From an uncultured Oscillospiraceae bacterium (GTDB lineage: Bacteria > Bacillota > Clostridia > Oscillospirales > Ruminococcaceae), in the NCBI GenBank assembly GCA_934446565.1, contig CAKSEO010000021.1:1-45451 (forward strand): a stretch of DNA of 45,451 nucleotides, in the 5' to 3' direction. The notes beneath the pieces are model-generated. The model saw only the letters and a list, made by a program, of their open reading frames with translations. It did not search any database and was not told the DNA's origin. Positions 1-45,451 of this stretch are shown piece by piece (within the stretch, counting starts at the first letter, position 1; each line of letters begins with the position of its first letter). The position numbers and the translations under genes were made by a program.

Positions 1-17
1 CGTAGGACGCGATATCC

Positions 18-281
18 TCCAAAACAGTCCAGTGGACTGTTTTGGAATAAGTGTTTATCCATAAGGAAAGGCGCTCAATAAATCCGTGCCGTGTAAATCT
101 AAACGTCAGAAAATTGATAAAGACTGTGGGGGAAAACTCTTGTTTTCCCCCACACCCCTTTAGCGCCTTTGGGTCGTTTAGCTGCGCGCCAGCGCGCAGA
201 GTAACCGCGCTTACGCGCGGAGGTTTCGCCTACGGCGACGAGGGCTCTGCCCTCGACTCGCAAGGGGGGCGCGCCCCCCTT
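18..281. repeat. Hairpin-rich intergenic repeat cluster
   Basis: This 5' intergenic stretch has no convincing gene but holds a run of strong hairpins. A perfect 14-bp-arm palindrome lies at 18-46 around a single central G. A 12-bp-arm hairpin (GTGGGGGAAAAC ... GTTTTCCCCCAC) lies at 126-153. Shorter GC palindromes follow at about 182-198 (CTGCGCG..), 207-222 (CCGCGC..GCGCGG), 239-253 (GAGGGC..GCCCTC) and 262-281 (AAGGGGGGCG..CCCCCCTT). Short ORFs cross the area on both strands, but they are low-complexity by-products of the palindromes. The layout resembles multi-palindrome dispersed repeats of gut Clostridia; membership of a repeat family is an inference. Confidence 0.6.
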
Positions 282-376
282 GACTCCCGGTTGGGGGTTG
301 CAGTAAGACGAACACCACCCGCATAAATTATAGTTTATCAACCGACATAAATTTCCAAGAAAAAGCCGTTTCCGTC

Positions 377-405
377 TTGATTTTTTTCAATATATATGCT
401 AAAAT
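377..405 (+). promoter_or_regulatory. Promoter of the LacI-GGDEF gene
   Basis: A TTGATT -35 box (377-382) and a TAAAAT -10 box (400-405) are separated by 17 bases. They lie 40 bases before the start codon at 445, which has an AAAGGA ribosome binding site. Confidence 0.6.
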
Positions 406-444
406 AAAAGTGTCCAAATTGAATAGCAGAAAGGACGCGCTTAC

Positions 445-2358
445 ATGCTAAATAGGACCGGATTTATAGGACTGTGCTGTGCGGCAGCTAACAAAGAGCC
501 GTCCAAGCCAATAATAGACGCTCTGGCAGAAAAACTCAAGAAAAACGGCGGATTCAAGCTTCTGGTTTTTCATTGCTTTGAGAATATGTACCAGAATACC
601 CGCACGGATATCGGCGGCTCTTCAATATACAAGCTCATAAATTACGATATGCTGGACGCAATGATAATCATTCCCTTTTCACTGCACGATCAGTCTATTA
701 TCGACCAGACTGTGCAGGAATGCGCACGACACAAGGTCCCGCTTATCTCCATTGATACTCAGCTTCCCGGAGCTTTTACCGTGGGCTTCGGATACGGAGA
801 GGCTTTCGGAGCTATCGTTGAACATGTCCTTGACGTCCACAACGCAACCAGAATAAAAGTGCTTTCCGGACCTGATGATAACCCGTTTTCTAAGCAGCGC
901 GTAGACCGCTGCCGTGATATAATGCAGCAGCACGGTCTAACGCTGAAAGACAGCGACGTGATGTGCGGCGGATTCTGGGAGGGGCCTACATGCGAGGCTA
1001 TGGACGCGTTCTTCGCTTCCGGCGAACCGCTTCCGGACGCTTTTATCTGCTGCAACGATTCAATGGCGATGGCTGTATGCCTGAAACTCGGCGAGCATGG
1101 TTTCAAGGTCCCTGATGATGTTATCGTGACCGGATTTGACGGAATAAATCTGGAGCACTACCACAAACCAAGGCTCACCACAGCCACCCGTGATCACTCC
1201 CGGCTTGCGGACGCGATAATCGGCATTGTTGATGAAGTGGTATCTGAACCCGGTCGCGAGCCTTACAGTATAACGCTGGATTACGACCCGGTGTTCAGCG
1301 AAAGCTGCGGCTGCCACGCTGAAAACAGCATGGATTCCAACCGCATTCTCGCTGACCTTGTCAGAGATTACAGCTACGCTCTCACTTACGAAGAACATGT
1401 AAACCTTATCGAAAATGCAATTGCCGCTGACCCCGCACCTGAAAACGTCCGCAATGTGCTCAAGAAGTTCTGCTTCAGAAACTCCATGATATGCCTTACC
1501 GAAGATTTCTGCCGTTATTTTAACGGGCAGGATGACAAACTTCCGGAGTTCAGGGGATTCGGCGATATGTGGCTGTTTCTTTCGACCTATGATGGCAGGA
1601 ACGATGAGGGGATCACATTTCCCGCTTCACGGCTTGTCCCGCAGCTAGAAAATTCGTTCAGCGACAACAACACGCTTTTCGTTATCCCGCTGCATTTCCA
1701 GGACATGGTACAGGGATATTTTGTGACGCATTATGTCCTCGACGAGCATCACAATGAGCGTTTATATACGTTCTGCACCAGCCTCGACAGATGCCTTGAG
1801 ACCATGCGCTCACATGAGCATCTCCGCATACTTAACAGCAGGCTGGAGTTCATGTTCACACATGATCAGCTTACTAAAATATACAACAGGTATGGATTCT
1901 ACAACGGATTCAGAAGCAGCTGTGCAGATATCTCGGGGCCTCGGGAAGTATTCATCATTTCTGTTGACCTCAATGATATGAAATACATCAACGACAACTT
2001 CGGACACGCGGCGGGAGACGACGCGCTGTGTATCACTTCGCAGGCGCTGACCAGTGCGGCGGAATTCTGCGGCGGTGACGTTATCTGCTCACGGTTCGGC
2101 GGAGATGAATTCGTTGCGGCGAAAGTTTGCTCCGACAATGCAAAGGAGCAAGCGGATAAATTCCGCGACGGATTTGCGCAGTCGCTTGCAAAGCTCAATG
2201 CCGAAAGCGGAAAGCCATTCACAGTCAAGGTCAGCACGGGAGTTTACTCCGCTTCGCTTGACGGCGTGGATTCTATTGATGGGCTTATCGAGCTTGCGGA
2301 TCGTCTGATGTATTCCGACAAGGCAAGGCATAAACGCCATCCGAGAAATAACACATAA
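445..2358 (+). CDS. LacI-type sugar-sensor/GGDEF diguanylate cyclase
   Basis: A predicted cytoplasmic diguanylate cyclase controlled by a small-molecule sensor. Residues 1-285 form a LacI/GalR-like periplasmic-binding-protein domain: an ICCNDSMAMAVCLKL segment and VPDDVIVTGFDG are typical of LacI effector domains. The protein begins directly with this domain and has no DNA-binding HTH, signal peptide or membrane segment. A middle region of about 170 residues (about 290-460) is unassigned. The C-terminal 165 residues are a GGDEF domain with HDQLTKIYNRYGF at its entry and an intact RFGGDEF active site. The inhibitory RxxD I-site arginine appears replaced (CGGD before the active site), so product inhibition may be absent. 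The gene is monocistronic with its own promoter and ends in the palindrome of a structured repeat. Sugar binding and c-di-GMP synthesis are inferred from the domains. Confidence 0.85.
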   Translation: MLNRTGFIGLCCAAANKEPSKPIIDALAEKLKKNGGFKLLVFHCFENMYQNTRTDIGGSSIYKLINYDMLDAMIIIPFSLHDQSIIDQTVQECARHKVPLISIDTQLPGAFTVGFGYGEAFGAIVEHVLDVHNATRIKVLSGPDDNPFSKQRVDRCRDIMQQHGLTLKDSDVMCGGFWEGPTCEAMDAFFASGEPLPDAFICCNDSMAMAVCLKLGEHGFKVPDDVIVTGFDGINLEHYHKPRLTTATRDHSRLADAIIGIVDEVVSEPGREPYSITLDYDPVFSESCGCHAENSMDSNRILADLVRDYSYALTYEEHVNLIENAIAADPAPENVRNVLKKFCFRNSMICLTEDFCRYFNGQDDKLPEFRGFGDMWLFLSTYDGRNDEGITFPASRLVPQLENSFSDNNTLFVIPLHFQDMVQGYFVTHYVLDEHHNERLYTFCTSLDRCLETMRSHEHLRILNSRLEFMFTHDQLTKIYNRYGFYNGFRSSCADISGPREVFIISVDLNDMKYINDNFGHAAGDDALCITSQALTSAAEFCGGDVICSRFGGDEFVAAKVCSDNAKEQADKFRDGFAQSLAKLNAESGKPFTVKVSTGVYSASLDGVDSIDGLIELADRLMYSDKARHKRHPRNNT

Positions 2359-2361
2359 AAA

Positions 2362-2605
2362 TATCCCCCGGTCACTTGACCGGGGGATACAGCTTGTCGA
2401 AAAAATCGAATTTGCCCGCGAAGCGGGCTTTTGAAATCCGTTTTTTGCTCCGGGTTTCCCGGGGCAAAAAACACTTCTATCCCAGCAAGTGTGCGGGTTG
2501 GCGGCAAAGCCGCCAAGACGTGCGCGCGGCTGGGATGTTCGGCGGAAAAGTCCCAACGGGACTTTTTCGACGGTCTCTATCCCCCGGTCACTTGACCGGG
2601 GGATA
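2362..2605. mobile_element. Structured intergenic element, copy 1, with duplicated flanking palindrome
   Basis: A 188-bp core (2390-2577) lies between two identical 28-bp copies of a terminator-like palindrome (2362-2389 and 2578-2605; arms TATCCCCCGGTCA/TGACCGGGGGATA). The core carries 9-bp terminal inverted repeats, GTCGAAAAA at 2396-2404 and TTTTTCGAC at 2563-2571. Internal hairpins include GCCCGC/GCGGGC and GTCCC-AAC-GGGAC, plus an outer ATCCCAGC/GCTGGGAT pairing. The first ~93 bases are identical to copy 2 near 17.4 kb, while the later stems differ by compensating changes. It separates the GGDEF gene from the oppositely oriented fprA. The two palindromes look like a duplicated target site, which would make this a MITE-like element; that is an inference. 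Confidence 0.75.
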
Positions 2606-2639
2606 TTTATCTGTTGAAAAAACTATAATTTACCCGCTA

Positions 2640-3791
2640 TCAGCCCTTGAGCTCCTCCGCAAGCGCCTCAAGCTGCGACTCGTTCGCCGCATTCACAGCA
2701 GACCGCACAGTAACAGTCGTCTCCGTGAAAGTGATATTCTTGCTCTTTTCAAACATCCCTTTCATGACCTTAGCAGCCATCGGAGCCCAGGAACCATTCT
2801 CGATAATTCCAATGGTGCGATTCTGATAATTGCGCTCGGTAAGATGGTTTATGAACTCCTTCATAGCCGGGAACACGTCCGCATTGTATGTCGGAGCCGC
2901 AAGCACCAGCTTTCCGTAACGGAACGCGTCCTCAACGCACTCTGCCCAATCGTCCCTTGCAAGGTCGCTGACAGTAACGCGCACGCCCTTATCCGCAAGT
3001 TTTGCAGCAAGCATATCAGCGGCTTTCTTCGTGTTGCCGTAAACGCTTGCATACGCTATGAGAACGCCCTCGCTCTCAACGCCGTAGCTCGACCAGATGT
3101 TGTACTTCTCGATATAATGACCCAGATCATCTTTCAGCACCGGGCCGTGGAGCGGGCATATCATCGCAATATCAAGCGCGGAAGCCTTCTTCAGAACCGC
3201 CTGCACCTGCGCGCCGTACTTCCCGACGATTCCGAAATAGTAGCGGCGTGCCTCGCAGTCCCAGTCCGCTTCAACGTCCAGCGCACCGAACTTGCCGAAG
3301 CCGTCCGCTGAAAACAGCGCCTTATCCGCACTGTCGTAGGTCATGATGACCTCCGGCCAGTGAACCATAGGAGCGCCGACGAAATTCAGCGTGTGCTTTC
3401 CAAGCTCCAGCACGTCCTTTTCAGCAACAACTACCTGCCTGTCGGCGTAGTCCGTGCCGAAGAACTGCTTCATCATCACGAAAGCCTGCTTTGAAGCTAC
3501 GATTTTAGCCGCCGGGTACTTCTCCGCGAAAACCGCAATATTCGCGGAATGGTCGGGCTCCATATGCTGAACAACGAGGTAGTCGGGAGTTCTGCCGGAA
3601 AGCTCCTTTTCGAGATTTGCGAGCCATTCACCGCCGAATCTGCCGTCTACCGTATCCATAACGGCGATTTTTTCGTCAAGGATGACATAGGAATTGTACG
3701 ACATTCCGTCCGGGACAGTATACTGACCCTCGAACAGGTCAACGTCGTGGTCGTTAACGCCAATGTAACGGATATCTTCTGTAACAGTCAT
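2640..3791 (-). CDS. fprA: FprA-family A-type flavodiiron protein
   Basis: A flavodiiron protein that reduces O2 (to water) and/or NO with electrons from rubredoxin or NADH-linked partners; it protects anaerobes in the cytoplasm. The N-terminal ~250 residues are a metallo-beta-lactamase-like diiron domain with the HMEPDHSAN motif (HxExDH), a ligand in the APMVHWPE segment and a CPLHGP ligand. The C-terminal ~140 residues are flavodoxin-like (YASVYGNTKKAADML, then APTYNADVFPAM). The length of 383 residues fits the minimal class A type without a C-terminal rubredoxin. The start at 3791 has an AGGAGG ribosome binding site. It is monocistronic, with a consensus promoter upstream and the repeat element downstream. 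Confidence 0.93.
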   Translation of the reverse strand: MTVTEDIRYIGVNDHDVDLFEGQYTVPDGMSYNSYVILDEKIAVMDTVDGRFGGEWLANLEKELSGRTPDYLVVQHMEPDHSANIAVFAEKYPAAKIVASKQAFVMMKQFFGTDYADRQVVVAEKDVLELGKHTLNFVGAPMVHWPEVIMTYDSADKALFSADGFGKFGALDVEADWDCEARRYYFGIVGKYGAQVQAVLKKASALDIAMICPLHGPVLKDDLGHYIEKYNIWSSYGVESEGVLIAYASVYGNTKKAADMLAAKLADKGVRVTVSDLARDDWAECVEDAFRYGKLVLAAPTYNADVFPAMKEFINHLTERNYQNRTIGIIENGSWAPMAAKVMKGMFEKSKNITFTETTVTVRSAVNAANESQLEALAEELKG

Positions 3792-3837
3792 TTTTCTTCC
3801 TCCTGAAAATAATAACTATTTTTGATTTGCTGTATAT

Positions 3838-3866
3838 ATTATACAACCCGGAGCGTGATTTGTCAA
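3838..3866 (-). promoter_or_regulatory. fprA promoter
   Basis: On the minus strand, TTGACA (3861-3866) and TATAAT (3838-3843) are separated by exactly 17 bases. This is a near-perfect housekeeping promoter 46 bases upstream of the start codon. Confidence 0.8.
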
Positions 3867-3899
3867 CCCCGCGCAACATTTTTGCGAAATAATTTCACA

Positions 3900-4571
3900 T
3901 TATTTGAGCGTTCTGAGGTATTGCTTGTGTTCATCGGATACGCGGTAGCTTTCGATGGCTTTCTGTATCGTTTTGCGGTGTACCCACTCGTCGAGACGTC
4001 GCTGCTCTATATACGGCAGGATTGCTTCATACTGCTTGGCGAGAGCCGTCGCAAAGTACCATGCTATCATCATGTTGACGTAGTACTCCGTACTTCGCAG
4101 AGCCGCTACCAGCTCCGGATATTCCGGACTGAATTTTTCGTCGAGAAAGAACTCCATCAGACAGCCCACGCCGAAGCGAATCGTGTAGGTGTGTTCCGAA
4201 TCAATCCACTTCCCGATGTGCGGGAGCAGCTCCTCCGGCGACTTTTTAAAGCATTTCAGCGACAACTGGTCACAGGTCGCCCAGTTGTCAACGTATGGGA
4301 GGAACTCCTCGACCTGGCGCAGGCATTCCGATTTGTCCCTGATTGCAGAGATTATGAACGCGTGCAGCTGATTCTCGTCATAATACTGATGCGGAAGCTC
4401 CGCCAGGAAAGCCTCGTCAGCGCCGACCTCCTTTGCGAGCTTCCGCAGCTCCGGCGTGCGCACGCCTATTACTGTCTCCGGGGAGATATTTGGAATCAGC
4501 CCGCTGTGGAAATCGCGGTATTTCAGGTCTTGCAGGGCGAAAAGCCTGCTTCTTATTTCGTCTGTATCCAT
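3900..4571 (-). CDS. AlkD-like DNA alkylation repair protein
   Basis: A member of the AlkC/AlkD HEAT-like-repeat DNA glycosylase family, which removes N7/N3-alkylated purines such as 7-methylguanine without base flipping. It is all-helical, with repeated motifs such as GVRTPELRKLAKEV, WATCDQLSLKCFK and TIRFGVGCLMEFFLDEKF. YYVNMMIAWYFATALAK followed by WVHRKTIQKAIES near the C-terminus is characteristic. At 223 residues it matches the family. I chose the ATG at 4571 over an in-frame TTG two codons upstream because AAAGG lies six bases before it. It stands alone between the promoter of fprA and a divergent lipoprotein gene. The function comes from the family. Confidence 0.85.
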   Translation of the reverse strand: MDTDEIRSRLFALQDLKYRDFHSGLIPNISPETVIGVRTPELRKLAKEVGADEAFLAELPHQYYDENQLHAFIISAIRDKSECLRQVEEFLPYVDNWATCDQLSLKCFKKSPEELLPHIGKWIDSEHTYTIRFGVGCLMEFFLDEKFSPEYPELVAALRSTEYYVNMMIAWYFATALAKQYEAILPYIEQRRLDEWVHRKTIQKAIESYRVSDEHKQYLRTLK

Positions 4572-4630
4572 TTGCAACCTTTCTGGTATTTGACCGGTAT
4601 TACTTATAAAAAGACAAGGGAGGTTTTCCT

Positions 4631-5623
4631 ATGAAAAAATACATCGCACCTCTGACGCTTGCCGGAATTATTCTCGCCACCGGCTGTACGTCCGCTGATA
4701 CATCGTCAACAGCCATTGCTCTTGACCCCGCCGAGACTGAAATCGCGGCGCTGGAGCCTGACATAGCATTCCTGACCCGGGAAGCGCCGACCGAACCGGA
4801 GACCCCTCCGCAAACTCTTGTGACCTACAGCGGGAATGGGCTGGCTTCCGCCGCAGTGATGACCCTCGGCTCCTACGAGTGGAGCTATCAGGACAATTGT
4901 ACCGAAGCAAGCAGTGCGGGGCCGCTGAGCGCCTACGCCGACGGGCTGATAACCGCAGTGGTGGACCTTGATTTGGTGTCGGAGAACGAGCCGAAAATAC
5001 AGCTCGGGAACGCCGAGATAACCGGAGTGCAGTTCTACCCGCTGGACGGATCCGAAAGCTACGTGCTGGACTACACCCCGGACGGCTCGATAAGCTTCCC
5101 GAGTGAAGCGTACAGCGGAGTAGCGGCGGTGTCGCTGAGCTTCGACCAGGGAACGGCGCAGTATTATTTTGCCGTCACCCGCAGCCAGACCGACCCGTCC
5201 CAGCCGCCGGAGCTTTACCTCTACTTCAACGATGCAGACATCGGTCTGCGCCTGACGAAATGCGGCTACACCTGGACGGTCGAGGAAAACGGCGAAGCGC
5301 AGACTGTTTCCGTTGACTGCGCCACCCCATGGCAGATTGCACAGGAAAATAAGCTCTGCGCCACCTCCGCCGAGCCGGGAACTCTCCTGAAAATCGGACT
5401 GCCGGAAAACGCGCGGATAATTTCGGCGGTCAGATATCTTTCCGAGGACGAGACCGAGCCGCTGGAGTACTCCGGAAATGCGATAACCTCTCCGGAAAGC
5501 GGAGTTTGCTGCATAACGGTGGAAATGCCGCAGGGTACCTGCGATTACGCATTCAATTTAGTGAACGGCGATACGCTGAGCGTACCGGCTCAGCCCGCCC
5601 AAAACGCAGAAACAGCAGAGTAA
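4631..5623 (+). CDS. Secreted lipoprotein of unknown function
   Basis: I do not recognise this family. The N-terminus MKKYIAPLTLAGIILATGCTS is a lipoprotein signal with a clear LATGC lipobox, so the mature protein should be anchored by Cys19 on the outer face of the membrane. A low-complexity Ala/Glu/Pro/Thr linker follows (about residues 23-60). The remainder shows two similar beta-rich blocks: SYEWSYQDNCTEASSAG at about residue 81 and CGYTWTVEENGEAQTVSVDC at about residue 210. Both have the [GY]-x-W-x-x-x-(E/D)NG/N pattern, suggesting a duplicated Ig-like domain. The ribosome binding site GGGAGG precedes the ATG. The gene is divergent from alkD-like, and a MITE follows its 3' end. Confidence 0.75.
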   Translation: MKKYIAPLTLAGIILATGCTSADTSSTAIALDPAETEIAALEPDIAFLTREAPTEPETPPQTLVTYSGNGLASAAVMTLGSYEWSYQDNCTEASSAGPLSAYADGLITAVVDLDLVSENEPKIQLGNAEITGVQFYPLDGSESYVLDYTPDGSISFPSEAYSGVAAVSLSFDQGTAQYYFAVTRSQTDPSQPPELYLYFNDADIGLRLTKCGYTWTVEENGEAQTVSVDCATPWQIAQENKLCATSAEPGTLLKIGLPENARIISAVRYLSEDETEPLEYSGNAITSPESGVCCITVEMPQGTCDYAFNLVNGDTLSVPAQPAQNAETAE

Positions 5624-5676
5624 ATCACTCACACGAAAACATGACCGGGCATATTATAAGGCAGGGTATGTTTCTA

Positions 5677-5871
5677 AGGCAATACCACATAATTATTGTC
5701 GTGCGATTGCGAAGTCAGATTTTTCGTCAGGTTGTACAATGAGGACGACGCAAGGCTGTTGCCTTGCTAGGACGAATTGTGCAAGATGACGGAAAAGATG
5801 CAAGCAAGCGTCGCGTAAGCCGTAGGCGTCGCTTGGCAAAGGCGTTAGCCGTTAATTGTGCGGTGTTGCCT
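5677..5871. mobile_element. MITE with 19-bp terminal inverted repeats
   Basis: The left end AGGCAATACCACATAATTA and the right end (read in reverse complement) AGGCAACACCGCACAATTA match at 16 of 19 positions. Inside, a second long imperfect inverted repeat (about 5720-5757 against 5764-5800, arms ending CGCAAGGC / GCCTTGC) would fold most of the element into one hairpin. There is no transposase gene and the length is about 195 bp, so this is a non-autonomous element. No clear target-site duplication was seen. Confidence 0.75.
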
Positions 5872-5980
5872 CATAACCCACAGCCGCGCCAATGGTGGCG
5901 TGCTGTCCCTGCCAGCGCAGCAGCCCGGCGCGCCCATGAGCAGCCGGAGGCATTAAGCGGCTGGTTAAGATATACCCTTT

Positions 5981-6008
5981 CAGCGCCGATGTGAAAGCAC
6001 CGGCGCTG
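5981..6008 (-). terminator. Hairpin downstream of the FliB-like gene
   Basis: CAGCGCCG (5981-5988) pairs with CGGCGCTG (6001-6008) just beyond the stop codon at 6024. There is no strong T-tract on the minus strand, so it is only a probable transcription end. Confidence 0.4.
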
Positions 6009-6023
6009 AACTTTTATGTCCCG

Positions 6024-7043
6024 TCAGTCGTATTCCGCGATAAACTGCTCGGTGTTCTCCTCGGAGTATTCCACCTGCTTTGAGTACAGTTTCAGGTCGA
6101 GTATTCTGTCCCACTCGGACAGCGCGCGGGAATCCAGCCAGCGCATGCAGTCCATCAGCATTACAGCCACCGCCGAACAGCACGCGACCATCGCCCGGGC
6201 GTAAACCGCGCCGTCGGACAGGCAGTCTGTGAAGTGTCGGTAGAGGAAGTACGCCGCGATATGCTCATAGCGCCACTCCTCCCCGGTTCTGTTCAGAAAC
6301 TCCGTCAGAGCCGCGATAAGCTCCTCCTGACGCTGTATCAGACGTTCCAGCATGCCTGTCCATTCCTCGTTTATGCTCTCCATTCCGGAAAGCGTGTCCA
6401 GGAGCCGCGAGACCTCCTCCGGCGTGAAGATATCCGGGTATTCCTGCGGAACTTCGGGGAGAGGCTGCTCGAGCTCTATCGCTTCCTGGAGCTGCCACGC
6501 GTATTCCGCACAGCGGCTGAGCCGCTCCGTCACCGGGACTTCCCTGTCCTGGAGCGCCGCAAAGAGCTTCTCGCGCGCCTTACGGAGCAGTGCGGTGTAC
6601 TCGTCGTCCTCCGCAAGCGCGGATTCATCCTCCGCGTCAAGCGTGAACCTGAGCGGCTCCGGGGAGCTGAACATCAGCCGACAGACTTCCTCGCAGCATA
6701 AGCCCAGCCCGGCTTCCCGCACCGCGCCGAACTCATTGAAGAACCTCGGGTGCAGCGCGCAGATATCACAGAGGATACCGTCGCCGCAGTGGAGTATCAG
6801 CTCGCACAGTCCGTCCTCACGCAACAGCGCGCAGCGGTCGCCGGATGTCAGCGCAAAGGTGGGCTGCTCAGACTCTCCCCCGCCGTGTATCGCGGAGCGG
6901 AGCCGCTCGCCGAACTCCCCGGGGACTTTCGCGAAGCGCTCCATCGCGGGTTTGTCGATGTCTATCTCCCAGCCTATGCAGCAGTTGTCGGTGCACTTGT
7001 CGCCTATGCATAGGAACTTATCGTAGAACCACGGTCTCATCAT
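6024..7043 (-). CDS. FliB-like flagellin lysine-N-methylase family protein
   Basis: This resembles FliB, the Fe-S-containing enzyme that methylates surface lysines of flagellin. The signature cysteines are visible: CIGDKCTDNCCIGWEIDID at the N-terminus, then CALLREDGLCELI, CDICALHPRFF and GLCCEEVC. These form the expected cluster-binding set. No flagellar gene is present in the window, so its substrate may be something else; many non-motile gut Clostridia carry such homologues. The start overlaps the stop of the upstream GNAT gene (ATGA), indicating translational coupling. The family assignment is from the motif pattern; the methyltransferase activity is inferred. Confidence 0.75.
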   Translation of the reverse strand: MMRPWFYDKFLCIGDKCTDNCCIGWEIDIDKPAMERFAKVPGEFGERLRSAIHGGGESEQPTFALTSGDRCALLREDGLCELILHCGDGILCDICALHPRFFNEFGAVREAGLGLCCEEVCRLMFSSPEPLRFTLDAEDESALAEDDEYTALLRKAREKLFAALQDREVPVTERLSRCAEYAWQLQEAIELEQPLPEVPQEYPDIFTPEEVSRLLDTLSGMESINEEWTGMLERLIQRQEELIAALTEFLNRTGEEWRYEHIAAYFLYRHFTDCLSDGAVYARAMVACCSAVAVMLMDCMRWLDSRALSEWDRILDLKLYSKQVEYSEENTEQFIAEYD

Positions 7044-7528
7044 AGCTTTGTTACATCAAAGTAGTGCGGGATTATATCCGCGTATGTTCCGTCCTTTTTA
7101 CGGAAACCGCCGGGGATAACTCCGAGCTGAACAAATCCCAGACACTTGTACAACGCCAGAGCGGACAGATTATCAGCCACAACAGCGTTGAACTGAAGCA
7201 CGCGGAATCCAAGCTCCTTACATCTGTGCAGGCAATCCGTAACTAACTGCCGCCCTACCTGCCTGCCGCGCATGTCGGAACGCACCGCGTAGCTTGCGTT
7301 AGCAATGTGTCCGCATCTTCCGACATTGTTCGGGTGGAGGATGTACAGCCCGACTATCTCGCCGTTTTCCTCGGCTGCGGCGGTGAAGCTCTGCGCGGAG
7401 AAGAACTCCTCAGCGGTCTGCTCGTTCAGGAACTCCTCCTGCGGGAACGCCTGCCCCGCTTCAACTACCTCATTCCATATGCTCAAAAGAGCAGGAACGT
7501 CTTTTTTCTCAAACTTTCTGATGTTCAT
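7040..7528 (-). CDS. GNAT-family N-acetyltransferase
   Basis: A 162-residue GCN5-related acetyltransferase. The start MNIRKFEKKDVPALLSIWNEVV is the usual beta1-alpha1 segment. The acetyl-CoA binding loop (about residues 90-100) reads VRSDMRGRQVGRQLV (R-x-x-G-x-G/A type), and ALALYKCLGFVQLGV is the usual alpha4-beta7 segment. The acyl acceptor cannot be told from sequence. It is the first gene of a two-gene unit with the FliB-like gene, overlapping it by four bases, which hints that both modify the same kind of target. Confidence 0.85.
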   Translation of the reverse strand: MNIRKFEKKDVPALLSIWNEVVEAGQAFPQEEFLNEQTAEEFFSAQSFTAAAEENGEIVGLYILHPNNVGRCGHIANASYAVRSDMRGRQVGRQLVTDCLHRCKELGFRVLQFNAVVADNLSALALYKCLGFVQLGVIPGGFRKKDGTYADIIPHYFDVTKL

Positions 7529-7555
7529 TGTTTTGCCTTTCTGACATTATATTAT

Positions 7556-8467
7556 TTATCCGATGAACTCCCGAACAAGGGAATTATCTGGTACATTCTC
7601 AGGGTCAAGCGGTTTAAGCATTAACAGGAACTTTTCAATATCCGCGTACTTAGCGTACTCCGGGTAGGTTTCGGAAACCCTGTGCAGGTCGTCAAGCAGG
7701 ATATCCCGGTATACCATCGGCTCGTATGCGATGAACGTGTCTATATCGAAGCTTGCACGGTGCTTATACGGCATGATGTAGAGATCCTCCCCGCGCTCCA
7801 CCGAGCGGAAAAATTCCATCGTTTCGGTGATGGAGCGCCCACGGTACAGCTTGTCGCGGATGAGACGCCGCATAAGCCGTATCTTTGAGGGGTGAAGCAG
7901 CTCCCCGCCGCTTTCAAGACGCGTCCTGACCGAAACGTACACGCGGTTGGTGTACTCGTCGGAATGCCCGATAACGTCGGGATTCAGCGCATGTATACCC
8001 TCCATTATTACGATGTCGCCGGGCTCATATTCCAGGCGAAATCCCGGTTTCCTATCCTGTAGCGCAAAATCGAACGCCGGAATGTCTATCGGCTGACAGC
8101 GGCTCAGAAGCTCGATGTGGCTCTTGAAAAGCTCAGTGTCGAGCCGCTTAGGGGATTCGAAATCAAATTTTCCCTCCTCGGCAAGCTGGCGCTCATCAGC
8201 GGTAAGCGGCAGAAAGTAGTTATCCATCGAGATGGTATGCGCACGGCAGCCGTTATCCTCCAGCAGCCTTGCCAGCCTGCCCGCCGTAGTGGTCTTTCCG
8301 GAGCCGGACGGTCCGGAAATGAGCACCACCGGCTTCTCCCGGCGTTCGCGATAAATACGCTCCGCCGCACGGGAAATCTGATCCGCATAAGCGTTCTCTG
8401 ATTTTTCTACGAGCGCCTGCGGGTCAGCCGACATGGAATTAAGCTCTAAAATAGGTATACATTTCAT
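7556..8467 (-). CDS. Uridine kinase-like P-loop nucleoside kinase
   Basis: A kinase of the uridine kinase/phosphoribulokinase family. It has the Walker A motif GPSGSGKTT (about residue 51), a DNYF substrate motif (MDNYFLPLTADER) and IVIMEGIHALNP, the Walker B-like segment of Udk. At 303 residues it is longer than classical Udk (about 210), with extra N- and C-terminal regions, as in the threonyl-tRNA-synthetase-like/uridine-kinase group of Clostridia. It probably phosphorylates uridine, cytidine or a related nucleoside; the exact substrate is uncertain. It is monocistronic and separated from pilT by a terminator hairpin. Confidence 0.85.
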   Translation of the reverse strand: MKCIPILELNSMSADPQALVEKSENAYADQISRAAERIYRERREKPVVLISGPSGSGKTTTAGRLARLLEDNGCRAHTISMDNYFLPLTADERQLAEEGKFDFESPKRLDTELFKSHIELLSRCQPIDIPAFDFALQDRKPGFRLEYEPGDIVIMEGIHALNPDVIGHSDEYTNRVYVSVRTRLESGGELLHPSKIRLMRRLIRDKLYRGRSITETMEFFRSVERGEDLYIMPYKHRASFDIDTFIAYEPMVYRDILLDDLHRVSETYPEYAKYADIEKFLLMLKPLDPENVPDNSLVREFIG

Positions 8468-8489
8468 AAATTGTCCCTTTCAGTAAACA

Positions 8490-8515
8490 CGTCCGCGAGT
8501 TATCCCGCGGACGTT
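8490..8515 (-). terminator. Terminator of the cobU-like/pilT unit
   Basis: ACGTCCGCG pairs with CGCGGACGT around an eight-base loop between the pilT stop and the kinase start. A short T-rich stretch follows on the minus strand. Confidence 0.65.
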
Positions 8516-8545
8516 TATATCTAGGTCGCCAAGGTACTATGATAC

Positions 8546-9601
8546 TTAAATGCCGCTGAGCAGCTTTTTCTCCATCTCGCCGCGGTCGGTCGCATATTCG
8601 AGGGCGGTCTCATAGGAGATCTGACCGGTCTTGTAGAGATTCGCAAGGCTGGTGTTGAGGGTGCACATTCCGTCGCGGGAACCCGCCGCCATGGTGGTTT
8701 CCATCATGTTTATCTTCGCGGAACGGATAAGGTTGCGGATAGCGTCGGTGCCTATCATTACTTCGACCGCCGCAACTCTGCCCTTGCCGTCTGCACGGGG
8801 GATAAGGGTCTGCGCGATGATACCCTGTATCATGCTGGCGAGCTGCGAACGCACCTGCTCCTGCGAATGCACCGGGCAGGCGTCGATTATTCTGTCGATG
8901 GTCTGCGCCGCGCTGGAGGTGTGCAGCGTGCCGAATACAAGGTGTCCTGTCTCCGCTGCGGTCATCGCAAGGGAGATGGTCTCGTAATCTCTCATCTCTC
9001 CGATGAGGATAACGTCCGGGTCCTCACGCAGAGCGCTGCGGAGCGCCTCGTGGAACGACGGAACGTCGCGACCGAGCTCTCTCTGGTGGATAGTCGCTTT
9101 TTCCTGCTTGTAGCGATACTCGATAGGGTCCTCTATCGTAATGACGTGGCAGGCACGGGTCTTGTTGATATACTCCATCAACGCCGCAAGCGTGGTGGAT
9201 TTACCTGCACCGGTAGGACCGGTAACGAGGACAAGTCCTCTGCGCTTCTTGGCAAATTCCAGCAGAACCGGAGGCATTTTCAGTTCCTCAAGCGTAGGTA
9301 TCTCCGCATTCAGCAGACGGATACACGCGGCAAGCTTGCCGCTCTGGCGGAATACGTTGACGCGCTGGCGTGCGCCGTTCTTGAGCTCAAAACTGAAGTC
9401 GATATCCTTACCCTCGGTGAGCATTTTTTCCTGCTCGGCGGAAAGTATCGAAAGGATGGTGCGGTTAACTACCTGGTCGGAAAGCTCGGTATACTTGCGC
9501 AGCTCGCCGTTAACGCGGACGACTGTCGGTGCGCCTACCGTCAGGTGTATATCAGAGGCGTTCATTTCTCGCGCCTGCATTATGAATTCTTCAAATGTCA
9601 T
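8546..9601 (-). CDS. pilT: PilT-family type IV pilus retraction ATPase
   Basis: A hexameric AAA-type motor of the secretion ATPase superfamily that depolymerises type IV pili. Seen in order: the N-terminal domain beginning with NASDIHLTVG, the Walker A GPTGAGKST, the Asp box (ITIEDPIEYRY), the Walker B segment DPDVILIGEMRDYET, the His box (GHLVFGTLHTSSAAQTIDRIID) and the retraction-specific motif AIRNLIRSAKI near residue 290. The length of 351 residues is normal. The start at 9601 follows GGAAGGAATAG. No pilin, pilB, pilC or pilM is in the window. It lies 44 bases downstream of a cobU-like gene and is probably co-transcribed with it. Confidence 0.95.
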   Translation of the reverse strand: MTFEEFIMQAREMNASDIHLTVGAPTVVRVNGELRKYTELSDQVVNRTILSILSAEQEKMLTEGKDIDFSFELKNGARQRVNVFRQSGKLAACIRLLNAEIPTLEELKMPPVLLEFAKKRRGLVLVTGPTGAGKSTTLAALMEYINKTRACHVITIEDPIEYRYKQEKATIHQRELGRDVPSFHEALRSALREDPDVILIGEMRDYETISLAMTAAETGHLVFGTLHTSSAAQTIDRIIDACPVHSQEQVRSQLASMIQGIIAQTLIPRADGKGRVAAVEVMIGTDAIRNLIRSAKINMMETTMAAGSRDGMCTLNTSLANLYKTGQISYETALEYATDRGEMEKKLLSGI

Positions 9602-9645
9602 GATGTTCTATTCCTTCCCAATATATGTATGTTGTTACGATGTAG

Positions 9646-10191
9646 TTACTTGATTTTGAACTGGATACCGCTTGCGGAGAAATAAACCTCATCTGAGGAA
9701 TTTGCGATTCGCTGATTTACGCTGCCGAGTATCTTACGGAGCGCGATATGGCTGGGGTCTGTGGGCGTGACTGAAAAACCGGTCTCGAGGGTGATGATTA
9801 TCATGCTTCCATTGAGCTCGCGTATTTTGTCGCGCATGTCCTCAACGTCCGAGATAACGGCGCGCTCGATAGATTTCATCTTATCGTCCGTCATCTGACT
9901 TATGTCCGGGCACATGCGGTTTATCATAATGGTCGTGTAGTCGCTCAGACGGTCAAAAATAACAAACTTGTGGTCGCCTATCTTTCCGGCGGGGTCCTCG
10001 TAAACTCCGTCGATAATGTCCCACTCAACGCCGTTTTGGTTGTTGCTGTATTCTATGCGGTGCAGGGTATCCGGATCGACCGCCTCCCCGGTACGTATGT
10101 ACAGCACGTAATCATAGTGCGAGTAGCTCGTAGCCGCCCAGCGCGATTTACCGCTTGCCGCTCCTCCCGTTATCAGGATAGATTTAGACAT
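9646..10191 (-). CDS. CobU-like P-loop protein lacking the guanylylated His
   Basis: It resembles the bifunctional adenosylcobinamide kinase/guanylyltransferase CobU. The N-terminus SILITGGAASGKSRWA is the CobU P-loop, followed by a YIRTGEAVDPDTLHRI segment like the CobU TxxxxDxEM..RI region. The catalytic RIxxHxxxRPxxW motif reads RIEYSNNQNGVEW here, so Ser stands where CobU has its guanylylated His and Asn replaces the following Arg. KFVIFDRLSDYTTIMINRM corresponds to the CobU Walker B-like region. There are no other cobalamin genes nearby and it precedes pilT, so a role outside cobalamin synthesis is plausible. I chose the ATG at 10191, preceded by GGTGG; a start 14 codons upstream lacks support. 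Confidence 0.65.
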   Translation of the reverse strand: MSKSILITGGAASGKSRWAATSYSHYDYVLYIRTGEAVDPDTLHRIEYSNNQNGVEWDIIDGVYEDPAGKIGDHKFVIFDRLSDYTTIMINRMCPDISQMTDDKMKSIERAVISDVEDMRDKIRELNGSMIIITLETGFSVTPTDPSHIALRKILGSVNQRIANSSDEVYFSASGIQFKIK

Positions 10192-10387
10192 TTCGCCACC
10201 ATTCCTTTCAGAAATTACTGCACCGACCGCCAAGAGTTCAGCGCGTTTCTATTATTATACAACAAAACCTTCAACATGTAAAGTGGTTTTTGTCAAATTT
10301 GTACAAGCGCCCGCATAATTGTGAATATTTTCCGGTTTAGCACCGGCGCATTTGTGTATTTTAATGAGAGTCGGAGGAAAAGTAAAA

Positions 10388-10412
10388 TGACCGCACGAAA
10401 AACGCGCGGTCA
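10388..10412 (-). terminator. Terminator of the VanY-type gene
   Basis: TGACCGC (10388-10394) pairs with GCGGTCA (10406-10412), and on the minus strand a TTTTACTTTTCC stretch follows. It lies 16 bases after the stop of the carboxypeptidase gene. Confidence 0.65.
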
Positions 10413-10427
10413 CTCAATATTATGAAA

Positions 10428-11432
10428 TCACGCTACTCCGAGGAATTCCTCCAGTGTAAGCCCGCTGTCGTGCAGGAGCTTCGCCGTACTGGTCCCGAGG
10501 TAGCGCACATGCCACGGCTCGTAGATGTAGCCGGTAATGTGCTCGCTTCCCTTGGGGTAACGCAGCAGGAAGCCGTACTCCCAGCAGTGCTCTGCCAACC
10601 ACTTGCCCTCGGCAGTCTCGCCATAGCTCTGCCTGAGCGAGGAAATGTCCATCGCAAGCCCGGTCTGGTGCTCGGAATGTCCCGGCTGCGCGGAATAGGT
10701 GTCCGCTACCTCCGGTCCGTCGATGGACGCCCAGTATGCAAAGGTAGCTTTCTGCTTTTCGTAGGAGCGGAAGCCGGAAACTATGGACATATCGTAGCCG
10801 GAGCTTTCCCTCATCTTCAGGAATGCATTGTAGGTTTCCTCGTCCAGACCGTCGCCGTAATCCTTGGGAAGGTCTAACTGGCGGTTGACGATTATAACTC
10901 CGCCGATGGTGGTGACTCCGTCCTTTTCGACCGGGGCGGGAGCCTTTATCTTAGCCTTAACGGAACCCTTGCAGATTATGTCGGCGAAATCGTTGACAAC
11001 CTCGAGGGTTCCCAGCCCGAACACGCTGCCGCCCTTGTTGACGCGCAGCGTTCCACCCTGGGTGAACACGCCGTCCTTCTGTACCTTGACCTTTCCGGTC
11101 ACGGACGTCATCGCGGTATCGCCTGCGGTAAGCTGTCCCTTGACGTACACCGCTCCCCCGGCGGCTACCTTCAGCGTGCCGTTAAGTATCAGCTCCGCGC
11201 CGCTCTTTATGTAGAGCTTGCCGCCCTTCTTAACGTACAGCGTCGAGCCCTCCGGAACGGTCTGACTGTCGGAAATGACGCAGCTTCCGCTTATCTGCTT
11301 TCTGCCCTTGAAAAGCACCGAGGCACTGCCCTGCTCCGCGAACGCCTGTACCGCAGGTATCGCTGCGGCTGCCAGTGCAAGTACCATAAGGATTGCAGTC
11401 ATCAGCGCGACTGCCTTTTTTGTCATGCTCAT
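10428..11432 (-). CDS. VanY-type D,D-carboxypeptidase with N-terminal beta-repeat domain
   Basis: An exported peptidoglycan carboxypeptidase of the VanY/peptidase M15B family. It starts with a signal peptide (MSMTKKAVALMTAILMVLAL). Residues about 45-165 form a repetitive Gly-rich beta segment (STLYVKKGGKLYIKSGAEL, LNGTLKVAAGGAVYVKG, GTLRVNKGGSVFGLGTL), like a short beta-helix or bactofilin-type stack. The catalytic domain follows, with SGFRSYEKQ, the zinc motif HSEHQTGLAMD and the EPWHVRYLG motif. I chose the ATG at 11432, five bases after AGGAGG; an upstream in-frame start has no such site. The repeat domain may anchor the enzyme to the wall, which is an inference. A consensus promoter lies upstream. 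Confidence 0.9.
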   Translation of the reverse strand: MSMTKKAVALMTAILMVLALAAAAIPAVQAFAEQGSASVLFKGRKQISGSCVISDSQTVPEGSTLYVKKGGKLYIKSGAELILNGTLKVAAGGAVYVKGQLTAGDTAMTSVTGKVKVQKDGVFTQGGTLRVNKGGSVFGLGTLEVVNDFADIICKGSVKAKIKAPAPVEKDGVTTIGGVIIVNRQLDLPKDYGDGLDEETYNAFLKMRESSGYDMSIVSGFRSYEKQKATFAYWASIDGPEVADTYSAQPGHSEHQTGLAMDISSLRQSYGETAEGKWLAEHCWEYGFLLRYPKGSEHITGYIYEPWHVRYLGTSTAKLLHDSGLTLEEFLGVA

Positions 11433-11519
11433 AATGTCCTCCTGCGCGTATCCGCGCTGTTTTACCCTTTTCATATAATAAGACCATCAACTATGCAAAA
11501 AGGTTGCACTTCAATTTAA

Positions 11520-11548
11520 ATTATACCACATAAATCACGCTCCGTCAA
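11520..11548 (-). promoter_or_regulatory. Promoter of the VanY-type gene
   Basis: On the minus strand TTGACG (11543-11548) and TATAAT (11520-11525) are separated by 17 bases. The boxes lie about 90 bases upstream of the start, leaving an untranslated leader of roughly 80 bases. Confidence 0.7.
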
Positions 11549-11589
11549 TCCCGTCCCAGAAATTCCTAGTTTAAATTTTCAAAACCCTC

Positions 11590-11618
11590 TTGACAAATAC
11601 CCCCTGGGGGTATATAAT
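11590..11618 (+). promoter_or_regulatory. csoR-copA promoter with CsoR operator
   Basis: TTGACA (11590-11595) and TATAAT (11613-11618) are spaced 17 bases apart. The spacer is filled by a perfect 17-bp palindrome, ATACCCCCTGGGGGTAT (11597-11613), of the G-tract type bound by CsoR repressors. A tetramer bound here would block RNA polymerase; Cu(I) binding would release it. The layout is seen directly; the regulation is known for the CsoR family. Confidence 0.88.
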
Positions 11619-11647
11619 ACATACAGAAAATAGCGGAGGTGACAACA

Positions 11648-11962
11648 ATGGAAAACAAAGAATGCTGCCAGTGCGAGCATTGCCAGAAAACCAAGGAACG
11701 CTCCCCGGAGGAATACCGCGCGCTGATGAACCGCCTGAAACGGATACAGGGACAACTACGGGGGATAGAGAACATGTTGGAGAACAACGCCTACTGCACG
11801 GATATTATGGTGCAGACTGCGGCGGTGACTGCCGCGCTGAACTCGTTCAACCGACAGCTGCTGGAGAGCCACATGAAAAGCTGCGTCGCACAGAACATCC
11901 GCGAGGGCAACGACGAAGTTATAGACGAGCTTCTCGACACATTGCAGAAAATGATGAAATAA
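11648..11962 (+). CDS. csoR: CsoR-family copper-sensing repressor
   Basis: A small all-helical metal-sensing repressor that represses the copper operon until Cu(I) binds. The core RLKRIQGQLRGIENMLE is the family signature. The Cu(I) ligands are present: Cys in NNAYCTDIMVQ, and His and Cys in ESHMKSC, the Cys-His-Cys set. An additional N-terminal ECCQCEHCQK Cys cluster is unusual and may tune metal affinity. I chose the ATG at 11648, seven bases after GCGGAGGT, over an upstream GTG. It is the first gene of an operon with copA, 33 bases upstream of it. Confidence 0.93.
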   Translation: MENKECCQCEHCQKTKERSPEEYRALMNRLKRIQGQLRGIENMLENNAYCTDIMVQTAAVTAALNSFNRQLLESHMKSCVAQNIREGNDEVIDELLDTLQKMMK

Positions 11963-11995
11963 CAGAGATACAAGAACAAAGAAAGGAGCATGAAA

Positions 11996-14497
11996 ATGCA
12001 GCAATACGACATAACCGGGATGAGCTGCGCCGCATGCAGCGCCCGGGTGGAAAAGGCAGTATCAAAGGTACCCGGTGTGACATCCTGTTCGGTGAACCTG
12101 CTGACGAATTCGATGGGAGTTGAGGGGACTGCCTCCAGCTCGGACATAATCGCAGCCGTCACCGCCGCAGGCTACGGAGCCTCCGTCAAGGGAGCAAAGC
12201 CGGAGCAAGCCGCAAAGGCCTCCGGAAATGCGCAGGAGAACGCGTTCCGCTCGATGAAGCGCAGGCTTATTTCCTCGCTGGTGTTCCTGGTGATACTGAT
12301 GTACTTCTCGATGGGACACATGATGTGGGGATTCCCGCTTCCGCCGTTCCTCGAGGGAAATCACGTTGCGATGGGACTGATACAGCTGCTGCTGACCGCA
12401 GTGGTGATGGTGATCAACCAGCGGTTCTTCATAAGCGGATTCAAGGCGCTCGCAAAGGGCGCTCCGAACATGGACACACTGGTGGCGCTGGGCGCTTCTG
12501 CGGCTTTCGGCTACAGCACAGTCGCGCTGTTCCTCATGACTGACGCGCAGCTTCACGACGGCGCTGACGCGGCAATGATGTGGATGGACGAATTCTACTT
12601 CGAATCCGCCGCGATGATACTCACGCTGATAACCGTCGGGAAAATGCTCGAAGCGCGCTCCAAGGGCAAAACCACAGACGCGCTGAAATCACTCATGAAG
12701 CTCGCACCCGCCGAAGCTACAGTGATACGCGACGGCACGGAAGTCACGATACCCGCCGAGCAGCTTGCTGTCGGAGAAATCTTCGCAGTAAAACCCGGCG
12801 AGAGCATCCCCGCAGACGGCGTAGTTATCGAGGGCAGCAGCGCTGTCAACGAATCCGCACTGACCGGCGAGAGCATTCCGGTGGATAAATCCGAGGGCAG
12901 CAAGGTTTCCGCCGCAACGATAAACCAGTCCGGCTACCTCAAATGCCGCGCCGAAAGAGTCGGCGGTGATACCGCGCTTTCTAAGATAATCCAGATGGTG
13001 AGCGACGCTTCCGCTACTAAAGCTCCTATCGCCAAGCTCGCCGACAAGGTTTCCGGCGTGTTCGTGCCGGTGGTTATAGGTATCGCGCTCGTTACCATCG
13101 CGGTTTGGCTGCTGTGCGGTCAGACCATTGGGTACGCTCTCGCACGGGGAATTTCCGTGCTGGTGATCAGCTGCCCGTGCGCGCTGGGTCTTGCTACTCC
13201 GGTGGCGATAATGGTAGGCAACGGAGTCGGCGCCAAGAACGGTATACTGTTCAAGACCGCAGTTTCCCTTGAGGAGACCGGAAAGGTCAGCATAGTCGCC
13301 CTCGACAAGACCGGTACCATAACCAAGGGCGAACCCGCAGTTACCGACGTGCTCCCTGCCGCCGATGTCACCCGTGAGGAACTGCTAAGCCTTGCCTGCG
13401 CGCTGGAATCCCACAGCGAACACCCGCTCGCCTCCGCAGTCATGGAGCACTGCTCCGCGAATGGCATTACCCCGCGCGGAACTGAAAATTTCACCGCCCT
13501 CCCCGGAAATGGGCTTTCCGCCAGGCTGGACGGCTCAGAGCTGCTCGGCGGCAGCGTGAAGTTCATCTCCGGAAAGGCTGATTTCCCGAAAGAACTGCTC
13601 TCCGAAACCGACAGGCTTTCCGGCGAGGGAAAGACCCCGCTGTGCTTTGCAAGGGACGGAAAACTGCTGGGAATAATCGCGGTATCTGACGTCATCAAGC
13701 CGGAAAGCCCCGAGGCGATAAAGCAGCTCCGCAACATGGGTATCCGCGTTGTAATGCTGACCGGCGACAACGAGCGCACAGCCCGTGCGATAGGCGCGCA
13801 GGCAGGCGTCGACGAAGTCATAGCTGGCGTACTCCCGGACGGAAAGGAATCAGTCATACGCTCGCTGAAAAAGCAGGGTAAGGTCGCGATGGTCGGCGAC
13901 GGTATCAACGACGCGCCCGCCCTCACCCGCGCGGATATCGGCATTGCTATCGGAGCAGGTACCGATATCGCGATAGACGCAGCAGACGTTGTACTGATGA
14001 ACAGCAGGCTCACGGACGTTCCGGCAGCGGTGCGGCTAAGCCGTGCTTCCCTGCGGAACATCAAGGAGAACCTGTTCTGGGCGTTCATCTACAATACTAT
14101 TGGAATACCTCTGGCGGCAGGTCTTTTCGTGAACCTGTTCGGCTGGAGCCTTGACCCGATGTTCGGCGCGGCGGCGATGAGCCTTTCGAGTTTCTGCGTG
14201 GTTTCAAACGCGCTCAGACTTAACTTCGTGAAGGTACACGACCCCGCGCATGACAGAAAAATACACCACAATGATCACAAGGAGGAAAAATCAATGGAAG
14301 TTACGATGAAGATCGAAGGCATGATGTGCGGTCACTGCGAAGCGACTGTAAAGAAAGCGCTCGAGGCTATCCCGACTGTAGAAAGCGCCGAGGTGAGCCA
14401 CGAAAAAGGCACCGCAGTAGTCAAGCTTTCCGCAGAGACCCCGTTCGAAACGCTGAAAAAGGCAGTCGAGGACAAGGATTATAAAGTTATCGGCTGA
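11996..14497 (+). CDS. copA: Cu(I)-exporting P1B-type ATPase with C-terminal CopZ-like domain
   Basis: A membrane copper exporter. The N-terminal heavy-metal domain has GMSCAAC. About eight membrane segments are predicted, including the CPC motif in VISCPCALGLATP. The catalytic core shows ALTGES, DKTGTITKGEP, SEHPLA, MLTGDN and GDGINDAPAL. After a His-rich linker (HDRKIHHNDHKEEK) a second heavy-metal domain, GMMCGHCEATVKK, closes the protein at residue 833. That domain is preceded by an internal ribosome binding site and ATG at 14294, so it may also be made separately. I chose the ATG at 11996, seven bases after AAAGGAG; the ATG at 11990 lies too close to that site. Confidence 0.93.
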   Translation: MQQYDITGMSCAACSARVEKAVSKVPGVTSCSVNLLTNSMGVEGTASSSDIIAAVTAAGYGASVKGAKPEQAAKASGNAQENAFRSMKRRLISSLVFLVILMYFSMGHMMWGFPLPPFLEGNHVAMGLIQLLLTAVVMVINQRFFISGFKALAKGAPNMDTLVALGASAAFGYSTVALFLMTDAQLHDGADAAMMWMDEFYFESAAMILTLITVGKMLEARSKGKTTDALKSLMKLAPAEATVIRDGTEVTIPAEQLAVGEIFAVKPGESIPADGVVIEGSSAVNESALTGESIPVDKSEGSKVSAATINQSGYLKCRAERVGGDTALSKIIQMVSDASATKAPIAKLADKVSGVFVPVVIGIALVTIAVWLLCGQTIGYALARGISVLVISCPCALGLATPVAIMVGNGVGAKNGILFKTAVSLEETGKVSIVALDKTGTITKGEPAVTDVLPAADVTREELLSLACALESHSEHPLASAVMEHCSANGITPRGTENFTALPGNGLSARLDGSELLGGSVKFISGKADFPKELLSETDRLSGEGKTPLCFARDGKLLGIIAVSDVIKPESPEAIKQLRNMGIRVVMLTGDNERTARAIGAQAGVDEVIAGVLPDGKESVIRSLKKQGKVAMVGDGINDAPALTRADIGIAIGAGTDIAIDAADVVLMNSRLTDVPAAVRLSRASLRNIKENLFWAFIYNTIGIPLAAGLFVNLFGWSLDPMFGAAAMSLSSFCVVSNALRLNFVKVHDPAHDRKIHHNDHKEEKSMEVTMKIEGMMCGHCEATVKKALEAIPTVESAEVSHEKGTAVVKLSAETPFETLKKAVEDKDYKVIG
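14294..14497 (+). CDS. copZ: Internal in-frame CopZ-like copper chaperone
   Basis: A 67-residue heavy-metal-associated domain (MEVTMKIEGMMCGHCEATV..., ending KDYKVIG) that would bind Cu(I) through its GMMCGHC motif and deliver it to CopA. It lies in the same frame as copA with no stop codon between. The sequence AAGGAGG (about 14279-14285) lies eight bases before its ATG, which is a perfect ribosome binding site inside the copA coding sequence. The free size matches ordinary CopZ. Production of a separate protein is inferred from this signal only. Confidence 0.6.
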   Translation: MEVTMKIEGMMCGHCEATVKKALEAIPTVESAEVSHEKGTAVVKLSAETPFETLKKAVEDKDYKVIG

Positions 14498-14510
14498 TAG
14501 TTGATAACAC

Positions 14511-14540
14511 AATGCCCCGGATGATCTCATCCGGGGCATT
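14511..14540. terminator. Bidirectional terminator, copA / binding-protein gene
   Basis: A perfect 14-bp stem (AATGCCCCGGATGA / TCATCCGGGGCATT) with a two-base loop lies between the convergent copA and solute-binding protein genes. Confidence 0.8.
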
Positions 14541-14542
14541 AT

Positions 14543-15814
14543 TCATACATATTCTGGGTAAATCAGCTTGATCTGATCATAGAAATAATCTACCGCTTCG
14601 TTTATTGAAAAGTTCCCGAGCTCATCATGAAGATACCCGGTCATAAAATTCTGGAATTCATTAGACAGCTTGATATCTGCGGAGCTTTTCCGTGATGACG
14701 GCTGAACATTATCCAGCACATCAAGATAGATACCGGCTAGATTCTGACCGCCAGTCTGCTCAAGCAGTATCGGCTGCATTTCATCAAGTTTTGAGCGGTT
14801 TCCGGATATCACCGTCGTTATCTGAGAGGAGATGTCCATTTTGCCGGAAATGCACACTCTCCTCAGGAGTTCCGCCGCTGCTTCATAATTTCCGCAGTGC
14901 GGGTCAACGAATGCGTAGCTCCCTCCCCATGTAAAGTACTGCGGACCGGCGCACACAGCATAATCCTCACTGGTTTCGGTCATCGTGGGCAGGACCTCCA
15001 CAAGCCAGCTTGCGGCAAAATGCCCAAAAATCTTCGGGTCGGTAAAGCTGTCCATCCATTCGTTGGTCCAGCTGTAGCTGCCCTTAACGTAGCCGCTGTC
15101 CGTCATTGTCTTAGCCGCAGAAAGCCAGTCCAGCGCCGACGACGGCACCGAAATCTTCCCATTTTTATCGGTAAAGCTGCTTCCACCGGCGAACGCATAG
15201 TACATTTCGCTCACGTTAGTAGTCATATATACGCCTTTGCTCTTTGCAAGCTCGGCAGTCTGCAAGAACTTTTTCCAATCGGAAATATACGACTGAACAA
15301 CGCCGGGTGCGTCAGTACCGAACAGCTTTTTCGCTGTCGAACGTTTGTAAAGAAATACGCCCGGAGCGTTCACCACCGGAAGCGCGCACAGCTCCCCGTC
15401 AGAATTTTTCCCGCTTTCAACGTTGAAGCTGAACAGCCCGGAAGTCTCCGCTTCAGAGATACCTAGTTCGTCCAGCGGGAGCGCACTGTCGATATACCTG
15501 CAAAGCTCTGCGCTGTCAGCTATGTAAATATCAATGCCGCTGCCGTGCCAGCCGTTGTTCACCACGTCCTGAAAGTCTTCCTCGTCAACGTATTCAGATA
15601 TAAAATTCAGCTTAACGCCATCCGGTGAATAGCTCCCGACAAGCTGGCGGAATTCCTCATTTCTGCTGAATATCGTAAGTTCTTTCGCAGCCGATGGTGT
15701 CGGCTCGGGCTTTTCCGGCGTCTGGTTAGCCTGAGGAGTTTGAGGAACGACCTGGCTGAAAACTGTGATTATAAACAGCAATACCGCTGTTATCGCTGAA
15801 CCTGTTGCCTGCAT
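14543..15814 (-). CDS. Extracellular sugar-type solute-binding protein
   Basis: A family-1-like substrate-binding protein of an ABC importer. The N-terminus has a hydrophobic export segment (AITAVLLFIITVFSQVV) without a lipobox Cys, followed by a Pro/Thr-rich spacer. Typical segments include NGWHGSGIDIYIADSAELCRYI, ALPVVNAPGVFLYKRSTAKKLFG and FAASWLVEVLPTM. At 423 residues it has the usual size. No permease or ATPase gene is adjacent, so the transporter partners must lie elsewhere. I chose the ATG at 15814, six bases after GGGAGGT, over an upstream start. It is divergent from the serpin gene. The substrate is unknown. Confidence 0.75.
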   Translation of the reverse strand: MQATGSAITAVLLFIITVFSQVVPQTPQANQTPEKPEPTPSAAKELTIFSRNEEFRQLVGSYSPDGVKLNFISEYVDEEDFQDVVNNGWHGSGIDIYIADSAELCRYIDSALPLDELGISEAETSGLFSFNVESGKNSDGELCALPVVNAPGVFLYKRSTAKKLFGTDAPGVVQSYISDWKKFLQTAELAKSKGVYMTTNVSEMYYAFAGGSSFTDKNGKISVPSSALDWLSAAKTMTDSGYVKGSYSWTNEWMDSFTDPKIFGHFAASWLVEVLPTMTETSEDYAVCAGPQYFTWGGSYAFVDPHCGNYEAAAELLRRVCISGKMDISSQITTVISGNRSKLDEMQPILLEQTGGQNLAGIYLDVLDNVQPSSRKSSADIKLSNEFQNFMTGYLHDELGNFSINEAVDYFYDQIKLIYPEYV

Positions 15815-15846
15815 ATGATTACCTCCCATGTGTTCATTGTAATATT

Positions 15847-15875
15847 ATGATATCATGGAATAATTTACTTGTCAA
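15847..15875 (-). promoter_or_regulatory. Promoter of the solute-binding protein gene
   Basis: Minus-strand TTGACA (15870-15875) and TATCAT (15847-15852) are spaced 17 bases apart, 33 bases upstream of the start codon. Confidence 0.65.
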
Positions 15876-15960
15876 CCGATTTTGCAGCAAAAATGCAACT
15901 TTTTCCTTACCTGTACGGTATTATATACAAAACCACAAACCACTCGAAAGGAAGATGAAA

Positions 15961-17304
15961 ATGAGCATTAATCCGAAAAGGATACGGCATTCAGCGAAAG
16001 CAGCGCTGGCGCTCCTGCTTACCGCAGGATTACTGACGACCTCACCCGGCTGTGCAGGTAATGGAAACCCGACAGTCGCAGCCACCGACCCCGGCGACCC
16101 GGTCTACCCGAAAATGGCGCAGTACCCCGACGAGGACGGAAACGGCTGGGAAGCATGGAACGCTTCCCGCCGCAAGCAGCTAGACGCGCCGGAGGGCTAC
16201 GCCGACAGCCTGTGGAGCTTTTATGGAGAAAGCACCCGGACCTACCTCACGGAAAAGCAGGAGAACCGCGCGTACTCCCCGGTGAGCCTGTACATGGCGC
16301 TGTCGATGCTCGCGGAATGCGGCAGCGGCGAAACCCGCAGCCAGATACTAGACCTGCTGAACGCACCGGATATTGAAACGCTCCGCACCCAGGCAAGCCA
16401 GGTCTGGAACGCGAACTACTGCGACGACGGCGCGATAACCAGCCTGCTCGCAAACTCAATATGGCTGTCAAGCAGCCTGGAAAGCGATCAGGACACGATC
16501 AACACCCTGGCTGACAGTTACTACGCCTCCACCCACTCCGGAGAATTCGGCACGGACGACATGAACTACGCTATCCGCAGCTGGCTGAACGAGCAGACCG
16601 GCGGCAGGCTGAAAGACGCGGTTTCCGGAGTCGAACCGCCAGTGGAAACGCTTATGGCGCTGTACTCCACGGTGTACTTCAAGGGTCGCTGGGACTACGA
16701 ATTCAACCCCGCCGGGAACGACACCCGTGCTTTCCACTCCCCCGCCGGAGATGTCCAGGCGGAATTCATGAACCATACCGACCGCACGGACTATTACTGG
16801 GGCGACGACTTCAGCGCGGTGAACATGCCGTTCGTCAGTGGCTGCAAAATGTGGCTGATACTGCCGGACGAGGACAAGAGCATTGCCGAAGTGCTTACCT
16901 CCGGGAAGTACCTCGGTCTGCTAAACGCAGACGATAAGTACGAAAATTCCCGCTATATGATCGTAAATCTCTCCCTGCCGAAGTTCGACGTCACATCCAC
17001 TTTCGACCTTAGGGACGGGCTGGAATCCCTCGGGATCACCGACGCGTTCGGAGATTCCGCGGATTTCTCCGCTCTGAGTCCCACGCAGGACCTGTTCCTG
17101 AGCAGTGCACGCCAGTCCGCCAGAGTGACGGTTGACGAGGAGGGCTGCACCGCCGCAGCGTTCACTGAAATGATTCTGTGCGGCTCCGCCGCCCCGCCTG
17201 AAAATATCCAGGAGATAGATTTCGTGCTCGACCGGCCTTTCCTGTTCGTGATAACCGGCATGGACGGTCAGCCACTGTTCACCGGAACAGTTTACGATAT
17301 GTGA
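15961..17304 (+). CDS. Serpin-family protease inhibitor lipoprotein
   Basis: A bacterial serpin (447 residues), predicted to sit on the outer cell surface. It begins with an export signal ending in TTSPGC, a somewhat unusual lipobox. The serpin fold signatures are clear: NRAYSPVSLYMALSMLAECGSGETRSQI at the start of the core, YSTVYFKGRWDYEF in the breach region, ANSIWLSSSL, and a C-terminal DFVLDRPFLFVITGMDGQPLFTGTVYDM (split here as DFVLDRPFLFVI and PLFTGTVYDM). The reactive-centre hinge VDEEGCTAAAFTE keeps the small residues needed for loop insertion, so it is probably inhibitory; by hinge numbering P1 would be Ser in CGSAAPP. Serpins of gut Clostridia such as those of Eubacterium siraeum inhibit host elastase-type proteases; the target here is unknown. 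The start at 15961 lies seven bases after AAAGGAAG. Confidence 0.9.
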   Translation: MSINPKRIRHSAKAALALLLTAGLLTTSPGCAGNGNPTVAATDPGDPVYPKMAQYPDEDGNGWEAWNASRRKQLDAPEGYADSLWSFYGESTRTYLTEKQENRAYSPVSLYMALSMLAECGSGETRSQILDLLNAPDIETLRTQASQVWNANYCDDGAITSLLANSIWLSSSLESDQDTINTLADSYYASTHSGEFGTDDMNYAIRSWLNEQTGGRLKDAVSGVEPPVETLMALYSTVYFKGRWDYEFNPAGNDTRAFHSPAGDVQAEFMNHTDRTDYYWGDDFSAVNMPFVSGCKMWLILPDEDKSIAEVLTSGKYLGLLNADDKYENSRYMIVNLSLPKFDVTSTFDLRDGLESLGITDAFGDSADFSALSPTQDLFLSSARQSARVTVDEEGCTAAAFTEMILCGSAAPPENIQEIDFVLDRPFLFVITGMDGQPLFTGTVYDM

Positions 17305-17309
17305 TTTCA

Positions 17310-17548
17310 GCCCCTCCGCATTAACGGATGGGCACAGCTTGTCGAAAAAATCGAATTTGCCCGCGAAGCGGGCTTTTGAAATCCGTTTTTTGCTCCGGGT
17401 TTCCCGGGGCAAAAAACACTTCTATCCGCACAAGTGTGCGGTTTGTCGGCAACGCCGACAAACCGTGCGCGCAGGGCGGATGTTCGGCGGAAAAGTCACT
17501 TTAGTGACTTTTTCGACGGTCTGAGCCCCTCCGCATGAACGGAGGGGC
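17310..17548. mobile_element. Structured intergenic element, copy 2, with duplicated flanking palindrome
   Basis: A 189-bp core (17335-17523) lies between two 24-base copies of a palindrome (17310-17333 and 17525-17548; GCCCCTCCG...CGGAGGGGC) that differ at two positions. The palindrome is unrelated in sequence to that of copy 1. The 9-bp terminal inverted repeats GTCGAAAAA (17341-17349) and TTTTTCGAC (17509-17517) are identical to copy 1, as are the first ~93 bases of the core. Three stems keep pairing with changed bases: ATCCGC/GCGGAT, TGTCGGC/GCCGACA and GTCAC/GTGAC. It lies directly behind the serpin gene. Confidence 0.75.
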
Positions 17549-17558
17549 ATTTGAATAC

Positions 17559-17594
17559 AAAAAAACCTCCCGGCGTGTACCGGGAGGTTTTTTT
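17559..17594. terminator. Bidirectional terminator
   Basis: A 14-bp stem with A/T flanks (AAAAAAACCTCCCG ... CGGGAGGTTTTTTT) lies between the serpin side and the convergent zinc-ribbon gene. Confidence 0.85.
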
Positions 17595-17702
17595 CGCGAG
17601 TTGATCAATAGGTTCTATAAGAAATTTGCGCTCCGCCTTGCGGCGTTATATGAGTAAATGCTAGTTTCTGTGAGAAAATACCAACCAATCCGGGCGGGTC
17701 GA

Positions 17703-17978
17703 TTACTCGCCTCTCATCTTTGCGAAGCAGTCGCTGCAGTATACAGGTCTGTCTTCCTTCGGCTCGAAGGGAACTCTTGCAATACCGCCGCAGCCAGCGC
17801 AAGTAGCCTCGTAGAAGGTTCTGCCGCTCTTACCAGCGTTCTTCTTAGCGTCACGGCAAGCCTTGCATCTCTGGGGCTGGTTTGTGAAGCCCTTCTCTGC
17901 GTAGAACTCCTGCTCGCCAGCGGTGAAAACGAAGTCAGCGCCGCAGTCCTTGCACTTTAAAGTGATGTCTGTGTACAT
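17703..17978 (-). CDS. Zinc-ribbon protein (probable zinc-binding domain)
   Basis: A 91-residue basic protein with three Cys pairs: CKDCG and CKACRD in the N-terminal half (a zinc ribbon), and CAGCGGIARVPF with a final YCSDCFAKM, typical of the small zf-trcl/CxxC-x-CxxC group common in Firmicutes. It likely binds two zinc ions. The cellular role is unknown; relatives are often linked to translation or stress. The start follows a GAGGT-type site. A tRNA-like remnant lies immediately upstream. Confidence 0.8.
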   Translation of the reverse strand: MYTDITLKCKDCGADFVFTAGEQEFYAEKGFTNQPQRCKACRDAKKNAGKSGRTFYEATCAGCGGIARVPFEPKEDRPVYCSDCFAKMRGE

Positions 17979-18003
17979 AGTCCATACCTCATAAAAAAAA
18001 TTT

Positions 18004-18072
18004 TCGCCCTGGTCGGACTCACACCGACACCTTTGATAAACAACGCTCTGGTAAATTAAGCTACCGGGTCAT
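18004..18072 (-). pseudogene. tRNA-like remnant
   Basis: On the minus strand the sequence reads like a tRNA: TA-GCTT-AATTTACCA-GAGC matches a D arm (4 pairs including one wobble) and GTCGG-TGTGAGT-CCGAC is a T arm. The acceptor halves GACCCGG and CAGGGCG pair at only four of seven positions. Only 16 bases lie between the D and T arms instead of about 23, leaving a 3-bp anticodon stem with a five-base loop. No CCA end is encoded. A T8 tract follows before the zinc-ribbon gene. I read it as a degenerate tRNA, perhaps kept as a leader structure. Confidence 0.4.
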
Positions 18073-18085
18073 ATCCAGCCCGAAG

Positions 18086-18643
18086 TCACAGCTTCGGGAA
18101 AACAAGCTTTAGCTTTGCACGCGCCCTGGTCACGGCATTGTCAACAGACTTCACCGGAACGCACAGCTTCTCCGCAATCTCGGAATACGGCATGCCGAGG
18201 ATAACGCCCTCTATGCAGCCCAATTCCAGGGGAGATAGCAGAGACTTCATGCTTTTCGTGATCTCGTCTGCGCTCTCGCGGCTGATAACGAGCTCCTCCG
18301 GGGTAGGCGAGCTGTCGGGGATATCCTCGTCAGAGAGTTCTTCAAGCGGCTCGTTGCGGCGTTTTGCGCGGTCTACGGCGTTTTTCATGCGATTGCTGAC
18401 GCACACTGAAGCGAACCCGCTGAAGCTCCCCTTTTCCGGGGAAAAATTCCGCAAAGCGGAAAGCAGCGCATCCAGCCCGTCGCTCACCAGTTCCTCATAA
18501 TCAGCGCCGCCGCTGTACTTTCCGGCAAGCGCGAGAACCAGCCCGGTATACCGCGAAACCATCTCTGCAACAGCCTCGCCGCTGTCCGTCGAGGAAACGC
18601 AGCCCGCAAGCTGCTCGTCAGTCATCTTTGAAAAATCAGCCAT
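18086..18643 (-). CDS. Sigma-70 family factor, SigH-like
   Basis: A 185-residue RNA polymerase sigma factor. Region 2 is visible as YTGLVLALAGKYSGGADYEELVSDG followed by ALLSALRNFSPEKGSFSGFASVCVSNRMKNAV (the core-binding and -10 recognition helices, quoted as ALLSALRNFSPEKGS and FSGFASVCVSNRMKNAV). Region 4 has LSPLELGCIEGVILGMPYSEIAEKL and VPVKSVDNAVTRARAKL, a helix-turn-helix for the -35 box. The GADYEELVSDG...F(S/D)P sequence is closest to the SigH (sigma-30) group, which in Bacillota drives stationary-phase and early sporulation genes. No anti-sigma gene is adjacent. Its own promoter is a strong housekeeping type. Confidence 0.85.
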   Translation of the reverse strand: MADFSKMTDEQLAGCVSSTDSGEAVAEMVSRYTGLVLALAGKYSGGADYEELVSDGLDALLSALRNFSPEKGSFSGFASVCVSNRMKNAVDRAKRRNEPLEELSDEDIPDSSPTPEELVISRESADEITKSMKSLLSPLELGCIEGVILGMPYSEIAEKLCVPVKSVDNAVTRARAKLKLVFPKL

Positions 18644-18690
18644 AACAAAATCCGAAATTACTTTAAATGTAAAATACTCTGCTACGCTTA

Positions 18691-18719
18691 ATTATAGCAC
18701 CTGCTATAAGTTTTGTCAA
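18691..18719 (-). promoter_or_regulatory. Promoter of the SigH-like gene
   Basis: Minus-strand TTGACA (18714-18719) and TATAAT (18691-18696) with a 17-base spacer, about 48 bases before the start codon. Confidence 0.75.
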
Positions 18720-18827
18720 GGAAAATCGGAAAATTTCCCAAAGAAAAGCGTTTTACATGAAAATCAACAGCGCCGTTTATGCAAAAACACCACATCCTGC
18801 CGGGATGCCGCAGCCTGCCAGTGGACT

Positions 18828-19379
18828 TTACTTCCTGCAATACTCCGCTCTGCCGGACTTGAAAAGATTTCCGCCCACACAGTCGATAGTAACGATCAGC
18901 GGGAATTTCTCGAATCTGAGCTTTTTCACGCTCTCGCAGCCGAGGTCCTCGAATGCGATGACTTCGCACTCCGGGATACACTTGCATGCAAGCGCTCCAG
19001 CGCCGCCTATAGCGCAGAAATACACCGCGCCGTTGCGCTTTATTGCCTCGCATACCGCCTCGGAGCGCTCTCCCTTACCTATCATCGCGGAAAGCCCCAT
19101 ATCGAGCAGCATCGGAGAATACACGTCCATTCTGCTGGAAGTCGTAGGTCCGCAGGAGCCTATCGCCATGCCATCCTTTGCCTGCGTCGGACCTGCGTAG
19201 TAGATCGCCGCGCCGTCTATCTCATAGGGCAGCGGCTCGCCGTTTTCGATACACGCTTTAATTCGCTTGTGCGCTGCGTCGCGGGATGTGTAGACTGTTC
19301 CGCTGAGCAGCACCTTATCGCCGGCTCTGAGCGTCTTTGCCTTTTCCTTGAGTTCGCTTGTGTTGAGTTCAATTTCCAT
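18828..19379 (-). CDS. Fe-S type fumarate hydratase, beta subunit
   Basis: The C-terminal (beta) half of a class I, [4Fe-4S]-dependent fumarase/tartrate dehydratase, which interconverts fumarate and malate. Visible family segments are LSGTVYTSRDAAHKRI, YAGPTQAKDGMAIGSCGPTTSSRMD (split as YAGPTQAKDG and SCGPTTSSRMD), MIGKGERSEAV and GGAGALACKCI. At 183 residues it is a normal beta subunit. The alpha subunit that carries the cluster is normally adjacent but is absent on both sides, so it must lie elsewhere. It follows the DivIVA-like gene by 78 bases on the same strand and may be transcribed with it. Confidence 0.88.
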   Translation of the reverse strand: MEIELNTSELKEKAKTLRAGDKVLLSGTVYTSRDAAHKRIKACIENGEPLPYEIDGAAIYYAGPTQAKDGMAIGSCGPTTSSRMDVYSPMLLDMGLSAMIGKGERSEAVCEAIKRNGAVYFCAIGGAGALACKCIPECEVIAFEDLGCESVKKLRFEKFPLIVTIDCVGGNLFKSGRAEYCRK

Positions 19380-19457
19380 ATTTATACTGCCTTTTTATAC
19401 GATAATTCGGCGGCGCAGCTTTTCGCCACACCGCCGTTATTTTATTGTCGAGCGTTA

Positions 19458-21089
19458 TCAGAATCCGCCAAAACCGCCGAAATCAGAGCTCATATCATCA
19501 TCGTCGGAGCTGTTGCCGGAGCTTCCGCCGCCGAAGTCCCAGATAGAGGAATCATCCGCGGATGGCGGAGTTGTGGACTGTTCCTCAGGCTGTTCTTCCT
19601 CCTGGGGTTCAGGGGTCTCATAGGTTATCGCCGAGGAAGCGCCGTTAGCGGATTCCATCGCCTTGAGCTGATTCTGGAGCTCTGCCCACGGATCAGCCGC
19701 AGCGGAAGCGTCCTCCTCAGGCTCTGCGTCATCCGTATTATCGAACGATGTACCGCCGAATGCGGCTTCCGCCTCGCGGAGCGCCTTCATCAGGTCGTCC
19801 TCCTCAGAACCGGAGGACTCGGGCTGCTCGTCCATGTCGATATCGGAAACATCGTTGGGCTTTACTGCCGCAGCCTCCTCTGCTGCCCTGACTGCTGCGA
19901 GAAGATCATCGTCTGCGTCGGTGAGGGAGCTGGACGGCATAGTCTGTGCAAGAAGCTCCTTGTCGAAGTCGTTGTTGTAAGCAGCTTCAGCGTGATCCGA
20001 AACGTCAAGCGGCTTGATATCGTCGATCTGCTCGGGCTCCTCCGTGTGAGCGTCCATATCGAAACCGCTCATGTCGTCGTGGTGATCGTTCATATCGAAC
20101 ACACCGCCGAACGGGTCGTTTCCGGAATCCGGGTTGACGAGCGGGATATCCTGCTTGTTCTCCTCTGCCATCTTCTTTTCGGCAGCTGCGATAGCGTCAG
20201 CCATATCGTTTCCGCCCCAGTCGTCGAACAATGCAGGAGCGCTCTCCTCAGCGGATTCCTCCGCCGGTTCCTCTGCGGGAGTTTCCTCCGGTTCGTCGAA
20301 CTGCTCAGGTTCTGCGGGCTGCTCAGGCTGCACGGGTTCTGCTTCCTCGGGCTCTGAAGCTTCCTGCGCGACGGGTTCGAACACAGGTTCTTCAACAGCC
20401 GGAGTTTCCTCCGGTACTGTCGGCTCCTCATCAGCGGGCGCAGCATAAACAGGCTCAGCAACCACCTGCACCGGAGCAGGCTGGGGAGCAGCGAAAACAG
20501 GAGCGGAAGCAGCTCCGAGGAGCTCAGCAGCGGAACTGTTCACGGTATTGAAGCCGTTCGTCATAGTTTCGAGCTGCTCTCTGAGCACAGCAAGGAAAGC
20601 CTCGGTCTTTTCAGACGCCGCAGCGCGCTCTTTTTCAGCCGCTGCGATTATCTCGGCGGCCTGCGCGTTAGCCTTGTCGATAATGGACGCAGCTTCCTCG
20701 TTTGCCTTGTCGATGACCTCGTTGAACGCGCGGGTAGCTTCTGCAGAAACGCCCTTGCCGCTCTTGAGCATATCGGTCATTTTCTTCTTTTCGCTGTCTA
20801 TCCTATCCTTTAGATTGCGTATCTCGATAAGCTGACGCTTGGTGGTGGACTTCTCCTCCTCAAGCTGGGAGCTCATTTCCTCGACCTTTTTATCAGCTTC
20901 TGCCTGGGCTGCCTTTATGCGCCCGTCAGCCTCTTCTGCGAGCTTCTCGGCCGCCTTAGTCTTGGTGTCGTTGTTGCGCATATCTGCTTCAAGCGCACTC
21001 ATCTTCTTGCGGAGGTCGCTTATGTATGCGTTTACTTCATTTTTATCAAATCCTAATGGGACCTGTCTGAATCCATCTCCAGCTGCCAT
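19458..21089 (-). CDS. DivIVA-like coiled-coil protein with long acidic tail
   Basis: A 543-residue cytoskeletal-type protein. The first 35 residues (FRQVPLGFDKNEVNAYISDL) match the DivIVA/GpsB membrane-binding N-terminus. A coiled coil runs to about residue 200, with many Ala/Glu/Lys heptads (AASIIDKANAQAAEIIAAAE). From about residue 210 on, the chain is a disordered, strongly acidic Pro/Glu/Ala/Asp region with repeats, ending in the Gly-Phe motif DFGGFGGF. DivIVA proteins mark curved membranes at poles and septa and recruit division or wall proteins. The acidic tail suggests a hub for partners, which is an inference. It is longer than typical DivIVA (160-250). A promoter with a 17-base spacer lies upstream. 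Confidence 0.75.
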   Translation of the reverse strand: MAAGDGFRQVPLGFDKNEVNAYISDLRKKMSALEADMRNNDTKTKAAEKLAEEADGRIKAAQAEADKKVEEMSSQLEEEKSTTKRQLIEIRNLKDRIDSEKKKMTDMLKSGKGVSAEATRAFNEVIDKANEEAASIIDKANAQAAEIIAAAEKERAAASEKTEAFLAVLREQLETMTNGFNTVNSSAAELLGAASAPVFAAPQPAPVQVVAEPVYAAPADEEPTVPEETPAVEEPVFEPVAQEASEPEEAEPVQPEQPAEPEQFDEPEETPAEEPAEESAEESAPALFDDWGGNDMADAIAAAEKKMAEENKQDIPLVNPDSGNDPFGGVFDMNDHHDDMSGFDMDAHTEEPEQIDDIKPLDVSDHAEAAYNNDFDKELLAQTMPSSSLTDADDDLLAAVRAAEEAAAVKPNDVSDIDMDEQPESSGSEEDDLMKALREAEAAFGGTSFDNTDDAEPEEDASAAADPWAELQNQLKAMESANGASSAITYETPEPQEEEQPEEQSTTPPSADDSSIWDFGGGSSGNSSDDDDMSSDFGGFGGF

Positions 21090-21420
21090 GTGTGGTTCCT
21101 CCTGAGTTAAAGTGAATTAACAGCGACGAAACATCTGTTATACAACCGTCGCAATCTTAACTATGATTATACCATATTTTTTGAAAATATACAAGTGTTT
21201 TAGCAAATTTTATATATTTGAAATATAATGCAAGCAATATTTGTAACATTATCCAAAGACCCGGAATAGTTTTTGTCAGAATCATAGATTTTGTATGGTG
21301 AAAATGCCCAAACGTGTTAAACCGGGTTGTTTTTTTTGATGAAACCGTGTATAATCATATTGTAACCGAATTGTAACAATTGCGGCTGCTCAAATTCAAG
21401 CTGAAGGAAGGATCGATATT
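21090..21420. promoter_or_regulatory. Divergent promoter region, DivIVA-like / ireB
   Basis: This 331-base AT-rich gap holds no gene. For the DivIVA-like gene, minus-strand TTGTAT and TATAAT (box at about 21168) are spaced 17 bases apart. For ireB, TTGTTT (21327-21332) and TATAAT (21350-21355) are spaced 17 bases apart, leaving a 60-base leader. No other structure was seen. Confidence 0.6.
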
Positions 21421-21666
21421 ATGCATGACAAGACTATGACTTTCTCCGTCCACGACGACAGGGAAAATGAGATGAAGGAGATCCTGACTACTGTATATGA
21501 CGCTCTCAAGCAGAAAGGCTACAACCCGATAAACCAGCTTGTGGGCTATATTCTATCAGAGGATCCTACCTACATCACCACGTTCAACAACGCCCGCGGA
21601 CTCATACGTCATATCGACCGTGACGAGTTGTTGCAGGTCCTCGTGAAGTCTTATCTGTCAGACTGA
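21421..21666 (+). CDS. ireB: IreB-family (UPF0297) regulatory phosphoprotein
   Basis: An 81-residue protein of the IreB/YrzL family. It shows the conserved stretches [39 protein letters not shown] and [15 protein letters not shown]. In Enterococcus IreB is phosphorylated by the PASTA kinase IreK and modulates cephalosporin tolerance. In most Bacillota it sits in an alaS-ireB-ruvX cluster; here it stands alone and a MATE gene follows. Ribosome binding site GAAGGAAGG. Confidence 0.93.
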
Positions 21667-21684
21667 ACAAAAAAAACATAACGA

Positions 21685-21709
21685 CCCCGCAAAAGCGGGG
21701 CTGTTTTTT
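21685..21709 (+). terminator. Terminator after ireB
   Basis: CCCCGC-AAAA-GCGGGG followed by CTGTTTTTTG, 19 bases after the stop codon. Confidence 0.88.
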
Positions 21710-21755
21710 GTGTTGAGAGAAATTTATTACTTTATACGCTAAAAAAGGAACAACT

Positions 21756-23105
21756 ATGAGCTACACCAGAAAAATGACCGAGGGCAGCGAACTGAAGCAT
21801 ATCATACTTTTCACGCTGCCGTTGTTCGCCGGAAACGTATTCCAGCAGCTATACAACATCGTAGATTCCATCATCGTCGGAAAGTACCTCGGCGCGAACA
21901 AGCTTGCCGCAGTCGGAACAACCGGCTCGCTGACCTACCTCTTCAGCACGCTGTGCATAGGACTTTCCGTAGGCGCCGGTATACTGATATCCCAGCGGTT
22001 CGGCGCAGGTATGCACAAGGAAGTGCGGAAGCTCATCACCAATTCGGCGTACGTCATAATCGCGTTCGGTGCGGTCGTCACCGTGATATCCGTGGCGTTC
22101 GCGGGACTTCTCATGAAGATGATGAACACTCCGGAAAACCTCCTTCAGGACGCAACGGATTACATGCGCGCGGCGTGCTCCGGAACTATTTGCGTGGCAG
22201 CGTACAACTGGATAAATTCCGTCATGCGGTCGCTGGGCGATTCCAGAACACCGCTGATATTCCTTGTTGTGGCAAGCCTGCTGAATGTCGGACTTGACCT
22301 GCTGTTCGTTTGCGTGTTCCAGTTCGGGGTGATCGGCGCGGCGTACGCTACGGTAATTGCCCAGGGCGTGAGCGCTGCGGGCTCTATCATCGTGGGATTC
22401 CGCAAGAATCCTTACTTCAAGCTGACCCGCGAGGACGCAAAGCCAGAGGGAGCAGTATGCGGAAAGATAATCTCCACCGGGATCCCGATAGCGCTCCAGA
22501 ACGCGATGATATCCGTTTCGATGATATTCCTCCAGAGGACCGCGAACGGATTCGGAGAGACGGTCATGGCTGCGTACACCGCGACGATGCGCGTCGAGCA
22601 GCTCGTCCAGCAGCCGTTCGCCTCGATGAACGCGGCGGTTTCGACGTTCGCCGGGCAGAACATCGGCGCAGGTCTGCAAAAGCGCGTTATCCGCGGCTAT
22701 CACCGCAGCATGCTGGTAACTATTGGTTTTGCGTTGTTCATCATGGGGATATTCCTGGCGTTCGGTAATAACATCGTGGGAATGTTCGTGGACGACCCCG
22801 AAGTAATAGAGATAGGCGGTCAGGCATTAAAGCTGTCATGCCTGTTCTATGTTGCGCTGGGAACGATCCACACCACACGAGGACTGCTCAACGGCGCCGG
22901 CGACGTGGTCTACGCGATGATAAATGGCTTTGTTGAGGTCGTAGGTCGTATCGGCTTCGCGATAATCCTGGTGCATATCCCGGCGATGGGATGGTGGGCG
23001 GTATGGACGACCACCTGCCTCACCTGGGTGATAACCGCGCTGATGTCGCTTATCCGCTACTGGCAGGGCAAATGGAAGGATAAGTGCAGACTCAATGAGA
23101 TTTAA
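21756..23105 (+). CDS. MATE-family efflux transporter
   Basis: A twelve-helix multidrug and toxin extrusion antiporter in the cytoplasmic membrane, driven by Na+ or H+. It shows the family opening LKHIILFTLPLFAGNVFQQLYNIVDSIIVGKYLG (in part: TLPLFAGNVFQQLYNIVDS) and the conserved VGAGILISQRFGAG, QPFASMNAAVSTFAGQNIGAG and GRIGFAIILV segments. The length of 449 residues is normal. The ribosome binding site is AAAAGGAAC. It has no obvious regulator next to it. The substrate cannot be predicted. Confidence 0.92.
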   Translation: MSYTRKMTEGSELKHIILFTLPLFAGNVFQQLYNIVDSIIVGKYLGANKLAAVGTTGSLTYLFSTLCIGLSVGAGILISQRFGAGMHKEVRKLITNSAYVIIAFGAVVTVISVAFAGLLMKMMNTPENLLQDATDYMRAACSGTICVAAYNWINSVMRSLGDSRTPLIFLVVASLLNVGLDLLFVCVFQFGVIGAAYATVIAQGVSAAGSIIVGFRKNPYFKLTREDAKPEGAVCGKIISTGIPIALQNAMISVSMIFLQRTANGFGETVMAAYTATMRVEQLVQQPFASMNAAVSTFAGQNIGAGLQKRVIRGYHRSMLVTIGFALFIMGIFLAFGNNIVGMFVDDPEVIEIGGQALKLSCLFYVALGTIHTTRGLLNGAGDVVYAMINGFVEVVGRIGFAIILVHIPAMGWWAVWTTTCLTWVITALMSLIRYWQGKWKDKCRLNEI

Positions 23106-23131
23106 CACCGCAGAAGAAACTGCATAACAAA

Positions 23132-23160
23132 ACGGGAGCATTTATCCAGAATGCTCCCGT
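23132..23160. terminator. Bidirectional terminator
   Basis: A 10-bp stem ACGGGAGCAT/ATGCTCCCGT followed by ACTTTTT on the plus strand lies between the convergent MATE and HAD genes. Confidence 0.85.
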
Positions 23161-23165
23161 ACTTT

Positions 23166-23822
23166 TTACGGATTTATCCTCTCGATTATCGCCGGGACGT
23201 CCGCAAGCGAATCCGCCTTTGCAAATATCCGCGCCATGAGCTCCTCGTCCGGCTGTGTTAGATCAGGCACCATCACCGTCACGCAACCTGCGTCAGAAGC
23301 GCTTCGAACGCCATTCGGGGAATCCTCCAGAGCCATGCACTCGTTCGCCGGAAGTCCAAGCTGCTGCGCCGCGTAAAGGTAAATATCCGGCTTAGGCTTA
23401 CCATTTTCCACCATCGACGCGCAAACTATCCTGCTGAATCTCCCCAGCAATCCGACCTGTCCTAAGTAATCCTCCGTACGCTGGATGTCGGTAGCTGTTG
23501 CAATGGCGGCGGGTATCCCCTTGCTGTCCAGGTGATCCAGCAGTTCGGTTATTCCCGGCTTGGTTTCAAGCCCGTGCTCCGAAAGGTGCTGTTTCATCAG
23601 CTCCATGCGGCGGTCGCGTATCTTCACATAGTCGAAATCCTCGCCGAATATCCCCTGCAAATATGGTATAGCGAACTTCCGTGCTAATGAGCGGATATTC
23701 AGCGCGTGTTCCCTCTGCATTGGGAATCCTGCCTCATTCGCCGCCTGGCACCAGTACTTTACAAGGAGCTTCTCCGTATCAAGGATAAGCCCGTCCATAT
23801 CAAAAATCACTGCTTTTATCAT
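23166..23822 (-). CDS. HAD-family sugar-phosphatase/phosphoglucomutase-like hydrolase
   Basis: A haloacid-dehalogenase-superfamily enzyme of the beta-phosphoglucomutase-like type with a helical cap. Motif I is DMDGLILDTE, with the two catalytic Asp residues; motif II contains a Thr in AIATATD; motif III/IV are GKPKPDIYL and ALEDSPNGVRSASDAG. The 218-residue length is normal. Candidate substrates are sugar phosphates. It starts nine bases after the rluA-like stop and is the third gene of a DUF3810-rluA-HAD operon. Ribosome binding site GAGGT. Confidence 0.88.
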   Translation of the reverse strand: MIKAVIFDMDGLILDTEKLLVKYWCQAANEAGFPMQREHALNIRSLARKFAIPYLQGIFGEDFDYVKIRDRRMELMKQHLSEHGLETKPGITELLDHLDSKGIPAAIATATDIQRTEDYLGQVGLLGRFSRIVCASMVENGKPKPDIYLYAAQQLGLPANECMALEDSPNGVRSASDAGCVTVMVPDLTQPDEELMARIFAKADSLADVPAIIERINP

Positions 23823-23831
23823 AAATATACC

Positions 23832-24674
23832 TCACTTTATTAACTCCGACATATCCGCAGGCAGCGGAGCAGTCAGACTTATTTTCTCGTTCGTCACCGG
23901 CTGAGTAAATCTTACCTCACCGCAATGTAACGCATGCCGCCCCATCTCCGACATGTCCCCGCCGTACATCTCATCGCCACACAGCGGATATCCTATGTAC
24001 GACATGTGCACGCGTATCTGATGAGTACGCCCGGTTTCCAGCGTCACCCGCAGCAGAGGGTGAACGTCACTCCCACCGACACGTTCAAAGTGCGTTACCG
24101 CGCGCTGCCCGTCCGGAGTCACGCGCCGCGTAATTATGCTGTCCCCCGCCCTGCCGATGGGAGCGTCAACAGTGTCCCCCGGCGGCATTCCGCAGGTAAC
24201 TGCGTAGTAAATCTTTGAAAGCGTCCCGGACAGCACACACGCAGCGTACTGATTCTTAGCGCAGACGCAAAGTCCGCTCGTGTTGCGATCCAGGCGGTTT
24301 ATCGGCCGGAACGGCAGTCCCGTGTACTTTGCCGCAAAAAAGTTAGCAAGCGTGTCTCCGCGATGACGGACAGACGGGTGCACCGGCATGTACGGTGGCT
24401 TGTCGAACACAACGACATCCTCGTCCTCATATATTACAGGAGCATTCAGCGCAGCATTAGGTTCGGCGCTTTCAGAATCGTCGGAGAACATAACGCACAG
24501 CTCCTCGCCTGCCCTTACCGCGTCCACCGTCCGCAGCAGTTCCCCGTTCCGGCTGAGCCCTCCGGTCTGTTTCAGACGTATCAGCGCCCGGCGCGAGAAT
24601 CCCCTTGCTTTTAGGAAAACCTGCGCCTGAGCACCGTCAAACTCCACCGGGACTGTCAGTTTCAGTTCCCTCAT
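23832..24674 (-). CDS. RluA-family pseudouridine synthase
   Basis: An RNA-modifying enzyme that converts uridine to pseudouridine in rRNA or tRNA. An S4-like RNA-binding segment occupies the first ~60 residues (FSRRALIRLKQTGGLSRNGE). The catalytic motif INRLDRNTSGLCV contains the active-site Asp. RVTLETGRTHQIRVHMSYIG (split as RVTLETGRTHQIRVH) and IGYPLCGDEMYGG are family signatures. At 280 residues it is normal. It overlaps the DUF3810 gene by four bases (ATGA). The modified site is unknown. Confidence 0.92.
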   Translation of the reverse strand: MRELKLTVPVEFDGAQAQVFLKARGFSRRALIRLKQTGGLSRNGELLRTVDAVRAGEELCVMFSDDSESAEPNAALNAPVIYEDEDVVVFDKPPYMPVHPSVRHRGDTLANFFAAKYTGLPFRPINRLDRNTSGLCVCAKNQYAACVLSGTLSKIYYAVTCGMPPGDTVDAPIGRAGDSIITRRVTPDGQRAVTHFERVGGSDVHPLLRVTLETGRTHQIRVHMSYIGYPLCGDEMYGGDMSEMGRHALHCGEVRFTQPVTNEKISLTAPLPADMSELIK

Positions 24675-25816
24675 GAGCCTGAACCCTCCGATAATGTCTT
24701 ATAGTAGTACGCAAGTATAAGGTCAGTTACCCTACCGTAGCTGCGGGTGCCGTCAGACACGCCCTGTGCCTTGATGAACCCATCGTTGACCGCACTGGAG
24801 GCTGTCTGTACCTCGCCCTTGAAGCTATCGATGTACTCGTTTTCGGCTGTGAAATCACGGCGCATTCCATCGGTGGTGCACTCATAGACCTCCCGCCACA
24901 TGTCCTTATCGTAGGCATACAGCGAATTCGAACAGAACTTGAACGCGTTCATATAGCCGGAATACCGGAACTCGGGGTACTCGCTGTTTATGCAGGAAAG
25001 ATACGCCAGGAAATTACACTCGTTCTCAAACGCTATCCCCCGGGAGTGCGCGCTTTCGTGGCTTGCCGTGAACGGTATGGACAGGTCGGGCTGTTCGATA
25101 TTGACGTTGCATTCAGCAAGGAACGGGAAATACATCCCGGTTATCCCAGTGTAGCTCCAGTAATAGGAAAGCTGTACCGGTTTCTGCCTGCCGATACTCG
25201 TCCAGAGGAACGGGTAATCCTCCACCAGCTTTTCGTAACCGCTCCCGGTGCGTGATAGCTCCGTATAGATATCTTCACTGAACTGCACGCACCCGTTTTC
25301 ATCCTCAGTGAGGTACTCGCGCTCCTTCGCAGCATGAGCTGCGAGGTCTTTACAGACCGCAGCAAGGAACTCAGCTGGCTTCGGCGAGGTGTCCAGTTCC
25401 ATAAGGCTCTCCATGCTGAGCCTGTAGTAATTTGCGCCGTGGGCGGTCATGTAGATGAATGCAGCAAATGACAGGAATCCTGCCAGAAATCGTCCCGCTT
25501 TTATAGCGGTGCGTTTCCGGGAAGGGCTCTTTTTCATGTGGACGATGAACACCACAATAATCGCAATGACCGCAGGGAGCGCAAGCACAGCACATATCTC
25601 GGTAAGCGACATCGGTATCAGCGAAGTCACAAACCCCACCGGAACAGTGAACGCCTTGAATAATCCCCGCGAAACGGCATATTCAGTGAACTCCGGAAAC
25701 ATTGGCAGCAGAAAATACATAGCCGCAGCCAGGGCCAGCGGAATAAAAATCCAAACGGTCTTCAGAACACGGCGTGGCGTTATACGCGCTTTTTTTCGGT
25801 CAGTTCTATCTGTCAT
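24671..25816 (-). CDS. DUF3810 membrane protein with zinc-protease-like motif
   Basis: An integral membrane protein of the DUF3810 family. About three membrane helices lie in the first 140 residues (VWIFIPLALAAAMYFLL, TEICAVLALPAVIAIIVVF, FLAGFLSFAAFIYMTA). A large extracytoplasmic part follows, with the HESAHSRGIAFENECNFLAYLSC segment (quoted: HESAHSRGIAFENE), which resembles an HExxH metalloprotease site with a downstream Glu, suggesting a membrane-anchored zinc peptidase. That activity is an inference. I chose the ATG at 25816 over the one at 25846, because the first lies within the promoter's -10 neighbourhood and has no ribosome binding site. First gene of the operon. Confidence 0.8.
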   Translation of the reverse strand: MTDRTDRKKARITPRRVLKTVWIFIPLALAAAMYFLLPMFPEFTEYAVSRGLFKAFTVPVGFVTSLIPMSLTEICAVLALPAVIAIIVVFIVHMKKSPSRKRTAIKAGRFLAGFLSFAAFIYMTAHGANYYRLSMESLMELDTSPKPAEFLAAVCKDLAAHAAKEREYLTEDENGCVQFSEDIYTELSRTGSGYEKLVEDYPFLWTSIGRQKPVQLSYYWSYTGITGMYFPFLAECNVNIEQPDLSIPFTASHESAHSRGIAFENECNFLAYLSCINSEYPEFRYSGYMNAFKFCSNSLYAYDKDMWREVYECTTDGMRRDFTAENEYIDSFKGEVQTASSAVNDGFIKAQGVSDGTRSYGRVTDLILAYYYKTLSEGSGS

Positions 25817-25848
25817 CTGATGCTTCCCCCCGCTCTGTTGATACATTA

Positions 25849-25877
25849 ATTATACATTACAAGGCGTGATACGTCAA
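25849..25877 (-). promoter_or_regulatory. Promoter of the DUF3810-rluA-HAD operon
   Basis: Minus-strand TTGACG (25872-25877) and TATAAT (25849-25854), spacer 17. It is back to back with the tRNA-Leu promoter, with an A/T hairpin (TTTCTCAAAAAA / TTTTTTGAGAAA, about 25879-25908) between them. Confidence 0.7.
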
Positions 25878-25913
25878 GTTTCTCAAAAAATTTTATTTTT
25901 TTGAGAAAACCAC

Positions 25914-25942
25914 TTGACAAACGCGAAAGAATGTGATAAAAT
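25914..25942 (+). promoter_or_regulatory. Promoter of tRNA-Leu
   Basis: TTGACA (25914-25919) and TAAAAT (25937-25942) are 17 bases apart. The transcript would carry a ~125-base leader with a GTTGCT-GATG-AGCAAC hairpin before the mature tRNA. Confidence 0.65.
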
Positions 25943-26077
25943 ATATACGTTGCTGATGAGCAACAGGATGTTAAAATTTGAGTTATCTCGATTTTTAAAA
26001 GCGGATAAAACCGCCTCGGTTTTTCCGGGAGCTTACTTCCGGTGTTTCTGTCGAGTAATATCAGAAACGATTCATAC

Positions 26078-26164
26078 GCAGGTGTGGCGGAATTGGCAGA
26101 CGCGCTAGCTTCAGGTGCTAGTGATCGCAAGGTCATGTGGGTTCAAGTCCCGTCACCTGCACCA
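26078..26164 (+). tRNA. tRNA-Leu (anticodon CAG)
   Basis: The acceptor stem GCAGGTG/CACCTGC closes, and a CTAGC-TTCAGGT-GCTAG anticodon arm gives CAG. The long variable arm of a class II tRNA is present (GTGATCGCAAGGTCAT region), the T arm has GGTTCAAGTCC and CCA is encoded. It reads CUG codons. It is the likely integration site for the neighbouring integrase. Confidence 0.96.
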
Positions 26165-26174
26165 AAGAGATGGT

Positions 26175-26213
26175 TCCGTGAATGGCTTTAATAAGCTGTT
26201 CACGGGATTTTTT
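26175..26213 (+). terminator. Terminator after tRNA-Leu
   Basis: TCCGTGAA pairs with TTCACGGGA, followed by ATTTTTTTATTTT. It lies just beyond the tRNA 3' end, so it may belong to the integrated DNA. Confidence 0.75.
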
Positions 26214-26270
26214 TATTTTCGGAAAAGACGTTTGTCCATTACAAGTCCTTTATGTGTCCTTTACTGGAAA

Positions 26271-27458
26271 TCAGCCTGCTTCCGATTTCTTATCCGAGAA
26301 ATCAAGCACAGCCGCTATTGCTTCGCCTGTTCTTGCCTGAGCTTCCCTGATTGCATGAAAGTAGATATTGGTCGTTGTGCTGATATTTGAATGACCCAGC
26401 GCACTTGAAACTGTTGCTGTGTCCACCCCGGCATTGATGAGAACGGTCGCGTTGAAATGCCTGAGCGAATGGATATCGCAGAATCGCATTCCATGCCTTT
26501 CGGTAAACTCGCGCTGCCATTTATACGGAGAACCTCTGTGAAGCGGTTTTCCTATTTCAGTCACGAACAGCCTGTCGCTGTCTATCCACTTTGTGCCAAG
26601 ATTTTCCTTGTTCTTTAGCTGGCTTTCTCTCAGCTCTGAAAGGACATCAAACACCTGTTGCGGAAGTTTGAGAGAACGTATCGAGCTTTTGGTTTTCGGT
26701 GTATCTGTATAATTGCCGTCCGTTACCGTGTAGTTTGAGGTACGGCGAACGCTTATCACGTTGTTTTCCCAGTCCACGTCTTTCCACTCAAGCCCCATAA
26801 GTTCACCGTTTCGGAATCCGCTGTATACTGCCAGAGTAAGGAACGCTTTGTATTTCAGTGGAGCATACTGGTTTACCAGCTTAAAGAGCTGTTTCATTTC
26901 CTCAACGGTATAGATTTCTTTTTCCTTTTTTTCACCTTTGGGGACGAAAATATGATTGCAAGGATTAGAGTCTATCATATCAAATCTCAATGCGTAATTG
27001 AACACATCTGAAAGAAAATTGAGATGATGAACGATGGATTTCCTTGACAGCGGCTTTCCTGTTTTCATGTTTTTGCCATTCTTCGCCATGTCATCAACAA
27101 AAGCCTGAATCTGACCGCGCGTTATGGAATCAACACGCAAATGCCCAAAGGCTGCATAAACTCTGATTGTAGTGTTTTTCATTCTCTGGAACGTCGTCTT
27201 TTTCAGATTGACCCTTGCGAAGTCGTTAAGCCACTTCTCGGCAAATTCCTTGAACTTGACGTTTACAGTAACAATGCCCTTTTTGCAGTATTCCTCGAAC
27301 ATTATTGTCTGCCGTGCAACTTCTTTTTCAATCTGCCGTTCGGTCATGCCCGGCGTCGGTTTCCATGTTTTTGTATGTATAACCTGCCGATACTCCGAAT
27401 CGTACCCTGCGCTGACGCGGATCTGATATGAGTTTCCGCGTTTCCTTACGTTTGCCAT
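26271..27458 (-). CDS. int: Phage-type tyrosine integrase
   Basis: A 395-residue tyrosine recombinase of the Tn916/phage Int type. An N-terminal arm-binding domain (MANVRKRGNSYQIRVSAGYD) precedes a core-binding SAM-like domain (residues about 65-165). The catalytic set is intact: Arg in YSGFRNGELMGLEW, HxxR in DIHSLRHFNATV, His in LGHSNISTTT and the Tyr in NIYFHAI. It catalyses integration and excision by site-specific recombination. It lies about 105 bases from, and points toward, the 3' end of tRNA-Leu, the classical arrangement. It has its own promoter and leader, related to that of the excisionase. Confidence 0.93.
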   Translation of the reverse strand: MANVRKRGNSYQIRVSAGYDSEYRQVIHTKTWKPTPGMTERQIEKEVARQTIMFEEYCKKGIVTVNVKFKEFAEKWLNDFARVNLKKTTFQRMKNTTIRVYAAFGHLRVDSITRGQIQAFVDDMAKNGKNMKTGKPLSRKSIVHHLNFLSDVFNYALRFDMIDSNPCNHIFVPKGEKKEKEIYTVEEMKQLFKLVNQYAPLKYKAFLTLAVYSGFRNGELMGLEWKDVDWENNVISVRRTSNYTVTDGNYTDTPKTKSSIRSLKLPQQVFDVLSELRESQLKNKENLGTKWIDSDRLFVTEIGKPLHRGSPYKWQREFTERHGMRFCDIHSLRHFNATVLINAGVDTATVSSALGHSNISTTTNIYFHAIREAQARTGEAIAAVLDFSDKKSEAG

Positions 27459-27503
27459 AAGTCCTGATTACCTCCTGAGTCAGACTTTATGACGTGCATT
27501 CAC
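27456..27503 (-). repeat. Leader repeat upstream of int
   Basis: This 48-base stretch (minus strand: GTGCACGTCATAAAGTC.. then an AGGAGGTAATC ribosome site and ATG) is closely similar to 27879-27924 upstream of the excisionase unit. Both contain the inverted core TCAGACTT(T)ATGACGTGC on the plus strand, so it may be a shared regulatory or recombination-protein site. Confidence 0.6.
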
Positions 27504-27510
27504 GGCTATT

Positions 27511-27539
27511 ATTTTACCACAAAACCGCTTTTCAGTCAA
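27511..27539 (-). promoter_or_regulatory. int promoter
   Basis: Minus-strand TTGACT (27534-27539) and TAAAAT (27511-27516), spacer 17 bases. Confidence 0.65.
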
Positions 27540-27564
27540 GCGGAATGTGTTAGCCGTTCTGTCG

Positions 27565-27840
27565 TCAAAGGCTGTCAAAATATTCAAGTAACGAGGATTT
27601 GGAAACGAAAACTCGAGCTCTCTTTCCCTCGCCTGCCCTGAAAGACTGAATTTTGCCTCTGGCAATCAGAACACGAATGGAATGGTCGGATACCCCTTTG
27701 ATAAGCTCTGTACATTCATGCACGGTAAGCATTTCACGCGGACCGTCCTTAACAGCTTTCTGTTCTTCCGGTATGTCAACCATCTGGTCAAGCAGAAGGG
27801 ATAACTGCGAAATAAGATAAGATTTCTGCTCTGAGGTCAT
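27565..27840 (-). CDS. Excisionase-like helix-turn-helix protein
   Basis: A 91-residue protein with a MerR/excisionase-type winged helix at the C-terminus: MLTVHECTELIKGVSDHSIRVLIARGKI (in part HECTELIKGVSDHSIRVLIA) followed by KRARVFVSKSSLLEYFDSL. This pattern is typical of small Xis proteins that direct an integrase toward excision. It lies upstream of int on the same strand. Its ATG overlaps the stop of a 14-codon upstream ORF (ATGA), suggesting coupled translation. The excisionase role is inferred from size, fold and position. Confidence 0.75.
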   Translation of the reverse strand: MTSEQKSYLISQLSLLLDQMVDIPEEQKAVKDGPREMLTVHECTELIKGVSDHSIRVLIARGKIQSFRAGEGKRARVFVSKSSLLEYFDSL

Positions 27841-27881
27841 ATTGTTGTCCTCCTAACAGTTATAATAAGTACCATTGCCAT
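27837..27881 (-). CDS. Short upstream ORF coupled to the excisionase
   Basis: A 14-residue ORF (MAMVLIITVRRTTI) is preceded by GGAGGTAATC about ten bases before its ATG. Its TGA stop overlaps the ATG of the excisionase gene. It carries its own AGGAGG (the Arg-Arg codons), which is the ribosome binding site of the downstream gene. The pattern suggests a leader peptide that controls access to that site. Too short for homology; translation is unproven. Confidence 0.45.
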   Translation of the reverse strand: MAMVLIITVRRTTI

Positions 27882-27924
27882 AATCCGATTACCTCCAGTT
27901 TCAGACTTATGACGTGCGTTTCAC
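27879..27924 (-). repeat. Leader repeat upstream of the excisionase unit
   Basis: Second copy of the leader found upstream of int, sharing ATTACCTCC, TCAGACTTATGACGTGC and TTCAC blocks in the same order. Confidence 0.6.
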
Positions 27925-27930
27925 AAGTAA

Positions 27931-27959
27931 AGTTTAACACATTAAAGCCTGAAAGTCAA
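27931..27959 (-). promoter_or_regulatory. Promoter of the excisionase unit
   Basis: Minus-strand TTGACT (27954-27959) and TAAACT (27931-27936), spacer 17 bases, in the same position relative to the leader repeat as the int promoter. Confidence 0.6.
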
Positions 27960-28540
27960 GACGGCAAAGCACAATCCCCTCACCATTTTATTGAATTTGA
28001 GCACAATTACCAATAAACCAGCAAAGATTTGTGCAAAATCACAGCAAAGAATCTAATAAAATAACCGAAGCGTAAAGGACGAGCAGAAATGCCCGTCCTT
28101 TTCTGCTTTGGCGTGTCAATGCAGACCCAGGTAGTACGCACCCTGGCATGGGACTTTCACCCCTGCCCATTCCTATGGGACAAGCCGTCGCCGGAAGTAT
28201 CATTATAACTGTGTCCTCCGCGCTCGTTCCTTTAAGGAGTTCCCTATGCGTTTAGGGTTCCTGCGGACTGTCGGCAGGTGGCGGCATATCTGTTATTCTC
28301 GCGCGGTAAATTGGTGGTCACGGATAATGAGATATTCCGTCAGATCAACAGCAGGAATTTTGTGGCACGTCTTTAAGGACATCAGTTTGTTGTTATCTGC
28401 ATTGCTATTTAGTTGTCAAGGAACTGAGAAGGAACTAAAGCGGCGTAATGTTTCCGGATAATGAGATTAGTCCGACTCTCCGAAAAGGAGTGGTTTTGTT
28501 TCCGCCGCTTATTTGTTCCTATATCTATTATAGCACAAAA
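27960..28540. other. Long non-coding, hairpin-rich stretch
   Basis: About 580 bases without a convincing gene. It holds a hairpin AAAGGACG/CGTCCTTT at about 28074-28102, which looks like a terminator on the plus strand, and a GC-rich structured block at 28120-28200. A CTCC-GAAAA-GGAG hairpin lies near 28480. The phrase CGGATAATGAGAT occurs twice (about 28320 and 28458). On the minus strand the structured block contains GGGTGAAAGTCCC next to GGAA and GCGTACT, reminiscent of cobalamin-riboswitch or group II intron pieces, but neither consensus is complete. The single 71-codon ORF here has no ribosome binding site. Confidence 0.4.
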
Positions 28541-28557
28541 TATAGTGGTTTTGTATG

Positions 28558-28587
28558 ACAATGTGTCGTAAGAATATGACACATTGT
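28558..28587. promoter_or_regulatory. Palindromic operator candidate for the first XRE regulator
   Basis: Perfect 10-base arms, ACAATGTGTC and GACACATTGT, are separated by ten bases, one helical turn, about 57-86 bases upstream of the XRE start. It is probably the repressor's own binding site. Confidence 0.6.
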
Positions 28588-28643
28588 AGGTTGAAAAACC
28601 ATCGTAAATGTTATATACTAATCTCCGGGAAGGAGGTGTAAAC

Positions 28644-28958
28644 ATGGCGGTGTCTTATAAGAATAGGATTCGTTCCCTGCGAAAGAAACTTAAAATGACC
28701 CAGGAACAGATGGCTGAACAGCTCTTCATAGACCAGACCACGCTTTCCATGTATGAATGTGGAAACAGAGATATCCCAGTTAGTATTCTTATGGAATTAT
28801 CGACGATTTATGGCGTTTCCATGGATTATCTGCTCTGTAAAATCGATTTTGCCGTTCTGGATGATGAACTTGTCCGCACCCAGACAAAGGAGCTTATCGA
28901 CAGTCTGAGCGCAGTGCAGGTGATTGAGGTCAAAGGATACATTCGCAGAATGATATAG
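28644..28958 (+). CDS. XRE-family transcriptional regulator
   Basis: A 104-residue Cro/CI-type regulator. The helix-turn-helix spans RIRSLRKKLKMTQEQMAEQLFIDQTTLSMYECG (recognition part: MAEQLFIDQTTLSMYECG), and a short C-terminal tail follows, with no peptidase or metal site. I chose the ATG at 28644 with AAGGAGGTG upstream; an in-frame ATG at 28608 lies in the promoter. The palindrome upstream suggests autoregulation. It faces away from int and may be the element's repressor. Confidence 0.88.
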   Translation: MAVSYKNRIRSLRKKLKMTQEQMAEQLFIDQTTLSMYECGNRDIPVSILMELSTIYGVSMDYLLCKIDFAVLDDELVRTQTKELIDSLSAVQVIEVKGYIRRMI

Positions 28959-29017
28959 AGCAAATCTCAGGACGACTGATCCTTATAATCAAAAAGACAC
29001 CTAGCCAAAAAGAAATT

Positions 29018-29043
29018 AAGACTTCCGATTTTTCGAAAGTCTT
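29018..29043. terminator. Bidirectional terminator between XRE genes
   Basis: An imperfect stem AAGACTTCCGA/TCGAAAGTCTT between the convergent first and second XRE genes. Confidence 0.6.
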
Positions 29044-29260
29044 ACTCATTATTCTCTTTGTTATCCGGAACGAACACCATGATGTCGTTCAGATTGCAGT
29101 CTAATGTATTACACAGCTCATTGATCGTGAAAGTTGTTATTGCCTTGTTGTGCTTCATTCGATCAATAAGACCTTTGCTGACGCCGTAGCTGTTTATCAG
29201 CTTATATGTACTTATGCCATGTTCGGCAAGGTATGCCCAGAAAGGGTCGTAATTTATCAT
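29042..29260 (-). CDS. Small XRE/Cro-type DNA-binding protein
   Basis: A 72-residue protein that is little more than a helix-turn-helix: FWAYLAEHGISTYKLINSYGVSKGLIDRMK, then TINELCNTLDCNLNDIM (the last helix with the family's LCxxLxCxxxDI pattern). AGGTGAT lies before the ATG. Such short regulators are common in integrated elements. The target is unknown. Confidence 0.82.
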   Translation of the reverse strand: MINYDPFWAYLAEHGISTYKLINSYGVSKGLIDRMKHNKAITTFTINELCNTLDCNLNDIMVFVPDNKENNE

Positions 29261-29405
29261 AATATCACCTATCTTATATTATAATGGGTAAAAAGTGTAT
29301 TGCATATACCCGATAAATAGGGTGAAACAAACGCTGAGCATTTGTTTCATATCACAATGCCTTGCACATACGTCCGCCTCCGGCGTACTCCGTGCATATC
29401 GGCAA

Positions 29406-29455
29406 ATCATGCTATATCCTGTCTGATATGGCATGATGACAGAATATAGCATGAT
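29406..29455. promoter_or_regulatory. Large inverted repeat in the XRE divergent region
   Basis: Arms of 18 bases (29406-29423 and 29438-29455, starting ATCATGCTATATCCTGTC) match at 17 of 18 positions around a 14-base loop. The motif GCATGATGACAG also occurs twice in direct orientation (29431 and 29449). It lies between divergent XRE genes (29260 minus and 29547 plus), fitting an operator with several half-sites, or a cruciform-forming site. Confidence 0.6.
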
Positions 29456-29546
29456 GACAGGTGGTATTTCCAATCACAGCATTCAGTAACCATATCATGG
29501 CAGAGTTACCTATATCAAGATTGACATTAAGCAAGAGGTAGACAAA

Positions 29547-29792
29547 ATGTTCAAGGCAAGAACCGCAGACGGACGCAACAACATATCGGGGCTGATGGTA
29601 AAAGAACTCCGCAAAGCGCTCCAAATCTCACAGCGTGAGCTTTCAGACAGATTGCAGGTCGTAGGTCTGGATATCGACAAGAACGCAGTCCAGCGTATAG
29701 AATCCGGCGAGAGATTTGTGACCGACATAGAAATTATAGCATTAAGTAAATGCTTTAACGTGACCGTCAACAATCTGCTCGGAATCAAGTGA
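29547..29792 (+). CDS. XRE-family transcriptional regulator
   Basis: An 81-residue helix-turn-helix protein: LRKALQISQRELSDRLQVVG followed by IDKNAVQRIESGERFVTDIEI. It ends with the common FNVTVNNLLG motif. The ribosome binding site is AGAGGT. It is divergent from the 72-residue regulator and convergent with the next XRE gene. Confidence 0.85.
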   Translation: MFKARTADGRNNISGLMVKELRKALQISQRELSDRLQVVGLDIDKNAVQRIESGERFVTDIEIIALSKCFNVTVNNLLGIK

Positions 29793-29797
29793 ATATG

Positions 29798-29829
29798 AAA
29801 AGGCGCAGCTATGTAAAGCCGCGCCTTTT
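29798..29829. terminator. Bidirectional terminator
   Basis: AAAAGGCGC (29798-29806) pairs with GCGCCTTTT (29821-29829) between two convergent XRE genes. Confidence 0.8.
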
Positions 29830-29830
29830 G

Positions 29831-30139
29831 CTATTTTGCAAGGTCCCGTATGATTGCTGAGATGTTGTCGAGCTGTTCGCTGTCCAGCTTTTTAAGGTTC
29901 TCGACCACTTCTTGAATCTTTTCCGGATTCTTGTTTTCCGCGTCGAAAAACTCACCAGGCGTGATGTTCAGGTATTCGCATATATAGAAAAATCCCGTCA
30001 TGGACGGCAGTGCCTTGCCATTTTCAATATTATTGATGTAGCTGGCATTCTGCCCGATCGACAGGCTCATGTCCCTTGCCGATACTCCCTTTTCGCCACG
30101 GAGCTGCGCCAGACGAAGCGAGAACTCCTTTTCCGTCAT
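29831..30139 (-). CDS. XRE-family transcriptional regulator
   Basis: A 102-residue regulator with helix-turn-helix LRGEKGVSARDMSLSIGQNASYINNIENGKALPS (recognition part: DMSLSIGQNASYINNIENG) and a C-terminal helical region of about 35 residues ending in SAIIRDLAK. The ribosome binding site GAGGTGAT lies in the loop of a perfect 7-bp hairpin (ATATCAC / GTGATAT, 30143-30160), which could act as an operator or a translational control element. Confidence 0.85.
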   Translation of the reverse strand: MTEKEFSLRLAQLRGEKGVSARDMSLSIGQNASYINNIENGKALPSMTGFFYICEYLNITPGEFFDAENKNPEKIQEVVENLKKLDSEQLDNISAIIRDLAK

Positions 30140-30142
30140 TCA

Positions 30143-30160
30143 ATATCACCTCTGTGATAT
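30143..30160 (-). promoter_or_regulatory. Hairpin around a ribosome binding site
   Basis: Perfect arms ATATCAC (30143-30149) and GTGATAT (30154-30160) enclose the start of the GAGGTG ribosome binding site of the XRE gene starting at 30139. Confidence 0.5.
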
Positions 30161-30404
30161 ATTTTATCCTACACGATAGCATTTTATATGTGAACAATTC
30201 CGTAATTAATATTGAAATGCGTGATACAATATGCTATAATATGATTGAATATCGGATTTGATATCTTACAAGACGGAAAAATGAATATCGAGCGAAACTG
30301 TGTACTTATTGATACAGAAACCTACAAACAGTATTCTGCTCCCTAAAAGCAACAATTTTCGCACTCACAAGGTGTTATAATAAACAAAACAGGAGGAATA
30401 CACA

Positions 30405-31702
30405 ATGAAACACAAATTATTTTCTTTTTCAGCAATATTAGCGGCAATCCTTTCGCTTACTGCCTGCGGTTCGGGAGAATCTGCGGCAGATGTGAATTAT
30501 TCTGAAATCGCTGCTTCTGACGGCAGTCTGGTTTTCACAACATCTTCTACGCCCGAAATATCGATTGAGCCGTCCGTTGAGCCAATAATTCCGTCCTCCG
30601 AGATAACCGAAGAAACTACGACCGTTCCGATAACGGAATTTACAACGATCACCTCATCGACCGAAACGGTAATCACCGTGCCTGCTCCGGAACCGTCAGA
30701 ATATCAGGAGCTTAAAGTGCATTTCCTTGACGTGGGACAGGGCGACAGCTGTTTTATCGAGCTTCCCAACAAAGAAACCATGCTCATCGACGCAGGTGAA
30801 AGCGAATACGGCGACAGCATTGTAACCTACATATATGGTCAGGGTTATGATACGTTGGATTATGTTGTAGCTACCCACCCTCACGCTGACCACATCGGCG
30901 GCATGGCGGACGTGCTGAATACGTTCAATATCAGGAATTTCTATGCTACATCGTTCACAACTACGACCCAGACATACGAGCGTATGCTGGACGCAGTCGA
31001 GAACAGCGGCGCGGCAGTTCATGAGGTAATGGCTGGCTCGGTTATCCTTGATGAGCCGGAGCTTCTGGTGGAGGTAGTTGCTCCGAAAACTCTCGGCGAT
31101 GACAGCAACAACAGTTCCGTGGTAATCAAGCTGACATACGGCGAGAACAAATTTTTTTCACCGGAGACGCTGAGAAATCCGAGGAGGACGACATCGGGAG
31201 CAACATCAAATGCGATGTCCTGAAAGTCGGACATCACGGCTCCGCTACCTCGTCATCTGCTAATTTCCTCAAAAAAGTTGACCCGACATACGCTGTGATA
31301 AGCTGCGGAATGGGCAACAAATACGGACACCCAACTGACGAGGTGCTGGAACGCCTGAACAGCCGAAACATCAAGGTTTTCCGTACCGACCTGCAAGGCA
31401 CGATAGTGTTCACCTCTGATGGAAAGAACATCAGCGTTGATAAACAGCCGAGTGCGTATCAGCCGCCAGTCCAGACTACTGCCACAACTACCCAGGCAAC
31501 TTAGACCACCATTCAGACGACCGCTGTGGAAGTTCAGCCGGTTGGAACACAGTACATTCTGAATACCAACACAAAGAAGATACACTATCCCAGCTGCTCG
31601 GCGGTCAAGCAGATGAAAGATTCAAACAAAGCGTACACTGAAAATTTTGACGGGGCTGTTGCCAGCGGGTATGTTCCCTGCAAGAAGTGCAATCCTACCT
31701 GA
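30405..31702 (+). pseudogene. ComEC/Rec2-like metallo-beta-lactamase lipoprotein, broken
   Basis: The intact gene would encode a secreted hydrolase. It has a lipoprotein signal (ILSLTACGSG), a Ser/Thr/Pro linker and a metallo-beta-lactamase domain starting LKVHFLDVGQGDSCFIELP (in part VHFLDVGQGDS) with THPHADHIGG. KVGHHGSATSS follows in another frame. A C-terminal Ada-like segment (HYPSCSAV...YVPCKKC) closes it. The frame breaks in a T7 run at about 31151-31157, where one more T would restore it, and an in-frame TAG stands at 31502-31504 before the Ada-like part. Two separate lesions make a pseudogene likely, though the T-run could also be a sequencing or phase-variable site. The ribosome binding site is AGGAGG. 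Confidence 0.8.
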
Positions 31703-31720
31703 CTTTGAACATTAATATAA

Positions 31721-31756
31721 TAAACGCCTTGCACAGTAAATTCTGCAAGGCGTTTA
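31721..31756. terminator. Bidirectional terminator
   Basis: A perfect 13-bp stem (TAAACGCCTTGCA / TGCAAGGCGTTTA) between the metallo-beta-lactamase pseudogene and the GNAT fragment. Confidence 0.82.
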
Positions 31757-31766
31757 TTGATATATG

Positions 31767-32653
<887 letters not shown>

Positions 32654-32661
<8 letters not shown>

Positions 32662-33592
32662 AGCAAACAAACAGACGATATGCCGTGTACTTATGGAACT
32701 TGCTGAGAACGACCCTTGCATAACCGTAGTATGCTCTGATTCACGCGGATCAGGTTCAATGGCTGAATTTGCGAACAGGTTTCCGGATCAGTTCATTGAG
32801 GTCGGTATTGCAGAGCAGTCGCTGGTTTCCGTGTCTGCCGGGCTTGCGGCAGCAGGAATGAAACCAGTAGCGGTATCTCCTGCCTCATTCCTTTCAACAC
32901 GCTCTATGGAGCAGGTAAAGGTTGACTGCGCTTATTCGCACAACAACGTTAAATTACTCGGTATCTCCGGGGGAATATCCTATGGCGCGCTTGGAATGAC
33001 TCATCACTCCACTACGGACATCGCGGATATGGCGTCGATACCTGGAATGAGGGTGTACCTGCCTTCCGACCGTATCCAGACAGAATGCCTTATGCGGTCC
33101 CTGATGGGCGATAGTGAACCTGCATATATCCGCACAGGAAGAAACGCGGTCGATGACGTATACGATGAAAACTGCTGTTCCTTTGATATGGACAGAGCTT
33201 CAGTAGTCCGCGAGGGCACTGATCTTGCAATAATAGCCTGCGGTGAAATGGTGCTTGCTGCAAAGCGTGCCGCCGAAGCGCTCGGAAGATCCGGGATAAG
33301 CGCAGCGGTTTTCGATATGTACTGCGTAAAGCCTATCGACCGTGAGGCAGTAATAAAAGCTGCCCGGACAGGACTTGTCATTACGGCAGAGGAAAACGTT
33401 GCAATAGGCGGAATGTGGAGCATGGTGTCGCAGATAATAGCCCGTGAATGCCCATGCAGGGTGATAAATCTTACGCTTCCTGACGAGCCTGTGATAACCG
33501 AAACGTCAAAAGAGATATTCAGCTATTACGGGCTTGATGCAGATGGTATAGTATCAGCGGCTGCTGAAGCATTGAAGGAGCAACAGTTATGA
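32654..33592 (+). CDS. Transketolase C-terminal subunit
   Basis: The pyrimidine-binding and C-terminal half of a split transketolase. Visible segments are DPCITVVCSDSRGSGSM, QFIEVGIAEQSLVSVSAGLA (with the catalytic Glu of the GIAEQ motif), GALGMTHHSTTDIADM and a C-terminal YCVKPIDREAVIKAA. At 312 residues it is full length. It overlaps the truncated partner gene by eight bases and the kinase gene by four, so the three formed one operon, probably for a pentose or sugar alcohol. The gene itself looks intact, but its partner subunit is truncated. Confidence 0.85.
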
Positions 33593-34363
33593 ACAGGCAG
33601 GACATATGCATTCTGTCGATAGACCAGTCCACTCAAGGAACAAAGGCGCTTGTATTTGACAGTTCCGGCAAGCTGAAAGCACGCGCGTATAAATCCCACA
33701 GGCAGCTGGTAAACGAAAAAGGCTGGGTCGAACATAATCCGGAGGAGCTGCTGTCAAACGTGGCGGAGGTCTGCCGGGAAGCAATAAGCAAGGCGGACGT
33801 TTCTTCCTCAAGTATAGCTGCAGTAGGAATAACAAATCAGCGCGAAACTACTCTCATGTGGAATCGCGTTACTGGAAAACCTATTGCTAACGCAGTTGTA
33901 TGGCAGTGTTCGAGGGCAAAAGAAATATGTCAGCGAAAGGAAATCGCCTCTTTTGGTGAACGAATAAAATCGCGTACCGGACTTACTCTGTCCCCGTTTT
34001 TCCCTGCCGCAAAAGCTGCATGGCTGATGGAGAATATTCCGGAAGCGCGAGAACTCTCCGAAAATGGAAGATTATGCTGTGGGACTATCGATTCGTGGCT
34101 TATATATTCGCTGACCGAGGAAAGGAACTTTTTCACTGATGTTTCCAATGCGTCCAGAACACAGCTTTTCAATATACGGACGCTCCAATGGGATAATGGG
34201 CGCTGCGTTCGCCGCAGGCATATCAGCCGGAATATACGATAGCAGCTCTGTATACGATGCAATAAAATACAAAGTATATTCTCCTCGAATAAGCGAGGAA
34301 CTTCGCAGAGAAAAATACTCGGGCTGGCAGAATGCAATACATCAGGTGCTGGCTCATAATTAA
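33589..34363 (+). pseudogene. FGGY carbohydrate kinase with internal deletion
   Basis: The first ~200 residues are a normal FGGY/glycerol-kinase-like N-terminus: ILSIDQSTQGTKALVFD, AAVGITNQRETTLMWNR and NAVVWQCSRAKEIC. At about 34190 the frame jumps to the last ~55 residues of the same kind of kinase (GAAFAAGISAGIYDSS to YSGWQNAIHQVLAHN), now in the +1 frame. The middle ~250 residues, including the ATP-binding domain, are missing. The result is a deletion pseudogene. The start at 33589 follows AGGAG and overlaps the upstream stop. Confidence 0.82.
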
Positions 34364-34365
34364 CA

Positions 34366-34397
34366 ACAGCCTGTCAACAAGATAGTTGGCAGGCTGT
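34366..34397. terminator. Bidirectional terminator
   Basis: ACAGCCTGTCAAC pairs with GTTGGCAGGCTGT (one wobble), followed by AATTGTTT, between the kinase pseudogene and convergent lacZ. Confidence 0.75.
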
Positions 34398-34437
34398 AAT
34401 TGTTTCTGCAATTCTGAAATCTATCAGCAGGTATCAC

Positions 34438-37400
34438 TTATACTGAACCGATGAAAATCTCAAATCCCAAATGATATGTTTTTCTTCCGATATTAAGAGA
34501 TTCATCGAGCTGGCTGCTCCAAGCCATATCACTGCCTATCTGACTGTGCGCAGCGTCGATATGGAAATATACCTCCGGAGTTCTGGCTATTTCGTGGTCG
34601 TGAGCCGCATTGCAGGCACTAATGGGATAATGATGTGCGTCAAAGTGGAATGGCGACATTCCTGTGAATCTGATAATTCGGCTTTCAGAGCGAAATTCTG
34701 TCCATCGGCAATCCTCATGACCGCCGTTTTCTGAAGGCGGGTTATATTGAAATTGAAGATCGGAAACATTACTGCTGTAAATACCAATAGGAGTGCATGA
34801 TTTACGGTCTGGATAGTTTTCGTTTTCTCCCCGACCATAGTATGAGAGCTTTTCAAATCCCCCAGGAATGATCAGTTCAAGCCCGATTCTCGGCAAAAGT
34901 TTTGGTAACACAGACACGGTATATTCTGTTGTGAGTGTTCCATCTTCGTTGATCATATATAGCAGCTTTGCATTGCCGAAGGGTTTTCCTGATACCGTAT
35001 ATGTGTGTTCAAACAATACGACTGCCGATTTTTCATTTCTCATGACGCCGTTAAAAACAACATCAGTAGAAAGTTTGTCCGCAATGTGATATTCATCATA
35101 TGCGCCCCAGTTTGGGCAACAGTCTATTCCGCTGCGCGGCCGGGAAAAGCATGGCCTTATGGAGTTTTCAAGGCATAAAAGGTTATCGTATGCGACGGAA
35201 AGGATTTCAGAAGTCTGTTTAGATATGAAGTATCTGTATTTGCTGATGTTGATCGTCAGGATATCCGTATCATCATACATATAAAGCGGATACTGCATAC
35301 GCGGAGCGCTCTGTCTGTAATTATATCCATTCAGTTCAAACTGGCTATGGATAACAATATCACCATCTTCGGAATACCACTGTTTCTCTTTTTCAGATAC
35401 AATAAAATCAATATAGTATTCACAACCGTTTCTTCGTTCGAAAGAAATGTCGGGAGTTATTTCCTTTGAACAGCCTGGCATTATTTCAGGCATATTGAGC
35501 TTTTCTTCTGAAATCACATACCCATTTTCTTTTATCTGCATAAGTACGGAAAAATCGCTCATAGGTCTGGTAGACGATTTATTAATAAAAATATAGCGCC
35601 CTTCGTATGGATAAGTCCTTGACCATGCAGTGCTTTCTGGCTCTTTGATCTGTATTGGAGAATATGTATGCCTTACTTCGCAGGCAACCGGTTTCCATGT
35701 AAGGTCTGGCATGACAATGCCGTTATTGGTCATATACGGCGGGTTATCTTCATCTGTATAGTCCTCGTTGAAATCACCACCGTAGCCATAAAAAAGTCTG
35801 CCATCGTCTGTATGTGCGATAAGACTTTTATCCTGCCAGTCCCATATATAACCGCCTTGGAATCTCTGGTATTTATCAATGAGATCGTTGAACTTGTATA
35901 ATCCACCACCGCTGTTGCATATCTGGTAAAGATATTCAACCATAATTATCGGGCGATCATCAATTATATCGGCAGCCATTGTTTCAATCGAACTTATTGG
36001 AGCATACATATTGCCACGAATATCAGATATGTTTTTCGGAGGTCCACCTGCCTCATACTGACATAATCTGTCCTTGTCATACTCTTTGATAAATCCATAC
36101 ATTGCAGCATGCGATGCTCCGAATCCGCTTTCATTTCCCAAAGACCATGAGTAAATCGATACATGATTTTTAAATGTCTGAACCATACGGACTGCTCGTT
36201 CGAGATATAGTGATGAATATGAGGGATCATGCGAGAGTTCTCCCGCCATGCCATGAGTTTCAAGATTGCATTCACAGATAAGAAGAAGACCGTATCTATC
36301 GCACAAACGATACCATTCCGGACAGTCAGGATAATGGCAGGTACGAACGGAATTGATGCCAATTCGTTTCATTTCCTTTATTTCTTTTATCATATGTTCC
36401 GTGCTGACAGTTCTTCCATCAGGGCAGTGTTCATGACGGTTCACTCCTTTAACTATCAGCCTTTTGCCGTTAAGATAAAGAATCCCATTTTTGATCTCAA
36501 GCTTTTTGAAACCTATATCCGCGGCTTCGATATCAACCGTTTTGCCATCTGCATCTATAAGCGACAGAACTATTTTGTACAAAAACGGCGTTTCAGGCTC
36601 CCATAGCTCAACGCTGTTCAAATGGAGATTCAGTCTTGCTGTGTGGGCTAAAGGAGACTCTATATTCCGGTATCCTGCAAATGCATTAACATCAGACGTA
36701 TTCTCACATATGAGTGTATTGTTCCTGTAAATCTCAGCTCTGACACTATGATCCGCATATCCGTCGGCCTTTGTTACAGAGACATCAACGCATACTTCTC
36801 CGCTGAATGAATGTAAATCTGGAATGGCAGAAATTTTATAGTCTTCTATCGAAATACGCGGTTTGACGATTATCTGTACATTCCTGTATATCCCGGACAG
36901 ATACCAATAGTCCTGATCTTCAAAATAAGTTGATGTTGCAAATCTTGTGACCATAACAGATATCAGATTTTTGCCTGAAACAACAAATGGTGTAATATCA
37001 AATTCGGATGGCAGTTTGCTGTCCTCTGAGTAGCCGACAAATTTTCCGTTTATCCACAAATAATAAGCTGTTTCAACGCCTTCAAAATAAATGCAGACTT
37101 TTTTCGAATTGATGTCGTCCGGGAGCTCAAACCATTTTCTGTAACAGCCAGTGGGATTGTGTTCAGGAATGACAGGCGCATTATAGGCTTTCACCCCTGT
37201 TTTTCCGGTGATGACGGCACAGTGTTTGTTTGCCTCAAGAGACCATGGGTAGTGCATATTCGTATAAATCGGAGAACTAAAGCTCTGTGTTTCCCAGTTG
37301 CCAGGTACGGTTATGCTTTCAGTAAACCCATCAAAATCCGTTTTATAGAATTCTGGTGCTTTTTCGGGCGATTCATAAATTGCAAATTCATATTTGCCAT

Positions 37401-37533
37401 TTAGAGATATCACGTTTGAAGAAGAATCACTTTTTAAAGCCTTGTTTGTGTTCTCGAAAGCGTAAAGCGGCGAATGAGAGGATTTCCTGTTCCATGATGA
37501 TATATCCTTTGAAGTGTGAAAAATAAGATCCAT
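34438..37533 (-). CDS. lacZ: GH2 beta-galactosidase (LacZ type)
   Basis: A large cytoplasmic glycoside hydrolase family 2 enzyme (1031 residues) that cleaves lactose and other beta-galactosides. The sugar-binding domain holds YTNMHYPWSLE and NPTGCYRKWFELP; the TIM barrel has RHEHCPDGR, CECNLETHGM, the acid/base Glu in SWSLGNESGFG and the nucleophile Glu in PIIMVEYLYQICNSGGGL (quoted PIIMVEYLYQICNS). The C-terminal domain contains CPNWGAYDEYH and ends DMAWSSQLDES. All domains of the E. coli-like enzyme appear to be there. The gene is visibly richer in A/T than its neighbours, a hint of horizontal origin. It has its own strong promoter and AAGGAGG site. Confidence 0.95.
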   Translation of the reverse strand: MDLIFHTSKDISSWNRKSSHSPLYAFENTNKALKSDSSSNVISLNGKYEFAIYESPEKAPEFYKTDFDGFTESITVPGNWETQSFSSPIYTNMHYPWSLEANKHCAVITGKTGVKAYNAPVIPEHNPTGCYRKWFELPDDINSKKVCIYFEGVETAYYLWINGKFVGYSEDSKLPSEFDITPFVVSGKNLISVMVTRFATSTYFEDQDYWYLSGIYRNVQIIVKPRISIEDYKISAIPDLHSFSGEVCVDVSVTKADGYADHSVRAEIYRNNTLICENTSDVNAFAGYRNIESPLAHTARLNLHLNSVELWEPETPFLYKIVLSLIDADGKTVDIEAADIGFKKLEIKNGILYLNGKRLIVKGVNRHEHCPDGRTVSTEHMIKEIKEMKRIGINSVRTCHYPDCPEWYRLCDRYGLLLICECNLETHGMAGELSHDPSYSSLYLERAVRMVQTFKNHVSIYSWSLGNESGFGASHAAMYGFIKEYDKDRLCQYEAGGPPKNISDIRGNMYAPISSIETMAADIIDDRPIIMVEYLYQICNSGGGLYKFNDLIDKYQRFQGGYIWDWQDKSLIAHTDDGRLFYGYGGDFNEDYTDEDNPPYMTNNGIVMPDLTWKPVACEVRHTYSPIQIKEPESTAWSRTYPYEGRYIFINKSSTRPMSDFSVLMQIKENGYVISEEKLNMPEIMPGCSKEITPDISFERRNGCEYYIDFIVSEKEKQWYSEDGDIVIHSQFELNGYNYRQSAPRMQYPLYMYDDTDILTINISKYRYFISKQTSEILSVAYDNLLCLENSIRPCFSRPRSGIDCCPNWGAYDEYHIADKLSTDVVFNGVMRNEKSAVVLFEHTYTVSGKPFGNAKLLYMINEDGTLTTEYTVSVLPKLLPRIGLELIIPGGFEKLSYYGRGENENYPDRKSCTPIGIYSSNVSDLQFQYNPPSENGGHEDCRWTEFRSESRIIRFTGMSPFHFDAHHYPISACNAAHDHEIARTPEVYFHIDAAHSQIGSDMAWSSQLDESLNIGRKTYHLGFEIFIGSV

Positions 37534-37558
37534 ATGATCCTTACCTCCTTTTTAAATT

Positions 37559-37587
37559 ATTATAACACAGCAAAATCATATTGTCAA
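37559..37587 (-). promoter_or_regulatory. lacZ promoter
   Basis: Minus-strand TTGACA (37582-37587) and TATAAT (37559-37564) with a 17-base spacer form a full-consensus promoter 26 bases before the start codon. No operator palindrome is evident. Confidence 0.85.
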
Positions 37588-37609
37588 CGCGGAGTTATTG
37601 AAATGAGTG

Positions 37610-37635
37610 AAGGCTCCCGACCGGTCAGGAGCCTT
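37610..37635 (-). terminator. Terminator of the binding-protein fragment
   Basis: AAGGCTCC pairs with GGAGCCTT just beyond the stop of the solute-binding gene; the T-tract is weak. Confidence 0.55.
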
Positions 37636-37644
37636 TCATAGTTC

Positions 37645-38535
37645 TTAGCTATTTTCTGAAATTTCCTTGTTGATGTCGTCAATACGAGCCTGAATGGGAG
37701 CAAAGTTTGTTTCTCTCAGCTGTGTGCTTGTCTGATCTCCCTGGAGATAAACATACTTTGTAAGCTGTTCAACATTTGACTCGGACGTGTCGTTGCTTGA
37801 GATATCGCTTCCGAGACCGTTCTTGAAATCGAATATCGGAGTGATAGGACTTGTTCCGTCAAGTTTGGTGAGAGAGTTGATAAAATCAAGATTTTCCTTC
37901 GACCAGTTATACTTTTCCATGTACTGCTTTGTTGCCGCCTCAGCTGTATCCGGGTCAGCAGCGGTTGTCGCGCAGCAGTCTATCCATGCGGCTACACCGT
38001 CTGCGTAATCGCTGCCCTTGCACCACATAAGGGAATCCTGCTTCATGAAGTGATAATACTTGTCGGCCTGCGGGTCTCTCGGGAACGGAACGACCTTTAC
38101 TTCATCGTCTGCCCATCCGAACTTTTCCACGAATGGAGAGATCGTATTTTCATATACCCATGTTCCTCCGTCAGCCCAGAACAGTGTATCTCCGCTTGCC
38201 CATGCTTTCGGGTTCGTAGACCAGTTGTTGAGCTCATGCCTCGGATACCGCAGATTCTCTTTCTGAAGTGTTGCCAGCAGATTTTCAGCTCTTTCAACAT
38301 TGGGAGAGTACATATTGTTGATTATCTGAGTGCCATCGTTTCCGACCAGCGGAGTGCCTGTCGATGTCAGAAACTCATTTTCCGGGTGATATCCGTCTAT
38401 TGCGAACTTGCCGTCGCCGCTGTTCTGGAATGCGCGCGCAAGCGAAAGGAACGTATCCCAGGTCCAGTTTCCTTGTTCGGAATGGATATCGAATACATGA
38501 GGGAGTCCATGCATGGATTTTTCAAATTCCGTCAT
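37645..38535 (-). pseudogene. Sugar-type solute-binding protein, 5'-truncated
   Basis: The C-terminal ~297 residues of a family-1 extracellular sugar-binding protein: GNWTWDTFLSLARAFQNSG, GDTLFWADGGTWVYEN and VVPFPRDPQADKYYHFM. Homology begins at TEFEKSMHGLPHVFD, which is internal in the family; the signal peptide and first ~150 residues are absent. The break lies within about 15 bases of the acetyltransferase stop codon. No ribosome binding site is present, so it is probably not expressed as a working importer subunit. Confidence 0.75.
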
Positions 38536-38548
38536 GCCCACTGCCTGC

Positions 38549-39124
38549 CTATTCTGGAATATCATTTTCAATATCCCTGATTTTCTTCGCCGGGACGCCA
38601 CCAACCACGCAGTTGTCCGGCACATCGTGGATCACGACGGCTCCTGCGGCGATGACCACATTATTGCCGATGGTCACGCCGGGGAGAATGGTGCAGTTAC
38701 CGCCGATCCACACATCGTTTCCGATGGCAATCGGCTTTCCGATACCAAGGTGTTCTCTGCGCCCCTTTGGCGTGAGCGGATGGTTGACCGTGGTAATGAG
38801 CGTGTTCGGCCCGATCATCACATAATCCCCGATATACACCGGCATAATGTCAAGAATGGTCACATTGTAGTTGGCAAGGAACTGGTCGCCTACATGGATA
38901 TTCTTACCGTTGTCGCACATGAAGCCAGGGCAAAGGCACACATCGCGCCCAACAGAGCCAAAATACTTTTGTATCAGCTCTGCCTGTTCCGTTTCGGCTG
39001 CGTCCTTATCCTGCATCTGCCGCAGTTCACGGCAGAAACGAATTGCATTCAGCTTTCTTCCGTTGACGCCTGCATCCCAGAAGTCATAGTAAAGACCGGC
39101 GTCCAGCTTTTCTTCTTCCGTCAT
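38549..39124 (-). CDS. Maltose-O-acetyltransferase-like sugar acetyltransferase
   Basis: A left-handed beta-helix acetyltransferase of the maltose/galactoside O-acetyltransferase group (191 residues). It has an N-terminal Maa-type helix segment (EEEKLDAGLYYDFWDAG), the hexapeptide repeats ITTVNHPLTPKGRREHLG (with the catalytic His) and IGNDVWIGGNCTILPGVTIG, and the end VPDNCVVGGVPAKKI. It transfers acetyl groups from acetyl-CoA to sugars. It follows the AlkZ-related gene by ten bases on the same strand. Confidence 0.92.
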   Translation of the reverse strand: MTEEEKLDAGLYYDFWDAGVNGRKLNAIRFCRELRQMQDKDAAETEQAELIQKYFGSVGRDVCLCPGFMCDNGKNIHVGDQFLANYNVTILDIMPVYIGDYVMIGPNTLITTVNHPLTPKGRREHLGIGKPIAIGNDVWIGGNCTILPGVTIGNNVVIAAGAVVIHDVPDNCVVGGVPAKKIRDIENDIPE

Positions 39125-39134
39125 TATAGATCCC

Positions 39135-39809
39135 TCATTTCATCAGTTTCAAAAGTTGTGTTTCTTCCACATTTCGCAGAACGCTTTTCAGATGAGCGAT
39201 AATGCGCGCCTTTGACTCTTCCGGTTCTTTTCCGTAAGCCGAGGTCACGAGTTCATATCCGAACTGTGCCTCCGGTGTGGTGTACTGCGCCACACCCCAG
39301 CCATATGCACGCCCGAATTTATCCCGCATATAGACAAAATCCCCGATGGTAACATAGGTCTGCATCTGAAGCCGGGTAATTACCGTATCAAAGCCCTTGT
39401 TGCCGTCCTTACAGTAATTGCACAGGGCTTTCAGTTTCTTGGACAGAATAGTCCCGTGCTCTGCGACTGCGTCATAGACCTCTTTGTCCTTGCGGGAGGC
39501 ACGACCATCGTCATAGCGGGCGTCGAAATCATAACCGTTCCTTCTGAAGTTGGCAAAGTCCGGAAACCACTCCCTGCTGATAAAACCGGCTTTGCCGCCA
39601 AAGAACCTCCCATAAGCGCATTGACCGCTCCGTGCAGCCGGACCTTTCCACTCCCATGGACCATCTGCTTCATCGGAGAACCAAAGCTCAGGCGGGCAGC
39701 ATTCCTCCACGGAAAAGCCGGGAATCGCGCCTGCGAAAAATGGCAGGAAACCAAGTTCTGTTGTAAGGGAAATGATGTCCGCGGGACTGCGCAGCGTTTG
39801 GAGTCTCAT
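39135..39809 (-). CDS. AlkZ-related hypothetical protein
   Basis: A 224-residue protein. It resembles short Clostridial proteins distantly related to the AlkZ/YcaQ winged-helix DNA glycosylases, with the segment SPADIISLTTELGFLPFFAG near the N-terminus and a Trp-rich SDEADGPWEWKGPA stretch. A YVTIGDFVY segment follows and a helical C-terminus ends it. I cannot identify catalytic residues. It is probably co-transcribed with the downstream acetyltransferase gene (ten-base gap). The name rests on recall of the family and is moderately uncertain. Confidence 0.55.
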   Translation of the reverse strand: MRLQTLRSPADIISLTTELGFLPFFAGAIPGFSVEECCPPELWFSDEADGPWEWKGPAARSGQCAYGRFFGGKAGFISREWFPDFANFRRNGYDFDARYDDGRASRKDKEVYDAVAEHGTILSKKLKALCNYCKDGNKGFDTVITRLQMQTYVTIGDFVYMRDKFGRAYGWGVAQYTTPEAQFGYELVTSAYGKEPEESKARIIAHLKSVLRNVEETQLLKLMK

Positions 39810-39850
39810 TGCGAATCACTCTTTTCTGCTATTATTATGATTGCCTTAAA

Positions 39851-39876
39851 GGGGAGATTTCGGCTGAAACCTCCCC
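39851..39876 (-). terminator. Terminator of the adh-flavin reductase unit
   Basis: GGGGAGATTT pairs with AAACCTCCCC (one mismatch) after the flavin reductase stop codon, with TTTAAGG following on the minus strand. Confidence 0.6.
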
Positions 39877-39885
39877 ATAAGTAAA

Positions 39886-40377
39886 TTACATTAAGTCCAT
39901 CTTGTCCCAGAGAATATTTCCGTTTGCGTCAAGATATTCTTCATCAACATGAACTGCTTCGACCTTTCCGATGAAAAGCTCATGCGTACCGGGCATTGTG
40001 CTATCAACAATGCTGCACTCAATGCTTACGGGGCAATCCGTCAGTATTGGGGCGTTGACATATGTTGCGTCCTCCCAGTTCAGATCCATTGCAGCAAATT
40101 TGTCCTCATCTCTTCCGGAAGCAGAACCAAGATATCCGTATTCCTTGCTGAAGCTTTTCTTCGGAAGATTTATCACAAAGCAACCGGATTCCTTTACCAT
40201 ATGGTGCGAGTAGCGGGAAGGCATAATGCCGATCATAACCATCACCGGGTCAAGACTTACATTAGCCGTAAATCCGACAACAAGCGCATTATTCTTGCCG
40301 TCCTTGTCACGACAGGACACGACCGTCTGCGGAACAGGCTGTAAACATAACACAGTGTTTTTTGCCAATTTTTTCAT
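39886..40377 (-). CDS. Flavin reductase-like FMN-binding protein
   Basis: A 163-residue flavin reductase/flavoredoxin-family protein. It opens with TVLCLQPVPQTVVSC and shows NNALVVGFTANVSLDPVMVMIGI (quoted VGFTANVSLDPVMVMIG), SRYSHHMVKESGCFVIN, and HELFIGKVEAVHVD. It binds FMN and probably transfers electrons. It starts 15 bases after the alcohol dehydrogenase gene, so both form an operon. Confidence 0.88.
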   Translation of the reverse strand: MKKLAKNTVLCLQPVPQTVVSCRDKDGKNNALVVGFTANVSLDPVMVMIGIMPSRYSHHMVKESGCFVINLPKKSFSKEYGYLGSASGRDEDKFAAMDLNWEDATYVNAPILTDCPVSIECSIVDSTMPGTHELFIGKVEAVHVDEEYLDANGNILWDKMDLM

Positions 40378-40392
40378 AGTTTTGATCTCTCC

Positions 40393-41553
40393 TTATCTCC
40401 ATGCGTTCTGATAAATGGTCAGGTAATCTGCGTCCGACAGAGGAAGCGGATCAGCTGTTGTATCGCCGCCAAGCACTTCGTGAAGCTTTGCAGGATAGAG
40501 CTTCAGCTCTTCCTCGGTGATACCTGCGTCACTCATTTTTAGGTCAGCGCAGCCGACTGCTGCGATCAGTTCGTCCAAAGCCCTGATGAAATCCTTGCCG
40601 GAGGTCGGATTTTCCACACCCATAGCTTTTGCCATTTTGATCATAGGTCCTTCCGCTGCTTTTCTTTCTGCAAAGAAATCATAGTACGCATGGGCAGTCA
40701 TGATAAGTCCTGCGCCGTGAACCAGGTCGGGATGGAAACTTCCCATTGTATGTTCAATGGTATGTGCAGATGTGCACATCATGTAATAGCCTGCAAACGT
40801 GTTGGCAAGCGCCATATATCCGCGTGCTTCCTTGTCGTTTCCGTCCTTTACCGCTCTCGGAAGGTATTTTGCTACATACTCCACGGTTTTCAGGGCGAAC
40901 ATCTCTGCCATGGGGTGTACATTTTTGTTTACGACAGTTTCCGAAGCATGGAAGAACGCGTCCATACCCTGATAAGCTGTAAACTTTGCGGGAACGCTCA
41001 TCATAAGGTCGCTGTCAACGACTGAAATAGTCGGGAACATTGACGGAAAGAAAATTCCGGTCTTTTCGTCTGCGTCATCATCAGAGATAACGGAAGCAAT
41101 ATCCACTTCGCTTGCAGTTCCCGCGCTGGTAGTAATGCAGATGATAGGAATTGCCGGATTTGCAGGAGCCTTTTTTCCACCTGTTCCGGACAGGGAGTAA
41201 TCCCAGATATCCCCGTTGTTTGACGCCATAAGTGCGATACATTTTGTGCAGTCCATGATAGAACCGCCGCCGAGAGCGATCACAAAATCACAGCCGTTTT
41301 CACGCACTGCTTTAGCGCCGTCCATGACATTCTGTCTGGTAGGATTTGGACGGATACCCTCAAATAGAACGTGCTGGACGCCTGCCATGTCAAGCTGCTG
41401 TTCCAGTCTGTCAAGATAGCCGAATTTTTTCACGGACTGTCCGCCGATGGCTATCAGGGCTTTCTTTCCGGGCAGCGTTTCCGAATGAAGGTCGTTCAGT
41501 CTTCCCGGACCGAAGAGCACCTTAGTCGGCATATAGAAGTTAAAATTGTACAT
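40393..41553 (-). CDS. Iron-containing alcohol dehydrogenase
   Basis: A type III (group III, Fe-dependent) alcohol dehydrogenase of 386 residues, close to NADPH-dependent butanol dehydrogenases. The nucleotide-binding GGGSIMDCTKCIA lies at about residue 96. The metal-ligand region reads GMDAFFHASETVVN, and the His ligands follow in AHTIEHTMGSFHPDLVHGAG. It reduces aldehydes to alcohols, or the reverse, in fermentation or detoxification. It is divergent from an AraC regulator, which may control it. Confidence 0.92.
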   Translation of the reverse strand: MYNFNFYMPTKVLFGPGRLNDLHSETLPGKKALIAIGGQSVKKFGYLDRLEQQLDMAGVQHVLFEGIRPNPTRQNVMDGAKAVRENGCDFVIALGGGSIMDCTKCIALMASNNGDIWDYSLSGTGGKKAPANPAIPIICITTSAGTASEVDIASVISDDDADEKTGIFFPSMFPTISVVDSDLMMSVPAKFTAYQGMDAFFHASETVVNKNVHPMAEMFALKTVEYVAKYLPRAVKDGNDKEARGYMALANTFAGYYMMCTSAHTIEHTMGSFHPDLVHGAGLIMTAHAYYDFFAERKAAEGPMIKMAKAMGVENPTSGKDFIRALDELIAAVGCADLKMSDAGITEEELKLYPAKLHEVLGGDTTADPLPLSDADYLTIYQNAWR

Positions 41554-41656
41554 TTGAATTACCTCCTGTTCCGGCTTCGTGTTTTATTTTTCGGAGCCTG
41601 ACTATATTATAGCGTTCTTTTGCCGGAAAAGCACTATCAAATCTTAACGAACACAC

Positions 41657-41685
41657 TTGAAAATTCTAATATTTTCTGATATAAT
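41657..41685 (+). promoter_or_regulatory. Promoter of the AraC-type gene
   Basis: TTGAAA (41657-41662) and TATAAT (41680-41685), spacer 17, 24 bases before the start. Confidence 0.65.
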
Positions 41686-41709
41686 GATAACTAAACATGG
41701 AGGTGCATT

Positions 41710-42663
41710 ATGAGAGATGAGCAGTTTCTGAACCTTGCTGTCAACAAACTTGGTATTGAATTCAGCTCGCTTGATTTGTCCTTTCACCAGATGGAAAACG
41801 GAAACCCCGGGGATATTACATCATACTGGCCGGGCGATGAAAACGAAGATGTTCTCGTCTGTGTATTCAAGGTAAAAAGAATCAGTGAACCGTTCCACCG
41901 ACAGGATTTTTTCTTCATCAATTATGCCTACGAGGGCAGTTATCAGGCGTTATCTGAAAAATATAACAACCTTATCACGATAGACGAAGACGAGTGTTAT
42001 ATCGGTCAGCCTTACAGCGGGTACGCTTTAAGGGCGGACAGCGACAAGGACGTGACAATTGTCGGGATCCTGATACGAAAGGATTCTTTTTTTCATGAGT
42101 ATCTGCCAACGGTTTATACGGACGCTGAGCTGTTCCGTTTTTTCATAGAACCGCAGTCGAATAAATTTTCGGACGAGTTTATTCATTTGTCCGTCACAAA
42201 AGACCACGTCATACGCTCACTTCTTGAACTAATGGTTATAGAGTACGCCGACAGAAAAGACGATACGCAGCGTATCCTAAAATCAATGCTCCAAACACTT
42301 ATGCTGGAAATTGCGAGAAGATACAAAATAGAAAGGACAGGCGGCAAGAAAAAATCACTGTCGGATCGTATCCTTGAATATATGGACGATCACTCCGATG
42401 TCGTGACTCTGAAAGAGATCGCGGAAAGATTCAATTATCATCCGAATTACATATCGACGCTGCTTCATCGGAGCACAGGGCGAAAATTTTCAGAAATTCT
42501 TCTTGAAAAAAGAATGGCAAGAGCTATACTTCTGATGAAGAATACGTCGCTTTCCGTCGAGGAAATAGCAGCTATGCTCGGTTACAGCGATCAGAGCAGT
42601 TTTTATAAGGCGTTCAAAAATTATTATCATGTTTCCCCGAGAGAATATGATTTTAAGGACTGA
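41710..42663 (+). CDS. AraC-family transcriptional regulator
   Basis: A 317-residue activator. The N-terminal ~190 residues form a cupin-like sensor (FHRQDFFFINYAYEGSY, CYIGQPYSGYALRADSDKD). The last 100 residues are the AraC DNA-binding domain, with helix-turn-helix one in TLKEIAERFNYHPNYISTLLH and two in SVEEIAAMLGYSDQSSFYKAF, ending in YYHVSPREYDFKD. The effector is unknown. Position and orientation suggest it controls the divergent adh-flavin reductase operon. The ribosome binding site is GGAGGTG. Confidence 0.9.
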   Translation: MRDEQFLNLAVNKLGIEFSSLDLSFHQMENGNPGDITSYWPGDENEDVLVCVFKVKRISEPFHRQDFFFINYAYEGSYQALSEKYNNLITIDEDECYIGQPYSGYALRADSDKDVTIVGILIRKDSFFHEYLPTVYTDAELFRFFIEPQSNKFSDEFIHLSVTKDHVIRSLLELMVIEYADRKDDTQRILKSMLQTLMLEIARRYKIERTGGKKKSLSDRILEYMDDHSDVVTLKEIAERFNYHPNYISTLLHRSTGRKFSEILLEKRMARAILLMKNTSLSVEEIAAMLGYSDQSSFYKAFKNYYHVSPREYDFKD

Positions 42664-42909
42664 TAGTTTTTCCAGAGAGTATTTAATGTAGAAAAATTTC
42701 GACGTATTTCTACTATATTGAAATCAAAGACATCGGCGTGAACCGACTGAATGAGATCATAGAGGTCATCAGCGAGCATATTAACTCTTGATGATAGTAA
42801 GTATGACGAGCACGGCTTGAGACTGTGCTTTTTTCGGTTCTGAATAAAGGAACGGTGTAAGCCCTAACATTCTAATATTATAATTACGTCAACACAAGAA
42901 AAAGTGGCA
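42664..42909. other. Gap with gene remnant and terminator
   Basis: The gap holds a short open stretch on the plus strand ending DIGVNRLNEIIEVISEHINS and a stop, preceded by a stop and without a start. It looks like the tail of a lost gene, family unknown. A hairpin AGCAC/GTGCT followed by TTTTTT lies at 42809-42835. Confidence 0.35.
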
Positions 42910-43323
42910 TCAGGTATGTTTGTTATTGTAATTGCATATCTGGAGCGCCGCGCCGTCCTCCATGAGGGTAAATCCGCACTTCTGGTAGAAAGCGGCGTTT
43001 TTGCGTTCTTCCGGCATTACCTCGATGTAAAGATAATCGTGATACTTTTCCTTGATAAGTTCTATCATATGGCTTGCAATGCCCATTCCGTGATATTCCG
43101 GATTCACTAAAACGTAGTGGATATATGCGGTCAGTTCTCCGTCGTCAAGAGCGCGGGCAAGTCCTATAAGCCTGTCGCCGTCCCATGCGGTGATCACGGT
43201 CGAAGAACCAATAAGCGCCTTGTAAAGCCTCCCGGGGTACTGCCCGGAGATCCAGCCGACTGACAGAAACAGTTCCTGAACCTGTTCCTGCGTGAATTTT
43301 TTCTGCTCGGTAAATTCTATCAT
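42910..43323 (-). CDS. GNAT-family N-acetyltransferase
   Basis: A 137-residue acetyltransferase with IGLARALDDGELTAYIHYVLVNPEYHGMGIASHMI (in part VLVNPEYHGMGIASHMI), the acetyl-CoA-binding loop, and AAFYQKCGFTLMEDGAALQI near the end. Such short proteins resemble YjcF/arsN-like acetyltransferases. It starts 19 bases after the lysE-like stop, forming a two-gene unit. The substrate is unknown; the partner exporter suggests an amino acid or related compound. Confidence 0.85.
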   Translation of the reverse strand: MIEFTEQKKFTQEQVQELFLSVGWISGQYPGRLYKALIGSSTVITAWDGDRLIGLARALDDGELTAYIHYVLVNPEYHGMGIASHMIELIKEKYHDYLYIEVMPEERKNAAFYQKCGFTLMEDGAALQICNYNNKHT

Positions 43324-43342
43324 AATGCTTCCTTTCCTGATG

Positions 43343-43924
43343 TCAGATCCCCAGAATTATCGTTGCCGCACAATAAAGCAGAAATACGCCGAGAATGATG
43401 TTTATGCACCTGTAATGCCTGCCGTAAAACGAGCTTATCCGTACTTCAAGGAACGCCCAAGTAAGGCTTGCGATACTGCCGATAGCGACCGTGAATGCTC
43501 CTGCCAGTGCAAGTCCCCATACTGACTTTATGTTCGGAATGTAATACGCGCTCAATAGCGTGGAGATGTAGAAATAAATCTTGACGTTGACCAGCTGGAG
43601 CAGAAATCCTTCGAGAAACGACGGCTTTTTGTCGGTTTCATCAGTGGTGAAACGGCTGCGCATAATGTGAATCGCAAGCCATATCATGTACGCTCCGCCT
43701 ATGTATTTAAGCACCGACAGAAGCGGCGTGAACACCTGCGACAGCAGGCACAGCAGAATCGTACAAAGCGCCTGAACTGTGGCATATCCGGTGCATATCC
43801 CGGCGATAAGCCGGCGGCTGTTTTTCCAGCCGTGCTTGCTTGTGGTGTTGAGGGACAGGATATTTCCGGGACCGGGAGTAAACGAGCACACCAGCATATA
43901 TCCCAGAAGCGAAGCTAATTCCAT
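43343..43924 (-). CDS. LysE/RhtB-family exporter
   Basis: A six-helix membrane exporter for amino acids or similar metabolites. It opens MELASLLGYMLVCSFTPGPGNILSL (in part SFTPGPGNILSL, the family motif), then has YIGGAYMIWLAIHIM and FLLQLVNVKIYFYIS. At 193 residues it is typical. I chose the ATG at 43924, preceded by GGAG at nine bases; the ATG at 43969 has no ribosome site and would include the operator-proximal leader. A candidate HxlR operator lies 50 bases upstream. Confidence 0.88.
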   Translation of the reverse strand: MELASLLGYMLVCSFTPGPGNILSLNTTSKHGWKNSRRLIAGICTGYATVQALCTILLCLLSQVFTPLLSVLKYIGGAYMIWLAIHIMRSRFTTDETDKKPSFLEGFLLQLVNVKIYFYISTLLSAYYIPNIKSVWGLALAGAFTVAIGSIASLTWAFLEVRISSFYGRHYRCINIILGVFLLYCAATIILGI

Positions 43925-43973
43925 CAGTTGATTCTCCGTTCGTTTTTGAACATTATACTCCGCATACATGGGA

Positions 43974-44000
43974 TTTTCAAGTAACTAATAAATTAAATAG
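43974..44000. promoter_or_regulatory. Candidate HxlR operator, copy A (upstream of lysE-like)
   Basis: A 27-base sequence (TTTTCAAGTAACTAATAAAT...) that matches copy B at 24 of 27 positions. It lies between the hxlR stop and the lysE-like start, where the lysE promoter must be. Confidence 0.6.
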
Positions 44001-44008
44001 CGGCTTTT

Positions 44009-44383
44009 TTATTTGTAATCGCACTTCTTGCAGTGGATCATCATGTTTTCCGGGTCCTCCTTGTAGAACGCTCCTGACCATTTACAGATACTCTGCAAAA
44101 TCGGCACTACGGAAATTCCCTTTTCGGAGAGCGTGTATTCCACCCGGGGCGGTATCTCATCATAGGATTTTCTTATCACGATGTCATTTGCGATGAGTTC
44201 CTTTAGCGAAGCCGCAAGCACTGCGTCCGTGATATTGCCCATTTCCTTACGGAGTTCGCTGTAACGCAGGACTTTTTTCGCAGCAAGCACGCATATTATT
44301 CGGGAATTCCACTTGCCACCGAATACTTCAAGCCCGTATTCCAGCGGACAGCGGATATCCTTTTCAAGTTTTCTCTGATACAT
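44009..44383 (-). CDS. HxlR-family transcriptional regulator
   Basis: A 124-residue winged-helix regulator of the HxlR/YodB type. It shows CPLEYGLEVFGGKWNSRIICVL, LRYSELRKEMGNITDAVLAASLKEL (the winged-helix recognition part, quoted GNITDAVLAASLKEL) and VEYTLSEKGISVVPIL. The conserved N-terminal Cys (RCPLEYG) can sense electrophiles or oxidants in the YodB/HypR group. It is divergent from the PPOX-like gene and precedes lysE-like, with a matching operator candidate at both boundaries. Confidence 0.9.
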   Translation of the reverse strand: MYQRKLEKDIRCPLEYGLEVFGGKWNSRIICVLAAKKVLRYSELRKEMGNITDAVLAASLKELIANDIVIRKSYDEIPPRVEYTLSEKGISVVPILQSICKWSGAFYKEDPENMMIHCKKCDYK

Positions 44384-44428
44384 GAAAACCCTCCTTTGCT
44401 GTATCTATTATAAGTCAATATCATGTAT

Positions 44429-44455
44429 TTTTCAAGTTACTTATAAATTTAATAG
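44429..44455. promoter_or_regulatory. Candidate HxlR operator, copy B (hxlR / PPOX-like divergent region)
   Basis: A 27-base sequence (TTTTCAAGTTACTTATAAAT...) nearly identical to copy A, in the divergent promoter region between hxlR and the PPOX-like gene. The nearby AGTCAATATCATG and GTGACTTATAATC motifs may be further half-sites. Confidence 0.6.
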
Positions 44456-44544
44456 TGACTTATAATCCGACTAATATCTTGCTGATTATGAGCGCAGGCG
44501 CTATAATGAAATCACCAAAGGCAAGCAATATGGAGGTAAACAAA

Positions 44545-44943
44545 ATGCTTAATGAAAATGTAAAGAAGCTTCTGGAAAACAGTATGTGGGATCTCGCGAC
44601 CTGCACGAACGGCGAGCTGAACGTGGTTCCGGTAGCGTTCAAGTTCGTGACCGAGGACGGAAAGCTGGCTGTCGGTGATGTGTTCCTCGAAACCACGCTG
44701 AACAACATTAAGGCGAACAACGGCAGGATCGCGATTTCCGTGTACGACGGCAAGAGCCTTGAGGGATATCAGATAAAGGGCAAGGCTGAATACCTGACCG
44801 CGGGCGAAATCGTCGATACATTCAAGCAGATGGTCGAAAAGATGTTCAACGGTGCGGCTACCGCCAAGGGCGCGCTGCTGATAACTCCAGAAAAGGTAAT
44901 CGTGACAACTCCGGGCGCAGACAACAAAAAGGTCCTGGCTTGA
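44545..44943 (+). CDS. Pyridoxamine-5'-phosphate oxidase-like flavoprotein
   Basis: A 132-residue split-beta-barrel flavin-binding protein of the PPOX superfamily. It shows SMWDLATCTNGELNVVPVAFKF, the family's first strands, and RIAISVYDGKSLEGYQIKGKAEYL (quoted ISVYDGKSLEGYQIKGKA), where the cofactor lies. It probably binds FMN or F420-like cofactor and reduces an unknown substrate. I chose the ATG at 44545, seven bases after GGAGG. A longer reading frame upstream has no ribosome site. It is divergent from hxlR. Confidence 0.85.
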   Translation: MLNENVKKLLENSMWDLATCTNGELNVVPVAFKFVTEDGKLAVGDVFLETTLNNIKANNGRIAISVYDGKSLEGYQIKGKAEYLTAGEIVDTFKQMVEKMFNGAATAKGALLITPEKVIVTTPGADNKKVLA

Positions 44944-44967
44944 AATTTCATATGTGAAGATTGCTGA

Positions 44968-45250
44968 TCATGGAACAATGACTGAAAATTCCATGTCAAA
45001 CATATCCTCATATCTCTCGACGGTAAACGGATCCGTCTCAAACGGCAGAACCATCACCTCATTCAGATTGAGCATAAGATATTCCTTGTTCTTCTCCACC
45101 GCCGCCTTGTCAGAGAAATTCACCGCTACGGTATAGTTCACGCTGTTCAGCGGCTGCTGAGCCATGTATATCATCGGGAGTTCGTTCCATGATGTACCGC
45201 CGAAGTTGAACCCATTCAACGGAACTTTCTGTAAAAATTCATCATCAAAA
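44968..45250 (-). pseudogene. 3' fragment of an unidentified gene at an element boundary
   Basis: The minus strand is open and uses host-like codons for about 90 residues (NGFNFGGTSWNELPMIYMAQ, SVNYTVAVNFSDKAAVEKNK, ERYEDMFDMEFSVIVP). There is no start codon with a ribosome site, and the frame runs into the 3' end of the recombinase gene on the same strand but in another frame. I do not recognise the family. It reads as the tail of a gene cut by insertion of the recombinase-bearing element. Confidence 0.5.
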
Positions 45251-45253
45251 TCA

Positions 45254-45451
45254 TCAATCAAGCCTGCCGACGAACTTATAGTAAACATCAAGTTTCTGAA
45301 TACGCTCGCCGTTGATTTCTTCGGGTTCGTGAACCTCAATCCGCTCTATAAGCGTGTTCAGGAGTGCCTGCGTCAGTTCGTCAATGTCTGCGTATTGCTT
45401 GATTAAATCCACGAAATTCTCGGCATTTTCGCCGTATTCACGGTTCGCCTT
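45254..45451 (-). CDS. Large serine recombinase, C-terminal part (runs off the window)
   Basis: The minus strand encodes 65 residues ending in a stop: AENFVDLIKQYADIDELTQA followed by LLNTLIERIEVHEPEEINGE and the tail QKLDVYYKFVGRLD. The NTLIERIEVHE ... VYYKFVG pattern is the C-terminal DUF4368-type domain of TnpX/CcrB-like large serine recombinases of conjugative and mobilisable transposons. The catalytic domain lies beyond the right edge. Confidence 0.82.
   Translation of the reverse strand, partial: KANREYGENAENFVDLIKQYADIDELTQALLNTLIERIEVHEPEEINGERIQKLDVYYKFVGRLD

Follow-up and report, generated by a model that had tools for sequence, protein, structure and literature searches.

IS1272 and TnSha1, two staphylococcal insertion sequences of the IS1182 family, target hairpins, including terminators, without sequence specificity, and the sections of their descriptions that deal with target choice report that the hairpin is wholly or partly lost, with no target duplication (PMC5678879, PMC4923244). 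In the corresponding results of one report, RNA-seq showed five of seven target hairpins to be terminators (PMC4923244), and the other names stem-loop duplication, in its discussion and in the legend of its Fig. 13 (pathway b), as a possible outcome only (PMC5678879). For palindromic targets in the IS1182 family, the target sections of both reports cite a review by Siguier and colleagues (PMC5678879, PMC4923244). In the relevant part of PMC9208149, IS1182 is among ten families over-represented between convergent genes, and a table in PMC3281130 holds one IS1182 element apparently with a 4-bp duplication, so that hairpin duplication would not be universal in the family. Bacterial MITEs such as QMITE2, RUP and SPRITE, as portrayed in the portion of PMC10969869 that describes them, are short and largely intergenic, with terminal inverted repeats and stable folds, and QMITE2 has direct repeats of 7-9 bp.

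The element described here resembles these MITEs in shortness, terminal inverted repeats, stable folding and a largely intergenic site, but where QMITE2 is given as having its short repeats, ours is flanked by a complete terminator hairpin of variable length and has a covarying fold. It is like IS1272 and TnSha1, as far as those accounts go, in its hairpin and terminator targets and in the IS1182-family transposase, whereas they delete or replace the hairpin without duplication and ours duplicates the whole hairpin. ISfinder gives a wide range of direct repeats for IS1182, so curators may know such cases. Among open-access PMC titles and abstract openings, we found no earlier report of whole-hairpin duplication of this kind. 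IS1182-type MITEs are a kind already known; the whole-hairpin duplication, its symmetry and the covarying core are what is new.

We analysed a window of 45,451 nucleotides, the whole stretch taken from contig CAKSEO010000021.1 of an uncultured Oscillospiraceae bacterium (GCA_934446565.1), in which two related elements lie between palindromes (Table 1). The original prediction had described two cores, each enclosed by palindromes that were matched within a locus and unlike between the two loci, and had read the pair around copy 1 as identical; all of this holds, and the cores align as described. For copy 2, the two differences between the palindromes stand as well, whereas the predicted size of 24 bp does not: with the element ends of the window copies set at CAG...CT[C/G], these palindromes measure 26 bp. 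Likewise, terminal inverted repeats are indeed common to both copies, but they extend to 15 bp (CAGnnnGTCGAAAAA), the predicted 9 bp being their inner part. With the palindromes included, copies 1 and 2 fold with z-scores of -12.4 and -11.5 relative to shuffles.

Table 1. Positions of the elements, their flanking palindromes and neighbouring features in the window.
Feature	Position	Strand	Description
Left palindrome copy, copy 1	2362..2389	.	28 bp; scores as terminator on the - strand only
Structured MITE copy 1	2390..2577	+	188 bp
Left terminal inverted repeat, copy 1	2390..2404	+	CAGCTTGTCGAAAAA; conserved in alignment
Right terminal inverted repeat, copy 1	2563..2577	-	Reverse complement GAGACCGTCGAAAAA
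Right palindrome copy, copy 1	2578..2605	.	28 bp, identical to the left copy; terminator score on the + strand only
Gene upstream of copy 1, runs into the element	445..2358	+	Periplasmic-binding-protein-like plus GGDEF domains
Convergent gene downstream of copy 1	2640..3791	-	ODP/metallo-beta-lactamase-like plus flavodoxin
Left palindrome copy, copy 2	17309..17334	.	26 bp; two differences relative to the right copy
Structured MITE copy 2	17335..17523	+	189 bp
Right palindrome copy, copy 2	17524..17549	.	26 bp
Serpin gene directly upstream of copy 2	15805..17304	+	
Empty site	8489..8514	.	Single 26-bp palindrome; the G002 counterpart (locus L037) is an element between two related 26-bp palindromes
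Stretch matching a class-B MITE and other G024 repeats	102..336	.	Ends unclear

Elsewhere in the window, a tyrosine-recombinase (phage integrase) gene adjoins a tRNA-Leu gene at 26078-27458, the usual layout of an integrated element, and collinearity with G024:C4 changes in the same stretch. A match to the Rfam pemK RNA above the gathering score lies on the - strand at 28146-28206, and a conserved stretch at 17702-18075 proved to be an ordinary small ORF containing paired cysteines.

Scanning contigs with a 19-base pattern gave 26 loci, nine of which hold the element while the other 17 do not show it; in seven of the nine, matching palindromes are visible to the left and right. Those carriers that are named bear the titles 'uncultured Clostridia bacterium' and 'Oscillospiraceae bacterium'. 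Within one genus, this non-coding family of about 188 bp was matched in 10 of 43 genomes (the G023 match is partial, 76 bp). In a sample of 297 genomes of the taxonomic family, long matches occurred in G002 only, and two other genomes had matches of 24-31 bp; with just two candidates scored per genome, this result carries little weight. Exact core patterns had no match in viral contigs, the element had no blastn match in plasmids or phages, and no Rfam family reached its gathering score on the element, with 14 weaker Rfam matches treated as chance. The ends alone led to two more MITE classes, B and C, which have different cores and the same ends and hairpin repeats. When the ends were used to search the carriers for a longer autonomous element, the matches listed comprised MITE classes and coding chance matches. 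One candidate in G010 (L226) looked like a single end beside ordinary genes and was set aside.

Flanks were compared in a sample made up of most, but not all, of the listed genus matches and 20 places chosen by element ends, in which the elements were re-found by BLAST, the queries being six class-A copies and four drawn from classes B and C. Of the 144 distinct places obtained, 137 had both ends, and 114 had no more than four mismatches in either end and no less than 25 bp of flank. In every one of these 114, a maximum of 45 bp of left flank was aligned with the same maximum of right flank, and the cut-off (13.0) was set at the 99.9th percentile of left-right pairings between different elements, the largest of which reached 22.5. 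We show that left-right flank matching is not chance: an element's own two flanks exceeded the cut-off in 88 of the 114 two-ended elements (80 of 102 in class A, 6 of 10 in class B and 2 of 2 in class C). The matched flanking palindromes that the original prediction anticipated in other copies are thus present in most of them, and the same count led us to reject IS1272-like hairpin-replacing transposition, in which the target is deleted without duplication. The 26 elements below the cut-off include two with mis-set ends, whose repeats are visible in the printed contexts (L208, L013), three with diverged or flipped hairpins (L063, L065, L078), two one-sided or rearranged copies without a match (L134, L145) and two copies without a repeat (L044, L181). 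At L063, the left and right hairpins have a common stem and a loop in opposite orientation, as if one hairpin had been flipped.

The duplicated hairpin is variable in length and regular in placement. In the 88 matched elements the repeat measures 14-35 bp and is mostly flush with the element (80 of 88 on the left, 85 of 88 on the right). It forms a stem in 83 of the 88, by a rule that demanded at least 7 of 8 terminal pairs, allowed G-T pairs and small offsets, and was passed by 24 of 440 random stretches. For the 78 cases flush on both sides, the empty site was rebuilt and the best dyad axis sought up to 7 bp from the repeat centre; the axis coincided exactly with the centre in 70 of the 78 and was at most 1 bp off in 76. 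The first base of the repeat is A in 58 of these cases and the last base T in 59. A dyad axis that is centred while the length varies implies that the two cuts lie symmetrically on either side of the hairpin axis, their distance from it differing from site to site. Of the 78 cases, 16 had a total hairpin span equal to the repeat, 42 a longer one and 20 a shorter one, and the two lengths were only moderately correlated (r = 0.36), so the cut falls near the foot of the stem and not strictly at the outermost pair. Together, these results suggest that the duplicated length is dictated by target DNA shape and not by a fixed ruler. The left and right copies are identical over the aligned stretch, loops included, in 49 of 84 gapless pairs. 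At L007 and L143, the two hairpins differ by a compensatory pair change, pairing having been kept after duplication.

We compared eight element sites with the orthologous positions in relatives. One of them, L037 in G002, has both flanks conserved, matching the window with 85% and 74% identity, and its counterpart in the window is the empty site of Table 1, a palindrome with the same outer stem that is related, not identical; G024 also has one palindrome at this position. An empty site with a single palindrome, which the original prediction looked for, therefore exists in two genomes, and the proposal of target-site duplication of a whole terminator-like hairpin by a mobile repeat is supported by this site together with the flank matching. 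Two further sites, L049 in G002 and L036 in G001, have one conserved flank each (84% and 91%), and G024 has a single hairpin at both, while L142 in G027 has a one-flank match in G002 with no clear hairpin. In the other four pairs, the element is present in both genomes at the same gene end. In G024, G002, G023 and G001, the gene that adjoins window copy 1 has one hairpin at its end, with a different sequence, an observation that is no more than suggestive. In addition, elements at L066 (G025) and L141 (G027) lie at the end of the same gene within different hairpins, which suggests independent insertions at one gene end.

Matches to the PF13751 transposase occur in 12 of the 43 genomes of the genus and in 48 of the 297 genomes of the family sample. 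Screening 55 transposase loci, partly overlapping, for matched hairpins 0.7-2.3 kb apart revealed six insertion sequences with CAG...CTG ends, two from the genus (L194, L196) and four from the family sample (L254, L255, L257, L262). At 1,504-1,583 bp and with a PF13751 transposase, they differ from the window elements, which measure 188-189 bp and carry no transposase. The terminal repeats are closely similar, reading CAGnnnGTCGAAAAA in the MITEs and CAGnCTGTCGAAAAA and variants in the six insertion sequences (CAGnnTGT plus an A-rich run), and both groups have the same kind of target and whole-hairpin repeats, the hairpin duplicated by the insertion sequences ranging from 20 bp (L254) to 39 bp (L255). 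The intact L196 transposase matches NF033551 (IS1182) with 379 bits at a cut-off of 270; this NCBIfam naming applies to the L196 protein, and the other five insertion sequences were assigned by PF13751. Among the remaining screened loci, L201 has a hairpin pair without CAG...CTG ends, the two recognised ends of L256, L259 and L264 carry unlike hairpins, L251 has no more than a short shared stretch, and several others have one recognisable end. In the ten carrier genomes, PF13751 had no match in eight, with short matches only in G001 and G023. The L196 protein had no match in seven of the ten, weak matches in G001 and G024 (25-39% identity) and a fragment in G010. This fragment reaches 72% and 61% identity, with a terminal inverted repeat about 55 bp upstream and no adjoining hairpin.

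The insertions are concentrated at gene ends. After five of the 88 matched elements were dropped for short flanks, 65 of 83 lay no more than 150 bp from an ORF 3' end; for random positions, counted by a slightly stricter rule, the figure was 112 of 830. The neighbouring genes are convergent in 37 cases, tandem in 33, divergent in 12 and unassigned in one, a placement that fits the enrichment of IS1182 between convergent genes given in that part of PMC9208149. By a simple rule, the right hairpin copy scores as an outward terminator in 63 of 88 elements, the left copy in 66 and both in 46, compared with 7 and 2 of 88 for inward-facing terminators, which were searched over fewer end positions. 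An independent terminator scan of window copy 1 agrees in placing the T tracts outside. A transcript from either side would thus first meet a hairpin that lacks a T tract, next the element and finally a working terminator; judged from sequence, transcripts from both directions probably run through the element before stopping. The idea that insertion leaves a terminator on both sides is borne out, with the refinement that the T tracts stand on the outer sides, so that transcripts probably traverse the element instead of ending ahead of it.

Covariation in the core was examined in 65 class-A copies of near-standard length over 42 pairs in five helices; a weak predicted helix was dropped from the structure, hairpin 1 was added, and core hairpin 2 was excluded, since there the subfamilies are aligned out of register. 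Across these copies 97.1% of cells are paired and 20 of the 42 pairs change on both sides. The covariation score was 0.235, compared with a shuffled mean of 0.097 (0 of 500 shuffles reached 0.235) and at most 0.048 for slid structures, for a tested structure drawn largely from the consensus of the same alignment, which favours that structure. G-U cells outnumber A-C cells by 36 to 16, and by 18 to 11 with redundancy filtered out, which hints weakly that it is the written strand that folds. Folding is also good in one class-B copy and one class-C copy (z = -6.2 and -7.1). Covariation in the internal hairpins points to selection on a folded strand, most simply as element RNA within a 3' UTR. At L046 and L049, a different hairpin takes the place of the first internal one, as though whole stem-loops had been swapped.

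We consider it highly probable that the element is a non-autonomous IS1182-type MITE whose ends are joined by the transposase, in symmetric fashion, at the two feet of a hairpin or cruciform formed by a terminator, duplicating the hairpin. An IS1182-type DDE transposase encoded elsewhere would bring the two CAG...CTG ends to the palindrome of an intrinsic terminator, probably extruded as a hairpin or cruciform; the ends would be joined at equivalent stem feet on the two strands, and gap filling would copy the whole palindrome, turning one terminator into two with the element between them. We infer the cruciform state, the strand transfer at the 5' foot and the mobilisation in trans. Nearest to this account is the same IS1182-type DDE transposition in linear DNA, with a palindrome-bound dimer making long staggered cuts and no hairpin or cruciform, which differs in the state of the target only. 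Target duplications are a known product of DDE enzymes, and a palindrome bound symmetrically would likewise have its cuts centred, yet a repeat that ranges from 14 to 35 bp, and to 39 bp in the insertion sequences, while staying centred is unlike a fixed stagger, and this route seems to us rather doubtful. Much further down we place insertion between tandem terminators that already existed, or gene conversion that later made two terminators alike. The compensatory differences at L007 and L143 show that pairing survives a change in one copy, as such histories would allow, but a single palindrome stands at the orthologous site with both flanks conserved, most repeats directly abut the element ends, and more than half of the gapless pairs are identical even in their loops, which makes either history very improbable.

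That the core is primarily a functional RNA kept by the host, for instance a 3' UTR regulator, with duplicated hairpins as a by-product of its spread, draws on the strong covariation, on the position of the element ahead of an outer T tract in both directions and on the G-U excess. That excess shrinks once redundancy is filtered, however, two MITE classes with different cores have the same hairpin repeats, and no Rfam family is reached at gathering score, so we regard a primary host function as unlikely. Group IIC introns and IS200/IS605-type elements insert next to hairpins, and a non-DDE route of that sort, aimed at terminators as an intron or a single-strand element, might explain the target choice. 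We know of no target duplication made by either kind, whereas duplications and terminal inverted repeats are present here, Rfam yields no intron family for the element at gathering score, and there are DDE-type insertion sequences whose ends closely resemble those of the element; we rejected both candidates, and such a route is scarcely credible. Beyond transposition at hairpin feet by an IS1182-type enzyme, the 3' UTR role and the cruciform mechanism appear to be the most likely readings. A wider proposition, to which we give an even chance, is that the transposase reads the shape of its target and joins the ends at the two 5' feet of an extruded cruciform, with the target setting the length. 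The MITE would then keep its RNA fold because insertion puts it in a 3' UTR before the surviving terminator, where it is nearly harmless, and terminators would be multiplied genome-wide.

Here, we show that IS1182-type MITEs with whole-terminator target duplications form a well-ordered phenomenon that is both real and general. A target duplication is usually taken as the fixed stagger of a transposase, whereas the repeat described here keeps its centre on the hairpin axis while its length varies, so that strand transfer guided by structure can be tested directly. The family also provides a natural case of the stem-loop duplication that the IS1272 authors sketched in that discussion (PMC5678879), as well as a large set of duplicated terminators in which the evolution of terminators and 3' UTRs can be studied.
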